Assembly (NCBI GenBank): GCA_034190875.2
Contig: CM067356.1
Span: 61,056,343 to 61,120,342 of the forward strand
Source: Urechis unicinctus
Taxonomy: Eukaryota; Annelida; Polychaeta; Xenopneusta; Urechidae
Direction: 5' to 3'
Length of the DNA: 64,000 nucleotides
The translations under genes and the position numbers were made by a program. The stretch's first letter is position 1, and the number at the start of each line of letters is the position of its first letter. Below, one piece after another: positions 1 to 64,000 of this stretch. Under the pieces are notes generated by a model, which did no database searches, was not told the DNA's origin, and saw only the letters and a program-made list of their open reading frames with translations.

Positions 1-505
1 TTACGATTATTGTGCTTTTCACCCTCCTATAACAATCTGTCATCGCGTCCAGATGATGCATAACCATTAGAAAAGTCGTTGACCCAAACGGTCTTACTAC
101 CTAAGCTGCACAGTATCAGATATTGTACAATGCGTGTAAGATGACAGTGGGCTTATCTGGACGAAGCACTTGTGATTTAAATAATGCGTGTAATTATCGA
201 TAGAACTAGTGTACGATGATGGCGGCGACATGACGCAGCAAGTTCACCAGCACTAATGAAGTCATGTGGACGACTTGTGCAAAACACCGCATGGGGGGGG
301 GGGCAAATTTATCGTTGCTTGATAAGAAAATATTTTCGGTTGAAAACATAGCTTGGTGCCGCAAGACAGTTATCGTTCGATCAGTGCGGGCAAAGCTGAC
401 ATAACCCTTTTGAATATGTGTACCAACATATGTATGGATATTTACGCGTTATTTACGGACCGGACCAGACGAACCAGGGTTCATTCACACCCATAGCCGT
501 TTTTA
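1..505 (+). repeat. Dispersed repeat segment R1, copy 1 (truncated by window edge)
   Basis: This stretch is an almost base-for-base direct copy of about 10,152-10,662. Both run from the TTACGATTATT start through the CCGGACCAGACGAACCAGG motif to GCCGTTTT, then diverge. The two differ by scattered substitutions and in the length of a G run (about 294-303 here, about 447-459 past 10,000 there). More diverged relatives occur at about 23.97-24.5 and 46.0-46.5 kb (plus), and inverted at about 36.58-36.77 and 51.7-51.85 kb. No coding frame is conserved between copies, so this is a non-coding repeat. Confidence 0.85.
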
Positions 506-1112
506 CGTGGTAGCCGTAATGATCAGCTGCTTATGTGATTGACCCCAGTCGAGTTATTCAATATTCCAGCATAATTCCTGCACACCCCAGAATGAACTGG
601 ACATTTAAGTAAAAATAGATGAGGAAATCTGAGTATATATCGATTATTATGTTTGGCGCTTTTGATTTGTATATCCTAGCTTCACAGACGTGTTCGTGTC
701 AACCTGTGGTGTAAGCTTATATCAGATGATCTTAGCACATAACCCATAAATGACGCCCATTAAAGTAGGCCAACATCCGCAGCCTCTACCATCATACTTG
801 CTAATATACATATTGATTATCAATACTAAAGGGATACACTTAATACATAATTAAATTTTCTTAATTGGTGGTAATAAGTTGTATGTATTAAAAGTATAAC
901 TGCATGAACCGAGCTATCGACTACTTCATCATACATTCCACCTAGCACAACTAAGCCATAATGCATATCCTGTTGCAGTGCAGCATTTCTATTGCATGTT
1001 GCGATGCAATGCAAGCTTAGGAATATTTCATCGGATGGCGCCATGACGAGTACCCATAAGGCAAACAATGAAGTCAACGCAAAGCAGACCATTAAGGCAG
1101 AGGATTAGGTTC
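506..1112. other. Non-coding AT-rich stretch, nothing recognised
   Basis: No gene, RNA structure or clear repeat partner was found here. It contains a short minus-strand open frame (826-1092) with no recognisable domain and no support from any other copy. Confidence 0.5.
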
Positions 1113-1703
1113 TAATAGGCACATGATGAGGATGTCTTAGGCACATGATGAGTATTTCTCAGACACATGATGAGTACCTCTTAGGCACATGATTAGCATC
1201 TCTTAGGCACATAATCAGCATCTCTTAGGCACACGATGAGGATCTCTTAGGCACATGATGAGCATCTCTTAGGCACATGATGAGGATCTCTTAGGCACAT
1301 GATGAGGATCTCTTAGGCACATGATGAGCATCTCTTAGGCACATGATGAGGATCTCCTAGGCAAATAATGAGCATCTCTTAGGAATATGATGAGGATCTC
1401 TTAGGCACATAATGAGCATCTCCTAGGCACATGATGAGGATCTCTTAGGCACATGATGAGCATCTCTTAGGCACATAATGAGCATCTCTTAGGCACATGA
1501 TGATCATCTCTTAGGCACATAATGAGCATCTCTTAGGCACATGATGAGGATCTCTTAGGCACATGATGAGCATCTCTTAGGCACATAATAAGCATCTCTT
1601 AGGCACATGATGATCATCTCTTAGGCACATAATGAGCATCTCTTAGGAACATGATGAGGATCTCTCAGGCACATGTTGAGGATCTCTTAGGTTCATGATG
1701 AGG
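1113..1703 (+). repeat. 22-bp minisatellite, about 27 units
   Basis: The unit reads TTAGGCACATGATGAGNATC plus TC and repeats about 27 times head to tail. Units vary mainly at the base before ATC (AGCATC versus AGGATC) and between ATGATGAG and ATAATGAG. Variant units follow a partly alternating order in the middle, which suggests that two- or three-unit blocks were amplified together. The period of 22 is not a multiple of 3 and stops are frequent, so it is not coding. Confidence 0.95.
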
Positions 1704-2560
1704 TCCTGGAAGGCGAGGATCTTCAAGATACAAGGTGGGGACCAACTACTAGTTCCCAAAGCATAGTCTTCATTCGAATTCGTTTTCTTTGGACGTTCGC
1801 GTTCTCGCAATGCCACATGATATCATTGGCACACTTATATAACTGCACGTATATTCAGGGGTCTACAATCAATCTTCTGCGCCTAATGAACACAATGTGA
1901 CGCTGGTATCATTCTCCATGGAGTGACGTATCACGTAGAACATTTGACTTATGGACAAAGTATCTACACATTTACCCCGGATGGAGCTAAATTAATGTTT
2001 CTGACCTTATGTATTTCAGATCAGCTTTCACGGTGGTTGTCTGCAGTTTGTGCTTCCTTTGCTGACAGCGATCTATATATCCCGTACTTTCTGAAATTCA
2101 AATCAAGCTTTACGTACAACATGATAACTGAGCTTCATTGCTAGTATTAATTTGGTAACTTATATCATTGCAGAGTACCAACTTTTTTAATGACCCAAAA
2201 GGTTCCTATCACATACTACAATCGTATGTGTCATTGTCATTTGAAACACCTACAATTGCACGAGGTCTGTAACATCTAATCGCCGACGGTGCAATAACTG
2301 GATGCAATTAAATTACTGCTGACGCATTATGAGTTGGATATCTCGATTAGATACGCTAGATCAGGTTCCTGTTTGTTTGTTTATTTATTAGTAATATATC
2401 GACAGTTTATATAATAATATATATCGAACAATACGTGATCTGTAAATACATATCGGTTTACCCATTGAACTCGACTTCGTGGGTATCATTGTCAAATATT
2501 TATGTAATCAGTGACGTATTTTATTTCACAACAGAATTGTTATAACTTGTGATGAAATGC
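1704..2560. other. Non-coding AT-rich stretch
   Basis: No supported gene was found. A 73-codon plus-strand frame (1923-2144) has no recognisable motif. No repeat partner could be confirmed by eye. Confidence 0.5.
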
Positions 2561-2569
2561 ATCTTGTTG

Positions 2570-4015
2570 AGCTCGGTGATGGCGTGAGTTCCATAAGCGA
2601 CATTGGCTGTCATCCAACTGTCGTTGGTAGTTGACAAGTAAAATGTCAGATTAGGCGCGCATTGAGGCAGGATAGATTTTTGCATCAACGACTAACCTGA
2701 TCTTGGACGATGGATTGAAGGAACCGACGAGAACAACATACAGCGAACACGAGAAAGCACTCAGCGCTATAGGCGAGGAAACGCCATAGCCTGATAGCTG
2801 AGCTGGAGAAATACAACGGCAAGGATTAACTTGCGTTTGATTTGTAGTTTGGTAACATCGCAGTATTCAGTGTTATATTATTATTTTCCTATAGAAACAC
2901 CACTCTATCACAAGCGCATATAGTGATCATCCACGTTTTATACACATCATTTTTAAGATCTATCATCATAAGTAGATCAACTGCGTCTCTGATCAACGCC
3001 AATTAAGCACGGACATTGCGCAGGAGTTTTCATTCACACATATATTCACAATGATTATGTTGCCTTTACAAGTAGACTAAGTCATCACCGGCAAGTTAGA
3101 AGGCTTCTGAATTCGTACAACGGTGACTTATATGACAAGGTGACTTAGCAGTCCGGCTTTGGTATAAACAGGCGAATAAACAGGTGACAAACAGGTGACA
3201 AACAGGTGACAAACGGGGGACAAACAGTGGACAAACAGCGGATAAACAGGCGACAAATAGGGAACAAACAGGCGAAAAATAGGGAACAAATAGGGGACAA
3301 ACATTGGACAAGCAAGGGACATACAGGGGTTAAATAGGGAACAAATAGGGGACAAATAATGGAAAACCATAGGACAAACAGGGGACAAATGTTGGACAAA
3401 CAGGCGACAAATAGGCGACAAATAGGAAACAAACTGGTGACAAATAGGGAACAAACATGCGACAAACAGGGAACAAATAGGGGACAAACATGTGAAGAAT
3501 ATTGCTGCCAAAATGAGCATTTATCGCATATGTCAAACAGACAATCTCATGCGTAAAATTGAACTGCCAGTAAAGTGCCAATAATTGATTATTATCATAA
3601 ATTGATAAGGAGTATCTGCTAGTTCACACACAGAACGATACACTGTTAAGTTTTCGGCAGCTCACTGTAAAACATTGTGATGCCCAGCAGGGTGTACGCC
3701 TGCAACAACCGATTTCGTCAAGTTATGATAATTTATCATCAACTTATCTCATGAGCAGTTTTCCACCGCACTATCTGCATGATTCACCGCATGTTTATCA
3801 CCCACAAATCGATCCTTACTTAATGCGCTGCAGAATGTTTGAACGTCTCCCACATGGAGCAGAAGAAATCACTTGCTGCAATGGACGTTGGAAAAGCGCA
3901 GATTGACAATAACGGCGTAGTATTGTCGATATCGTGTCATATTCGCCACCTTACTTTGAACACAAATAGGATGCGATCTGATTCAACATGGTGACGTTGG
4001 TAAAACAGTCAGGTG
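2570..4015 (+). repeat. Second-family repeat block, copy near 2.6-4.0 kb
   Basis: This block is collinear with about 17,480-18,800. Matching landmarks in the same order are GCGCATTGAG, the AACACGAGAAA(G/A)CACTC core, TGCCAGTAAAG(T/C)GCCAAT, CACTGTAAAACAT, and the AACACAAATAG(G/A)ATGC..CTGATTCAACATGGTGA stretch. Identity is roughly 65-75% by eye, so the duplication is old. The 11-bp minisatellite at 3.17-3.50 kb lies inside this copy only; the other copy carries an AT tract nearby. Shorter inverted relatives lie at 32.04-32.23 and 61.38-61.57 kb. Confidence 0.7.
3170..3500 (+). repeat. 11-bp minisatellite, about 30 units
   Basis: The unit is A-GGGGACAAAC/T (variants AGGCGACAAAT, AGGGAACAAAC, AGGTGACAAAC), repeated about 30 times. 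Because 11 is not divisible by 3, every reading frame cycles through the same 33-base, 11-codon pattern, and three minus-strand frames stay open through it. Their Pro/Cys/Leu/Phe/Val-rich translation is a by-product of the repeat, not evidence of a protein. Confidence 0.95.
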
Positions 4016-5740
4016 CTAACGACATAGGCGTCTTCAGAACACATTCATACAGTTAAGTCGTTTTATAATACTTAAACCTGCGGTATATTTCTTACAGGTT
4101 AGTAGATCACTTGGGATGGTTTTCTTCCAACAATTGTATCATCTGGCGATGTGGCTACTGTAATGGCCTCCGAGTTAGTCGCTATAATTATTCTATGTTA
4201 CATATAAAAGAGGGATTATTGCCACTAGCATGGTCGAGTTATGTATTTCATGCATGACTGCATCTTTATACCGATGCATTCTCATGAAGCTGAAGCGGGC
4301 TGACTTCAAGGCTGGGCTGTTAAAAGCAATCATGCGTCTGATATTTATGCTGGTGGCGCTCATGGGAACAATTATCCATTATCAATTCATGCTGCATAGA
4401 GCCAGGGCGATGTCGGTATGAGTCTCTAAGGAACGGATTTTAATGTTGTTAATTTCATCACCAGATAAACTGCTAGCAGATAGCAACATAAATCGGGGTA
4501 AGCACTGTCCAGTTGGGAGCCATGTGAAAACTTAATGTGGCCTACGCAGTTTCTTGGATAATGTGTTTCATGCTTATCCTCAAGTCAGAATGTCTAACCA
4601 TGCTAATTATCCCTGATTGCAGATAATCCGTTGATATGCTGCCCATTTGTGGCGTTAACAATGCAGATTACATCTTTGTTACATCTCTTTTATCTTATAA
4701 TCGCTTGAAATGTCCTGGTGTGGATGGCTAACAATGCCTGCTACGTGCCATATAAAGTTACGTAACAACACGCATTTGGAACTTTACCAAAGCCGCATAT
4801 GTATCTACCATTACCGATGTCCTAGTCAAGAATGTTGCTGAATGCTTCGCAGTTTCCATCAGCAGCAACAATAGATGCGATCCATGTGGCCTCGGTGGTT
4901 GAGTATCAACCTACATTCAAATACATGCAATAAGCCTTCAGGGAATCTCTGGTTTATTCAGTGCCATGCGCTTCCTCACAAGCGTAGAGCATCATATCAT
5001 GAAATGCTTTAAAACAGCAACTCCCGTGGGGAATAATGAATTTACTGATATGAATATGATAGTAACGTTTCTAGACTGACGTCGTCCTCTACATCAAAAG
5101 TTGCTGTTGCTAGAAATAATCAATATTAACTTAAACTTACCGAATCAATATTTTCCGTTGCAATGCCTGCGCTTCTCTGCCCGAATGCCATTAGTATCGT
5201 CAGTAAAACGGATGTAATGTTTTGCATAGCCTCCTACGTGAAACACGAACTGCACTTGCAGCATTGATCGTTGGAAGAGGCAAATTGGGAGAAAGCACTG
5301 CTGGACACAGAGAGGCTTGCAATTGCGATATCGTAATAACATATAAAATATCTTACAATATATGTGCGATCGGTACAAATATGATGTGATTTGATTAAAT
5401 ACGGTGTTGTTACTAAAACATGACGAGGCACTGACCTACTGCGTTTTCTAAACAGAGAGCCTTTTGTTATAATTTAAGACCGCTTTAGGCGTATTGTTTA
5501 CTCATGCTTCAATTGGGACGTCCGATACACCATCATCACACACGCATCGCTGTCTTGCACCAGGCAGCAGTCAATTTCCCAAAGCCGACAAATATTGATG
5601 CTGAAGTCGCCGATGGAATCAATCGTTCATTATCTATTCATGCGGAGTACATCAAGTGAGATATATGTATTAGTCTGCCATGAACGGCCTCCAATAACCA
5701 GAGGTAAAAGATGACAGTGCAATGTAAATTGAGGGAAAAT
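4016..5740. other. Non-coding stretch with one short repeat core
   Basis: No supported gene was found. At about 5,235-5,450 there is a further diverged copy of the second-family core (CCTACGTGAAACACGAACTG, then CGATATCGT and a TTGATT/AATACGGTG stretch), matching about 18,870-19,030. The rest shows no feature that I can support. Confidence 0.45.
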
Positions 5741-8690
5741 TATGGTCTAAAGTAATGGAAAGAAGGTAAGCCATGCAAGATAACATTACATAGGCGAAGA
5801 CACAATACACATTCAGCTAGTGGTTTAAAATAAAGGAAAATGCGGTCCTTGTTTAATCTTTGTTTGAGCATTCAACCCCTACGTTCTTGTCTATTACAAA
5901 CTGTCGTCTGCCTTTTCATAATGTGCCCTACTTAGTGAACGTAAGTTAAGCAATGAAAACACGAATTCTTTTATTGTGTTTTCATTATGTATCCACTATC
6001 ATAAACAATTCCTACCGTTTTGAAATAATGGCACATATAGTTCCCGTAGCGAGTTTATTCAGCAAATAAAAAACCAATAATGCGGGACAAACATAACATT
6101 CGCGTAAATGGATTGTACCTTCCATCAAACAGCCAGACAACTTAGAACGTACAAGGGTATTGCAATATAGCCATCAACCAATCGACGCATAGCAAGAGTA
6201 ATGACCTAGTGATGACGAAAGAGCACTGTCTTATACTTAACATGGTACAATAATCGTGATGGTTCGGATACGTACAACACGATAATGACCAAACAAATCA
6301 TAATGAGCCCTAACGTTTGTAGTTACTGCCTGTGCAATAATTAACTTCTATTCCAGATGATTTATTTAAGGTGAGCTGCGCCATATACAGGTAGAACCAC
6401 CCCCCGATAATCGACAATGAATTAATCGACATGCAACTGTGTGGGATTTCATATGATAAAATGCAACATAAACGCATCCATATATATAGCATCTGGATTG
6501 GAGTAATGTTTTATTGGTTGCAGAGAAGCGCATAATATCTAAGCGCATATTATGTTATGAAAGCCTACAAGCTCTCAAAACGATATTCAGATTCAATCAA
6601 CTTGAACGATGATCGACGGTGTTGATGTCGAGCCAACGTGAATTTCATGGTTAATAGCCTCGGATAATGAGCACTGTCAGCATCCCAGGCTAATCCCCCA
6701 ATGACAAAGAAAGAGGTACAATACTCCTTAAATCCCATGTGCAATAATTTTTTTTTCATGTTGAAAAGTTCCATTATAGTGTGTATTCCGAATCACCAGT
6801 TACATCAATAACGATTCAATATCACAATTGCACACATTAACCATGTGACCAGGCTTTGTCATCAATAACTTTATTAAGATCAGTGACATGCATACAAACA
6901 TATACTCAGAGCACTTTTAATGCATGGCATTTTCAATCATACTTTTTTCAATCGTATTTTCCGGTTAGACTCATCCCAAAATCTCGAAATTGCCCTATAT
7001 GCACAATTTTCTATTTGTACGGGAAAATATTGCAATGAAAAATCAATTCCTTCCACGACCGCAATATTCTTCACCCATACACTCAGATCGGGAAGTCGCT
7101 ATCATCCACTATCTTACTTCATCTTGCGGCTTTAGTAATTTGCTCGCATTACTGTTACTCTGCAGTGCTTGTTTATTATTTGTTGATATTGAGCAAAGCA
7201 TTTGTGCTTGCTGCAGTAGCTTGTGTCATGTATCAATTAAGCTTGCGAGTATTCTTCGGCTAAATGATTGGGTGCGTTTGAAATGTAAAACGGTCACCCA
7301 GTTAACATAAGGCATACAAACGTGCGACGTATGGCAGTTTACCGTCCTGCACAAATAGCTTATATGTGGCATGTGCAACAACACATAGTTGTGATAATAC
7401 GTCACAATATGATTGTTTTGTTTTTCACTATCCTCTAATAATCTGTCATTGAGACAAAATGCTGCTGAACAAGTAACAAAGTCGTTAACACAAACAGTCA
7501 TGCCACCAAAGATGCATAAGATTAGATATTGTATATTTAATGTATTGTCCGCGTCTGTCACGATTAAGAGGCCTCATATTCAGTTCGGTTGTATAAAATC
7601 AATAATCCTACCCTTTGAAGTTCATGTGTGTGAAATCATTGCGGATAGAGCACAGCATACTCGGGGCTGGCTTAAACCATGTTGACCGCCAAGCCAGTAA
7701 CATTCCTGTGAATTACACAATCTAATTTCAAATTGTTATTTATTCAAATAACAAGACATGAAACTCAATTTTGTGTATTACATAGGAAATTAAACATATA
7801 CTTATGTGTTTTAAAAACAATAACCGGCCATATTGCCAGAACAACTATAATCCTTTGTCGATAAACATAGAAACCCATACATGTTTTAATAGTACCAAGT
7901 GCAGCAATAGATAGGATTACGGTTAAAGCCATTGGCTTCATTCATGTTCAAGCGTTGTCTTCAATAGAGTCAATTAAATTAATCACCGAATACGCACAGT
8001 ACATAGCTATTCTTGTCTTGTATTGTACCTGTGGACTATATAACTGATCCAGCATTTCAAAGTGGGTATTCAACTACATTCGTTCTATAGAACAATATCT
8101 GTATACAACTTTGTGTTACATCTGTGCGACCTCGTTTCTGCGACCTTATTTCATTTGTGGGCTACGTTTCCTCGGCGACATAGTATTTGATGGATCTAAT
8201 TAACCATTGATCTGAATCACATCGAAGCAATTATAAAGTACATGTCATTTGTACATATATCAGAATAGCTTGTTAACTTTATTTCGGATCGTACGAATTC
8301 AGCTTTGATAATCGAGGTGCACACTAATAGGTTGACCAGTATATCTACTCATAACCATACAGACTGCATGAGATCAATGACATGCGTACGTACATGTTTG
8401 CAGCTACATTATTTTTAGAGTAATTTGCATAAAGTAGCATAACAAAAGCTGGAATTTGCTCATTGTGTACTCTTATATGGTCGAACAAATAGTCCAATAT
8501 AAGATCATTGCAATCCATAATTCGGTCCATGGCCGCAATATACTTCATCCATATGGCCTGGATAAAGCTATCATCATCAACCATCTTATCATATCATGCG
8601 GCTGAAGTAATTTGCTTGCATCAATTTTGCCCCACATAGCTTAACCTTTGCTGTATCTATCCTCATAAACTAAATTGATCGATTTGTATT
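5740..8690 (+). repeat. Dispersed repeat block S2, diverged copy
   Basis: Landmarks matching 22.44-23.80 and 44.7-45.8 kb in order are AAGCCATG(C/T)AAG..AACATTACATA, ACACAATACACATTCAGCT, the ATATTCAGATTCAATCAACTTGAA stretch at about 6,585, and CTAATCCCCCAA(T/G)GACAAAG at about 6,690. The CATGCGGCTGAAGTAATT-like sequence occurs twice in this copy (about 7.12 and 8.60 kb), so part of the block is itself duplicated here. No frame is conserved, and the block is non-coding. Confidence 0.7.
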
Positions 8691-8879
8691 TTCTGTTTTG
8701 CAATTAACAACTATATTACGCTCGAAACTCTCTTAAAATGGATAACTAAGCGTTCCAATGAAGTATTGTTACGAATTAGCTCAATCCATGACCTATCCTT
8801 TCACAAAACCATGTATATCATTCGCGAAGAGAGACGAATCTTTATTCTGATTAAAGAATTAATTTGATACTGTTTTTAA

Positions 8880-9073
8880 GATAAAGTTACGTATGGGAAC
8901 ATTGATGGCCGTCGAGGTGTGGCGCATCAAAGTGATTAAATGATTTCCAACCATCTTTAGTACTTCGCACCACACGAATTGGTATCATGACTTTATTCTC
9001 TGTGCGTGACTGAAGTTATGCTGAATGTCCACGTGGAACTGGATGGAAAAGCTATCCCCGGAGACTTACGTTC
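8880..9073 (-). repeat. Inverted copy of the segment that follows the LINE relic
   Basis: Read on the minus strand, this matches about 38.70-38.93 kb, sharing the GC(C/A)CACCTCGACGG(C/G)CATCAA stretch. As at 38 kb, it lies immediately downstream of a reverse transcriptase relic. The LINE fragment and its downstream flank therefore moved or were duplicated as one unit. Confidence 0.55.
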
Positions 9074-9478
9074 TCAGGACTGCGGAACTGAACAAAACAA
9101 ATTAACACGGATATCATCAAATCCTATGAACATTTTGTAAACGTACATGAGATCCCCATAGACACGTCGGGTTGAAAGGATTGTCAGCCCTAACAAGTGC
9201 AATCTTTGTTCGTAACTAATATCAGACATATCGTTGACGAGCTTTGTAGCTCGCCTCTGAACTCTCCCTCACATCTCTATGACACGTTGTAGGTATGGTA
9301 ACCACGCCTGGCTGGTGTATAAATGAAGACCGACAAGTGCCTTGTAACGTTTGTTGTGCGAAGTGAACGTTCGTCCGGTCATTCCAAGACTGCTCTTTGT
9401 CCTAACGGCTTCTGCTCTGATTTGTTTGATAGATTTTAATGATTGATCAATTATGACATCTGAATGCCGTTCCTCTCT
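9074..9478 (-). pseudogene. CR1/L2-like non-LTR retrotransposon reverse transcriptase fragment
   Basis: One minus-strand frame of about 130 codons reads through with a single internal stop (TGA, just before GRVQRRATKLV). It carries the C-terminal landmarks of CR1/L2/Jockey-type reverse transcriptases in order: VIIDQSLKSIKQ, EAVRTKSSLGMTGRTFT, a degenerate ALVGLHLYTSQAWLP in place of the usual LVRPHLEY..WSP, then VQRRATKLV, YEQRLHLLGL and RRVYGDLMYVYKMF. In these elements this region forms the end of the palm and the thumb/connection that copy RNA into DNA at the target. The endonuclease, catalytic core and tail are absent. It is the best-preserved RT piece in the window. Its flank matches 38.7-38.9 kb in inverted orientation. 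Confidence 0.9.
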
Positions 9479-9699
9479 ATATAGTACTTAACATTTTACA
9501 TGTTAAAAAGCATTTTCCAATCATTTCCCCATTCTAATGCGCTATGTAAGCTATGATAGAAGTTGTGAGGCTGGTTTGAGGTCCTCACTCTAGCTAGATT
9601 GGTTGTCATGCGTGCTGAGCCGAGCAATGTTAGATTAATAGCACTCAAGCCTAGTGCATAAGCTTCAGTGATTGACTTTCGCAGATGGACCGGCGGCGG

Positions 9700-11520
9700 C
9701 ATAGAAATACGATTACCATAGACTCGGACGGCTGCTGAACATCTTTGTTATCCTGGTTTAGGCGAGGATCCTTAGTCTGACAATAGGGGTCTGATTACTT
9801 CTAGTATGAAACGGATATATCATATATAGGGATCAATTTAAATCGAAACTTCATGAATATTTGATAATTACGAGATAGAAGTATCGTCTATTCCAATGCG
9901 CATATTAGTGAATGGCAATGATGTTGCACACCCACATCTCTTATGTGGTTGTTATAAGCATGTATGCGTGCTTTAGAAGCTTGTATCAGTTACGTTTGGC
10001 CTGTCATCTTTGGTTTAATGATTGAGTGCATTTGAAATGATATACGGCCATCCAGTGGACATGGGGCTTACAAACGTGCGATTTATGACAGTTAATTGAT
10101 TTGCACAAATAGCTCATATGTGACATGAGCTCGAACATATATGGTCTCACATTACGATTATTTTGCTTTTCACCCTCCTATAACAATCTGTCATCGCGTC
10201 CAGATGCTGCATAACCATTAGAGAAGTCGTTGACCCAAACGGTCTTACTACCAAAGCTGCACAGTATCAGATATTGTATAATGCATGAAAGATGACAGTG
10301 GGCTTATCTGGACGAAGCACTTGTGATTTAAATAATGCGTGTAATTATCGATAGAACTAGTGTACGATGATGGCGGCGACATGACGCAGCAAGTTCACCA
10401 GCACTAATGAAGTCATGTAGACGACTTGTGCAAAACACCGCATAGGAGGGGGGGGGGGCAAATTTATCGTTGCTTGATAAGAAAATATGTTCTGTTGAAA
10501 ACATCGCTTGGTGCCACAAGACAGTTATCGTTCGATCAGTGCGGGCAAAGCTGAAATGACCCTTTTGAATATGTGTACCAACATATGTATGGATATTTAC
10601 GCATTACTTGCGGACCGGACCAGACGAACCAGGGTTCATTCACACCCATAGCCGTTTTGATGCTGCACACATTATGATGTAGACGCTGCTGATTCTACAA
10701 GCATGACGTATGTCATGGTATATCGCCATTTCTTGTCTGGTACTACATAACAATATTCATTTACATCATGGCATCCAATATTTTGCCATATGTGATTGGT
10801 CTATGTGCGGTAGGAAGGATATCGTTCTGCAATTGTTCTGAAAGTTCGTCCTCTACTTCATTTGAGACCCCACATACTGCACCTCTTGTTGGATATGGTA
10901 CCTTGTATTTCCTTAATGTTTAAGATGCAGATCGGATTTAATGCAGCGTATTTAAATATCGAACACATATAATGTGTAAAACTGGTGTTACATATAATCG
11001 ACGAAATCATAGTAAATGTTGACGGAATGTATTGACGCTGAATAAAATTCACGACTAACCAAAAGCCAACGAGTCAAGCAAATCTCCGAAGCTGTTTGAT
11101 ATTTATCCTTCACGAACGGATACTTCACATGATTCGCTGATCCCATGACAGTAGTGGTTATTATCATATGTTAACGCAAACGTTATCAACTAGAATAAGC
11201 ATTGAGACTAAGAACCAAATTATCGCCACGGTTGGACGTTGCTAAAGGCTTCCCACTTATGGTGGCCTTGACGGATGCAGAAAGTTTCATTATCTTTCAA
11301 CGTATACTGAATTGTATTAGCGCCCGCGTCAGTCACAGTTAGGTGGCTTCATAATGAACTCGGTAATAGAAAGCCAATGATCCTAATCTTTCAAGTTTTA
11401 TGTATGAGAAATCATATATCCCTGTGTAAACGCACAACCCACAGTTAATTATAACCGAGTTTCCAGTAAACTTATGATACCCATATATGTTTTAATCGTA
11501 CCAAGTGCAGCAACAAATAT
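9700..11520 (+). repeat. Repeat segment R1, extended copy
   Basis: It starts near the CAATAGGGGTCTGATTACTT landmark (about 9,783), also found at 23,923 and 45,943, and inverted at 28,280, 37,232 and 52,037. It runs through the near-identical copy of positions 1-505 (10,152-10,662). It continues with GTGCGGTAGGAAGG and later sequence that matches 24.25-24.5 and 46.3-46.5 kb at lower identity. Non-coding. Confidence 0.75.
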
Positions 11521-13430
11521 CATGTTTAAGCATTGTCTACGATTATTTCATTTATCAGCTACATTGCCCGGAAGACCTCGTATTTTATGTATCCGGTTAA
11601 CCTAAGATCTTAGTCGCATGTGTCACTCCTAAATGTGGATTGTAGTTATGGAACCAACAATTACCACAGCTGATTTGAATCTTTGAGAGGCAGATTAACA
11701 TGTATGCGGAATTATTCCTAGAACATACCTTTTGAATAGTAAAGTTATTAACTGTTTACAATAGTTTGTTAATATGTCAAGCGACCTTGCTGGGGTAATA
11801 TAATAAAGAGTGTTTAATATTCTAAGATGCATGGGAGAAGCCAATACTGGTAATGGAGCTTTTTGCATTGGATATGTGCTTCTTAAACACACGGAAATTG
11901 GTTGGCGTACCCCACCGGTATTCCGAATCGTAAGACGTATGTGAATAGTTCTCCTAAAATGCATTTAAATATCACCCTTTGTCGCTTAACATAAAGCAAC
12001 TTTACGCTCTCTCTTGGGCTGAGGAATCTTTCCGGTGATCAATCTTTATTATGGTCAAATGCTTTTTTCATTTGTTCTTGCGAAGACTTCAACTATAGTT
12101 ACCACATTGCGAGGCGTTGATTAAGTCTATAATTGTAGTAATTGAGGGCATATTTGGCACGATTATGCAGCATAGCGCGACCGTTGATTACGGAATCCTT
12201 TGATCCGAGCCGTAACCCACTCTTATCTCCGCCTCTCTCTTACCCTAATACCCTCGCCGACCCCAATATATTACCCACAAGGACCATTCCCTCGTTCCCG
12301 TAATATCCGCCATGAAATAAGTTCTCAAAAGACTTACAGCATTCCAGTTTTCTATGCATATCAATGCTTCCTTTTGCAGATCAGATGATATTTTATTCTA
12401 TCAAAAGCACAGTGTATTTGTTAAGACATTAAATCAAGCATTACAATTGTTTTTATTTACTAATAGCATAGCACCGTTACTATGTATTGTTTATGAATCC
12501 CCATTTAAGGTTAACCCATTAATGTATATTTATTTGTGATGCTGGATAAGATGAATCGATCATGCTTATGGCCTCAAACTATTGATGATCCAATTATAAT
12601 GGCAGGTTGCGTGAAAATGAAAGAAGTGGCAAATGCAAATTTCACAAAACAGGTCATCTGCTTTCTATAATCTAAAAAAAGTTTATGTTTGAAATGAATA
12701 ATTCGTAACACATATGGAAATTACCGTTTCCCCACACAAGAAGAACAAATAGCAACTGTTGACTCAGACGATTATGCTTGTGTCGACATCAATATCAGTA
12801 CCATCAACAATAAAATACCGACAAATGCCGTATTGCATTGCTAAAAGAAACACAATCTCCTGGTTACGGTACGTTGTCTATATATAGAATAGTTTACCCA
12901 TTTTGTAATTAAGATAATTAATTTCACTTTGCGCGACGATATTTGTCTGCTTTTAGTACACAATTATCTTTAATATGAAGCAACAATCCCACTGTTTAAA
13001 CTTTTACGACTTTGTACTCCATGACTGATCCGATGAATTGTGTATGTTTAGCGTTACTCGTCGCCTTATATCACGTCAATTAATATGATTTGTGTTATAT
13101 TATCAATGGTTACGCAAAAGCTTTGTTCATTGTACATTACTGTCTTAGTGAACGTACGGTACAGACTAATGAACAGGTGAGCACAATTTCAAGCGAACAG
13201 GATTGAGTATTTGTTCTGGTATGTGAGAATGTAAGAATTAATGCCATACGCTGCTGATAGAATTGCTTGTAATAAAGTAACAGTTACACAATGTGTCAAT
13301 AAAGTAATGAGAAGAGTGGCGACAGTTAGAAAAGACAAGCGCCAGCCTACTCTGTCTAGTTTTGGGGTATTATGTCTGATTCAAAAGAAAATAACAATCG
13401 ACAATATTCGCCAATAATTAGCAGTTCACT
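11520..13430. other. Non-coding stretch, nothing recognised
   Basis: Short frames exist (11,695-11,964 minus; 12,200-12,388 and 12,354-12,539 plus), but none shows a domain, biased composition or conservation in another copy. No clear repeat partner was found by eye. Confidence 0.45.
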
Positions 13431-15800
13431 GACCGCCCTCACGCTCAAGATACATCACATTTGAGCGTGGATTTATGGAATTTTGCTTCACAGTGTCATT
13501 AAAATGCTAAGCTACTAGCCCTTGATATTTTCCTGTAGCTTTAATGTCAAATCATGTTTAGTATTTCTAATTACCGAGCACATTGCCTGAGGTAGGTAGT
13601 GTCAATCACGACAATATCACATACCAACATCCACACCTGATTTGTGTAGCTGTAGATTTCAATTGTTCAGCCAAAGCAATACACTCCGTGCAGCGATATG
13701 TCGGTAATAATCTTTCATACGACTTGGGCTTTGGTCTGCTATGATTTTCCCATTAACCTAGTAGATGGTAGGCACTAGATTGTATTATATCGCTCATGAA
13801 TAGGGACACTGGTTAGACAATCACCATAAATGTTGTAATTCTTGGCAACAGAGCATCATTTATATTTGTGGTTACATAATGTGTTCTGTTGCGGTTGACG
13901 AGACGGGCCATCATGACTTGAATGCCTACTTGGTTGCACTAGCTTACGCGCAACTGAAGACACCAACGGTTTTGTAATTGCATTGTAAAATGACTTTTCT
14001 CGGCGTTCATGCATTATTACGGATTAAACGTTTCCCATAGTTAACTATCTAGTGTTTGCAATTACAATGACTACCTAATGGGCTGCTGAATGACAAACAC
14101 TTTCAACTGCTAACTATCATTTCATCTTCTGTACTTTAATGTGCCATGCCTGAGGTTCTTATCACCCTCAATCATTCACCGTCGTCACCGTTTCTCTTTA
14201 CCCGACAAAAACTCGTAGTCATTCACCTACTCTTCACGGACCGGTGATTCCTTCACGTGTTAATCTGAAGCCGTTGAACAAGAATAAGCACTCGAAAGGA
14301 TCCAATCATTGACATGATTGGGTGGTGGTTAGAGACCAGTTGTTTTAAGGCGCCAGGTTAAAACCCCATTAGACCAACTGATCGGCAATAATATGGTCGT
14401 TTACTGTTAAGAGGGTAATATGGTGCAATATTGATGTATTCGTAGTACTCCAGGCATTAATGGTGGGTGGTGGATTGCTCCCCTAGATGAATACGTATTT
14501 GATAGCCGATTTTCAAATGAATTGTCTCCCATAGTATTGATTATATTCGTAGACCGACTGATCGGCATTAATTCCGTCGTTCTCCGCTATTTGGTGCAAA
14601 GCAAAGTATTGGCCAAAATCCATGCATTAAAGATGGGTGGTGCAACGTTATAAATTCTTACTGGATAGCTTGTTGTCAAGCGCTTTGACTGCTAAAGTGT
14701 GTATAATATTCCACGTTTATACGGAGGCCTCTGTCCAGCCCCTATATCTGATATCACACAGACTCTGCATCTCACATCACGCCACCGAGCTGTTATATTA
14801 CCACAACAGCAGATTATCAAACATTTGTTGTAAATTAGCATTACGTTTATACCATGCCTTGTGCTTTCTGCGAATCTGGAGTAATTAAACCGTATCTTGG
14901 ATCTGCTAAGTGCACGAATATTGTCAGTTACATTAGTCTTGAAGATGCTTCTGATGAAAAGGCTTTGAGCTAATAACACAGAACATGGAAAGACCAAGAT
15001 TATATTACCTAGGTCACTAACCCGTCGCGTCTCATCGTACCGTTTGTCCATAATCGTTTGTCCATAAAAATGTAACTGTCTGAATGCCGATAGTGGTTTA
15101 ACCAACGAGATTTTCATCATTCACGTGTCAAATGGGCGGGTAGTATTCGAAGAAGAAGAGTTATATTGTTTTGTCGTTACCAGATGATGACATCATCGGC
15201 AATACAAAACGACAAGTATTGGCTCTATTGAAGGGCAGATACAAGCCAATATAGATAATTTTAAACTTACTTGATTGTGATGTAATTTGAAAAAGGAAGT
15301 CACGTATAAGAATATATCGTTCAGTGTTTGACTATATGAGACAAATATGCCTCAACATACGGTCAAGGCCGTATTACTATATTACACACTGTGTTGCTCT
15401 GTTACGAAGTCATTTGACAAATATTGCGGTGGCATGAAAGGAAACGACACATGTAGGTTTAGGTATTGCTTAAAGCACTCATTATCAAAATAAGGAAGAA
15501 TTGGAAAGAATATATCAGCTGTATAAGTAACAAGTTTCCTTGAATATTGTAAGGCATTTATGGCAGGATCAGAACGGTTATACCTTGCGAGATGTGCTTA
15601 CCATGCTCTCGGTATGATCATTCATCAGGTTATGTCATTTTGGTACAATATCTCTCCATCGAGTTCAATCTTGTGTCGTTCTGCTTCCATCTGAATATAC
15701 TGTGCGTTAGCATTTTATGTCACACGCGACTCTAGTGTCACAATACAGATATGCGATTTGATTCTGTTCTATTGACTTCAGTCGGGGTCTCACCTTATCC
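13430..15800 (-). repeat. Inverted copy of the 25.25-27.4 kb segment
   Basis: Read on the minus strand, this runs in order through the counterparts of 34.57-34.82, 25.25-25.7 and 26.1-27.37 kb. Landmarks are GACACTGTGAAGCAAAATT, the tRNA-like GGTTTGAGG/GGTTAAAACC stretch, GTATTGCCGATGATG and TGAGGCATATTTGTCTCA. At the position of the long CTT tracts this copy has only CTTCTTCTTCG, so the tract grew in the other copies or shrank here. Confidence 0.75.
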
Positions 15801-16640
15801 TAGCATTATCTGGTCTAGGTTCAGGCAATTACTGCACTGTCGTATCGTGATGTGTATCGTATCGTGATGTGTGTCGTATCGTGATGTGTGTCGTATCATG
15901 ATGTTTCGGGGAAAGATGTACACGATACGTACTTGTGATAAGGAAGGAAGACTCGAAATGCAGGCGTAGAAGAAACTTCGCCTGATAATTGGGGGGAGAT
16001 AAGGCACGGCGTTCCAATTCTCATTGGCAGGTGATACGTAGGTCACTCGTTGATCTAGGATGCTAACGTTTATAATTCTCATCAGCTGTAGGGGGTTAAT
16101 CCATGAAAATGATGTCTGAAAGGGGCAAGTTATGATGATGGGTAAATATGCTGTCATAACCTATTTTTTTTGCACTCAACATATCCCTCTCCTTTTAAGT
16201 GGGAGAAGGAAAATCAGGGGGATTTTCCAACATAAGGGTTGTGGGGTAAATAAATGATTGTGTTTTGGGTCGGAATGTAAAATACACATTCCAGTGTACT
16301 TTATTTAGGAATTATTAAAAAGTGATGCCAGAAATCTTCATTTAATCAGGTCCAATTAATTATTAATTAATTAAATACAAGTATTTATGCTATTGTCATT
16401 ATTACTTGTTTTATATTACTATTATTACTATGCTTGTAACTTGCTATCTAACAGGTTGATGTCATGTAGGCTGGCCTATTTTCTAGGGCGTTGGACGCCA
16501 ACCATATTTTAATTTTATATGGGGAAAGTATGCAATATCTGCCCCCTAGGCATCTAAATAACTCATCGATACCCCACCTGTGCTCGGAAACTGGCACTGT
16601 AGATGCTGAATTAACTTGCGACATTCCTAATGATCACTTC
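15800..16640. other. Non-coding stretch with a short hairpin
   Basis: No gene was found. Besides the 17-bp tandem repeat listed separately, a small perfect hairpin GGAAAATC-AGGGG-GATTTTCC lies at about 16,208-16,229. A T/A-rich run follows near 16,350-16,430. Confidence 0.4.
15841..15907 (+). repeat. 17-bp tandem repeat, four units
   Basis: Units begin at 15,841, 15,858, 15,875 and 15,892 with consensus CGTATCGTGATGTGTGT; the last unit has CATGATG. The array is short and nearly uniform, so it is probably young. Confidence 0.9.
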
Positions 16641-17499
16641 CTTGTGAATCTGCTTGATAGTTACGTAAAGGCAACGTCGCGTGGCAGAATATCAATACTT
16701 GTTATTGCGGATGTTGTGCGTCATATATAAAGCAGCATCGGATCAAATATTATGAATAAGCTTGGATTTCCTATCGCAGCCATGGTGATAACAAGCTTGA
16801 ACATTCACCACCGCAAACACTGGGACGATTGTGACGTATTATCGACCACATTTGGATGAACTAAATCTGTTGTTTATCCTTGCATTGCAGATTTCTATTT
16901 GGAATCCCTCTCTCAGGAACAGTTTATCATGTAGAAAATGTTATTGAAAGGCAAAGTGCCCATAAGGGTTGAGTACCTATTAGTTTGCCCAGCAAAAGTG
17001 ACCATCTGGAAGCCATATGGCGGCACAAACATAAACCACGAATGGGGCAAGAATAATGCTTTCGGGGCGATTCGCATACAACCAAGGTTACACATTCTAG
17101 CATCGCATTAAGATGCAAGTCTCTGCCTCTCTGCATAGATACATATAATATGATATGGTCTAAGTAAAGCTCCTGTCTCTTTACACCGGATGTTAAACGA
17201 TGGGAGGTTAGAATTGGCGAAAGACGGAGAACATTCCTGACAATACGATTCTCCGATATAAGCGCATGAACCGACCCTCTGGGATTGTCTAACAGCATCT
17301 ACCACGTGTTATTAACGGTATAGTAATAACGCTCCGTCAGGAATACGCACTGGGGTCTTTACACAAGCAACAAATACATCTTGGCTTATTTTGCACATCG
17401 AAATTGAGATGATTGGAGATTTAATGCATCTTAGTGATGTAGTGGATGAACCGAATTGTTCGGAGTTTCCTTCAGCTGGCCTCTGTTATTGGCAAGACG

Positions 17500-17500
<1 letters not shown>
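16640..17500 (+). repeat. Repeat segment R3, plus copy
   Basis: Landmarks are AACGTCGCGTGGCAGAATAT, CAGCATCGGATCAAATATTA and, near the end, TTAATGCATCTTAGTGATGT. The first two recur in plus orientation at 61.09-61.27 kb. All three recur inverted in 32.82-34.18 kb. A minus-strand relative of the last part is at 61.73-61.83 kb. No conserved coding frame is seen. Confidence 0.75.
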
Positions 17501-18829
<1,329 letters not shown>

Positions 18830-18830
<1 letters not shown>

Positions 18831-20900
18831 GGAAACTGAATGTTTTAAAATGCATCCCCCGATAAAGGATAGCATGAAAACGCACTTGCTGCAATAGTTG
18901 AGGAAGAGGCCAAATGGACAAAAACCCAACAGGACACAGGCTGACTCGCAGCGGCGATATCGTGTCTTACGATGAATACAAATAGAACGTGACTCGATTC
19001 AATACGGTGTTATTAGTGGTGATGGCAAATTGCGTCTTGTTTACGCAAACACATCATATGCTGTAAGATATGTCTACGGTTTGTTATAGTTTTGATTCAT
19101 ACACCATTTGTAAAGCTAATGAAATCATCATTACGCATTGAGGTTTGCCTGGAAGAAACAGTCAATCGTCCAATGCTGACGCATAATTGAGCAGACGTCG
19201 TCTGTGGGAACAATCATAAAGTGAGTGATGCTGGGTTGAGTCTGCCACGAACGACGGATAGTGGCTGATTTTATCCCAAGATTAACTGCCTCATGATTAC
19301 AAAAAATAATGACCAGCATCCTAAGTAGGAAATGACATTTCAAACCAGGTTTAACAAATTAATCATCGGGTATGATTAAATGGAGCCATTTAAACCATTA
19401 GAAACCGATATCGTTTGAGTTTTGGTGATAATGTCTCCTCCACCTCATCTCAAGTGCTGTCATGGTGTGTGTAAATCACAACTAATTTCTAATGCAACAG
19501 CATGGGCGTTGTTAGAAGCACTGTGGAGTGTTGTGTCAATTAGCCTGTTGAGGCTACGATTGTATGCCAATAAATTCATATTGCGCAGATCTGGCTAATA
19601 GTGAATAAAGGACGCTGTGCAAAATCCATATTCTCCATTCCAATGTAAATGTATGCATATGAACCCACTATTGAAAGCAGTTGATCTTTAATTTCGATGC
19701 TGTCCTCTCCATGTAGCGTTAACATCGGGGAACACCGTTTGGCTCCGTCATATTGTATCTCGACCTAAAAGTAGCGGCAACGATTACTACGAAATGTAAT
19801 TCACTTGCACGTTTCACATTGACAGCAATTGAATATGCTCCTCTCTCTCTGAACATCACAGTGTACCGCTGTGATTACATTTATATCTGGACTGAGGAGC
19901 TGTTTTAGCTTACTGATGTCCAGCGATTATAAAATGGATGCAATCAGCATGAAAATATCTGTATTCATATTACGTAATTGCACGTCTTTTATCAATGGCA
20001 CACTTGAGGCTCAAAACAAAACATCTAAGCTGTGTATCAGGGATTTGCCGGCCGCTATCTTCTATGCATGCGTTAAACCAAAGGGGCAACGATTTCGCTA
20101 GCAGCTGACAATAAATCAATCTTGCTAATCGGCCAAAATAGTGTTTGAACTCGAATAAAGTACCCTTTTGGGTGGCAAATGTCGAGGCGGAGGGTTTTGT
20201 GAGGTAGAATGACATGTACGCAATGGACAGAGGACGTGACAAGCTCGTAAACGGGACTTAAGATGGTTGAGGCGAGATTTATGGTTTATGTGTTCATAGA
20301 AGATAGCGGCCGGCTGGCCAATGCAAATCCCTGTGGGTTAACCGTTGTTTCGGCCATGAACAAATGAAATGTACCTCAAACCATGCTGTGCTATAGACGC
20401 GATAGACAAATACACCAATAATTCAACCTTTCATACAGACTAACCAAAATGACACTCTTGCTGTTAGAATCGTGTGAACAGCACAAAGTTGTTGCAATGT
20501 TATGACAGTGAGAAATGTCCATGCAAAGCTTTAGATGGCTGTTAGATGGCACCTCAGCTTAAGACAAGTCTACACTAACCTAGCACAAATGCGATAATAA
20601 AACCCGTTCTTAAGTACAAACCAATCTTTATATTGTGTAAAATGAAAGCAATTCGACGCTGAGGTATGATCTATGAAAAGCAAACTAGCTTGTGATTCAT
20701 TTTATATGCCGCAGCCGGGCATTGTGCGAGTGGATTCTCATTAATCTACATGCAAACATATAGCATGTAGCCACACTATCATAATGCCTAGCCTATATTA
20801 TTCCTTGCGATTCGATAGGTTAATATTAAATTATCTGAAAATGCTTAGTTAAGGCCTACATATACTGCTCTTTATATGCCACTTAATAGTCAATGTGCGG
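18830..20900 (+). repeat. Repeat segment R4, plus copy
   Basis: Collinear with 58.2-59.9 kb (plus). Parts are inverted at 53.53-54.74 kb and 31.34-32.0 kb. Landmarks are GACTCGATTCAATACGGTGT, AAACAGTCAAT, GAAGCACT(G/T)TGG(A/C)GTG, CCCA(C/T)TA(T/A)TGAAA, GCGTTAACAT(C/G)GGG, TTTCGGCCATGAAC and CAATAATTCAACC. Identity is roughly 70% by eye. This copy carries an extra foldback insertion at about 20,039-20,331. Confidence 0.75.
20039..20331. mobile_element. Small foldback (MITE-like) insertion candidate
   Basis: The left end (GGGATTTG, then CCGGCCGCTATCTTCTATG, 20,039-20,065) is inverted at the right end (CATAGAAGATAGCGGCCGG, then ATGCAAATCCC, 20,294-20,331). The right copy has about 10 extra bases. 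The enclosed sequence of about 230 bp is absent from the homologous position near 59.4 kb. This fits a non-autonomous element or a locally inverted insertion. No target duplication could be defined. Confidence 0.5.
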
Positions 20901-21153
20901 CATTGCAGATAACTGCCGTTATCAAAGGTTGAATATTACCTGATTATTTGAAAAGCACGGTGTACAAGGAGTGATATATACTAGACTACCTGCAGGCACT
21001 AAGAATTATTACCTAACCATCTCGTCAACTAACATGTGCAAATGTGGTCCCGCAAGATAGTATGGATGTTGTTAAATATCTGTAGGAGCAAGGCGGTCTT
21101 CAGTGATTCTCTGGTTGAATAATTGTCTGGCATTAGGATCGATTTACTGACTC

Positions 21154-21640
21154 TTGAGCGACTGTTTGGTCCGGAAATGCAATTGCCATGAGGTAGCTTT
21201 GGAAAAATGGCAAACGTTGTATGCCCCTTTTGTCCGTTTGGACAGTGACATTAATGTATCGTCGGAACACAAAGAAAGCGCAGATTTACTTAATGGTTAC
21301 TTTGCATCAGTGTTTACTTACGAGATTACCGGAACCAATTATTCAACGGTAATGAAGACGAACAGTTAGAGAGAATGTCTATTAACGAAAAGAGATGAAG
21401 ATCTCATAATTGATCAGTCAACTTAATCCATCAAACAATGCAGTGCAGCAGCAACAGTTGCTAACAGAGTTCTCGGCTCATCGGGCGGATGTACACTTGT
21501 CGTTCTTAAGGAGTTTTTTTCAAACCTTATTGATCACTTGTTAGGCCCCATTTAGAATGTGCAATTCAGGTATAGTCACCATCCCTGCACACAGCTAATC
21601 TGGTAGGAAAACCAACACTTCTTGTGTGGATATTGTACAG
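21154..21640 (+). pseudogene. CR1/L2-like retrotransposon relic with RT core deleted
   Basis: Three collinear landmarks are visible. SADLLNGYFASVFT (about 21,277-21,318) is typical of the linker between endonuclease and reverse transcriptase. SIKQCSAAATVANRVLG (about 21,425-21,475) matches the KQC..AA..AN..LG segment after the palm. LVRPHLECAIQV followed by a stop codon where Trp is expected, then SP (21,537-21,581), is the LVRPHLEYxxxxWSP motif. Only about 110 bp separate the first two, where an intact element has the whole RT catalytic core, so the core is deleted. Frameshifts separate the pieces. The fragment lies at the left edge of the 10-kb repeat block. Confidence 0.88.
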
Positions 21641-21699
21641 CTTAAGTAATTGCAAAGGAAAGGTAAATTAACAGTTGAACGCTGTATACTTTGTTTTCA

Positions 21700-23030
21700 A
21701 TGTGAAACGCTGCTGAGTGTGTTGTCATACTTCGAATATTTTCCCCCAACACTTCCGAATTGGATTTTGTTCGGGCATAAGTCACTGCAACAATTGCCAG
21801 TCAAACCAAAATATAATATTCAAAATACCTATTGCTTTGAAATATGGGTAATATCTTGCGTTGGTATTTTGAATCTAAAACAATGAGTCACGAATCGTCT
21901 CTTTATGTATTTGCTTTAGCAACTATATTATGTTCTGCTCATTGACATCCCCTTAAAGAAGACATTAGTAATTAATTGTATCTATCATAATATCGGCAAC
22001 ACATCTCTGATAGGTTACCCTATTGCGAGGATAATACAGAAACAGCATTGAATTACTATACAAACGCTTCTCACCGTTGATTCATAAAATGTCTCACGAG
22101 ACATATTTCCAATAGCGTAGGTGGTGAATACAGGTACAGTAAATGACCTGTGGTCTTGTGTATGAAATAAACAAATATGGTATATATGTATTTGCTTGTT
22201 TTACTGTATTTTCCGCAGTCATCAAAAGTGGGTACATTGCTTCGTAGACGTAGACTTCACAGCGCATTCGTTGTTGAATAAAGCAGGAGAACCATCGCAC
22301 TTGAGGTAGATAAACGTATGCTACGGAAATGGTAGCCTTGAATTCAGCAGTTGCGAGCAAAAATAATTTACGTTTCAAAGGAACAGACGTCAAAGATCAT
22401 GAAACTATTTTGCGGTACAATGAACATTATTGGATTGTAAAGAAATAGAAAGAAGAAAAGCCATGTAAGTCAACATTACATAAAAAAATACACAATACAC
22501 ATTCAGCTTGTGATTTAAAATGTTTGCACATGTAACGTTTAAAATTCTAATATATTGCAAACCGACGTCTGTTATTTCAACATGATGAACCCTCTTAAGT
22601 GTACCTTAGTTATACAATCAACACAAAGGCTGGGTTCCTTATGTTGGTGTATCCACAATCATAAACGATTCCAAAATTATTTGAATAATAAAGCACATAA
22701 TTCCCGCAGAGAGTTTATTCTGCGAATTAAAAAGCATTTATTCGTGCCAAATTCCCCCATTGGTCAATAAATTTCTGTTATATAATGCATTTGCACCAGA
22801 TATTGAATGCTTTGGCATAGTCTATTTGGTTCTTGGAGTGTTCAGCAAAGATGATATTAGCATAAATGGATGGCACATTTCCCCAAACAGATAATCACAA
22901 ATGTGCTAGGGTACTGACAAATAGCCATCAATTGATCAACGTGTAACAAGGGAAAGAAACTTTAGATATCGTATGTGCAATGAAGCGTCAACATGCTCTG
23001 GCTAGGCTCTTAATGTGTCTGTGCATTTAA
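21700..23030 (+). repeat. 10-kb repeat block, left part (copy 1)
   Basis: Direct partner of about 43.48-45.05 kb. Shared stretches include CATAAGTCACTGCAACAA, ATACCTATTGCTTTGAAA, AAAATGTCTCACGAGACA (a small palindrome, GTCTC..GAGAC) and GGTACAGTAAATGA. Identity is roughly 80-87% by eye, lower than in the core that follows. No conserved coding frame. Confidence 0.8.
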
Positions 23031-23034
23031 TATT

Positions 23035-26000
23035 ATGAACGCATACAACCTCAAAAAATTATATTCAGATTCAATCAACTTGAATGACGATCCACGGTGC
23101 TGTGGTCAAGTATCCATGTGCATCTATTTATACGCTTACATCGTATTGTACGGTCGTACATTACTTATGTTAATAGCATAATGCATTAATGAAGCCATTT
23201 CAGCTTTCCTCAACAAGAATTTCATGGTAAATGGCCTCTGACGATGAGCACATCCCGTGCTAATCCCCCAAGGACAAAGGAAGAGTCAGATACCTCATTA
23301 AATCAAATATATTTATCCTGTGGATTAGTCTCATTATCGACAATGTTAATTTATCGACATATCGATGCAATTACAATGTACAAGTCAGCTGCATATCTGA
23401 CAATTGTGTCTGAATTCAATGTTGCCTGTATTCCGGTTCACATATATACAGATTCAGTATCATAATTGCACACACTAACCATATGACCAGGTCATGTCAT
23501 CAATAACATGCTGGTTGTATTAATATCATGACAATGCATGGCATTTGCAAATCATACTTGCGTATTTTGAATACTTCATTTTGAAATTGTCAACAATGAA
23601 CCATTTTCTATTTGTTAGTCCAATACAAAATCATTTAAGTTCACAATCCGTTCTACGTCCGCAGTATTCGTCATGCAGATAATCTGATTGGGTTAAATCT
23701 ATCATCATAAAACATATTACTTGCGGCTGAATTAATTGGCTTCCATTGTTATTTCCTCACATAGCTTGCCTTTCTTAATCGATCCTTACAAACCAAGTGA
23801 CATAATGTTACAGCAATTTGTCGGCGATATAGACACACGATTATCCTAGTTTCATAAGGCTTACATTTATCATATATATTCTGGTATGAGCGAGCATCCT
23901 CGCTGACATGGCAAGTCTGACAATAGGGGTCTGATTACTTCTTATACAAAATAGACACAGCGCCACACGATGGGCAATGTTGCTGAGTTGAATGTTGTTT
24001 AATATGAATATGTTTTCAGTTAGTAACCTCGCTGGGTGCTGCGAGACTGTTATCGTTAGATCTTTGCCGGCAAAGCAGAAATGGCTGCGAATGGGTCTAC
24101 CAACTGACGCATAGATAATTCCACATTAAGTACCGGCCGGACCAGACGAGCCAGGGTTCATTCACTGCCATAGCCGTTTTGATACGGTACACGTCCTGAT
24201 GTTAGATCTAATGATTTTACATCATGACGTTTTCCATGTATGAAATATTTTGATTCACTTGATTGGTCGGAAATATTATGCGGTAGGAAGGGAATTGTTT
24301 TGCAATAATTCATCAAGTTCATTCTATTTGGATTTATCTGAAACATTTAGGCGCCCACATGCGGCACGTATCTTTTGACGTGGCTTCAAGTATTGCCTCA
24401 ATTTGCAATTTGATCTATTGCGCAATATTTACATATCCAACATATCTAAGGCGTATAAATGGCGTACTATATAGTGAACGACATCAAAGGAGACGTAGAC
24501 GGAAAGTATTGACGCTGAATATAATTAGGGATTAATAGTTAACACAAACGTTTTCAGCTAGAATAAGATTTGTGGCTAAGAATCAAATGAACTTTACGAT
24601 TGACTTTTGTTAAAGGCTTCCCACTAGAGGTTAGCTTGATGGATGATGAGCGTCTCAATATCACTTAACACAAACGTGCTCCATTCCTGAGTCAACACTA
24701 TTTCATGTACTGAGACTCATGCTTAAGTTAATGGAAAATAGCCTGGCTGCATAGTGACGTCATGGTAGATTTTCATAGGACTTAACTGCATCGGAGATAT
24801 ATGAGACAAGACAGAAACGGATATTTAATCTCGTTCTAAAAGTGTATATCATATTTTTACTCTGGCACGAAGGTAGATCGGGGTTCTTTTTTAGGTGGAT
24901 TATTTTTACTTACTCCTTTTTCGAGTCTTGGCTACCTCCTACATCATCCTCACTACCATACCACGCTAGTTTCCATTATAACCAGTGAGACCGGATGAAA
25001 GGGACATAAACGCGTACAGTTACCGCCAATTGTATATTAATTGCAAGATCGTGTCTAAAGAGTTGAAATGGTTTACATACAATGTCACCAGTGATGCGAT
25101 AGCTGGCCTATCCACGAGTGAACGCCTAGCGAGGCCTGTTCATTGGAGAGGAAATAGTGAGGTTTCAAACAGAAATTTGGCAAGGGTGAGCTGCGATCTG
25201 TTAAATAATAGGCGTAACTTTTCAGCAGAATCTCAACGTTAGTGGGACCGGATCCGGAACCTGCCACAAATGCAATACAATATACAAGTACAATTGTTTC
25301 TTATACATCTGATATATATCAGATGCTATCAAATTCGTCCTTATTTTGGCAATGAGTGCCTTCCGCATTACCTTAACCTACACGTGCCGTTGCCTTTCTC
25401 GGAACCGTATTATTTGCCAAAATGATTCGTGATTGAGCAACACTATCGGATTAGACCCTGACCGTATTTTGAGGCATATTTGTCTCACATACAAATAAAC
25501 AAGCCGATAAATTTTTTATAACGAAACTTCCCTTTTCAAATTACATTTCAAGTAAAGTTAGCATAATACATATTTCCATCTATCTGTTAATCCATGGAGT
25601 GCAATTTAATTTTACAGTTTTCAATAGAGCCTATATTTGTCGCTTTGCATTGCCGATGATTTGATCATCTAGTTGCGGCCATAACTCTCTTGTTGTTGTT
25701 GTTGTTGTTCTTCTTCTTCTTCTTCTTCTTCTTCTTCTTCTTCTTCTTTTCTTCTTCTTCTTCTTTTCTTCTTCTTCTTTTCTTCTTTTTTCTTCCTCTT
25801 CTTCTTCTTCTTCTTTTTCTTTTCTTCTTCTTCTTTCTTTTTCTTCTTCTTCTTCTTCTTCTTCTTTTCTTCCTCTTCTTTTTCTTCTTCTTCTTTTCTT
25901 CTTGTTCTTTTCGTTGTTCTTCTTCTTCTTGATCAAGATGATGTTATCCTTGCGATTAAATACACGGTAAATACTCCGCTGTCCTTTAATCACACAATTT

Positions 26001-27200
26001 CGTTCATAATTAGAGGAAAGTGTTTCCGCTTAAATCCGTTTTATCAAAATGAGGACAATCTTCAGGACACATGTAAATGACATAAATCGTGCTCTCAACA
26101 GTTCCAAAAAGCCATTTAACTTCTTAAGAATCACAGGAAGCCAAGTAAATGGTAAAATGCTCATGTACAATAACTGTCTCTAAACCTAATCTTTGGCTGT
26201 AAAGCATCACTGTGATGTGAGATACAGAGTCTGCATAATATACAATATTCTATCTACTGTAGATAGGAGCTGACAACAAGCACTCCTCGTTAAATGTGTG
26301 GAATATAGTCCACACTTTAGGAGATAGTTCGAGATATCGAGTAAGAATTTATAGCGTTGCACCACCTATCTACCCTGGATGATGGCGAATACTAGTGCAT
26401 TGCACCTCTTAACGGTAAACGACGACATAAATACCGATCAGTGGGTCTAATGGGGTACTATCGTAGCCCCTCAAACCGACTGGTCGCTAAGCGCCACCCT
26501 ATCATGTGAATAATTTGATCCATTTCGAGTGCTTATTCTGGTTCAGCTGCTTCAGATTAACACAGGAAGGAACCGCTGGACTGTAAAGAATTGATTAAGG
26601 ACCGCGGGTGAGGAACAACGATAACGGTAGTGAATGTCTGAGGGCGATAAGAACCTCAAGCGTTGCACATAAAAGTAAGGAAGATGGAATTATAGTTGGC
26701 TGATGGTAGTGCATGTCATTCAGCCGCCCTTTAGACAATCCTAGTTATTGCAACAACTTAATCGTTAACTTGGGCTGGGAAACGTTCAATCGGTAATTAG
26801 TCATAAACGTTTTGCAAAGGCGCCTACAATGCAATTACAAAGCCGTTACTTGCTTCGGTTGCTCAATCTATGGATTGCAAATAAGTGCAACCAAGTAGAC
26901 ATTTAAGTCACGAAGGCCCGTCTCATCAACCTCAAAAGAACACGTAATGTAACCTTGAATATCAATAATGCTCTATTGTCAAGAATCGCATAATTGATGG
27001 TGATTGCCTGACTAGTGGCCCTATGCATGAGCGATAGCAGACAATCTAGTACCACCCATACTCAAGGCTTATTAGAAAAGCATCGCAGATCAAATCCGAA
27101 TTCGTAAGAAATCCGATTAACGATATATCGTGCATGCAGTGTATTGCTTTAGCTGAACAAATGAAGTCCATAGCTATACAAGTCAGGTCTGGAAGGTTGC
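23035..27200 (+). repeat. Recent segmental duplication, copy 1
   Basis: It pairs with about 45,060-49,400. Long stretches, for example 23.86-24.55 versus 45.88-46.57 kb and 26.1-26.98 versus 48.35-49.17 kb, differ by only a few bases per hundred. That is clearly closer than the flanking homology. The copies differ mainly in the CTT tract (0.24 kb here, 0.74 kb there) and in an extra stretch of about 95 bp after the tract in copy 2. No functional gene lies within. Short frames here are not conserved except where the DNA itself is nearly identical. Confidence 0.88.
25690..25930 (+). repeat. (CTT)n polypyrimidine tract, copy 1
   Basis: The tract begins as TTG repeats and continues as CTT/CTTTT units for about 240 bp, ending abruptly at GATCAAGATGATG. 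The same right junction follows copy 2 after an extra stretch of about 95 bp. The Ser/Phe/Leu and Glu/Lys/Arg frames across it are microsatellite artefacts. Confidence 0.95.
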
Positions 27201-27477
27201 TCTGAGAGGTTGTAGAGAATGACTCTTCTTACACGGGCAATGTGGTAGGTAATTTGAATTACTAAAAACGATTCGACATTTATGCTTCATGAAAATATTA
27301 AGTGCTGTAAGCAATATAATTTGTAAGTAGCTTATCTGTTTATGACACTGTGAAGCAAAATTAACTGAACTCACACTAACATGTGATATTCTTTGAGGAC
27401 GAGTACGGTCAGTATTCATCATATGTACTTACGAATGTACATGCAAACATAATTTAAATGGAGAACTTCTTTTTGTA

Positions 27478-27708
27478 ATTATTTGTTTTCACCCCTGAAC
27501 TGTTCAATCCGAATACACTCTTAACTTTCCCCCAGGGTTCAATTAAATTCATTAATTTTACTATTTTTCACAAATTTTATGTGAACGAGTTAACTCAACG
27601 GATACAGCTGTGAAATGGGTGAGAGTGCATTGACGAGTTATCTCGTCAGAAACAATGCATGGTAAACTGTCATGGACGAGTTAACTCGTCGGAAACAGTT
27701 AAGAGGTT
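27478..27708. mobile_element. About 230-bp insertion with triplicated 16-bp palindrome
   Basis: The duplicate at 49.61-49.68 kb runs straight from TTATTTGAAATTTTAGAC. Here, between TTATTTG and TTGAATTTTAGAC, about 230 bp are inserted. The insertion's ends (CCCCTGAACTGTTC and, inverted, CCTCTTAACTGTTTC) are imperfect inverted repeats. Inside, GACGAGTTAACTCGTC or a variant occurs three times, near 27,585, 27,632 and 27,675, about 43-47 bp apart. This resembles a MITE-like element. No coding capacity. Confidence 0.55.
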
Positions 27709-27879
27709 GAATTTTAGACATAAAGCAATAATTAACTCTAATTTATGGGTACATATAGTTTGCTAGGGTAAATCACAGTTTGTTAGAGCTTTTACGTTGT
27801 TAAACGTTAGCTGTTTCTGTCCATTTGCCTCGTTTCTATTGACATTTTTGTACGCGTTCTGTAAATCGCATTACACAAT

Positions 27880-28620
27880 TTCTTTATTGTGCAACCTTGG
27901 TAGTATGTCCGTAGTATGTTAACGTCTCAGTCATGTGCTTAGCAGTATTTTGTCTTGATAGCAGATTCTGAGGGTATTCCAAAAAAACCCCATAATATCA
28001 ATCGTATAATAAGGTCTTAACATTGCCATATTTTAATGCTCATGCCACATATGGGGTCATTATGCAAAATGGCTAATTCTCTTAAATTGCTGGTTTGTAG
28101 GCCTGATGTCCAAGCAAAAATGCTTATAACAATCACATAAGAAATGTGGGGTTGGAACATGGCTGCCGTTCACTTATATGCTAATTGGAATAGACATAAC
28201 TTTTGTCTCGCAATAATAAACTATTCATGATGTTCTGATTTGCATCAATCGTTATTATTAGAAATCATCAAACCCCTATGGTCAGACTTGTCATTTCGCT
28301 GGTGATGCTCGAATCAGATGACGAGGATACATTTAAGCTTTTTGAGCCACCAGTAATCTTACGTATATACCGCCACCGGTCTCTCCGCAAAAGCCAATCA
28401 CAGTAGCTTATGTATTTAGCTGCAGAATCATTGATGCAGCATTGCGCGGCTCAGCACCAATGCCATCTAACCCAGCAAGATCCTCTATTTGCTCGACAAT
28501 ATAAAAGCATGCTTATGAGTGGTTAGCAATATCAGCGATAAATGTAGCGTAGTGTAGAGATATGTTATTAGCGGTGTCCGCCGAATGTCGGCCCTGGAAG
28601 GGGAGGGGGTGCTCTTTTAG
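27880..28620 (+). repeat. Repeat segment S3, copy 1
   Basis: Direct relatives are at 36.79-37.60 and 51.95-52.41 kb. Shared landmarks are TCCGTAGTATGTTAACGTCT, ATTCATGATGTT, CCCCTATGGTCAGACTTG, CTGCAGAATCATTGATGCAG and GGCTCAGCAC. The CCCCTATGGTCAGACTTG landmark is the inverse of the one at 23.92, 45.94 and 9.78 kb, so each large block is internally inverted-repetitive. Confidence 0.8.
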
Positions 28621-28639
28621 ATTTATATATTTGATTTAG

Positions 28640-29246
28640 AAAGTGTTGTTGACATAATTATGGTTCTAACTACAGATAACACAAAACTTTACTCAAAATT
28701 GAGGACGAACAACCAGGCTCCTAACTTACTTCAGCGCAAACGTAGTTTATAGGAGTGTTTGGAAGGATCAGTCGGACGTTCGATGTTTAAATCAAACTTT
28801 ACAAGGAGCTTGTCGGGCCTCATATAGAATACGTAACCTTCCGCGGGATATAGTCATATTAGAGACAGTTTTGAGGCTAGCTAAAACAATGGTGACCAGT
28901 TTGTCTGATTTCATTTACCAAAAACGATTGCACTTGTATATGACGTATCTATGTGGATCTCAACCAGGCTTACAGAATGTTTAATAATAGCTAATATCAG
29001 TGTTGATTTGCTCTGTAAGCTTTGCAGTCCTTACAACTCAAGACTCTGGCGGCATCCGAACATCTTGTCAAAACCTATGGAAGAGGGAATATCTTTTCCC
29101 ATCGGGTTGTGACCCCATGGAATAATTATCAAACCAAGAAAGTTTTTGATAGTTCTCTCACCTCTCTTAAAAACCAACTCGATGTTTATTTTGAGGACAA
29201 ATGTTTTAGAAAAATCTTAACCCCGTTGTGTGACGAAAAAATGTGA
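28640..29246 (+). pseudogene. CR1/L2-like retrotransposon relic, RT to C-terminus
   Basis: In order: TTDNTKLYSKLRTNN then LLQR (28,672-28,738), matching the FADDTKLY..LLQ region but with the catalytic Asp-Asp changed to Asp-Asn; LVGPHIEYV (28,809-28,835), the LVRPHLEY motif; and an open tail of about 60 codons ending at 29,246 that contains FSHRVVTPWNN and SLKNQLD, the equivalent of FF..RVV..WNSLP..FK..LD. Frameshifts and stops lie between the pieces. The same tail reappears at 43.30-43.46 and 38.14-38.23 kb. The element is dead. It sits directly after segment S3, as at 37.6 kb. Confidence 0.88.
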
Positions 29247-29249
29247 ATA

Positions 29250-30660
29250 TCGTTACCACATCGCCCTGGCCACCCATAACGATGAGGCATTGGGTAGCAA
29301 TCAATATTAATCATTTCAAATCAAGTTGTTAAAATACTATTATCAATGACTTGACAAGGATTGCTGTTGTAACAATAAACCTGAAATGGCCAAAACCAAC
29401 AGGGATAAAAGCCGACAGGGGGCTGTCAACCGCGGCTTTGTTCTGCTTGAGGAATGCACGAAATGCCGAGAGGCGGGAATAATAAATCAGCAGGTGTAAA
29501 ACGTGTACGTCGATTTAGAAGGTAGAAAGATGGTGCATGTAAAAGGAGCAGATGCCTTATGAAATAAGTTACCTTGATGATATTGAACGATTTCTAGCAA
29601 ATGACTTAAGTACGTTGATTATCAAGGACATAGGTCACGTAATGTTAGCACTACTGCGTCCAAAAAGCTATAAATGCATCGCTGTTCACGATTGACTTAA
29701 GTTACGCGAGCGGATATTACGTAATTAAGGAGACATGTTGTTTCATACCGGTGAGGCCCTTTTTAATGTTATGCGAGGATCTCCAAGTGATCCTTAAGCA
29801 TACATGGTATTTCATACAATCAAACTTACTGCTTGTAGGGAGAATTCAGTGCAATAAAACTACTCGCCTCTGATATTGGTTCACCGGCAGGGGTTTATGA
29901 CCAGGTCAGAGCTATGGCTACCACGTGTTCAGTAGCAACAAAGAGACACAGTTCAAGTGTCACAACAGTCTTCTACGTCTCGGATTTGTTTTACACTCTC
30001 TCTAATAAAAGTTTGACATTTAACCTCATGCGGTTACGTCAGCGACTACGACTGGCTAATTGGTAAACTGTAATTGTGATTTCACAACGTTGATAAGACT
30101 ACGTGTCTATCTCTCTCTCAGTTATTGCAACTACTTATGGCAAACTGTTGAATCGCATTCCGGTGCCTCATTAACAATGCCCAGACGATTGGCATAACTG
30201 TTTTTTACAGATTCGAGCAATGCCTGCCCAATCAAAGCTGGTTACGTTTGTAGCCTCTGCGTAGTTGATATAACCAGGCCATTGTATAGGTCGCGATATC
30301 TGCATCGTATAACAGCCCTGTCACCCTAATCAATACCAATAATCTTGCGTTGCTGTTCGACATGTTGTCACATACAGAGACTGAATCCATAACAAATGCT
30401 CGTGTCATGAGAAGTACTTGAGCTGGTTTGACCTCATTTGTCCTCTATGATGCCACTTCTCGACTGACATCAATCGTTACTCATTTGACCTTATCTGACA
30501 GATAGTGTCATCCGAGGCCAGTTACCATGAAAGTTGATGAAAGCTGAAATGGCTTCACTGATGCATTGTGCTATTAACATAGGTATTTTAGGGCCATGCA
30601 ATTCGATGCAAGCGTATTAGTAGATGCAAATGGATTCTTGAAATCAAAGTTGTGGATCAT
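29250..30660 (+). repeat. Block segment following the LINE relic
   Basis: The start (CCCTGGCCACCCATAACGAT, about 29,265) matches about 38,333. The part at 29.92-30.50 kb (GTAGCAACAAAGAG, AAAGTTTGACATTTAA, CTCATTAACAATGCCCAGAC) is a direct copy of 52.43-53.10 kb, where the LINE relic is missing. A weaker relative is at 38.64-38.96 kb. No gene is supported. Confidence 0.7.
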
Positions 30661-30670
30661 CATTCAAGTT

Positions 30671-30806
30671 GCCAGATTTGTAAAGGGGACTACCGTACCA
30701 CTCGTAGCACCAGCCAGATTTGTAAAGGGGGGCTACCGTACCACTCGTAGCATCAGCCAGATTTGTGAAGGGGGACTACCGTACCACTCGTAGCACCAGC
30801 CAGATT
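30671..30806 (+). repeat. 42-43-bp tandem repeat, three units
   Basis: Units start with GCCAGATTTGTAAAGGGG at 30,671, 30,713 and 30,756, and a partial fourth begins at 30,799. Each continues with CTACCGTACCACTCGTAGCA. Differences are confined to the G-run length and single bases, so the array is recent. Confidence 0.92.
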
Positions 30807-30829
30807 CTCTCAGACCATGGCTGCAATAT

Positions 30830-31225
30830 CTTACAACAGCGCAGAACTGTTGATGGTGTACCGGATTTCATATTGCCACTTCGTAATCCCAGGAAAACTG
30901 TTTTTCCATCCAGCCAACCTCAACACTAGAGGCCACACGCTGATATACTTGGTGCTGTTCTAGAGACTTTTACCGCTACCCCATCTCCCCTTCGAGCTGC
31001 AGCCTTTGGAACCAGCTGGCAGCCTCCATTGCGACTACCAGTAATCTTGAGGGTTGCAAGAGTAATTTGGCGTCCGCAGGTAACTCATGAAAGCAGATTT
31101 TATCCTCTTTTAATGTCGTAAATACGATTGCGCCTCACACCGACCATGTACAGCTCACATTTAGTACGACGATGCCTTCAGAGAAGGCCCGGTACCGTAC
31201 AGCCAGGAAGAAGAAGAAGAAGTAG
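30830..31225 (+). pseudogene. Possible 3' end of a second non-LTR retrotransposon
   Basis: One frame reads PDFILPLRNPRKT, and a later frame PLRAAAFGTSWQPPLRLP, which resembles the degenerate tail of LINE ORF2 proteins (F..A...WN.LP). The stretch ends in GAAGAAGAAGAAGAAGTAG, like a LINE short-repeat tail. The last 130 bp (CCGACCATGTACAGCTCACA, then TTTAGTACGACGATGCCT) recur inverted at 60.28-60.40 kb. The family assignment is uncertain, and the protein match is weak. Confidence 0.4.
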
Positions 31226-31339
31226 ATTGAATCTGAATGTCAGAGGTTGTATGCGTTCATACCAGCTCTTTGCGGTTCTCTGTAGACAATAAAGCAGTAC
31301 AACGAGTCTATATCTATTGTACCAGCTTTACCATGGCTT

Positions 31340-32030
31340 ACGGTACATTTCATTGGTTCATGACCGAAACGGCTAACGCATTACTTACATAAGCAATAAG
31401 TCCGATCGCAGCTGTTGCTGTTGATGAAATTGCTAGCAAAGGTGACCAACTAATCAGTACCATTTAACAAAACCAAATATATTGGACAACAGTTACCAAC
31501 CCTGATGTAAAGCGCATATGATTTGGTTTGGGCCTCAAGTGTGCCATGACTTCCAATTAGTTAATATAAATAGAGATATTTTCAAGTTAATAGTATTCAT
31601 TAGATAACATGAATATAATCATTGGACAACAGTAAGCTAGAACAGATCATCATGCCATGCAAAGTCAACTAATATATAAATGCAATCACACCGGTACTCT
31701 TTGTGGTTCAAAGAGAGATAATATATTAAATTACCATTAAAGAAATTACATTTCATAGCATTCGTTGCTGTAACAATACTGATGAGCAAACCGATTTCAT
31801 CCTATGGTAACGCCATATAGACAGAATAGCATCGAAGTGAAAGATAAACTGCTTTCAATAATGGGTTTATATGCATAGTTGCGCCTTATAAATTTAGAAT
31901 AAGGAATTTTGAGCAGCGTCCAGCAGTGTCTGTTGATCTATTGACGGAAACAACCCATAAGATACTGTTATCATAACACGAGGCTTTACAAATGTCTGGT
32001 TTATCGAAACAAACCCCAAATTTTATGTGC
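31340..32030 (-). repeat. Repeat segment R4, minus copy
   Basis: Read on the minus strand, this matches 19.7-20.4 and 58.98-59.58 kb and, in the same orientation as here, 53.55-53.99 kb. Landmarks are TTCATGACCGAAACGGCTAA, GATTTGGTTTGGGCCT, GTACTCTTTGTGGTTC and ATAATGGGTTTATATGCATA. Confidence 0.8.
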
Positions 32031-34560
32031 AGTTTGTCATCATTACTCGATCGCAAACATCACCATGCTAAAATCAGATGCATCCTATTTGTGCTGACAT
32101 GTCCGGGCTAATGCTTGCAAGCCACTCCTGTTTTTTCTATTCGGACTCTTCCAACGGTCGGTGCAGTAAGTGCTTTATCTAGTCCCACGTGGGCGGCTCT
32201 CTTTGTTTCCACAATGCATAACGTTAAGATGCATGTAGTAGCAATTGGTTTAGGAGTTTTTTTTATGCAAATGCCACCCGCACTTTTGTTTGAAATGCCT
32301 CGTGTTCACATCTACTTCATTATGTGATAAACACACCCAGCACGCTATAAAGTTCTTTGGCCTTATGTTCGATGAAGCCTCACAAGTAAGCATATCTTAA
32401 TCCATACCATAATTAGGTATATTTATAGCTGATAATGCCACAAGTCATTACCTCATGAATATATACAAAATGGCATGTATAAATACACAATTATATTATT
32501 AGCTTACGAAAGTATATTGGTATTGTTTTCACCCTCTCTCAACTACATACGCAATTTTCAAATTATAATTCTCCGTTTAGTTAATAAACTGACACAATGT
32601 TGTTAACGCAATAAACGGAAATTTCATTCAAATTCACTGTGGAAATGAAGCTTCAGTTCATGTATCAGAACATGTGATGTGTCTACACCTTTCATGCGAG
32701 GTATAGGTAAATGGTAATTGGAATATCGCATAACACACCGAAATCACTTGTGCAGGCATTAACTCTACCCAGCACGAACAAGTTTTGCATTGAACGGCTC
32801 TGTGTGTAGAGCAGATATACTATTTCAAACGGGGGCAATTCCAAATAATTCAATGCATCCATGGCATCACTAAGATGCATTAAATCGCAAATCATCAAAA
32901 TTCTGATGTTCAAAAGGCACTAACCATTGGTACCCATATCGTCCAGTCCAATATGTAAAGCTAGATATATTTGATGCTTTTGTCCCGAGTGCATACTCCT
33001 GACGGAACGTTATTGATATTCCATAAATGGTTCGCAGAAGATGCCGGTGAGACAATCACAGCGGGACGGTTCAAGCGATTTATACCGGTAAAATGTAGTG
33101 TTCAACCCGTTCGCATGTCATTTACATATTTCAGGATGTTCTCAGGGGGACAATATCAATTAATAAGCCACGAATGAGTGTATGAAATCACAGGACAATG
33201 TACGGGACAATGCATCTTTAACTGGCAGGTACACGTGGACTTATTGCCAAGAACAAGTTACTCACTTGTGTATTCATCATGATCTGTTAACTACAGTGCC
33301 TTGATATTGGCAAGACGTGCCTTGCCGACATTGTATGAATGAAGGGATCAGGATCATCAGTCATATGCACTTACTAAACGCTAAAGTGTTGTAACAATAA
33401 CAGAACACTAATGAGTCAACGTTCTCAATAAAAGGCTTGGCGATTTTCTTTTATGGGTTGATGCTACTAACACCATGGAGAAATTGATATTGTCATATTA
33501 ACAATATAAGAATGAACATATTGACATGAAAACTAACCACCGTAGTACATCTGTAGAAAAGGTTTAGGGGTCAAATTAAATATATTATCATATCATATAA
33601 ATATATCTATGCTTCAAGTGACATCTTTGAGCAATGCTAGCATTTAATGCGTAACTTATGTTGGATGCAAATCGTTGTAGCATTATTTCAGCTCCATCCA
33701 TGGTACCGCAGTACTGTTAGTTTTATGTCTGTGCTGCGATATCGCATCTAGATGGCCACTATTGTTCGGCAAACTGATAGATATTCAACCTTTGTGGGCA
33801 CTTTGTCTATCAATAACAATGTTCGACATGGTTGATGCTAATTGGAGAGACATACTAGCGTCTCAATGTCTTCATTATGTGTTGATAATTGATCGTTGAC
33901 CCCATGGATATCATAGTATAGATATACATCTGAAATGAAGGGTTTATTGCTCATCAAAATGTGGTCTCAAATGCTACACTGTCGTTCCCGGCATTTGCGA
34001 TGGTGTCTTTTTAGGCGTGTTATAATAATTGCTTTGATAGGAAATCCAACTTAATACATCATATTTGATCAGATGCTGTTTTATATAAGCATATGATGCA
34101 CATCATTCGCAATAACAAGCATTGATATATTGCCACGCGACGCTGCTTTTACGTTACTTTGAAGATATATTAAATGCATAATAAATTAAGGCAAAAAACG
34201 CCAATCAGCTAATGTTTTATTAATTTTTCCAGATAGTAAATCTTATTTATTTCTTAATGTGACACCGCTGTGCATCTTAATCGATTAACTCTCTTTGGGC
34301 TTCACCTATCCTATTTGCATTAGACGTTAAATGATATTTATTCATGCCATGATAGCACATCCTGACATGCATGATGTAATGCAGTAATGAAGCTGGATAC
34401 AAATGTACGCGGTTATATTAGGATCATTTATAATAAATTCAACCATGATAAACCGTTCATGGAAGCTAGATATAATGTTACATCACAATTCGTGACATTT
34501 CGAACATGACGATTATACAGATGTCACCGATGTGTGACAACAGCTTGAACCATGGCCAGA
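32030..34560 (-). repeat. R2-core plus R3 segments, minus copy
   Basis: The R2 core at 32.13-32.21 kb (GGACTCTTCCAACGGTCG, GTGCAGTAAGTGCTTT, CCCACGTGG) is inverted relative to 18.6 kb. From 32,640 on, the sequence is a direct partner of 61.73-63.27 kb (TTTCAAACGGGGGCAATTCC, CATCACTAAGATGCATTAAA, AAATGTAGTGTTC.ACCCGTT, GCTGCGATATCGCATC). Identity is roughly 80% by eye. The 33.95-34.18 kb stretch is inverted relative to 16.66-16.90 and 61.07-61.27 kb. No gene. Confidence 0.78.
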
Positions 34561-34569
34561 TTATGCTAA

Positions 34570-35100
34570 GATCATTCTAGACACTGCAAGACCAAGACTG
34601 AGGTCAATGGAAACGAATCAAATTGCACATGTGTATTGTGACACTGGAGCCTGTTATTTCATACTGTGCTAATGCACATCGCATACAGATGGAAGTAGAA
34701 CGATATGAGACTGAACCCGATGTAGAGATATTGCGCCACAAAGCAAACACACCACGGAATGACTGTATAGAGAGCATGGTAAACACAACTCACAAGGTTA
34801 ATCCGTTCTGATCCTGCCATATATACCATACAATTTTCAAGGAAACTTGTTTCTTATACAGCCGATGCATATAACGTATTCTATCGTAATCTTCCTAATT
34901 TTGGTGATGAGTGCCTTCCATTAGTGTTGCAAATTTCTTTAATTAAACCATCAATATCAGCATTCCAACGGTTAGATATTGGACCAACAGACGAGACGCA
35001 ATCGATTAGTGATCAGATAATGTATTTAGATTTATGTTCTAGATTTGCGATATTGTCTATGCTAGTTCTGGTATTTTCACACAACATGCCATAGTTATTG
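34570..35100 (+). repeat. Block junction segment shared with 15.5-15.8 and 25.25-25.45 kb
   Basis: 34,570-34,820 is inverted at about 15,560-15,800 (AGTGTCACAATAC, GTTCTACTTCCATCTG). 34.82-35.0 kb is direct to 25.26-25.40 kb (TTTCTTATACA, GATGAGTGCCTTCC). Overlapping 60-codon frames on both strands here have no recognised domain. Their partial survival in both copies may simply reflect DNA homology. Confidence 0.6.
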
Positions 35101-36580
35101 GATAATAAGGCCGTGGACTTGATGGATTTAACCTATGCAATATCAAAAATAAATATACATAAATTGGTGAGCTTAAATAGGGGTTCATTAACACTACATT
35201 ATTAGGTTATCACCTTTATTCCAGCTCTGAAATCGCTGTGCTTCTGTTGGAATAAAAACATCACCTGTTATGCAATGAAGGCACAGTAATGCATAGCAAC
35301 ATTCACCTACCGTTAATTATTTGGGCTTTTCTTAGTGTATAAGTTCTGCGCATTCATCCTCATATTCAACACTTCACCAGAAATGTGCTGCTGTGCATTG
35401 CATCCGTAAGACCGTCGCCCTAAAAGTCAAAATTTGCATTTAATGCTTTCCTTGTACATGGCTGTAGCTAGCTAGCTGTCTCTTGTCGTGATCCAGAATC
35501 TACAGATGTACACAACCGTGGCATACATGAAAAACTGCATGTCAAATGTTCAAATCATTTAAGGCGATTGTAGTCCCTACACAACATTATCCCGAGATAG
35601 GAGTAACACATACGTTAATGGGAGACATAAAATACGAGGTCTCCTGTGGAATGTAGCCGATTAAAGAAATAAGGTTGTACAGATGTAATACAAGGTTATA
35701 TACAAATATGTTTTCTAAGAAATGTAGTTAAGCACCGACTTTATAGTCCTTAGCATCAATTCAAGGCAACAACAGCCAGGTTATGTGGGTATTTGGTTCA
35801 TAATTTAATTTATACAATTGCCGACAGCTCTTCAACATAATCAATTACCCTTACCGTTATCTTATATCTATCGCGTCTGTTGGCACTTTTGAAACAATTA
35901 GGGGTTTGTAAGTTGATAGTAAACAGCAAAAGGGAAGTAGTTGTTCTCGCAATATGGGTGGTTCTTATTCCAACACTCCATATGAGCTTAAATGATACCC
36001 ACTGTTGACGTTCGAGTCTTGCTATGTGAATAAATAGCAAGTTACAATTGGATTGTGTGATTACGCAAGAATGGTGCAGGCTTGGCGGTCAACATTTGTT
36101 CAGAATGCAGTGCTCTCTCGGACACGGGGACACGGACAGTAATATAAATCAGTTCGTGTTAAGGGATATTGAGACTCTCTTCATGTCATCCTTAAGCGGG
36201 TAGCCTTAAGCCACGATCAATCGTGGATATAATTTGATGCTTACTCACAATGTTTATTATCGATGAAATCATTTGCGTTAACAAGAATTATATTCAACGT
36301 CAGCAAATTGCATCTATGTCTCCTATAATTTCGTCCATTGTACATTTCACGATATTTTGCACATTGGATATGCTGCATTAGATCTAATTACAACGTAAGG
36401 CATTACATGAATCCATATCAAACCAGAGGTGCAATATATGGGTTCCCAAATGATTCTGATAAATGAAACATTGAGTAATTGCAATATAATTCCCTTTCTA
36501 CCTCAGAATGGCAAAATATTAGTACTGGACAGGAAATGGCGACATTGCATGGAAGACATCATGCTTGTATCATGACGTGT
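35100..36580. repeat. Diverged repeat mosaic, mostly non-coding
   Basis: 35.62-35.74 kb is inverted to 8.03-8.19 kb (ACAGATGTAATACAA, GAAATAAGGT). 36.05-36.11 kb (GGATTGTGTGATTACGC) matches 51.11-51.16 kb. No gene was found. The remaining parts show no clear partner by eye. Confidence 0.5.
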
Positions 36581-36775
36581 TCAGTATACAAACGGCTGTG
36601 GGTGTGAATAGCTCGTCTGTCCAGTCTGTAAATGAAGCGAAATTACCCATGCGTCAGTTGGGAGACCCATTTGCAGTCATTTTTGCTTTGCCTGCACAGA
36701 TCGAAAGATAACTGTCTGGCAGCACATAGCAAGGTTACAAAAAATATATTATCTTGCTGTGCATGACCCTATTAG
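36580..36775 (-). repeat. Repeat segment R1, inverted copy
   Basis: Read on the minus strand, this matches 24.02-24.16 and 10.51-10.65 kb: TGCCAGACAGTTATCTTTCG, GCAGGCAAAGCA, AAATGGGTCTCCCAACTGAC. It sits directly before segment S3, as at 51.7-51.95 kb. Confidence 0.75.
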
Positions 36776-36789
36776 TGTTTACAAAAATG

Positions 36790-37600
36790 CAATTTTGATG
36801 GTACGTCCGTAGTATGTTAACGTCTTTCTAATTTGCTCAGCGGCATTTTGTTTCGATGGCATATGAAAAACAACCAATCGAATAGTGTGGTCTTAATATT
36901 GCTATATTTTGCTCATGCCATATTTGGGCTCATTATGCAAAATGGTTTACTGTCATGAATCACACGTTTGTACGCCTAATGTCCACTTGATGGCCGTTAA
37001 TCATTTCTAATGGACTAAATCATTTAAGTCGTAATTACCGGCAAAGCGTAATCGATAAATGAAGCAAGCACCAAAGCTTCAACAATCACATAAGAGAAAT
37101 GGGAATGGAGCATGACAATCATTCGCTTATACGCACATTAGAATACTTGTAATTATCAAATATTCATGATGTTTTTATTCGCATTGATCCCTGTAATGGA
37201 TATGTCGGTATCTCATAAGAAGTATTCCGACCCCTATGGTCAAATTTGCCATATCGCTATGATGTTTATGAGCCTTATTAGCCACATTAGGCACGGGTAA
37301 TCGTATGTCTATAGACAACGCCTTCCTGTCTGCAAAAGTAAATCGCAGTTGTTTATGTACTATGCTGCAGAATCATTATGCAGCAATGATCGGCTCAGCA
37401 CTAATGCTACCTAAAATAATGCAGCTATACTCTCTGTTCACTCACCGTGACAATATAAAAAGCCGAAACGCTGTATGCTGATTAGTGGTTGGCAATGTGA
37501 GAAAATGGCGATAAGTTGCATAGAACATATTGGCACAAGTATTATTAGCGGCGTCGCACCAGGGTTCTCCTAGGGCCGGTGCCCTTCTAAATCAACACAA
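36790..37600 (+). repeat. Repeat segment S3, copy 2
   Basis: Direct partner of 27.88-28.62 and 51.95-52.41 kb, with the same order of landmarks: GTCCGTAGTATGTTAACGTC, CCCCTATGGTCAAATTTGCC, CTGCAGAATCATTATGCAG. Identity is roughly 70-75% by eye. Confidence 0.78.
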
Positions 37601-37629
37601 ATGATCTAGATAGTGCTGTTGAATCATTT

Positions 37630-38270
37630 GTGTAATAACTGCAGATGACAATATACTGTACTAAAAAGTGAGTCACAAATACTCGGCTCATAACTTACAT
37701 CATAAATAAAAGAGATTTGAAAAAGCTTTTTAACGTAAAATATGTTAATTGCTGCATAAAGGTCAGATAAATGAACATGTTTGATTGTCAAATGGGCGAT
37801 TCCATCTTAAATGAGGTATTAGAGTAACGGGTTCTAGATTACATGATTGATTTTCCAAACAATGCAGAAGCCGTCAAGACAAACAGCGTTGTTGGAATGG
37901 CCAGGCGAACGTTCAGCTCAGATGATTTAAAAATCAAATTTTACATGGCACAAGGCGAGCAACCGTTCGTAACCTGTATGTCTGTGACATTCTCATATAT
38001 GCTTCCAAATGTTGCATTGGATTAGGCAATATCAGTGTTAATGTGTTCCCTACCAGCTACACAGTCCTGATAACTTAAGGCTCCGGGGACATCCGTAGTC
38101 CTTTGCCAAACATTTGGCTAGGACGCTATTTAGGAGCTTTCCCATTGAGTTGTCACCCATAGAATAAATTTCCAACTTAGTTTTAGCTAGTTTACTCAAC
38201 TCTTTTAAAAACTTAATCGATGTGTAGTTTAAGGGCAACGCTTTGTAAAGTTATATTTGACCCCGGTTGC
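37630..38270 (+). pseudogene. CR1/L2-like retrotransposon relic, RT to C-terminus
   Basis: TADDNILY (37,638-37,661) aligns with the FADDTKLY motif and still shows the Asp-Asp pair. An open 60-codon frame (37,843-38,025) contains NNAEAVKTNSVVGMARRTFS, matching the QCAEAV.KAN.VLGMI.RTF segment. FPIELSPIE and then SFKNLIDV (about 38,138-38,228) correspond to the tail seen at 29.1 kb. Several stops and frameshifts separate these. It lies directly after S3, at the same place as the 28.64 kb relic, so the insertion predates the block duplication. Confidence 0.87.
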
Positions 38271-38299
38271 GTTATGAATGTAAATGTTACAACGATTGA

Positions 38300-38960
38300 C
38301 TGGGTACTTATAGACCAAAAAGTCTTTCGCCCTGACCACCCATAACTATGAGGTATTCAATGGCCATAGTTGTTATTTATTAAAAATAACATTGCTAACA
38401 TGGGCTTATGGTTAGTGGTTGCATTTTAATTTTGAAAGTGACGTCAAAATTCCGTTTCGGTGTTGTTTTACTTTCCCAATAATTAAAGTCTGAGGTTTAG
38501 CTACATGCAGCTATAACATTGGGCTATACAACTGATTGATAAGTGTGAATTCACCATCTTTGATAATCCCATATGCCTATCTATTAGTTTTTGAAACTAT
38601 TTATAGCAAACTAGGACAAACTTATTAGCATTATTTTCAATTCTTTTAAACAACCTCTACAGCCCCGTACTAGGGTGACCTGTAGGGATGGTGAGTTTCA
38701 AAGCCCGCTAAGGTTGTTGCCTGCACATAACAGGCAGTCACTAATACCATGCCAATGCATGCACACATAGCGGTGTCGTAAACCCACCAAGACTACTGAC
38801 AATCTTAAATGGCCGTTCGGCATTTTGCTGGAGCCATAACAAACACTCGTGAAGGAGTAAAGATTGATGGATATTGTTGAACCTCTTTGATGCCGCACCT
38901 CGACGGGCATCAACATTCCTTAACGTTACCTAATTTTACAAAGAGTATCAAGTTACCGTG
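38300..38960 (+). repeat. Block segment after LINE relic, copy 2
   Basis: It begins with CGCCCTGACCACCCATAACT (compare 29,265). From about 38.68 kb it matches 52.86-53.09 kb (CATGCCAATGCAT, GAGTATCAAGTTACCGTGAC). The CACCTCGACGGGCATCAACA stretch is inverted at 8.9 kb. Non-coding. Confidence 0.65.
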
Positions 38961-39810
38961 ACCAAAATACTGTTTAGCCAGACCCAGAGTTAACTGAATC
39001 AAAGCAAGCCTCCATTCTCACCTGAAGCTCAAAATATCGTACATGGACGATGTTAGAATATCAATATGAGCAAAAGCAACAACAAAAGCAACAACACCAC
39101 CAACAACAACAACATCAACCAACCTCAATACTAATCACGTCACAGGTGTATTTTAGACGAGAGTATGTCATTGTATGGTCTCAGACAATTGAGCAGAGGA
39201 AGGATTACTAAATTTCAACAGATGGAAATGAATAAAGTGGACATCTCGGCGATTACTGCACCTTCATCTCGTTCATTGGCATTATGACATTAACAAGTCG
39301 GGAATTACATCCGCCAAATTCACCCAATGTACAACTTGATGAAATACCAATCATTATCGGTGCCTTCGACAATCGATGAAATCACATCCGAGTATCATTT
39401 AACTAGCTAAAGGTTTTTGCATATGCATCAGCAACAGAGCAATCAAAAACCCCCCATAACAAAAGATAATTTTAGTAATGGCTTCAGCTAAACAAATCAG
39501 AGCCAGTAAGATTTTGAACAAGGACGGAGAATTGTAACTTTACGCAGAAAAATGTCGTGATCGTTGAATCGCAAGGTAATTTTTTAGCTTAAATTTTCAT
39601 GAATTGCAACGCTTAGTCATTAACTTCATCCAGCGTAATAAAGTTGTTATATGCAAAACAGAAAAGTATGATTAATAACTGACATCAGCCTTAGGAATAC
39701 AAATTAATTCAGCTGAAAAATTGGTCAATTTATTTGATGGGTATGGATCTAAAAAGGGCGAACTGTGTGGAGTTTAAGTAACACAAGGCAAATAAGTACG
39801 TTGGTTTATG
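38960..39810. other. Unique non-coding stretch with a CAA/ACC-rich patch
   Basis: No partner was found elsewhere in the window. About 39,070-39,120 is rich in CAA/CAACA units (AACAACACCACCAACAACAA). This stretch must contain the left edge of whatever brought in the THAP/YqaJ genes, but I could not find an inverted terminal repeat. Confidence 0.45.
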
Positions 39811-39817
39811 ATGACAG

Positions 39818-40060
39818 GTTTATCCAGATCAGATTATATGGAAGAAGCATTTTGGGTTAGAGATGGTTAATGAGGGCACCTATATCTGTACAAAGCATTT
39901 CATCGGGGGAAACGGTCCAACAATTGAGCATCCTAACCCAATCCTTGTTACTTCCAATCTAAGCTTCTTTGCTTCATGCGAAAAACAAAGACCTGCATCT
40001 AAAGAAGATCTGTATTTACCCCCCCCCCATGCCATAGCAGCAAAAACCTGGTGTGTGTAG
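39818..40060 (+). pseudogene. THAP-like zinc-finger exon (C-terminal half of domain)
   Basis: An open frame follows a possible 3' splice site (GATGACAG, then GTTTATCC, at 39,817/39,818) and ends at TAG at 40,058-40,060. Residues 8-45 read IWKKHFGLE, then ICTKHFIGGNGPTIEHPNP. This matches the second half of a THAP domain (Trp, then C-x2-HF of the C2CH zinc site, then the GG.PT..HP.P segment seen in invertebrate THAP proteins). THAP modules bind DNA and are common N-terminal parts of transposases (P, PHIS and Kolobok groups). The first Cys-x-Cys pair and the Pro residue near the domain end are not visible, and no transposase domain follows. It is probably one exon of a decayed gene. It converges on the YqaJ gene downstream. 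Confidence 0.6.
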
Positions 40061-40586
40061 CAAGAACCAAGTAACCATATTAAAGCATAAACAGGTTCTC
40101 AAGACCCAAATTATAAAATATATACTTGTGTTAAAAGTATGATTTTTTTCTTAACCGCAGTTAAGAAAACAATAGTTTATATCTATTTGTTGATGACCAG
40201 TTTATATTTTTCCCCAGAATATAACAAGACAGTTCCTTGCCAACTCTACAAAACACTGATAAATGTTACAATAAAAAATAATAAACACACTTCCATTGCA
40301 TTTAAATGCGTACCATTTATTTATAAACATTATGGCTATTATGAAGGAGAACATGAAAAGAAATATTGTCAATTAAAACAAACTATACATCAAAATATTA
40401 ATAAGCAGAAAAAAAGAACACTATTGCTGTGCCAACTTGATTATTTCTGGAAAGATAAATGATGAAAAGAAAAATGTGACACATTACACACATTTTTTGC
40501 AGACTTTTCTCCATCAAAGGGTACACTGATAATGTGGAAGCCTTTTATTTACAATTCTGTACACCATAAATTCCTATCTTCATTTT
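40061..40586. other. Very AT-rich spacer between convergent relics
   Basis: This contains a 107-codon plus-strand frame (40,139-40,462), lysine- and tyrosine-rich, with no recognisable domain, probably chance in AT-rich DNA. On the minus strand an AATAAA signal lies at about 40,543, roughly 40 bp beyond the YqaJ stop. That is a plausible polyadenylation site for that gene. Confidence 0.45.
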
Positions 40587-41253
40587 CTACGCACCCTTTT
40601 TCAATGGCTGCCAATCGAGGATTTTTTTTATTAGTGCATATTGGCACTTGATCTCGAGAAGTCTTTTTGGGTGACATGAACAACTTACAATGCCATCAGT
40701 GGAGCAAGCCATGTACGGTCTGTCTAAAGACACAAGTAGTCCTAGAGTATCTACTCTGAGGTGCTTGTGCATCTTTCTATTAATTAGTGTATCAAGAATA
40801 GGTACATTTCACATTCTTGGAACCCAATCGAGAGCTGGAGTGGTAACGGGTAAATTGTCTCCCACTATTGTAGAAATGAGCACAGACGGGTCAGTATCGG
40901 GTTTGTTCATGATGGTCTGCATCCTGGTGCACACCTGGTTGAACACCGAGGCTGTTATTCGTCCTCGCCTCGTTGGATGCCAGGCTGAGTAATCGGCTTG
41001 CCCTTTAGTATCTGAATCAATGAGTTCAATATCAGCAGGGGCGTATTTGACGAATCGGACAAAATCATCTGCAGTGCAGGCAGCTGCGGTGGCTCCCGGT
41101 ATGGCTTGAGCAGACTGTATGATGTGCCCGACAAACTCCTTTGCTGGATCCAGCACACCCAGTGAGAGACATGTGGGCTCTGGCTCTGGAGATGGAGATG
41201 AAGGCTGGCTTTGGTCTTTCGAGTAGTTCGAGGACTTGAGCGTGAGGATTGCT
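40587..41253 (-). pseudogene. YqaJ-type nuclease domain gene, frameshifted
   Basis: The exon begins after a good 3' splice site (CTTTCTGTTTAACAG, ending at 41,254). The first frame (41,253 to about 40,809) contains a Ser/Pro/Glu-rich stretch (SQPSSPSPEPEPT), then ADYSAWHPTRRGRITASVFN, the W..R.GRITAS signature of animal YqaJ proteins. It runs into a stop after DWVPRM. A second frame supplies GSKNVKCTY, like WG..NE..A...Y. A third (to 40,587) has MACSTDGIVSC and LLEIKC, the D and E-x-K of the PDDEXK catalytic core. At least two frameshifts break it, so it is not functional as read. YqaJ proteins are lambda-exonuclease-like DNA nucleases. In animals they commonly belong to transposon-derived genes. 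Confidence 0.85.
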
Positions 41254-41769
41254 CTGTTAAACAGAAAGTGACTTCATTCTGTTTGCATACCCCAGTTGTC
41301 TATTTTGTTCAATCAGTTCTATAAATATTACACTTTATTCAGCTTCATTTAAACATATGTGCAATAAACTTAAACATTTCCATACCTGTCTGATTTTGTG
41401 CGCCAGGCCCTGTAGCTGATCCTCTGAGGTGGGCAACCTGTCACTCGACAAGGGTTAAAGGCATCAACTTGTTTACCAAGTTATGACTCTAGTGTGGTTC
41501 TATACCTAGAACAGATACAAAAATGATAGTAGAAATTACTCATGAAATTACCCCAACTGACAACTTTGGCCTGGGATAATTACAGCTAATGTTATCTCAT
41601 ATGAACCAAAGTATTTGTGTCACATCGCACTTCTAATTGCCATATCTGGTACTGGCACAGGACAGTCATGCTGTCTTGAACGTCTCTGCTGGCCTACATG
41701 GCCATCAGCAAAAAGTCTATAGTCTTCGAAAGACTTGTAGCTGTTCACTTTCTTTTTGTCGAAGTCAGG

Positions 41770-41900
41770 ATCACAGGGCAATTAAGTCCAAGTTTAACTC
41801 GATCTTGACGTCGGTAATCCGTCGTTGCAATCCCTCTATCCTTCCAAAAACTCTGCAGTTGTTCGACTTTCCAACGCGAAAAATCTGTTTTGCGCGCCAT
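41770..41900 (-). pseudogene. SAP-like N-terminal exon of the YqaJ gene
   Basis: The minus-strand ATG at 41,900 opens MARKTDFSRWKVEQLQSFLE. After a one-base frameshift it continues RGIATTDYRRQDRVKL. This matches the W....LQ.FL..RGI..TGYRR.DLVKL pattern of SAP-like DNA-binding modules found at the N-terminus of animal YqaJ proteins. It is upstream of, and on the same strand as, the YqaJ exon. The intervening 500 bp hold at most a small exon (LPTSEDQLQGLAHKIRQ, followed by a GTATGG donor, near 41,400-41,450). The SWIM zinc finger often present in these proteins is not visible. Surrounding DNA is less AT-rich than the rest of the window. Confidence 0.65.
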
Positions 41901-43280
41901 GTTGTGAACATGAACCTCTTTGTTTGTACCAGTGTCACGTGCCTAGTTACGCCAGGTGCGCTGTTGCGCATGCGTGCATGCGTAATAGGGGTTACCGGGA
42001 AATAGTCTATTCAGAATGATGTTTGGCTTTTAACTTGTTATAATCGGAGTGGCTCATCTTGTAGACTGAAGATACTCAGCGCACCTTGCAAAAAATCATG
42101 AGGGGCATAAGGTGATTATTAGATCGGCAACAACGCAGCGCAAGGAGGAGAAGAGGGTCACTATAATCTGTTTGTCATTGCACTGTTTTACGATTATTGC
42201 ATGTACCATGGTTAATACAGTAGGTGACATGCTGTGATGAGCCAAGTGGGAGAAAGTGCACCCATCGTCGTGCATACGATATCAAACGTTCCTTTCTCTA
42301 GAGCTGATAGCTATTTTGGTCAATACCTTCGTACATCAGTGATTATCTGATAACCGCTTACCCCCTAACCGCTTACGTTGCATTGCAACCTTATGATTTT
42401 ACAGCATAAGCCTTGTTAATTAACATTATACCTATTTCGCTGATGATTTACTCCCCAAGTTCTCTTAACTGTGAACGTAAACAGATGGGATCAGGCTTTA
42501 AGTAGGTTAGCCTTCATTGGTCAGTATTCCATGGTGCCATGGAACTACAATAACTACATCGTATGGAAGTTTCGTCAATAGCCCAGCTTTGATATTTCAA
42601 AGGCGTGGGCATCGGTATGTGCAAAATTGATGTCCTAAAAATGTCACTTGGCACAAATATCTGGACATAAATGGGGCGATCCCCAGTCGACATTGAAGTT
42701 TGATCAAACTTAGCCAGATCGGACTTTGATCCTAAGATGATGAGTTAGGTCTTTAGGGGATTCTAACTGAAACATATCATCTATCTCATGCAGTTGAGCG
42801 TTTCGTATGAATGCAGCCAATAAAGTGCCGCATAAATTCATCTTTAAAGCTAATTGCAAAGTAGCTGATGCTGCTGGGGACAACGTCCACTATTACGTGC
42901 ATGCTTGGATTATCCTGAATCAGCAATGCCTGAATCATGGTGATTTTACGTGCTAATGCCTTATCAGCTATGCAGAAGTGCGAGCAGTAATTAACAGATT
43001 TAACCCATTCCCGTCGTGAAGGTCCATACATAAGGATCTATCTCTTTGCTCCATTGACTTCCATTCCATCTCGGGTAAGATTTAATGCGTCATAAATCAC
43101 CAATTGGGCAGCACGCGAGATGCATTTGCCTGCAGTAATTATAGAAACCGCGGTGTGCCATGTCATACACATCTGGTACGTTTCTTATTTGATTCAATAT
43201 TGCTCTCTGCCATTAAACATACATGAACAGAACTTGATAATAGCCGGGTGATCCCCATAAAATATCTAAATGCATTGTGC
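41901..43280. other. Unique non-coding stretch
   Basis: No repeat partner could be confirmed by eye. An 81-codon minus-strand frame (42,786-43,031) starts MYGPSRREWVKSVNYCSHFC. It has a fairly balanced composition but matches no family that I recognise. This region must contain the right edge of the THAP/YqaJ insertion. Confidence 0.4.
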
Positions 43281-43299
43281 CCATATTGGGCAGTAGTAT

Positions 43300-43464
43300 T
43301 AATCTTCAAATAAATGTGCGAATCCTCATCACCTCAAAAAAAAAATGCTTTTACAAACTCGTTGAGACCCCATGGAATAGTTTACCGGCCAATATACTTT
43401 CAGCCGTTGCTCATGATTTGTATTGGAAGAAGTTTTTAGATTATGTTTTAATTCTTACTGATTA
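43300..43464 (+). pseudogene. CR1/L2-like retrotransposon C-terminal tail
   Basis: The open frame reads FYKLVETPWNSLPANILSAV then FLDYVL, the classic RVV..WNSLP..IV.A....F...LD tail. It matches 29.09-29.2 kb (CCATGGAATA). It marks the left edge of the second 10-kb block copy, like the relic at 21.15-21.64 kb in copy 1. Only the last 55 codons survive. Confidence 0.85.
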
Positions 43465-43479
43465 GTAATCAATTCTCCC

Positions 43480-45050
43480 AAAAACTTCCGAAGTGGATTT
43501 TCTTGGAGCATAAGTCACTACAACAAGTGCCGGTCAAACCAAATTATAATATTTAAAATACCTATTGCTTTGAAACATGTTAATAATATATTGCATTTGT
43601 ATTTTGAATCTAAAACAAGGAATCACGAATCGCCTCTTTATGTTTTCGCTTTAGCAACTGTATTATGTTCTGTTCACTGTCAATCCCCTAAAGAAAAAAA
43701 CATTAGTAATTGATTGTATCTATCATGATATCGGCGATACATCTCTGTTATTTACCCTCAGCATCTCAAACGACGCTGTACTAGCAAATTGTACATAGAG
43801 CCCTGTATAAGATTCAATATGGTGCAACATGGGATCGTTTTTAACTTCAACAGCAGGAGTCCATCAATTAAGTATCGATGGCATGTATAAGTTAGGTCTA
43901 TACCGATGACATAGCGACACACGCTAGGGATACATCATGCGTTGGCAGCAGGCCCTGCAAGATTCCTTCCATAGAGTCCCTGAGTATTACATGCAAACAA
44001 TGTGCAGTTTCTTCTTAATTGTAGAAATGTTATTCTAACCGAGCAAGGCAATATCTACGTAAATAAGTTTAAAATATTATCCACGTAATAGCGCTGAATT
44101 GCTCCTTATAAAAATGTCTCATGAGACACATTCTTGATAGCATCGGCGGTGAATGTAGGTACAGTAAATGAGCTGTCGTCTTGTGTATGAAAAAAACAAT
44201 ATGGCACTGTCATCAAAATTAAAGAGGGATTTACAACCTATGTGGTTTGCAAGACCAGTTGAGCGATCGCTTCCTAAGTGAATGGCAACTAACTCCTGAT
44301 ATCTTGCCGTTAAATTCATCGCCAATGCTCGTGTATATCTGAATGCCAGAAAGCTCAATTTTGGCCGATACGATAATTCATCAGTGTACACGCAGACTAT
44401 GGATTGCATGCTGACTTCAATTTGAAATGATAAAAGCAATGATAACTGATTTTGTAACATGCTCGAATAAGCTTGCTTGCTAAGGTGGGAACATTAAATG
44501 CTTAAGCTGAATAACTTGTTGCTGTAAATATAATGACAGGGAGACAACTAAGACAACTACGGGGCACGTTAATTGCCCCTTACAAGTGAGGTCATTGATT
44601 TCACTTTAGGATAGATAACGCGTTGCATTGATTTCATACGTACCAGAAATCAATCATTCCGCAACGTTAGTTATAGCTTGGTATGTCGTAGTGCTTCACT
44701 CTGTCGCCTCCATGGCTCCACGCAATAATGGTGTTGGTTGGAATAAGCACAACACGAAAATGACCGAATAAATTATATTGACCCCTAACTCGACTAGTTG
44801 TCCGTGTAATAATTACCCTCTATTCCAGATGATTTGTATAGGATGAGCAGCGCCATGTGCATGCAGTGGCCGATAATCGATAATGAATCAATCGTCATGC
44901 AACTGTCCCGTCTCACCAACGCGTGTGTGATTTAATATGATAACATGCAACATAAACGCGTCCATCTATATAATCCCGTATATCGCAAGTGCAATATGTA
45001 GCAACTGTATACGAGTAATGTCTTATTGGCTGCAGAGAAGCGCAAAATAA
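43480..45050 (+). repeat. 10-kb repeat block, left part (copy 2)
   Basis: Direct partner of 21.72-23.03 kb. It shares CATAAGTCACTACAACAA, ATACCTATTGCTTTGAAA, AAAATGTCTCATGAGACA and GGTACAGTAAATGAGCTG. Stretches of unrelated sequence (about 43.76-44.05 and 44.25-44.70 kb) interrupt the match, so indels have accumulated since duplication. Confidence 0.78.
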
Positions 45051-45059
45051 GTAAGCGAA

Positions 45060-48000
45060 TTTCATATTATGAACGCATACAACCTCACACAATGATATTC
45101 AGATTCAATCGACTTGAATGACGATCCGAGGTGCTGTGGTCAAGTATCCATTTGCATCTACTTATACGCTTGCATCGTATTGTACGGTCGTACATTACTT
45201 ACGTTGAGAGCATAATGCATCAGTGAAGCCATTTCGGCTTTCCTCAACGAGAATTTCATGGTAACTGGCCTTAGATGATGAGCACATCCCGTGCTAATCC
45301 CCCAAGGACAAAGGAAGAGGTCAGATACCTCATTAAATCAAAGCAAATTATCCTGTCGCTCATTATCGACAATGTTAATTTATCGACGCATCGATGCAAA
45401 TACAATTTACAAGTCAGCTGCATATGTGACAATTGTGTCTCAATTCAATGTTGCCTGTATTCCGGGTCACACTTATACAGATTCAGTATCATAATTGCAC
45501 ACACTAACCACACGACCAGGTCAAGTCATCAATAACATGCCGGTTGTATTAATATCACGACAATGCATGGAATTTGCCAATCATACTTGCGTATTTTGAA
45601 GTCATTTCTAAATTTTGAAATTCTCAACAATGAACCATTTTTATTTGTTAGTCCAATACAAAATCATTTCAGTTCACAATCCGTTCCACGGCCGCAGGTA
45701 TTCGTCATGCAGATAATCTGATTGGGTTAAATCTATCATCATAAAACATGTTACTTGTGGCTGAACTAATTGGCTTCCATTGTTATTTCTTCACATAGCT
45801 TGACCTTTGTTAATCAATCCTTACAAACCAAGTGCAGCAATTTGTCGGCGGTATAGAAATACGATGATCCTCGTTTCATAAGGCTTACATTCATCATATA
45901 TATTCTGGTATGAGCGAGCATCCTTGGTGACATGGCAAGTCTGACAATAGGGGTCTGATTACTTCTTATATGAAATAGACACAGCGCCACACGATGGGCA
46001 ATGTTGCTGAGTTGAATGTTGTTTTATATGGAAATGTTTTAGTTAGTAACCTCGCTAGGTGCTGCAAGACTGTTATCGTTAGATCTGTGCAGGCAAAGCA
46101 GAAATGTCTGCGAATGGGTCTACCAACTGACGCATGGATAATTCCACATTAAGTACCGTTCGGACCAGACGAGCCAGGGTTCATTCACTGCCATAGCCGT
46201 TTTGATACGGTACACGTCCTGATGTTAGATCTAATGATTTTACATCATGACGTTTTCCATGTATGAAATATTTTGATTCACTTGTTTGGTCGGAAATATT
46301 ATGCGGTAGGAAGGGAATTGTTTTGCAAAAATTCATCAAGTTCATTCTATGTGTCATTTATCTGAAACATTTAGGCGCCCATATGCGGCACCTATCTTTT
46401 GACGTGGCTTTCAAGTATTGCCTCAATTTGCAATTTGATCTATTGCGCAATATTTACATATCCAACATATCTAAGGCGTATAAATGGCGTACTATATAGT
46501 GAACGACATCAAAGGAGACGTAGACGGAAAGTATTGACGCTGAATATAATTAGGGATTAATAGTTAACACAAATATTTTCAGCTAGAATAAGATTTGAGG
46601 CTAAGAATCAAATGAACTTTACGATTGACTTTTGTTAAAGGCTTCCCATTAGAGGTTAGCTTGATGGATGATGAGCGTCTCAATATCACTTAACACAAAC
46701 GTGCACCATTCCTGAGTCAACACTATTTTATATACTGAGACTCATGCTTAAGTTAATGGAAAATAGCCTGTCTGCATACTGACGTCATGGTAGATTGTCA
46801 TAGGACTTAACTGCGTTGGAGACATATGAGACAAGACAAGAACGGATATTTAATTCAAGGTTTGAAAATATTTACTCAAATAATTGTATCATGTTACATT
46901 TAAGAATCATTATCGTTCCAAAAGTGTCTGTCATATTTTTACTCTGGCACGAAGGTAGATCGGGGGTCTTTTTTATAGGTGGATATTATCATTACTTACT
47001 CATTTTTCGAGTCTTGGCTACCACCTACATCATCCTCGCTACCATACTACGCTAGTTTCCATTATAGCCAGTGAGACCGAATGAAAGGGACATAAACACG
47101 TACAGTTACCACCAATTGTATATTAATTGCAAGATAGTGACCAAAGAATTTAAATGGTTTGCAAACAATGTCACCAGTTATGCGATAGCTGGCCCATCCA
47201 CACAAGTGAACGTCCACGAGGCCTGTTCTTTGGAAAAGAAATAGTGAGGTTTCAAGCAGAAATTCAGCAAGGGTGAGCTGCGATCTGTTAAATAATAGGC
47301 GTGACTTTTCAGCAGAAAAACGTCTTAACAGAAGAATTTTTTTCTCTTGTTCTTGTTCTTGTTGTTGTTGTTGTTCTTTCTTCTTCTTCTTCTTCTTCTT
47401 CTTCTTCTTCTTCTTTTTCTTCTTCTTCTTCTTCTTTTTCTTCTTCTTCTTTTTTCTTCTTCTTCTTTCTTATTCTTATTCTTCTTTCTTCTTTCTTGTT
47501 CTTCTTCTTCTTTCTTCTTTTCTTTTCTTTTCTTCTTCTTCTTCTTCTCTTGTTTCTTCTTCTTCCTCTTGTTGTTGTTCTTCTTGTTTTTCTTCGTCTT
47601 CTCCTTCTTTTCTTTTACTTCTTCTTTCTCTTGTTCTTCTGGTTTTTCTTCTTTTCTTCTTCTTTCTTTCTTTTCTTCTTAGGGGAAGGAGGGGACGGAG
47701 GAGGAGCGAGGAGGAGGCTTCTTCTATTCTTCTTCTTCTTCTTTTTCTTCTCTTCTTCTTCTTCTTTTTTCTTCTTCTTCTTCTTCTTCTTCTTCTTCTT
47801 CTTCTATTCTTCTTCTTCTTTCTTCTTCTTTTCTTCTTTTTTTTCTTCTTCTTTCTTCTTTTTTCTTCTTCTTCTTTCTTCTTCTTCTTTTCTTCTATTT
47901 TTCTTTTTTTTTCTTCTTCTTCTTCTTCTTCTTCTTCTTCTTCTTCTTCTTCTTCTTCTCTTCTTGTTCTTCTCTTGTTCTTCTTGTTCTTTTCTTCTTC

Positions 48001-49400
48001 TTCTTCTTCTTCTTTTTCTTCTTCTTCTTCTTCTTCTTCTCTTCTTCTTCTTCTTCTTCTTCTACTTCTTCGAGATACCACCCTACCATTGTACACATAC
48101 GTGTTGCCATGTCTGGTTAAACCAGTGCTGGCAGTGCAATCATTAATATGTTGGCCATACGGTACTTGATCAAGATGATGTTATCCTTGCGATTTAATGC
48201 ACGGTAAATACTCCGCTGCCCTTTAATCACACAATTTCGTTCATAATTAGAGGAAAGTATTTCCGCTCAAATCCGTTTTATCAAAATTAGGACAATCGAG
48301 ACGCATGTAATTGACATAAATCGTGCTCTGTATAGTTCCAAAATGCCATTTAACTTCTTCGGAATCACAGGAAGCCAAAGACATGGTATAATGCTCATGT
48401 ACAATAACTGTTGCTAAAACTAATCTTTGACAGTAAAGCATCACTGTGATGTGAGATACAGAGTCTGCATAATATACAATATTCTTTCTACTGTAGATAG
48501 GAGCTGACAACAGGCACTCCTCGTTAAATGTGTGGAATATAGTCTTCACTTTAGGAGATTAAATTATAGCGTTGCACCACCTATCTACCCTGGATGATGG
48601 CGAATACTAGTGCATTGCACCTCTTAACGGTAAACGACGACATTAATGCCGATCAGTGGGTCTAATGGGGTACTATCGTAGGCCCTCAAACCGACTGGTC
48701 GCTAAGCGCCACCCAATCATGTGAATAATTTGATCCATTTCGAGTGCTTATTCTTGTTCAACGGCTTCAGGTTAACACGGGAAGGAACCGCTGGACCGTA
48801 AAGAATTGATTAAGGACCGCGGGTGAGGAACAACGATAATGACAGTGAATGTCTGAGGGCGATAAGAACCTCAAGCGTTGCACATAAAAGTAAGGAAGAT
48901 GGAATTATAGTTGGCTGATGGTAGTGCATGTCATTCAGCCGCCCTTTAGACAATCCTAGTTATTGCAACAACTTAATCGTTAACTTTGGCTGGGAAACGT
49001 TCCATCGGTAATTAGCCATAAACGTTTTGCAAAGGCGCCTACAATGCAATTACAAACCGTTACTTGCTACGGTGGCTCAATCTATGGATTGCAAATAAGT
49101 GCAACCAAGTAGACAAACAAGTCACGATGGCCCGTCTCATCAACCTCAACAGAACACGTAATGTAACCTTAAATATCAATAATGCTCGGCTGTCAAGTAT
49201 CGTAACATTTATGGTGATTACCTGACCAGTGACCCTATTCATGTGTGATAGCAGACAATCTAGTGCCACCCATACCCAAGGCTAATTAGAAAAGCATCGC
49301 AGATAAAATCCCAATTCGTATGAAAGACGATTATCGACATATCGTGCATGCAATGTATTGCTTGAGTTCCACAAATGAAGTCTATAGCTACGCAAGTCAG
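45060..49400 (+). repeat. Recent segmental duplication, copy 2
   Basis: Near-identical partner of 23,035-27,200. It has the same order of landmarks: GTCAAGTATCCAT, TCCCGTGCTAATCCCCCAAG, CAATAGGGGTCTGATTACTT, GCCAGGGTTCATTCACTGCC and CTAGTGCATTGCACCTCTTA. It differs from copy 1 by an expanded CTT tract, about 95 bp after the tract, and an extra stretch of about 55 bp near 46,860-46,915. No functional gene is contained. Confidence 0.88.
47332..48070 (+). repeat. (CTT)n polypyrimidine tract, copy 2 (about 0.74 kb)
   Basis: The tract is CTT/CTTTT/CTTG units almost throughout, three times longer than at 25.7 kb. It is interrupted once, at 47,681-47,718, by a purine block (GGGGAAGGAGGGGACGGAGG continuing in GGAG units) on the same strand. 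Pyrimidine mirror repeats of this length can form intramolecular triplexes. The long Ser/Phe/Leu and Glu/Lys/Arg frames crossing it are artefacts. Confidence 0.97.
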
Positions 49401-49599
49401 GTCTGGAATGTTGCTATGAGAGTTTGTAGAGAATGACTCGTCTTACACGGGACAATGTGGTAGGTAATTTGAATAACAATACATGATTCGACATTTATGC
49501 TTTATGAACATATTAAGTGTTGTAAGCAATATTATAATATTACCTTATCCATTTTATGACACTGCGAAGTAATTTTACTGAATCCACACTGATGTGTAC

Positions 49600-50900
49600 G
49601 TAAGTTCATGCAAACAATATGATTAGAAAAAATCTTCTATGATTATTTATTTGAAATTTTAGACTTAAAGCAATGATTAAAGTCATTTTATGGATAAATA
49701 ACATCCCGCAACTGTCCAGAGTTTGCTGGAGCTTATCGCAGCTTGTTGGTGCTACTACATCGTTCAACGTTGGCTGTATTTGGAAAGACCACGATAAATA
49801 CTAACATGTGTTGGCTGGAACTGGCGCTCACCTGCTGTTCATTAGTATATACAGGACAGTCCACTAATACGTTAATGTACCTTCCCATCCTGTTACACGT
49901 GTGAACAACCAGCCCGAATAGTTTGCGGAATAGAGAAGTGTGATTTTTTTCAATAGGAGTTCTAATTTCGACCTATTTTTATTCTTAACATACATTTAAT
50001 TCCAGTGTGAGTATAATCATCCAAGCAATTCTCTGAAGTTTAGATAACCTGTTACTACATAACTCGCCATTTATACTCGTGCGGGAGAGACAATGAAAAC
50101 TGCTAATTGGTTTACTAGTAACCAATGGTATTATGACGCACGTTATGATAACTGACATGATATAATGCGATGGGTGAAGCTAACCATACACAATTCAGCG
50201 GATCAGGTATTGAGTAGACAATTGAAATACTGGAAACAATAGGACGGCTTATTCAAAGTATGGATAATTGTGTATGAATTGCTTACAAGTATCGTCGCGA
50301 CAATTGATCCTCATATTGAACTCTTCACCAGAAACCTACTGGGTTGTCGCCTTCAAGGTCCCAACTGGAAATTAATGCTTAACTCCCATAAGGCTGCAGC
50401 TAGAATGTTGCATACTGCAACTGGTAATCCCGAACCGGCTGATGTACAAAACTTGTGTTTGACACTGTACTGTGGGGAACTATTTCATGTCTTCCTCGCG
50501 GGGATTACGGGGTAGGGGTGTCTAGTCACTGCGGGTAATATACCGGGGTCGGCGCGGTCATTCGGGTGGGATCCAGACGAGGATAAGAGTAGGTTACGGT
50601 TGGGATCAATGGGTTCCGTAATCAACTGTCACGTATCACTACATGACTATACCAAATATGCCCTCAATAACAACAGTTCTTGGCCAGTTATTGCTACATT
50701 CCGCTCGGCCGAATCAAAGCCTCATTATTGGTTAGTGAGAACAAATGAACAAACCGAACGATCGATCACCGGAAATTCTCTTCAGCCCAAAAAGAGTTAA
50801 TAGGTTGCCATAGGTTTCGCGACTAATGGTCATATTTAAATACATTCTGTAAGAAATATACACCGCTATGTAATGTGCGTATTTGATAATTCAATTGACT
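49600..50900. other. Non-coding stretch with a G-rich patch
   Basis: No repeat partner is clear. An 81-codon plus frame (50,270-50,515) has no recognised domain. It ends in GGGGATTACGGGGTAGGGG (50,500-50,518), followed by further G runs to about 50,580. This is the most G-rich patch in the window and a possible quadruplex former. Confidence 0.45.
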
Positions 50901-51860
50901 TACACAATCGAATGCAGCGCTTAAATATAAACAAAATTAATCACTGTTATCTTATATTGTTGCTGCACTTGCTTCTAATACAAGTTAATAGAAAACAGCA
51001 CTAGGGAAAACATATCAATATGCGACGTCAGACACTCAATATGAGCTGCATTTCCTGTGAAATGCTCTATCTTTACGTTTACATCATCAATAAATAGTAA
51101 TTTACCATTGGATTGTGTAATTGCACAGGAATGGTACAGGTTTGTCAACATGGTTTCAGCAAACACCGCGTATGTAGTGCTTTGTCGCACAAGGAAAATG
51201 CAAATCATCCATCAAGAAAACCTCTTGTGGAAAGTCTTTAACACCGGAAAATATTTGAGATGATTTGATTCTGAGTCACAATGCATATTATTGCTGAAAA
51301 AGTTTGCGTTAACCAATGATCTAGAATAATATTCGGCGTCAAGAGTTGCCGTCTACGTCTCCTTTAAGTTCGTCCATTTTATAGTGCTCCACTTTTACAT
51401 GTTAGATATGTTCTATATTTCAGTTTAGGAAATATATGAAGCCATATCTAGCAATAGGCGCAATATGTGGGTTCCCAAATGTTTCCGATAAACGAATCAT
51501 TGAATGTACTTGAGGAATTATTGCAAAACAATTTCCTTCCTACCGCATTATGTTTCCGACCAAATAAGTATGTCAAAATATTTGTGTAAATGAATATCAT
51601 TTTATAGTACTTGACGAAATAGGGACATTTCATGGGAAACGTCATGCTTGTAGAACCATAAGCTTCTAAATAAGGACGTTTTCCGCATAAAAAACGGCTG
51701 TGTGTGAATGAACCCAGGATCGTCTGGTCCGGCCTGTAAATAATGCAACATCATCCATGCGTCAGTTGGTAGACCCATTCGCAGTCATTTCTGCTTTGCC
51801 GGCACAGATCTAACAATAACTGTCTTGGCGCACATAGCGAGGTTTCTAACAGAACATATA
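50900..51860 (-). repeat. R1 and neighbouring segment, inverted copy
   Basis: The end (51,700-51,850: CCAGGATCGTCTGGTCCGGC, CGTCAGTTGGTAGACCCATT, GATCTAACAATAACTGTC) is R1 read backwards. 51.1-51.16 and 51.45-51.50 kb match 36.05-36.11 and 36.43-36.47 kb directly (GGATTGTGT, GGGTTCCCAAATG). Short frames here are not conserved. Confidence 0.7.
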
Positions 51861-51949
51861 TTCATATAAGACAACATTCAACTCAGCTGCATTTCCCCTC
51901 GTGTGGTGCTGTGTACGACTTAGTGCTGACAAAGATGTATGGATGGAAC

Positions 51950-53100
51950 GTGACTGACATTCGCTTATATGCGTAATTATCAACTATTTATGATGTTTTG
52001 ATTTGCATTAATCTTTATTATCAGAAGTTATCAGATCCCCCCTATGGTCAGACTTGTCATGTCGCTGGTGATGCTCGCTCAAACCAGAATAACAATGATG
52101 TCCATAAGCTTTATGTGCCAATAGTAATCATACGTCTGTACCGCCGCCGGTCTGTCTGCAAAAGTCAATCACAATAGCTTATGTACTAAGCTGCAGAATC
52201 ATTGATGCAGCATTGCGCGGCTCAGCACTAATGACATCTAATCCAGCTAGGCCCCCTTCTACTCGACAATACTACTGAAAAGTGGCTGGCAATATCAGCG
52301 ATAAATGGAGTAGCATCAGTAGGATTTATTAGCGGATTTATTAGCGATGTCCCCCCCCCCCACCCCCGAGGGTCGGTCCTGGGGCGGGTGCTCTTCTAAA
52401 TCTACACATATGATCTAGATAGTCACTATTTCATGTTCAATAGCAACAAAGAGGCACAGTCCAAGTGTAACAACCGTCTTCATCAATTGCCGTCATTATT
52501 TCACAGTATTGTTGAGATTGACATCAAACCTATACGTTTCGGATTTGTTTTACTCTCTCTCCTATTAAAGTTTGACATTTAAACTCATACGGTTATGTCA
52601 GCTGGCTGTACGACTACGACTTGTTAATTGGTAAACTGTAATTGTGATTCCATCTCCGTATACGTGTCTATCTCTATCTCAGTTATATAAACTACATATG
52701 GCAAACTGTTGCATCGTAATCCGGGGCCTCATTAACAATGCCCAGACGATTGACATAAATGTGTTTGACAGATTCGAGGTATGCCTGACCAATCAACTCT
52801 ACCTGTATTTATTTCGTCTGCAGAACTGCCCCTACCTACTCGAATCTTAAGGGTGATGCGTTTCAAAGCTGGTTACGTTTTTAGCCTCTACGCACCAGGT
52901 AGTTAATATTACCATGCCAATGCATAGGTCGCGATATCTGCATAGTATTACAGCCCTGTCAACCTCCTGAATACCGATAATCTTGAATTGGCTCTCGACA
53001 TTTTGTCACATACAGACACTGACATAAATCTTTACTTATTTAACCTTATCTGACAGAGAGTGTCAAGTTCACCTGACCAAAGATATGTTTATCTAATCTT
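51950..53100 (+). repeat. S3 plus following block segment, LINE-free copy
   Basis: 51.95-52.41 kb matches 27.88-28.62 kb (CCCCTATGGTCAGACTTGTC, CTGCAGAATCATTGATGCAG). From 52,430 it continues straight into the counterpart of 29.92-30.50 kb. The 1.3 kb with the retrotransposon relic present at 28.64-29.9 kb is missing, apparently deleted at ATGATCTAGATAGT. A C run with a polymorphic look (about 52,351-52,367) lies near the junction. Confidence 0.78.
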
Positions 53101-53149
53101 ATACTGGCAGTTATATTATGGTTTACGATTTAGTCACTTTTGAAAGCGA

Positions 53150-53287
53150 CTATATATATAGAGCGACTATATAGATATAGATATAGAGAGAGAGAGAGAT
53201 AGATAGAGAGAGAGAGAGATAGAGAGATATTAGAGAGAGAGAGATAGAGAGGCGCTATAGAGAGAGATAGATATATAGAGATAGAGA

Positions 53288-53341
<54 letters not shown>

Positions 53342-53478
53342 TAGAGAGATAGAGAGAGAGATCTCTCTATAGTAGAGAGAGATCTCTATAGAGAGATATA
53401 GAGAGATATATATATCTCTCTCTATATAGATAGAGAGATATATATATATATATATATATCTATATATATATATATATA

Positions 53479-53531
<53 letters not shown>
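53150..53531. repeat. Compound GAGA/TATA microsatellite
   Basis: About 240 bp of GA/GATA units with several self-complementary patches (GAGAGATCTCTC-like) pass into about 90 bp of (TA)n. It terminates the left arm of the 53.5/59.4 kb palindrome. The right arm ends in a shorter (TA)n at about 59,407, so a TA tract was present before the arms were made. Confidence 0.95.
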
Positions 53532-53535
<4 letters not shown>

Positions 53536-54741
53536 GCCACCAACCGTGATATGCTGCTCATATGATTTGGTTTGGGCCTGAAGTATGCCATGGGAAAATG
53601 AAATCCAATCAGTTAATATAAATACAGATATTTTCATGTTATTTGCATCCATTAAATAAAATGTATATAATCGCCAGACAGCAGTAAGCTAGAACAGCTC
53701 CTCATGCTATGCAAAGTCAGCTAAAATATAAATGTAATCTCAACGGTACTCTTTGTGGTTCAGAGAGAGATGAATATATTAAATTACCGTTAATGTGAAA
53801 CATGCAAGTACATGTAATTTCATAGACATCGTTGCTGTTATAGTACTGATGAGCAGACCGATTTTATCCCATGTTAACGCTGTATGGACGGAATAGCAAC
53901 GAAGTATAAGATAATTTGTTTTCATTAATGGGTTTATATGCATAGTTGCACATCACGATTTAAGAATACGGCATTCAGTGTTTCTTCGATATGCTCAAAT
54001 TTATTGGCACACAATGATAGCTTATCCCGGTTCGTATATGTAACTGTCCTCAACAGACACATTTGCACACCACGCCAAAGTGCTTCTAACAACATTCACT
54101 TTCCTGTTCGACACCTGTGCCACATTCGACTGAATGATTTACAAGATGATGTTGTCGAAACATTATCTTAAGAGCTCCATCCATTTACTGTTTCCCAGAT
54201 GATTAAATTGTTCCTCCCGGTTTGAGATGTCATTTGCTACTTAGCGTGCTGACCATTATATATTTTTATTTATAAGGCAGTGGTTCTGGCACGCAGGCAA
54301 TACGTCGTTCATGGCATAAATAGGTATTGGATGAGTGTTGCCATGGACGACTTCAGCGTCATTATGTATCAGCGTTGTAACATTGACTGTTTCTTACAGG
54401 CATACCGCAATGCGTCTGATTGAGATGTCAATAGTTCATCAAATGGTGTTTGGGTGATCCTACCACAGACATACATTATTGCAAATGGTGATTATATTAT
54501 GTGTCTGCGTGAACAAGACATTTGCCATCTCCACATACAACGCCATATTGAATCAAGTCGCATTCTGGTTGTAATCATCGTAAGGTAATAAATATGGCTC
54601 AGTAGCCTCATTGGAAGTCCGTCTGTGTCTTGTTAGGTTTTTCATCATTTGGCTATTATATATATCCCATTGTACATTTAATAACATCCGGTGGCCAGCG
54701 GTTGTGTTTGTCATTCCAAGTGCTCACATGTTGTCCTTTAT
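53532..54741 (-). repeat. Palindrome left arm (segment R4, minus copy)
   Basis: This is the inverted partner of about 58,159-59,407. 53,938-54,171 and 58,770-59,003 translate identically over 77 codons when each is read outward to inward, so identity there is essentially complete. Elsewhere occasional indels shift the register by about 40 bases in total. The arm continues, after the transposon insertion, at 57,825-57,929. Confidence 0.92.
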
Positions 54742-54832
54742 CAGGTCAATGACGACCGCAGAACGAAGTACGTACCTCGATCGAGGTACGTACTTCGTTT
54801 CTAGTACGTCGTACTTGGTTTGAAGTATGCAT
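54742..54832 (+). repeat. E1 left terminal inverted repeat with 38-bp perfect palindrome
   Basis: The repeat pairs with 57,728-57,819. Within it, 54,762-54,799 is a perfect palindrome (AACGAAGTACGTACCTCGA followed by its reverse complement). Related AAGTACG/CGTACTT units recur at 54,803-54,812, 55,193, 57,321 and 57,748, which suggests subterminal protein-binding sites. Confidence 0.85.
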
Positions 54833-56642
54833 ACATAAACATTAATTTTCTCAACTGTTTAGCAAATTGTGACATCATTTACTGAAATTTGGTGGGGTTA
54901 AATCGAGGAAACCCTCTAAGTAGTCACAGCCTCGATTTGGGACCATACTTAGCGTTGCACATATACGAGAAGGCTTTTTTACGCGTTTTCAAACTTTAGT
55001 TCGGCGGCCATCGCGTGTCTTTTCCGACTATTGATGAGGCAAAAATACTTTTTGAATCAGTATGGCAAAGTTTGTTTAGATTATATGAAATATAGTTAAG
55101 TGAAAATTGTATGGCATATTTGTGACTTATGGATGATAACATCACGCCCCATGTCAATCCATTTGCACAACCGATATTTGCGTACTCCAAACGAAGTACG
55201 CCGTATAATGGTGGTTTCAAATTTCGCTTGTTGTCTACCCGGGTCTGATTGAGAGTGCTCATATACGCATTCAGTTGTGTTTAAAAATGAAATGGTCTTC
55301 TCAAATAGATTAACAAAGCGGCCAGATGTTTGATATTGAACAGAATGCCCCCCAAAACACCACAACAGTAAGTTTTCATACTTTTGTTGGCCTGTTCTGT
55401 TTGCGTTTTTGAAAACTTTTGTTCTTGTTTTAATTGGCTATTAGGTTATTAGGCTTTACAGATGGAAACGAGCATCATTACATATGTAATGAACATTATC
55501 ATTTTAGCATTCTTAAAGTTTACCAGATATAGAATGGATTGTTCACAAAATCACAGTGTCACCGATCATGTTGTATTGAAATTGACTATGCTTTATTACA
55601 ATTACTTCCATAGCATTGTGGACAGTGGTCATAAGATTATTTCTTGTCGGTAAACTTCATGATGGTGTTTATTCTACATGCTGCTAATAATTGAGTTTCT
55701 ATCGGCCAAATCATATGCCTTTAATCATATGCAATATATCATGCAGATCCATATTGCTTTAAGAAGTGGAGGAACAGCAATGTTTGAGCTAATTTAATTT
55801 TTATAAATAATTCTCAAGTAGCAAATTGTGTTCAAAATCACATACATACAATATTCGGTATTACATAATATTAAAGATACCGAGTAATCCCCGAGTGCAG
55901 GTACACTACAAATCAATTACCAGTATTACAATGAGGCAGATAATGATAACAAGTATAGAAATGTTATGAGTGTTTGACAGCTAAAGGTATATGTATGATG
56001 TTGATAGAATAAGTGAGATACAAAACTATGATGTGTCTAGGACAGGTTACTCAACGCAGGATAAAGCTACTTTAATAGGTCATGACACAGATAGGATTAA
56101 TTGATATTGATATACCTATACATGTACAGACATACATATTACAACAGTGAGTGTTGAATGACAAAACTAGAGGAAAGCATGTACAAAAGGTGGGATGTCA
56201 TTGAAAACGGAAAGGGGTGGGGATGGTTTGTAACAGAGTGCAAATTGATGTGATGTTGTTGAAATCTAATTGCAAAAGACACTAAAGCACTAGTTACCTG
56301 ACCATATCCGCGCAGGATTTAATTGGGGCAGCCTCTTCCCTTCCAAGGAGAAAAGATAAGGACTAATGCGATAACGTTTACAAGTTCAACTGTGCACAAA
56401 ATGCACCCCAACCTATGTTTTCATAAAAATGGAATCCAGAATAAAATATTCTCTCTGTTTCTGTTGTTTGGAACGGAATATATTGAAATTACTTAAACTT
56501 TCAGAGATCCAAAGTGGAAACACCTCACAGGTAAAATTCATATTGCATACATATTTGATGGTACTGAATGCCGCAATATTCTGGTTGAGTATATAGACGA
56601 GAACAGGCGAAACCTGGTACACCCCTCACAGGAATAGTTTCT

Positions 56643-56936
56643 TCATTGAGAGAGCTGAAACAAACTTTCAGCGGCTTGGAACTCATCACTAACGGCTGAA
56701 GGAATGTTCAAGTCTGGATAGATTTCATCCACTTCGTCAATGCATGATTGACAGAACTTAGGAGCAGTCTTTGTGTAATGGACAGATTCTGTTTTTCCAA
56801 CCAAATCCAACAGTTTTTCTTTGACACCACTTGGAAATTTCAATTTCAGGTTTCTAGTTTCCAAACATCCTCATTGTGATTGAAGGCTTTCAGTAGAAAC
56901 CGTTTTGAAAAGGGCATGGCCAATAGCTGTTTCATT
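56643..56936 (-). CDS. E1 candidate exon B, unknown protein
   Basis: Read from a strong 3' splice site (TTTTTTTCCAG, then AATGAAAC; exon start 56,936), the frame gives MKQLLAMPFSKRFLLKAFNH and stops shortly after. An overlapping frame from about 56,864 continues LETRNLKLKFPSGVKEKLLD and ends at the stop at 56,643. So either there is a frameshift near 56,860, or a weaker site (AAACTAG, then AAACCTG; exon start 56,853) is used. The latter joins exon A in phase. The protein has a Cys-x2-Cys (KFCQSCIDEVDEIYP) and an acidic tail. I recognise no family. It is minus strand, in the right half of the transposon. Confidence 0.5.
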
Positions 56937-57488
56937 CTGGAAAAAAACCCACAGTAATTCAGACACTGTCTTGTCAAATACATAACATTATATATTATAA
57001 TCTATGTTTAAGTACACAACACAAACCAGCAATTCTTGTGAGATTTTTTTATATCACCCTCTACTAATAGACTAAATCATATTCGGTTGGAATTATTGAC
57101 ATTGTCACTTCAAGCCGTGCACGACGTTTTATGAATTGATATGTATAGGGTCTACTACCTTCAGAGTGGGGCTATGTCATTTCTTAAGTATGAGTTTTAC
57201 AAATTCTAAAACTAATTATCTCATAACCTGTGGTTCGGTCGCATGATTCATAAGTGTCATTCTTTATTTGTATACGATCTACTATCAGAATATGGCACCA
57301 ATTCAAAAGGAAGCACACCATACTTCGATTTAAGTACGATCGCATCACTACGCCATTGTTTCAGAAAAATCATTCAACAGGGGTGTTATATTATAAGCGA
57401 TAGCTCATTAATTATGCCATAGAATTTTGAATAACATGTAATGTATCATAAGAGGATATACTTGTAAATGAGAAAACCTAGACCTTAC

Positions 57489-57730
57489 CTCTGCCATGTT
57501 GATGTGTGTACAAAATTTAAACCATGAAAGCAGAAAAACTTGCAGTCGCTGTCGAATAATGGAAGTGAAAACTCTTCTTGTGAAGGCCCGATATCGCTCA
57601 CAACAACAGATTTGGTTTCAAATGTAGGCCATAATATATTTGCATAATTAAATCGTTCAAAGCCAATCACATTTAAGAAAATTATGTCATAAAATGCAAA
57701 ACAGCAGAGGGCGGTGGCACGACTATCATG
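57489..57730 (-). CDS. E1 candidate exon A, unknown protein
   Basis: An open minus-strand frame runs from the inner edge of the right terminal repeat to a good 5' splice site (ATGGCAGAG, then GTAAGG; exon end 57,489). It includes ERFNYANILWPTFETKSVVV and CKFFCFHGLNFVHTSTW. No ATG begins this frame. A different frame has an ATG at about 57,730 but closes quickly, so the start is unresolved or the gene is decayed. Exon A plus B would be under 150 residues, too short for a complete transposase. Confidence 0.4.
57701..57720 (+). promoter_or_regulatory. CTCF-like motif inside E1 right end
   Basis: ACAGCAGAGGGCGGTGGCAC matches the core of the bilaterian CTCF consensus (CCASYAGRKGGCRS) at nearly every position. 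It lies just inside the right terminal repeat. This is a single sequence match with no other support. Confidence 0.25.
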
Positions 57731-57819
57731 CGTACCTCAATCGAGGTGCGCCGTACTTAGAACGAAGTACGTAACTCGATCGATGTACGTACTTTATTCT
57801 GCGGTCAGTCCGCGACCTG
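57728..57819 (-). repeat. E1 right terminal inverted repeat
   Basis: Read on the minus strand it begins CAGGTCGCGGACTGACCGCA, then continues GAATAAAGTACGTACATCGA and TCGAGTTACGTACTTCGTTC. This aligns with the left repeat with about 20% mismatch and two small indels. The palindrome is imperfect at this end. Confidence 0.85.
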
Positions 57820-57827
57820 TTTATGTT

Positions 57828-58158
57828 ATGTAAACAAACTTCCAAATACATAACCCACGCGTGCGGTGTAGCCACGCAAGGCAGCTTATATGAAAGGATA
57901 CCATGCATCTCTCTGAATGAAGTGGAAGTCTGGCCTTGAAATACGACAGAAGCTTTGTGTAGTGAAGATCACAGACGTTTAGTGTCGGTGTGCGTTGTTG
58001 ATGATGCTTCTTGCAAAAAGGCCATACACCTCATCGAAATTCTGCTATTCCTTATCACTTCCACTTCATTCAGAGAGATGCATGGTATCCTTTCATATAA
58101 GCTGCCTTGCGTGGCTACAGCGCACGCGTGGGTTATGTATTTGGGAGTTCGTTTGCAT
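57828..58158. repeat. Palindrome apex: 102-bp arms, 127-bp loop
   Basis: 57,828-57,929 and 58,057-58,158 are reverse complements with 4 mismatches in 102 (about 96%). The shared core contains ATGCATGGTATCCTTTCATA. The arms are the innermost part of the same palindrome as 53.53-54.74/58.16-59.41 kb, once the transposon E1 is removed. Two mirror open frames across the arms merely reflect the symmetry. Confidence 0.93.
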
Positions 58159-59407
58159 CACATAAAGGACAACATGTGAGCAATGGGTATGACAAACACA
58201 ACCGCTGGCCATCGGATAATATTAACAATAATATGCACAATGGGATATATATAATAGCCACCCACGTGAAAACGCAAGATGGGAGAGGCCAAATGATGAA
58301 AAACCTACCAAGACACCGACAGGCTTCCAATGGCGCTACCGTGCCATATTTATTACCTTACGATGAATACAACCAGAATGCGACTTGATTCAATATGGCG
58401 TTGTATGTGGAGATGGCAAATATCTTGTTTACGCAGACATATAATATAATCACCATTTGCAATAATGTATGTCTATGGTAGGATCACCCAAACACCATTT
58501 GATGAACTATTGACATCTCAATCAGACGCATTGCAGTATGCCTGTAAAAAACAGTCAATGTTACAACGCTGATACATAATGACGCTGAAGTCGACCACGG
58601 CAACACTCATCCAATACCTATTTATGCCATGAACGACGTATTGTCTGCATGTCAGAACCACTGCCTTATGAATAAAAATATACAATGGTCAGCACGCTAA
58701 GTAGCAAATGACATCTCAAACCGGGAGGAACAATTTAATCATCTGGGAAACAGTAAATGGATGGAGCTCTTAAGATAATGTTTCGACAACATCATCTTGT
58801 AAATCATTCAGTCGAATGTGGCATAGATGTCGAACAGGAAAGTGAATGTTGTTAGAAGCACTTTGGCGTGGTGTGCAAATGTGTCTGTTGAGGACAGTTA
58901 CATATACGAACCGGGATAAGCTATCATTGTGTGCCAATAAATTTGAGCATATCGAAGAAACACTGAATGCCGTATTCTTAAATCGTGATGTGCAACTATG
59001 CATATAAACCCATTAATGAAAACAAATTATCTTATACTTCGTTGCTATTCCGTCCATACAGCGTTAACATGGGGTAAAATCGGTCTGCTCATCAGTACTA
59101 TAACAGCAAAGATGTCTATGAAATTACATGTACTTGCATGTTTCACATTAACGGTAATTTAATATATTCATCTCTCTCAGAACCACAAAGAGTACCGTTG
59201 AGATTACATTTATATTTTAGCTGACTTTGCATAGCATGAGGGGCTGTTCTAGCTTACTGCTGTCTGGCGATTATATACATTTTATTTAATGGATGCAAAC
59301 AACAAAAAAATATCTGTATTTATATTAACTGATTGGATGTCATTTATCCATGGCATACTTCAGGCCCCAACCAAATCATATGAGCTGTATATCTCGGTTG
59401 GTGACTT
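58159..59407 (+). repeat. Palindrome right arm (segment R4, plus copy)
   Basis: This is the uninterrupted partner of the left arm and holds the empty target site of E1 at its inner end. It is also collinear with 18.83-19.95 kb at lower identity. The palindrome therefore arose by inverted duplication of one R4 copy, well after the 18-kb and 58-kb copies separated. Confidence 0.92.
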
Positions 59408-59431
59408 ATATATATATATATATGGTAGCCA

Positions 59432-59930
59432 ATATATATGGTTTTGTTAAATTAGACTGATTAGCTGGTCTCCTTAGCTAGCAATTTCATCAGCAGCACC
59501 AGCAGCTGAATTATTGCTGTTGTTGTTAAGGCGTTAGCCATTTCGGCCATGAACCAACGAAATATACGTCAAACCATACTGTGCCAGTTACATGCAACAA
59601 AGGGCACAACATGAGACGCAATAGACAAATTCACCAACAATTCGACCTACCACAAGGACTATCCAAAAGAACACACCGAAAAGCACAAATGTGTTGCAAT
59701 GTTATGAAGGCGACAAATATCCATTCAAAACTTTTCTGTTAGATTGCACCTCCGCTAAGAAAGTCTGCACTAACCTAGCACAAACGCGATAATTTCAACC
59801 CGTTCTTCAGTACACCACACCATTATATTTACATTATATTAAATGATCGCTTTGTTATGATATATGAAAAGCCAACTAGGTTGCGAGTCATTTTATGTGC
59901 CACAGGAATCTAGCCATAGCTCTTTTAATG
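59432..59930 (+). repeat. Continuation of segment R4
   Basis: TTTCGGCCATGAACCAACGA, ACCAACAATTCGACC and TTAGATTGCACCTC match 20.35-20.58 kb. The GCTAGCAATTTCATCAGCAG stretch is inverted at 31.41-31.44 kb. Non-coding. Confidence 0.7.
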
Positions 59931-60187
59931 TACGTTCCATCAACTTGACATTCTTGATCTTGCTCATACTGAACGGCCATGATCCTTTTTGTTATCTGTT
60001 TCACATGTTAATATATGCTTCCCTATAAGAAAATGCGCTCTTGACAGAACAATGCGTTCATGATGCAACAGATCAATACTACTTAGTGCTCTAAATCACA
60101 GATTATGCTTCGCCTCAACATATTTTTATGTTATGGGCAGTTTCTTCTTCATTGTAGAAATTTTAAACTGACCGTACTACGCAAAAC

Positions 60188-60440
60188 CTAAGTAAATAAG
60201 ATCAATTTATTATTCACTGAATCGCTACATACACGCTTCATTAAAATGTTAGAAGCATAATTAATCAACCCATACAACTTCTCAGCATCTTCTTCTTTCT
60301 GTACAGTGCAAGACCTTCTCTGAGGCATCGTCGTACTAAATGTGAGCTGTACATGGTCGCTGTGAGGCGCAAATATATTTACAAAGTTAAAAGAGAATAA
60401 AATCTTGCGACTTGAATGACAATCCAGGGTCAAGAGTCCA
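60188..60440 (-). pseudogene. Possible retrotransposon 3' end, partner of 31.1-31.23 kb
   Basis: The minus-strand frame reads FVNIFAPHSDHVQLTFSTTM and continues PQRRSCTVQKEEDAEKLYG. The DNA matches 31.10-31.25 kb in the opposite orientation, through GTACAGCTCACATTTAGTAC, and at the same point runs into GAAGAAGAAGATG. It looks like the end of the same second LINE family, but the protein itself is not recognised. Confidence 0.4.
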
Positions 60441-60457
60441 TTTGCATCTACTTATAT

Positions 60458-61045
60458 GTCATGTAAAAACTATTTAACAACAATATGTTATGGGCTACAA
60501 TGGTTTCGGCACCTGCCCCGGTTTGTGGTGATGGCAAACTGCGTCTTCTGAAAACAGAGGCATTATAATATAGCCGTTTGCCATTATTCATGTTTGCTGT
60601 TGGTCTTCATTGTACTTATGAGTTGTGAAGCTCGTGATATCATCATATGCATATATATTTATGCTGATATCTCTTTTGGAAACGATCAGCCATTACCTAT
60701 TTATGTGCAATACATCCCGTGAAATGTCGGTACGGATCTTCCTTGAGCGGCTTATCTTGGTTGAATTTATCTCCAGATAAATTACCCAGTGACTTTATAT
60801 ATGTAGCACCCTGATAACTGCGTACATTTGCATCCAGGTTGATTACTGCATTACTTCAGGCATGTCAGAATTTGCTACCATGTCATGAGTAAATATTAAT
60901 TAGCGTCTAATGCCGACAGCACAGGTGTTGCGCAAAGAGAGTTAATAGATTAAGAAGTCCAGCTGTGTCACATTAAGAAATAAATAGGATTTACTATATG
61001 GAAAAGCTAATAAAACGCTGATGGGCATCTATTTCCTCAATTTAT
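60458..61045 (+). repeat. Long inverted repeat, left arm
   Basis: Inverted partner of 62,975-63,583. Landmarks are GTCATGTAAAA, GATGGCAAACTGCGTCTTCT, AACGATCAGCCATTACCTAT, GCGGCTTATCTTGGTTGAAT, GTACATTTGCATCCAGGTTG and AAGAAATAAATAGGATTTAC. Identity is about 85% by eye. The loop (61,046-62,974) holds R3 plus, the R2 core minus, and R3 minus. Confidence 0.88.
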
Positions 61046-62974
61046 CATGTTTAAGGATGAATTCAAATATGCTTGATAGCAAGGTAAAAGCAGCGTCGCG
61101 TGGCAATATATCAATGCTTGTTATTGCGGATGCTGTGCATCATATGCTAATTTAAAACAGCATCGGATCAAATATTATGCATTAGATTGGATTTCATATC
61201 ACAGCCATGATTATAACAAGCCTAAACAGCCACCACCGCATATACTGGGAACGACGGCGTGGCATTGTAGACCACCTTTGGATGAACTATATACCCTGAA
61301 TATCTATACTATAAAATTTGATTTATAGCAAGCGGATGACTCTGCGTTGAGAATGCGCATCATCACTGGATTGTTTGCAAACATCACCATGTTGAATCAG
61401 ATCGCATCCTAATTATGTTTATTGTAAGATAGTGATTGTGACATGTGCGAGCTAATGCTTTCCTGTCACTCCTTAGTATGTTTTGTCTATTTGGACTCTT
61501 CCAACGGTCGATGCAGTAAGTGTTTTCTCGTGTTCCACGTGGAAGGCTCTCTTGGATCCTGTTTAACGTAACGTCGAATTCACGGGGAGAAGCAGGTTGG
61601 GTCAAATCTAGCAATAGAAAAATCCACATTGTGTTAACATAACCATTATGCTATAAGAAGCCGTACCTGTCAATGTTGCTCGACCACTGTGATAATCGTG
61701 TATAATAAGTTGGGACTTAAAGGATGAGTATGTTTTACACTGAACTGCTCTGTGTGTATGTCAAACGGGGGCAATTCCAAATAATTCAATACATCCGCGA
61801 CATCACTAAGATGCATTAAATCGCAAATCATCAAAAGGCACTAAACATTGATAACCATATCGTCCTGTCCGATATGTAAGGCTAGATATATCTAATACTT
61901 TTGTCCCGAGTGCATATTCCTGACGGAACGTAATTAATATTCAATAAATGGTACGCAGTAGGTTCTTGTGGTCATTCACAGCGGGACATCTCAATTGATT
62001 ATACCGGTAAAATGTAGTGTTCCACCCGTTCGCATTTCATTTAGATATTTCAGGTTTTTCTCAGGGGGACAACATAAATTATGAAGCCAAGAATTGGTGT
62101 ATGATGCAAAGAAATGACATAAATTACATGAAATCACAGAACAATACATCTTTAACTAGCAGGTACTCGTAGACTGATGGCCAAGAACAATATACTCGCT
62201 TGCATAGTCATCAGTATCGGTTAACCATGGTGATACTGACCAGATGTACCTTGCCGACAATGTATGATTAACGGGATCAGGATCATCAGCCATATACACC
62301 TTCCAAACGCTGAAATGTTGTATGAATAACAGAATACCAATGAGTCAACGTTTTCAATGAAAAGCTGGACGATTCACCTTGATGGATTGATACCACTAAC
62401 ACCATGGAGAAGTTGATATTGTCATATCGACACTATATGTCTTGAATAAACAAAGTGACATGAAAACTAATAATAGTAGTACATCGGGTGCATTACGTTT
62501 TATGACTCGAAATTAGTATATTATTATATTATATTGATCTATGCTTCATGTGACGGAGATTCGCATCTTTGAGCATTATGGCATTGAATGTGTAACCAAT
62601 GTTGGGTGCAAATCGTTGTAGGTAAATTCGCACTTATAGCATTATTTCCGATGCGTCTATGGTTTCTCAGTACTGTTCGTTTTTTTGTTTGTGCTGCGAT
62701 ATCGCATCCAGATGGCCACTAGTGTTCGGCAAACTGTTAGATATTCTACCCTTGTGGGCAATTTGTCAGTAAATAACATTGTTCGACATGATTGTGGTTA
62801 ATTGGAGGGGCATACCAACGTCACATTGTCTTCATTATGCGTTGATAATTGATCGTTGACCCCATGATAATCCTAGTACAGGTATACATCTGACATAAGG
62901 GATTTCAAGTTCATCCAAATGTGGTCTAAAACGCGACGTTAATATCATGCATATTAAAATGCACGCTTCCACAT
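61046..62974. repeat. Loop of the 60.46/63.58 kb inverted repeat
   Basis: 61.07-61.27 kb is R3 plus (GCAGCGTCGCGTGGCAATAT). 61.38-61.57 kb is the R2 core, minus (GGACTCTTCCAACGGTCGAT, TTCCACGTGG). 61.73-62.93 kb is collinear with 32.78-33.97 kb. An 81-codon minus frame (61,384-61,629) is not preserved in the 32-kb copy. No gene. Confidence 0.75.
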
Positions 62975-63583
62975 AATAAATTGAGGAAATAGACGCCAAT
63001 CAGCGTTGTATTAGCTTTTCCAGATAGTAAATCCTATTTATTTCTTAATGTCACACTGCTGTGCTTCTTAACCCATTAACTCTCTTTGGGATACACCTAT
63101 GCTGTTCGCACTAGACGCTAATTAATATTTACTCATGACATGGTAGCACTTTCTGACATGCAGTGATCAACCTGGATGCAAATGTACGCGGTTATCAGGA
63201 TGCTGTATATAGAAGGTCACTGGGCAATTTATCTGGAAATAAATTCAACCAAGATAAGCCGTTCATGAAAGATTCGTACCGACATTTCACCTGATATATT
63301 GCGAATGAATAGGTAATGACTGATCGTTCCCAAAGGAGTATAAATATAAAAGGGGGTTAGAAGATTGACTGTTTCTTTCAGCCAGACCTTGAAGCGTGTG
63401 GTGATGATATCACGAGCTTCACAAATTACAACAAAGACCAACAGCAGACATGAATAATGGCAAACGGCTATAATATAGAGCCTCTGTTTTCAGAAGACGC
63501 AGTTTGCCAACACCAAAAACCGGTGCAGGTCCCGAAACGATAGTTGTCCATAACATACTGTGGTTCAATAGCTTTTACATGAC
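62975..63583 (-). repeat. Long inverted repeat, right arm
   Basis: Reverse partner of 60,458-61,045. The first 300 bp also match 34.19-34.49 kb directly (CCAGATAGTAAATCCTATTT, GATGCAAATGTACGCGGTTA). The 34-kb copy lacks the outer half of the arm. Confidence 0.88.
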
Positions 63584-64000
63584 AATTTGTACCAACTAAA
63601 GTGTATGAACCTGTCTGACATACGTACATCAAGTAAGTTGCTAAGACATTTTCCTGCAGAGTAATCAGTTTGGGGGGAGATACCACTGGCAAATGCCGGA
63701 AAATGGCCGTAATAAGAACTTATATTTCAATTTACGTTATGATCGTGTGAATTGGTCGAAAAACCAACACAAAAAACAGAATACACGCAATTTGTTCTTT
63801 CATTCGGTTTCACAAAACAACATAAAAGATCGATGTCATAGGAACAATAAATACCTACGAATGGATATACTCAATATTTGGTCATACTACACAGACAGGG
63901 GTAATGTTGATTTAGACTGATATATTCCATATATTCCATGGGTGCATTTTGAAAAGCATTTACAGTTATCGTCAAGTTTATATTAATTGCGGAGATCCCT
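63584..64000. other. Terminal stretch, nothing recognised
   Basis: Open plus frame 63,693-63,920 is asparagine-rich with no known domain. No repeat partner was seen. Confidence 0.4.

Follow-up and report, generated by a model that had tools for sequence, protein, structure and literature searches.

In the 64,000-nucleotide stretch of Urechis unicinctus DNA that we analysed (the window), one arm of a palindrome is occupied by a DNA transposon of 3,078 bp, E1, and the other arm retains the empty target site. The following account of the locus is, taken as a whole, likely. A 1.35-kb stretch within a chromosome-specific duplicated region would have been copied in place in inverted orientation, so that a palindrome with a loop of 127 bp arose. 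At a later time, the non-autonomous cut-and-paste element E1, of 3.1 kb, would have entered the left arm at TTTAT, duplicating these 5 bp and leaving the original site in the right arm. The copies of the E1 family would be internally deleted relatives of an element of roughly 6.1 kb with the same ends. The antisense gene of this larger element probably consists of a short exon followed by a long one, and presumably encodes the transposase by which E1 is moved in trans. Since then, gene conversion may have made parts of the two arms identical again. The insertion event itself is ordinary, being that of a shortened copy of a common transposon into one palindrome arm. The locus is a self-contained record of the states before and after one insertion, in which the ages of both the duplication and the transposon can be measured. 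Its features are as follows.

53,534-54,741, forward strand: left palindrome arm, outer part, ending with the target copy TTTAT (54,737-54,741)
54,742-57,819, forward strand: E1, DNA transposon of 3,078 bp with the ends CAGGTC...GACCTG and without a recognised gene
54,742-54,832, forward strand: left terminal and subterminal inverted repeat of E1, with nested palindromic repeats (CGAAGTACGTACCTCGATCGAGGTACGTACTTCG)
56,643-56,870, reverse strand: open stretch of 75 aa with a Cys-x2-Cys motif, exon remnant of a larger relative's gene
57,489-57,497, reverse strand: candidate first exon ATG GCA GAG, followed by GTAAGG as a possible splice donor (picked out by eye)
57,728-57,819, reverse strand: right terminal and subterminal inverted repeat of E1
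57,820-57,824, forward strand: TTTAT, the second of the two 5-bp target copies
57,825-57,929, forward strand: left palindrome arm, loop-proximal part
57,930-58,056, no strand: 127-bp loop separating the arms
58,057-59,407, reverse strand: right palindrome arm, which is the left one in reverse complement and has a single uninterrupted TTTAT near 58,162

When E1 is left out, the alignment of the two arms has 1,313 ungapped positions, 51 of which are mismatched (31 transitions and 20 transversions), corresponding to 96.1% identity; gap columns number 38 (31 + 7) in the left arm and 2 in the right. A preliminary description of this DNA had already recognised the reverse-complement arms and their loop, as well as the element with its inverted ends, its TTTAT duplication and the empty site, and we arrive at the same structure. 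Its arm coordinates also hold, except that, with the flanking AT microsatellite excluded, the left arm starts at 53,534 instead of 53,532. E1 is present in the left arm only, where the filled site reads gttgtcc TTTAT [CAGGTC...GACCTG] TTTAT gttatg. The reverse-complemented right arm reads gttgtcc TTTAT gtgatg, with a single TTTAT and no footprint. This argues against the possibility that E1 once stood in both arms and then excised precisely from the right one; it is general knowledge that cut-and-paste elements are able to leave a site, and it is this, rather than anything direct, that speaks for such an excision, which we regard as highly improbable.

With respect to the origin of the arms, the preliminary description had opened the history of the locus with the dispersal of a repeat, R4. 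This finds no support in our genome search with the right arm, which used a DNA search that skips very common words and gave six stretches (all six candidates were scored), every one of them on this chromosome (C15). Three of the six lie outside the palindrome and are 66-78% identical to the arms, compared with the 96.1% between the arms themselves. Because arm sequence was found on this chromosome only, the palindrome seems to be a local inverted duplication. For the same reason, namely six matching stretches on a single chromosome, we rejected the idea that the arms belong to a genome-dispersed transposon with long inverted repeats.

The arms have perhaps been partly homogenised by gene conversion, as is suggested by the distribution of their mismatches. 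Firstly, the longest identical run is 246 bp (p 0.00095; 20,000 shuffles). Secondly, the variance of the mismatch counts along the arms is also unusual (p 0.0003; 20,000 shuffles). Furthermore, wherever the arm is well covered, agreement among the other copies is poorest in the 246-bp block (about 0.56-0.66 per 100 bp), and constraint is therefore disfavoured as the cause of the identity, short of proof because the alignment to those copies is weak. Over the 200 bp next to the loop the other copies agree only to 0.44-0.53, and there the arms do differ. The gene-conversion reading leans on a weak alignment to the other copies (66-78%).

The preliminary description held that the order of events could be read from the locus. 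Apart from the R4 dispersal, this stands in part: duplication followed by insertion is the simplest and best-supported reading, and falls short of proof because the divergence of E1 is close to that of one arm and a duplication from an empty allele is possible. E1 carries private changes at 53 of 2,941 sites relative to ten close copies (1.8%), and its branch in a tree has a length of 0.0246 (2.5%). On the one hand, the private divergence about equals the mean for one arm, which is 1.9% when the 51 mismatches in 1,313 positions are split over two arms, and this would suit a history in which E1 entered one allele while the arm was still single-copy, the empty allele being copied afterwards, between homologues, by the inverted duplication. 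On the other hand, the arms differ at 20 of 256 positions within 150 bp of the insertion site (about 3.9% per arm), and the outer end has 8 differences in 97 positions (about 8%), so that at both places one arm has diverged by about 4%, more than E1 has. An insertion-first history also requires an extra inter-allelic step, and we consider it quite unlikely.

The E1 family numbers several hundred copies, mostly of about 3.1 kb. The 1.19-Gb genome contains 515 E1-type left ends (at most 3 mismatches in 31 bases; control 0) and 222 exact E1-type right ends (control 0). Of the ends listed, 100 left and 74 right, 38 pairs could be formed, 29 of which span 2.8-3.3 kb. The preliminary description had made its reading depend on other genomic copies with the same ends and boundaries, and these exist: both ends lie at the boundaries of E1 in 15 of 20 fetched loci, and in the other five (L015, L023, L026, L027 and L028) one end is decayed or was not found. 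All 15 copies having both ends are flanked by an exact 5-bp duplication. Taken together with E1, they indicate a preferred target nTnAn, with T at position 2 in 15/16 and A at position 4 in 15/16. Fixed inverted ends, a duplication of constant length and an empty target site are those of a cut-and-paste element. A family hundreds strong, whose 5-bp nTnAn targets are strict and which is tied to a gene family unnamed in the libraries searched, provides a handle for the classification of a transposon group.

E1 itself seems to be non-autonomous and to derive, by internal deletion, from a larger, gene-bearing element. Seven of the 36 listed E1 open reading frames of at least 40 aa were compared with Pfam without a match, and neither a PDB search with the 75-aa stretch nor an Rfam search of the whole window at gathering scores gave anything useful. 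The minus-strand Cys-x2-Cys protein of the preliminary description is indeed present as an open stretch, and is what remains in E1 of the N-terminal portion of the gene found in the larger relative. Evidence for this comes from C13, where a locus (L081) that is 97.3% identical to positions 3014-2565 of the family consensus continues into an open exon (L082) homologous to the exon remnant of E1; the letters of the candidate first exon of E1 recur in this gene-bearing copy. Since the exon remnant is 81% and the non-coding part 97% identical to the C13 copy, the descent of E1 would be mosaic.

In the case of C2, an exact left and an exact right E1-type end, 6,098 bp apart (44,467,378-44,473,475), enclose a gene match at 44,469,051-44,469,552 oriented as in E1, the element being defined by the exact ends and the gene match alone, with imperfect ends possible in between. 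The gene match consists of two pieces and contains one TAG, and a match to the exon remnant of E1 was not found there among the best 150 of 748 candidates. On C5, 4.44 kb separate a left end from a gene match, and the exact right end nearest to that left end on the proper side lies 15.2 kb away from it. Further gene-bearing relatives stand at C13:18882031, C2:69620822 and C13:44856477. Genome-wide, there are at least 129 gene matches, counted from the best 150 of 174 candidates, and the relatives of the gene fall into several lineages, down to 25-30% identity. A search of viral_contigs for relatives gave nothing useful. The protein was read in its N-terminal part, about 190 + 172 aa, in which no catalytic residues were recognised. 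Open frames listed at the gene matches are mostly of at most about 1,030 aa, with one of 2,404, and these lengths may be inflated by N; the giant open frames at exon matches (1,897 and 2,304 aa) were set aside, as one of them proved to be inflated in this way.

Any assignment of the family to a superfamily, which the preliminary description had left open, is at most tentative. Three gene pieces gave no Pfam match above the cut-off (three sub-threshold hits, all to one piece), the gene parts read gave no NCBIfam match, and the 172-aa part gave no credible match in PDB (three hits, E 0.15-0.6). DUF6589 (PF20231) has at least 70 matches in the genome (from the best 102 of 253 candidates), none of which, by eye, lies at a gene locus.

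Ordinary hAT targets have the form nTnnnnAn, and in the E1-family target T and A likewise sit one base inside each edge, which, together with the 5-bp duplication, would suit a hAT5-type element. In PMC12730594, hAT families with 5-bp duplications go by the name hAT5. A sister element (L055) has CAGGTC ends enclosing a hAT gene and its own duplication, GTAAC/GTTAC, with one mismatch. It is a trap, with a hAT transposase that lies between the right kind of ends and yet is nested and not the partner, because the same hAT end (TAGTGGTGGGAATCGG) recurs in eight locus records, which represent six further places that differ in their flanks; we therefore rejected it as proof of hAT. It holds the only hAT transposase that we found between CAGGTC ends. 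Moreover, hits to the hAT dimerisation domain PF05699 (best 150 of 567 candidates) do not coincide by eye with the gene matches (best 150 of 174), and the first 12 fetched hAT loci are without a further E1-like end. Thus, a hAT5-type element is possible, if on balance doubtful.

The CAGGTC ends of the E1 family do not look like the CAC-type heptamer of Transib, and the protein part read is without a Pfam match above the cut-off; both points tend to speak against membership of the CACTA-Mirage-Chapaev-Transib (CMCT) group, which we consider unlikely. Transposases of the CMCT group are marked by C(2)C and H(3-4)H motifs that lie between the second D and the E of the catalytic residues. The CA..TG ends and the 5-bp duplication agree with the marks given for that group in PMC12730594, namely 5'-CA..TG-3' ends in most cases and duplications of 2-5 bp, and PMC8355894 gives a 5-bp duplication for Transib. 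As a tentative and rather doubtful proposal, E1 and its sister families might be moved by an undescribed transposase lineage with CAGGTC ends, 5-bp nTnAn duplications, nested palindromic subterminal repeats and an antisense gene for a large protein in elements of roughly 6.1 kb; "large" refers to open frames of around 1,000 aa that are listed for diverged relatives, and whose lengths are possibly inflated.

Compared with known systems, the E1 family resembles the hAT5 group in the length of its target duplication and differs from it in that no hAT domain is found in the gene part read, nor at the gene loci when these are compared by eye. With the CMCT clade (EnSpm/CACTA, Mirage, Chapaev, Transib) it shares its terminal dinucleotides and a duplication within the 2-5-bp range, and its end sequence seems unlike the Transib type. 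Ds is an internally deleted, non-autonomous derivative of Ac. The E1 family differs from such Ds-like derivatives in its rather uniform length of about 3.1 kb and its apparently mosaic descent; like them, E1 has its ends and the adjoining non-coding sequence in common with a longer element that carries a gene, and it retains a remnant of an exon.

Within the window (C15:61056343-61120342 in the 1.19-Gb genome), the DNA transposon E1 interrupts one arm of a palindrome whose other arm keeps the empty site:

53,534-54,741 plus 57,825-57,929, left arm, reverse complement of the right arm
54,742-57,819, E1, within the left arm only
56,643-56,870, minus strand, 75-aa Cys-x2-Cys stretch of E1
58,057-59,407, right arm, reverse complement of the left arm

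The arms flank a 127-bp loop and align over 1,313 positions with 51 mismatches (31 transitions and 20 transversions; 96.1% identity), gap columns numbering 38 in the left arm (31 and 7) and 2 in the right. Removal of E1 and one TTTAT from the left arm yields the right-arm sequence over the junction. The alignment and the junction comparison thus confirm the preliminary description, which had reported inverted arms around a loop, an element in the left arm alone, its TTTAT duplication and a single-copy site in the right arm.

E1 has the termini CAGGTC...GACCTG and longer, imperfect subterminal inverted repeats (73% over about 158 bp) with nested palindromes. A DNA search of the genome with E1 gave at least 176 matches (40 of 1,260 candidates scored), and terminal patterns identified 515 left ends (31 terminal bases, up to three mismatches) and 222 right ends (exact 32-base pattern), each with a control of 0. 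Both ends were present in 15 of the 20 fetched loci, all 15 with an exact 5-bp duplication; L015, L023, L026, L027 and L028, in which one end was not found or had decayed, were left out of this count. In these copies plus E1, the target has T at position 2 and A at position 4, each in 15/16. The same internal family continued beyond the exact left end in all eight loci returned, among which L031 is identical with the copy L020. At least 38 end pairs could be formed from those ends that were listed (left, 100/515; right, on C1-C8, 74/222), two pairs having one right end in common; 29 measure 2.8-3.3 kb and the remainder 2.2-15.2 kb. The family copies L029 (C1:6443635) and L032 (C1:15517442), 9 Mb apart, share 12 identical flanking bases, so this insertion would have been carried within a larger duplication, or the assembly contains the stretch twice.

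The arm sequence had been taken for a dispersed repeat, R4, and this was not supported: a genome search with the right arm gave six matching stretches, exclusively on C15, namely the right arm, two pieces of the left arm, window 18.9-20.0 kb, window 31.5-31.9 kb and C15:68433294-68434430. Since, in addition, the arms are 66-78% identical to the other C15 copies, compared with 96.1% to each other, and duplicated segments, some direct and some inverted, form a mosaic across the whole window, local inverted duplication is the most likely origin of the arms. Window 18,966-20,038 and C15:68433294-68434430, 7 Mb apart, are 97.9% identical and each 66-67% identical to the arms, a likeness that may mean that sequence was recently exchanged or duplicated along C15. 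Duplicates in direct orientation, about 2 kb long and 87-90% identical, lie at 23,025-25,230 / 45,059-47,317 and 25,696-27,377 / 47,905-49,590, and inverted relatives occur near 51 kb and 36 kb, which makes the window a cluster of old duplications. Stop-to-stop frames above 154 aa are simple-repeat stretches, and a 154-aa open stretch (40,812-41,273, minus strand) has a weak alkaline-exonuclease-like match below the cut-off (E 0.0049).

The remainder of the proposed order, inverted duplication followed by transposition, is favoured by the age of E1 together with the clean empty site. Relative to ten close copies, E1 carries 53 private differences (2,941 sites compared) and has a terminal tree branch of 0.0246; each arm has diverged by 1.9% on average, rising to about 4% beside the insertion and also at the outer end. 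E1 would thus be of similar age to the duplication, or younger. The reverse order, with E1 inserting first and an empty allele being copied afterwards, we consider improbable. Among the 49 of 51 arm differences comparable with other copies, 16 are derived in the left arm, 21 in the right and 12 are ambiguous.

Arm mismatches are clustered, as indicated by the longest stretch of identity (246 bp, p 0.00095) and by the variance of mismatch counts (p 0.0003; 20,000 shuffles). Agreement of the other C15 copies is about 0.56-0.72 per 100 bp in this block and 0.61-0.84 outside it, and such poor agreement favours gene conversion over constraint. In the final 200 bp before the loop the other copies agree at 0.44-0.53, and the arms differ from each other there. 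At distances of up to 150 bp from the E1 site the arms differ at 20/256 positions, compared with 31/1,057 elsewhere; conversion may have been hindered beside the insertion, although faster evolution of this region could also account for the difference.

Seven E1 ORFs tested, out of 36 listed, had no Pfam match. Some fetched copies keep the 75-aa stretch whole or almost whole, and others have it interrupted or incomplete; a protein search with it scored the best 150 of 748 candidates. In L080 the stretch runs on as a longer open protein, and at a C13 locus the gene-adjoining non-coding part (L081) is 97.3% identical to the E1-family consensus and the exon (L082) extends as an open frame. Across this C13 copy (C13:2081050-2082850), the family is 97% identical in the non-coding part and only 81% in the exon remnant, so its descent may be mosaic. 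For the following 172 aa of this partner gene we noticed no counterpart in E1; they gave at least 129 genomic matches (150 of 174 candidates scored). The open frames listed for several diverged relatives measure about 550-1,030 aa, and for one 2,404, lengths possibly inflated by N, as was one frame in the earlier exon-match list. A gene match on C2, oriented as in E1, lies between two exact ends, the left at 44,473,475 (minus) and the right at 44,467,378 (plus), which together span 6,098 bp, judged by the positions of ends and match; the match is in two pieces with one TAG, and the best 150 of 748 candidates include no exon-remnant match there. On C5, a gene match lies 4.44 kb from a left end, but that left end has no exact right end closer than 15.2 kb. 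Given the C2 enclosure and the C13 continuity into an open exon, E1 appears to be an internally deleted relative of such larger gene-bearing elements. From its position and copy pattern, we infer that the partner protein is the transposase.

Its readable part gave sub-threshold matches in Pfam, no match in NCBIfam and no credible match in PDB, and among the matches listed PF05699 and PF20231 did not coincide by eye with the gene matches. Ends and duplication length make hAT5 or CMCT possible for the E1 family. Ends reading CAGGTCNNNGATCACCGCAG mark a sister group, with 175 exact occurrences against a control of 0; it has exact duplications at three end pairs among 12 loci returned (GTAAA, GTTAA and ATATA), and GTAAC/GTTAC, with one mismatch, at L055; in the L074/L075 element the terminal 73-76 bp are 74-75% identical to the E1 family. 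A hAT transposase at L055 was rejected as the partner, being nested inside a CAGGTC element (L055:1063-3165, end TAGTGGTGGGAATCGG); this end recurs, flanked by different sequence, at six further places. Within a 3,081-bp sister CAGGTC element, L075:1-201 (minus strand) holds a PHD-finger-like fragment below the Pfam cut-off (E 0.0059), perhaps an exon captured from the host or else a piece of the element's own gene.

The preliminary interpretation was mostly right. Of most interest is the larger partner's gene, whose readable part has no above-threshold or credible match in the libraries searched (Pfam, NCBIfam and PDB); the locus itself is a clear yet ordinary case of a known kind of event.
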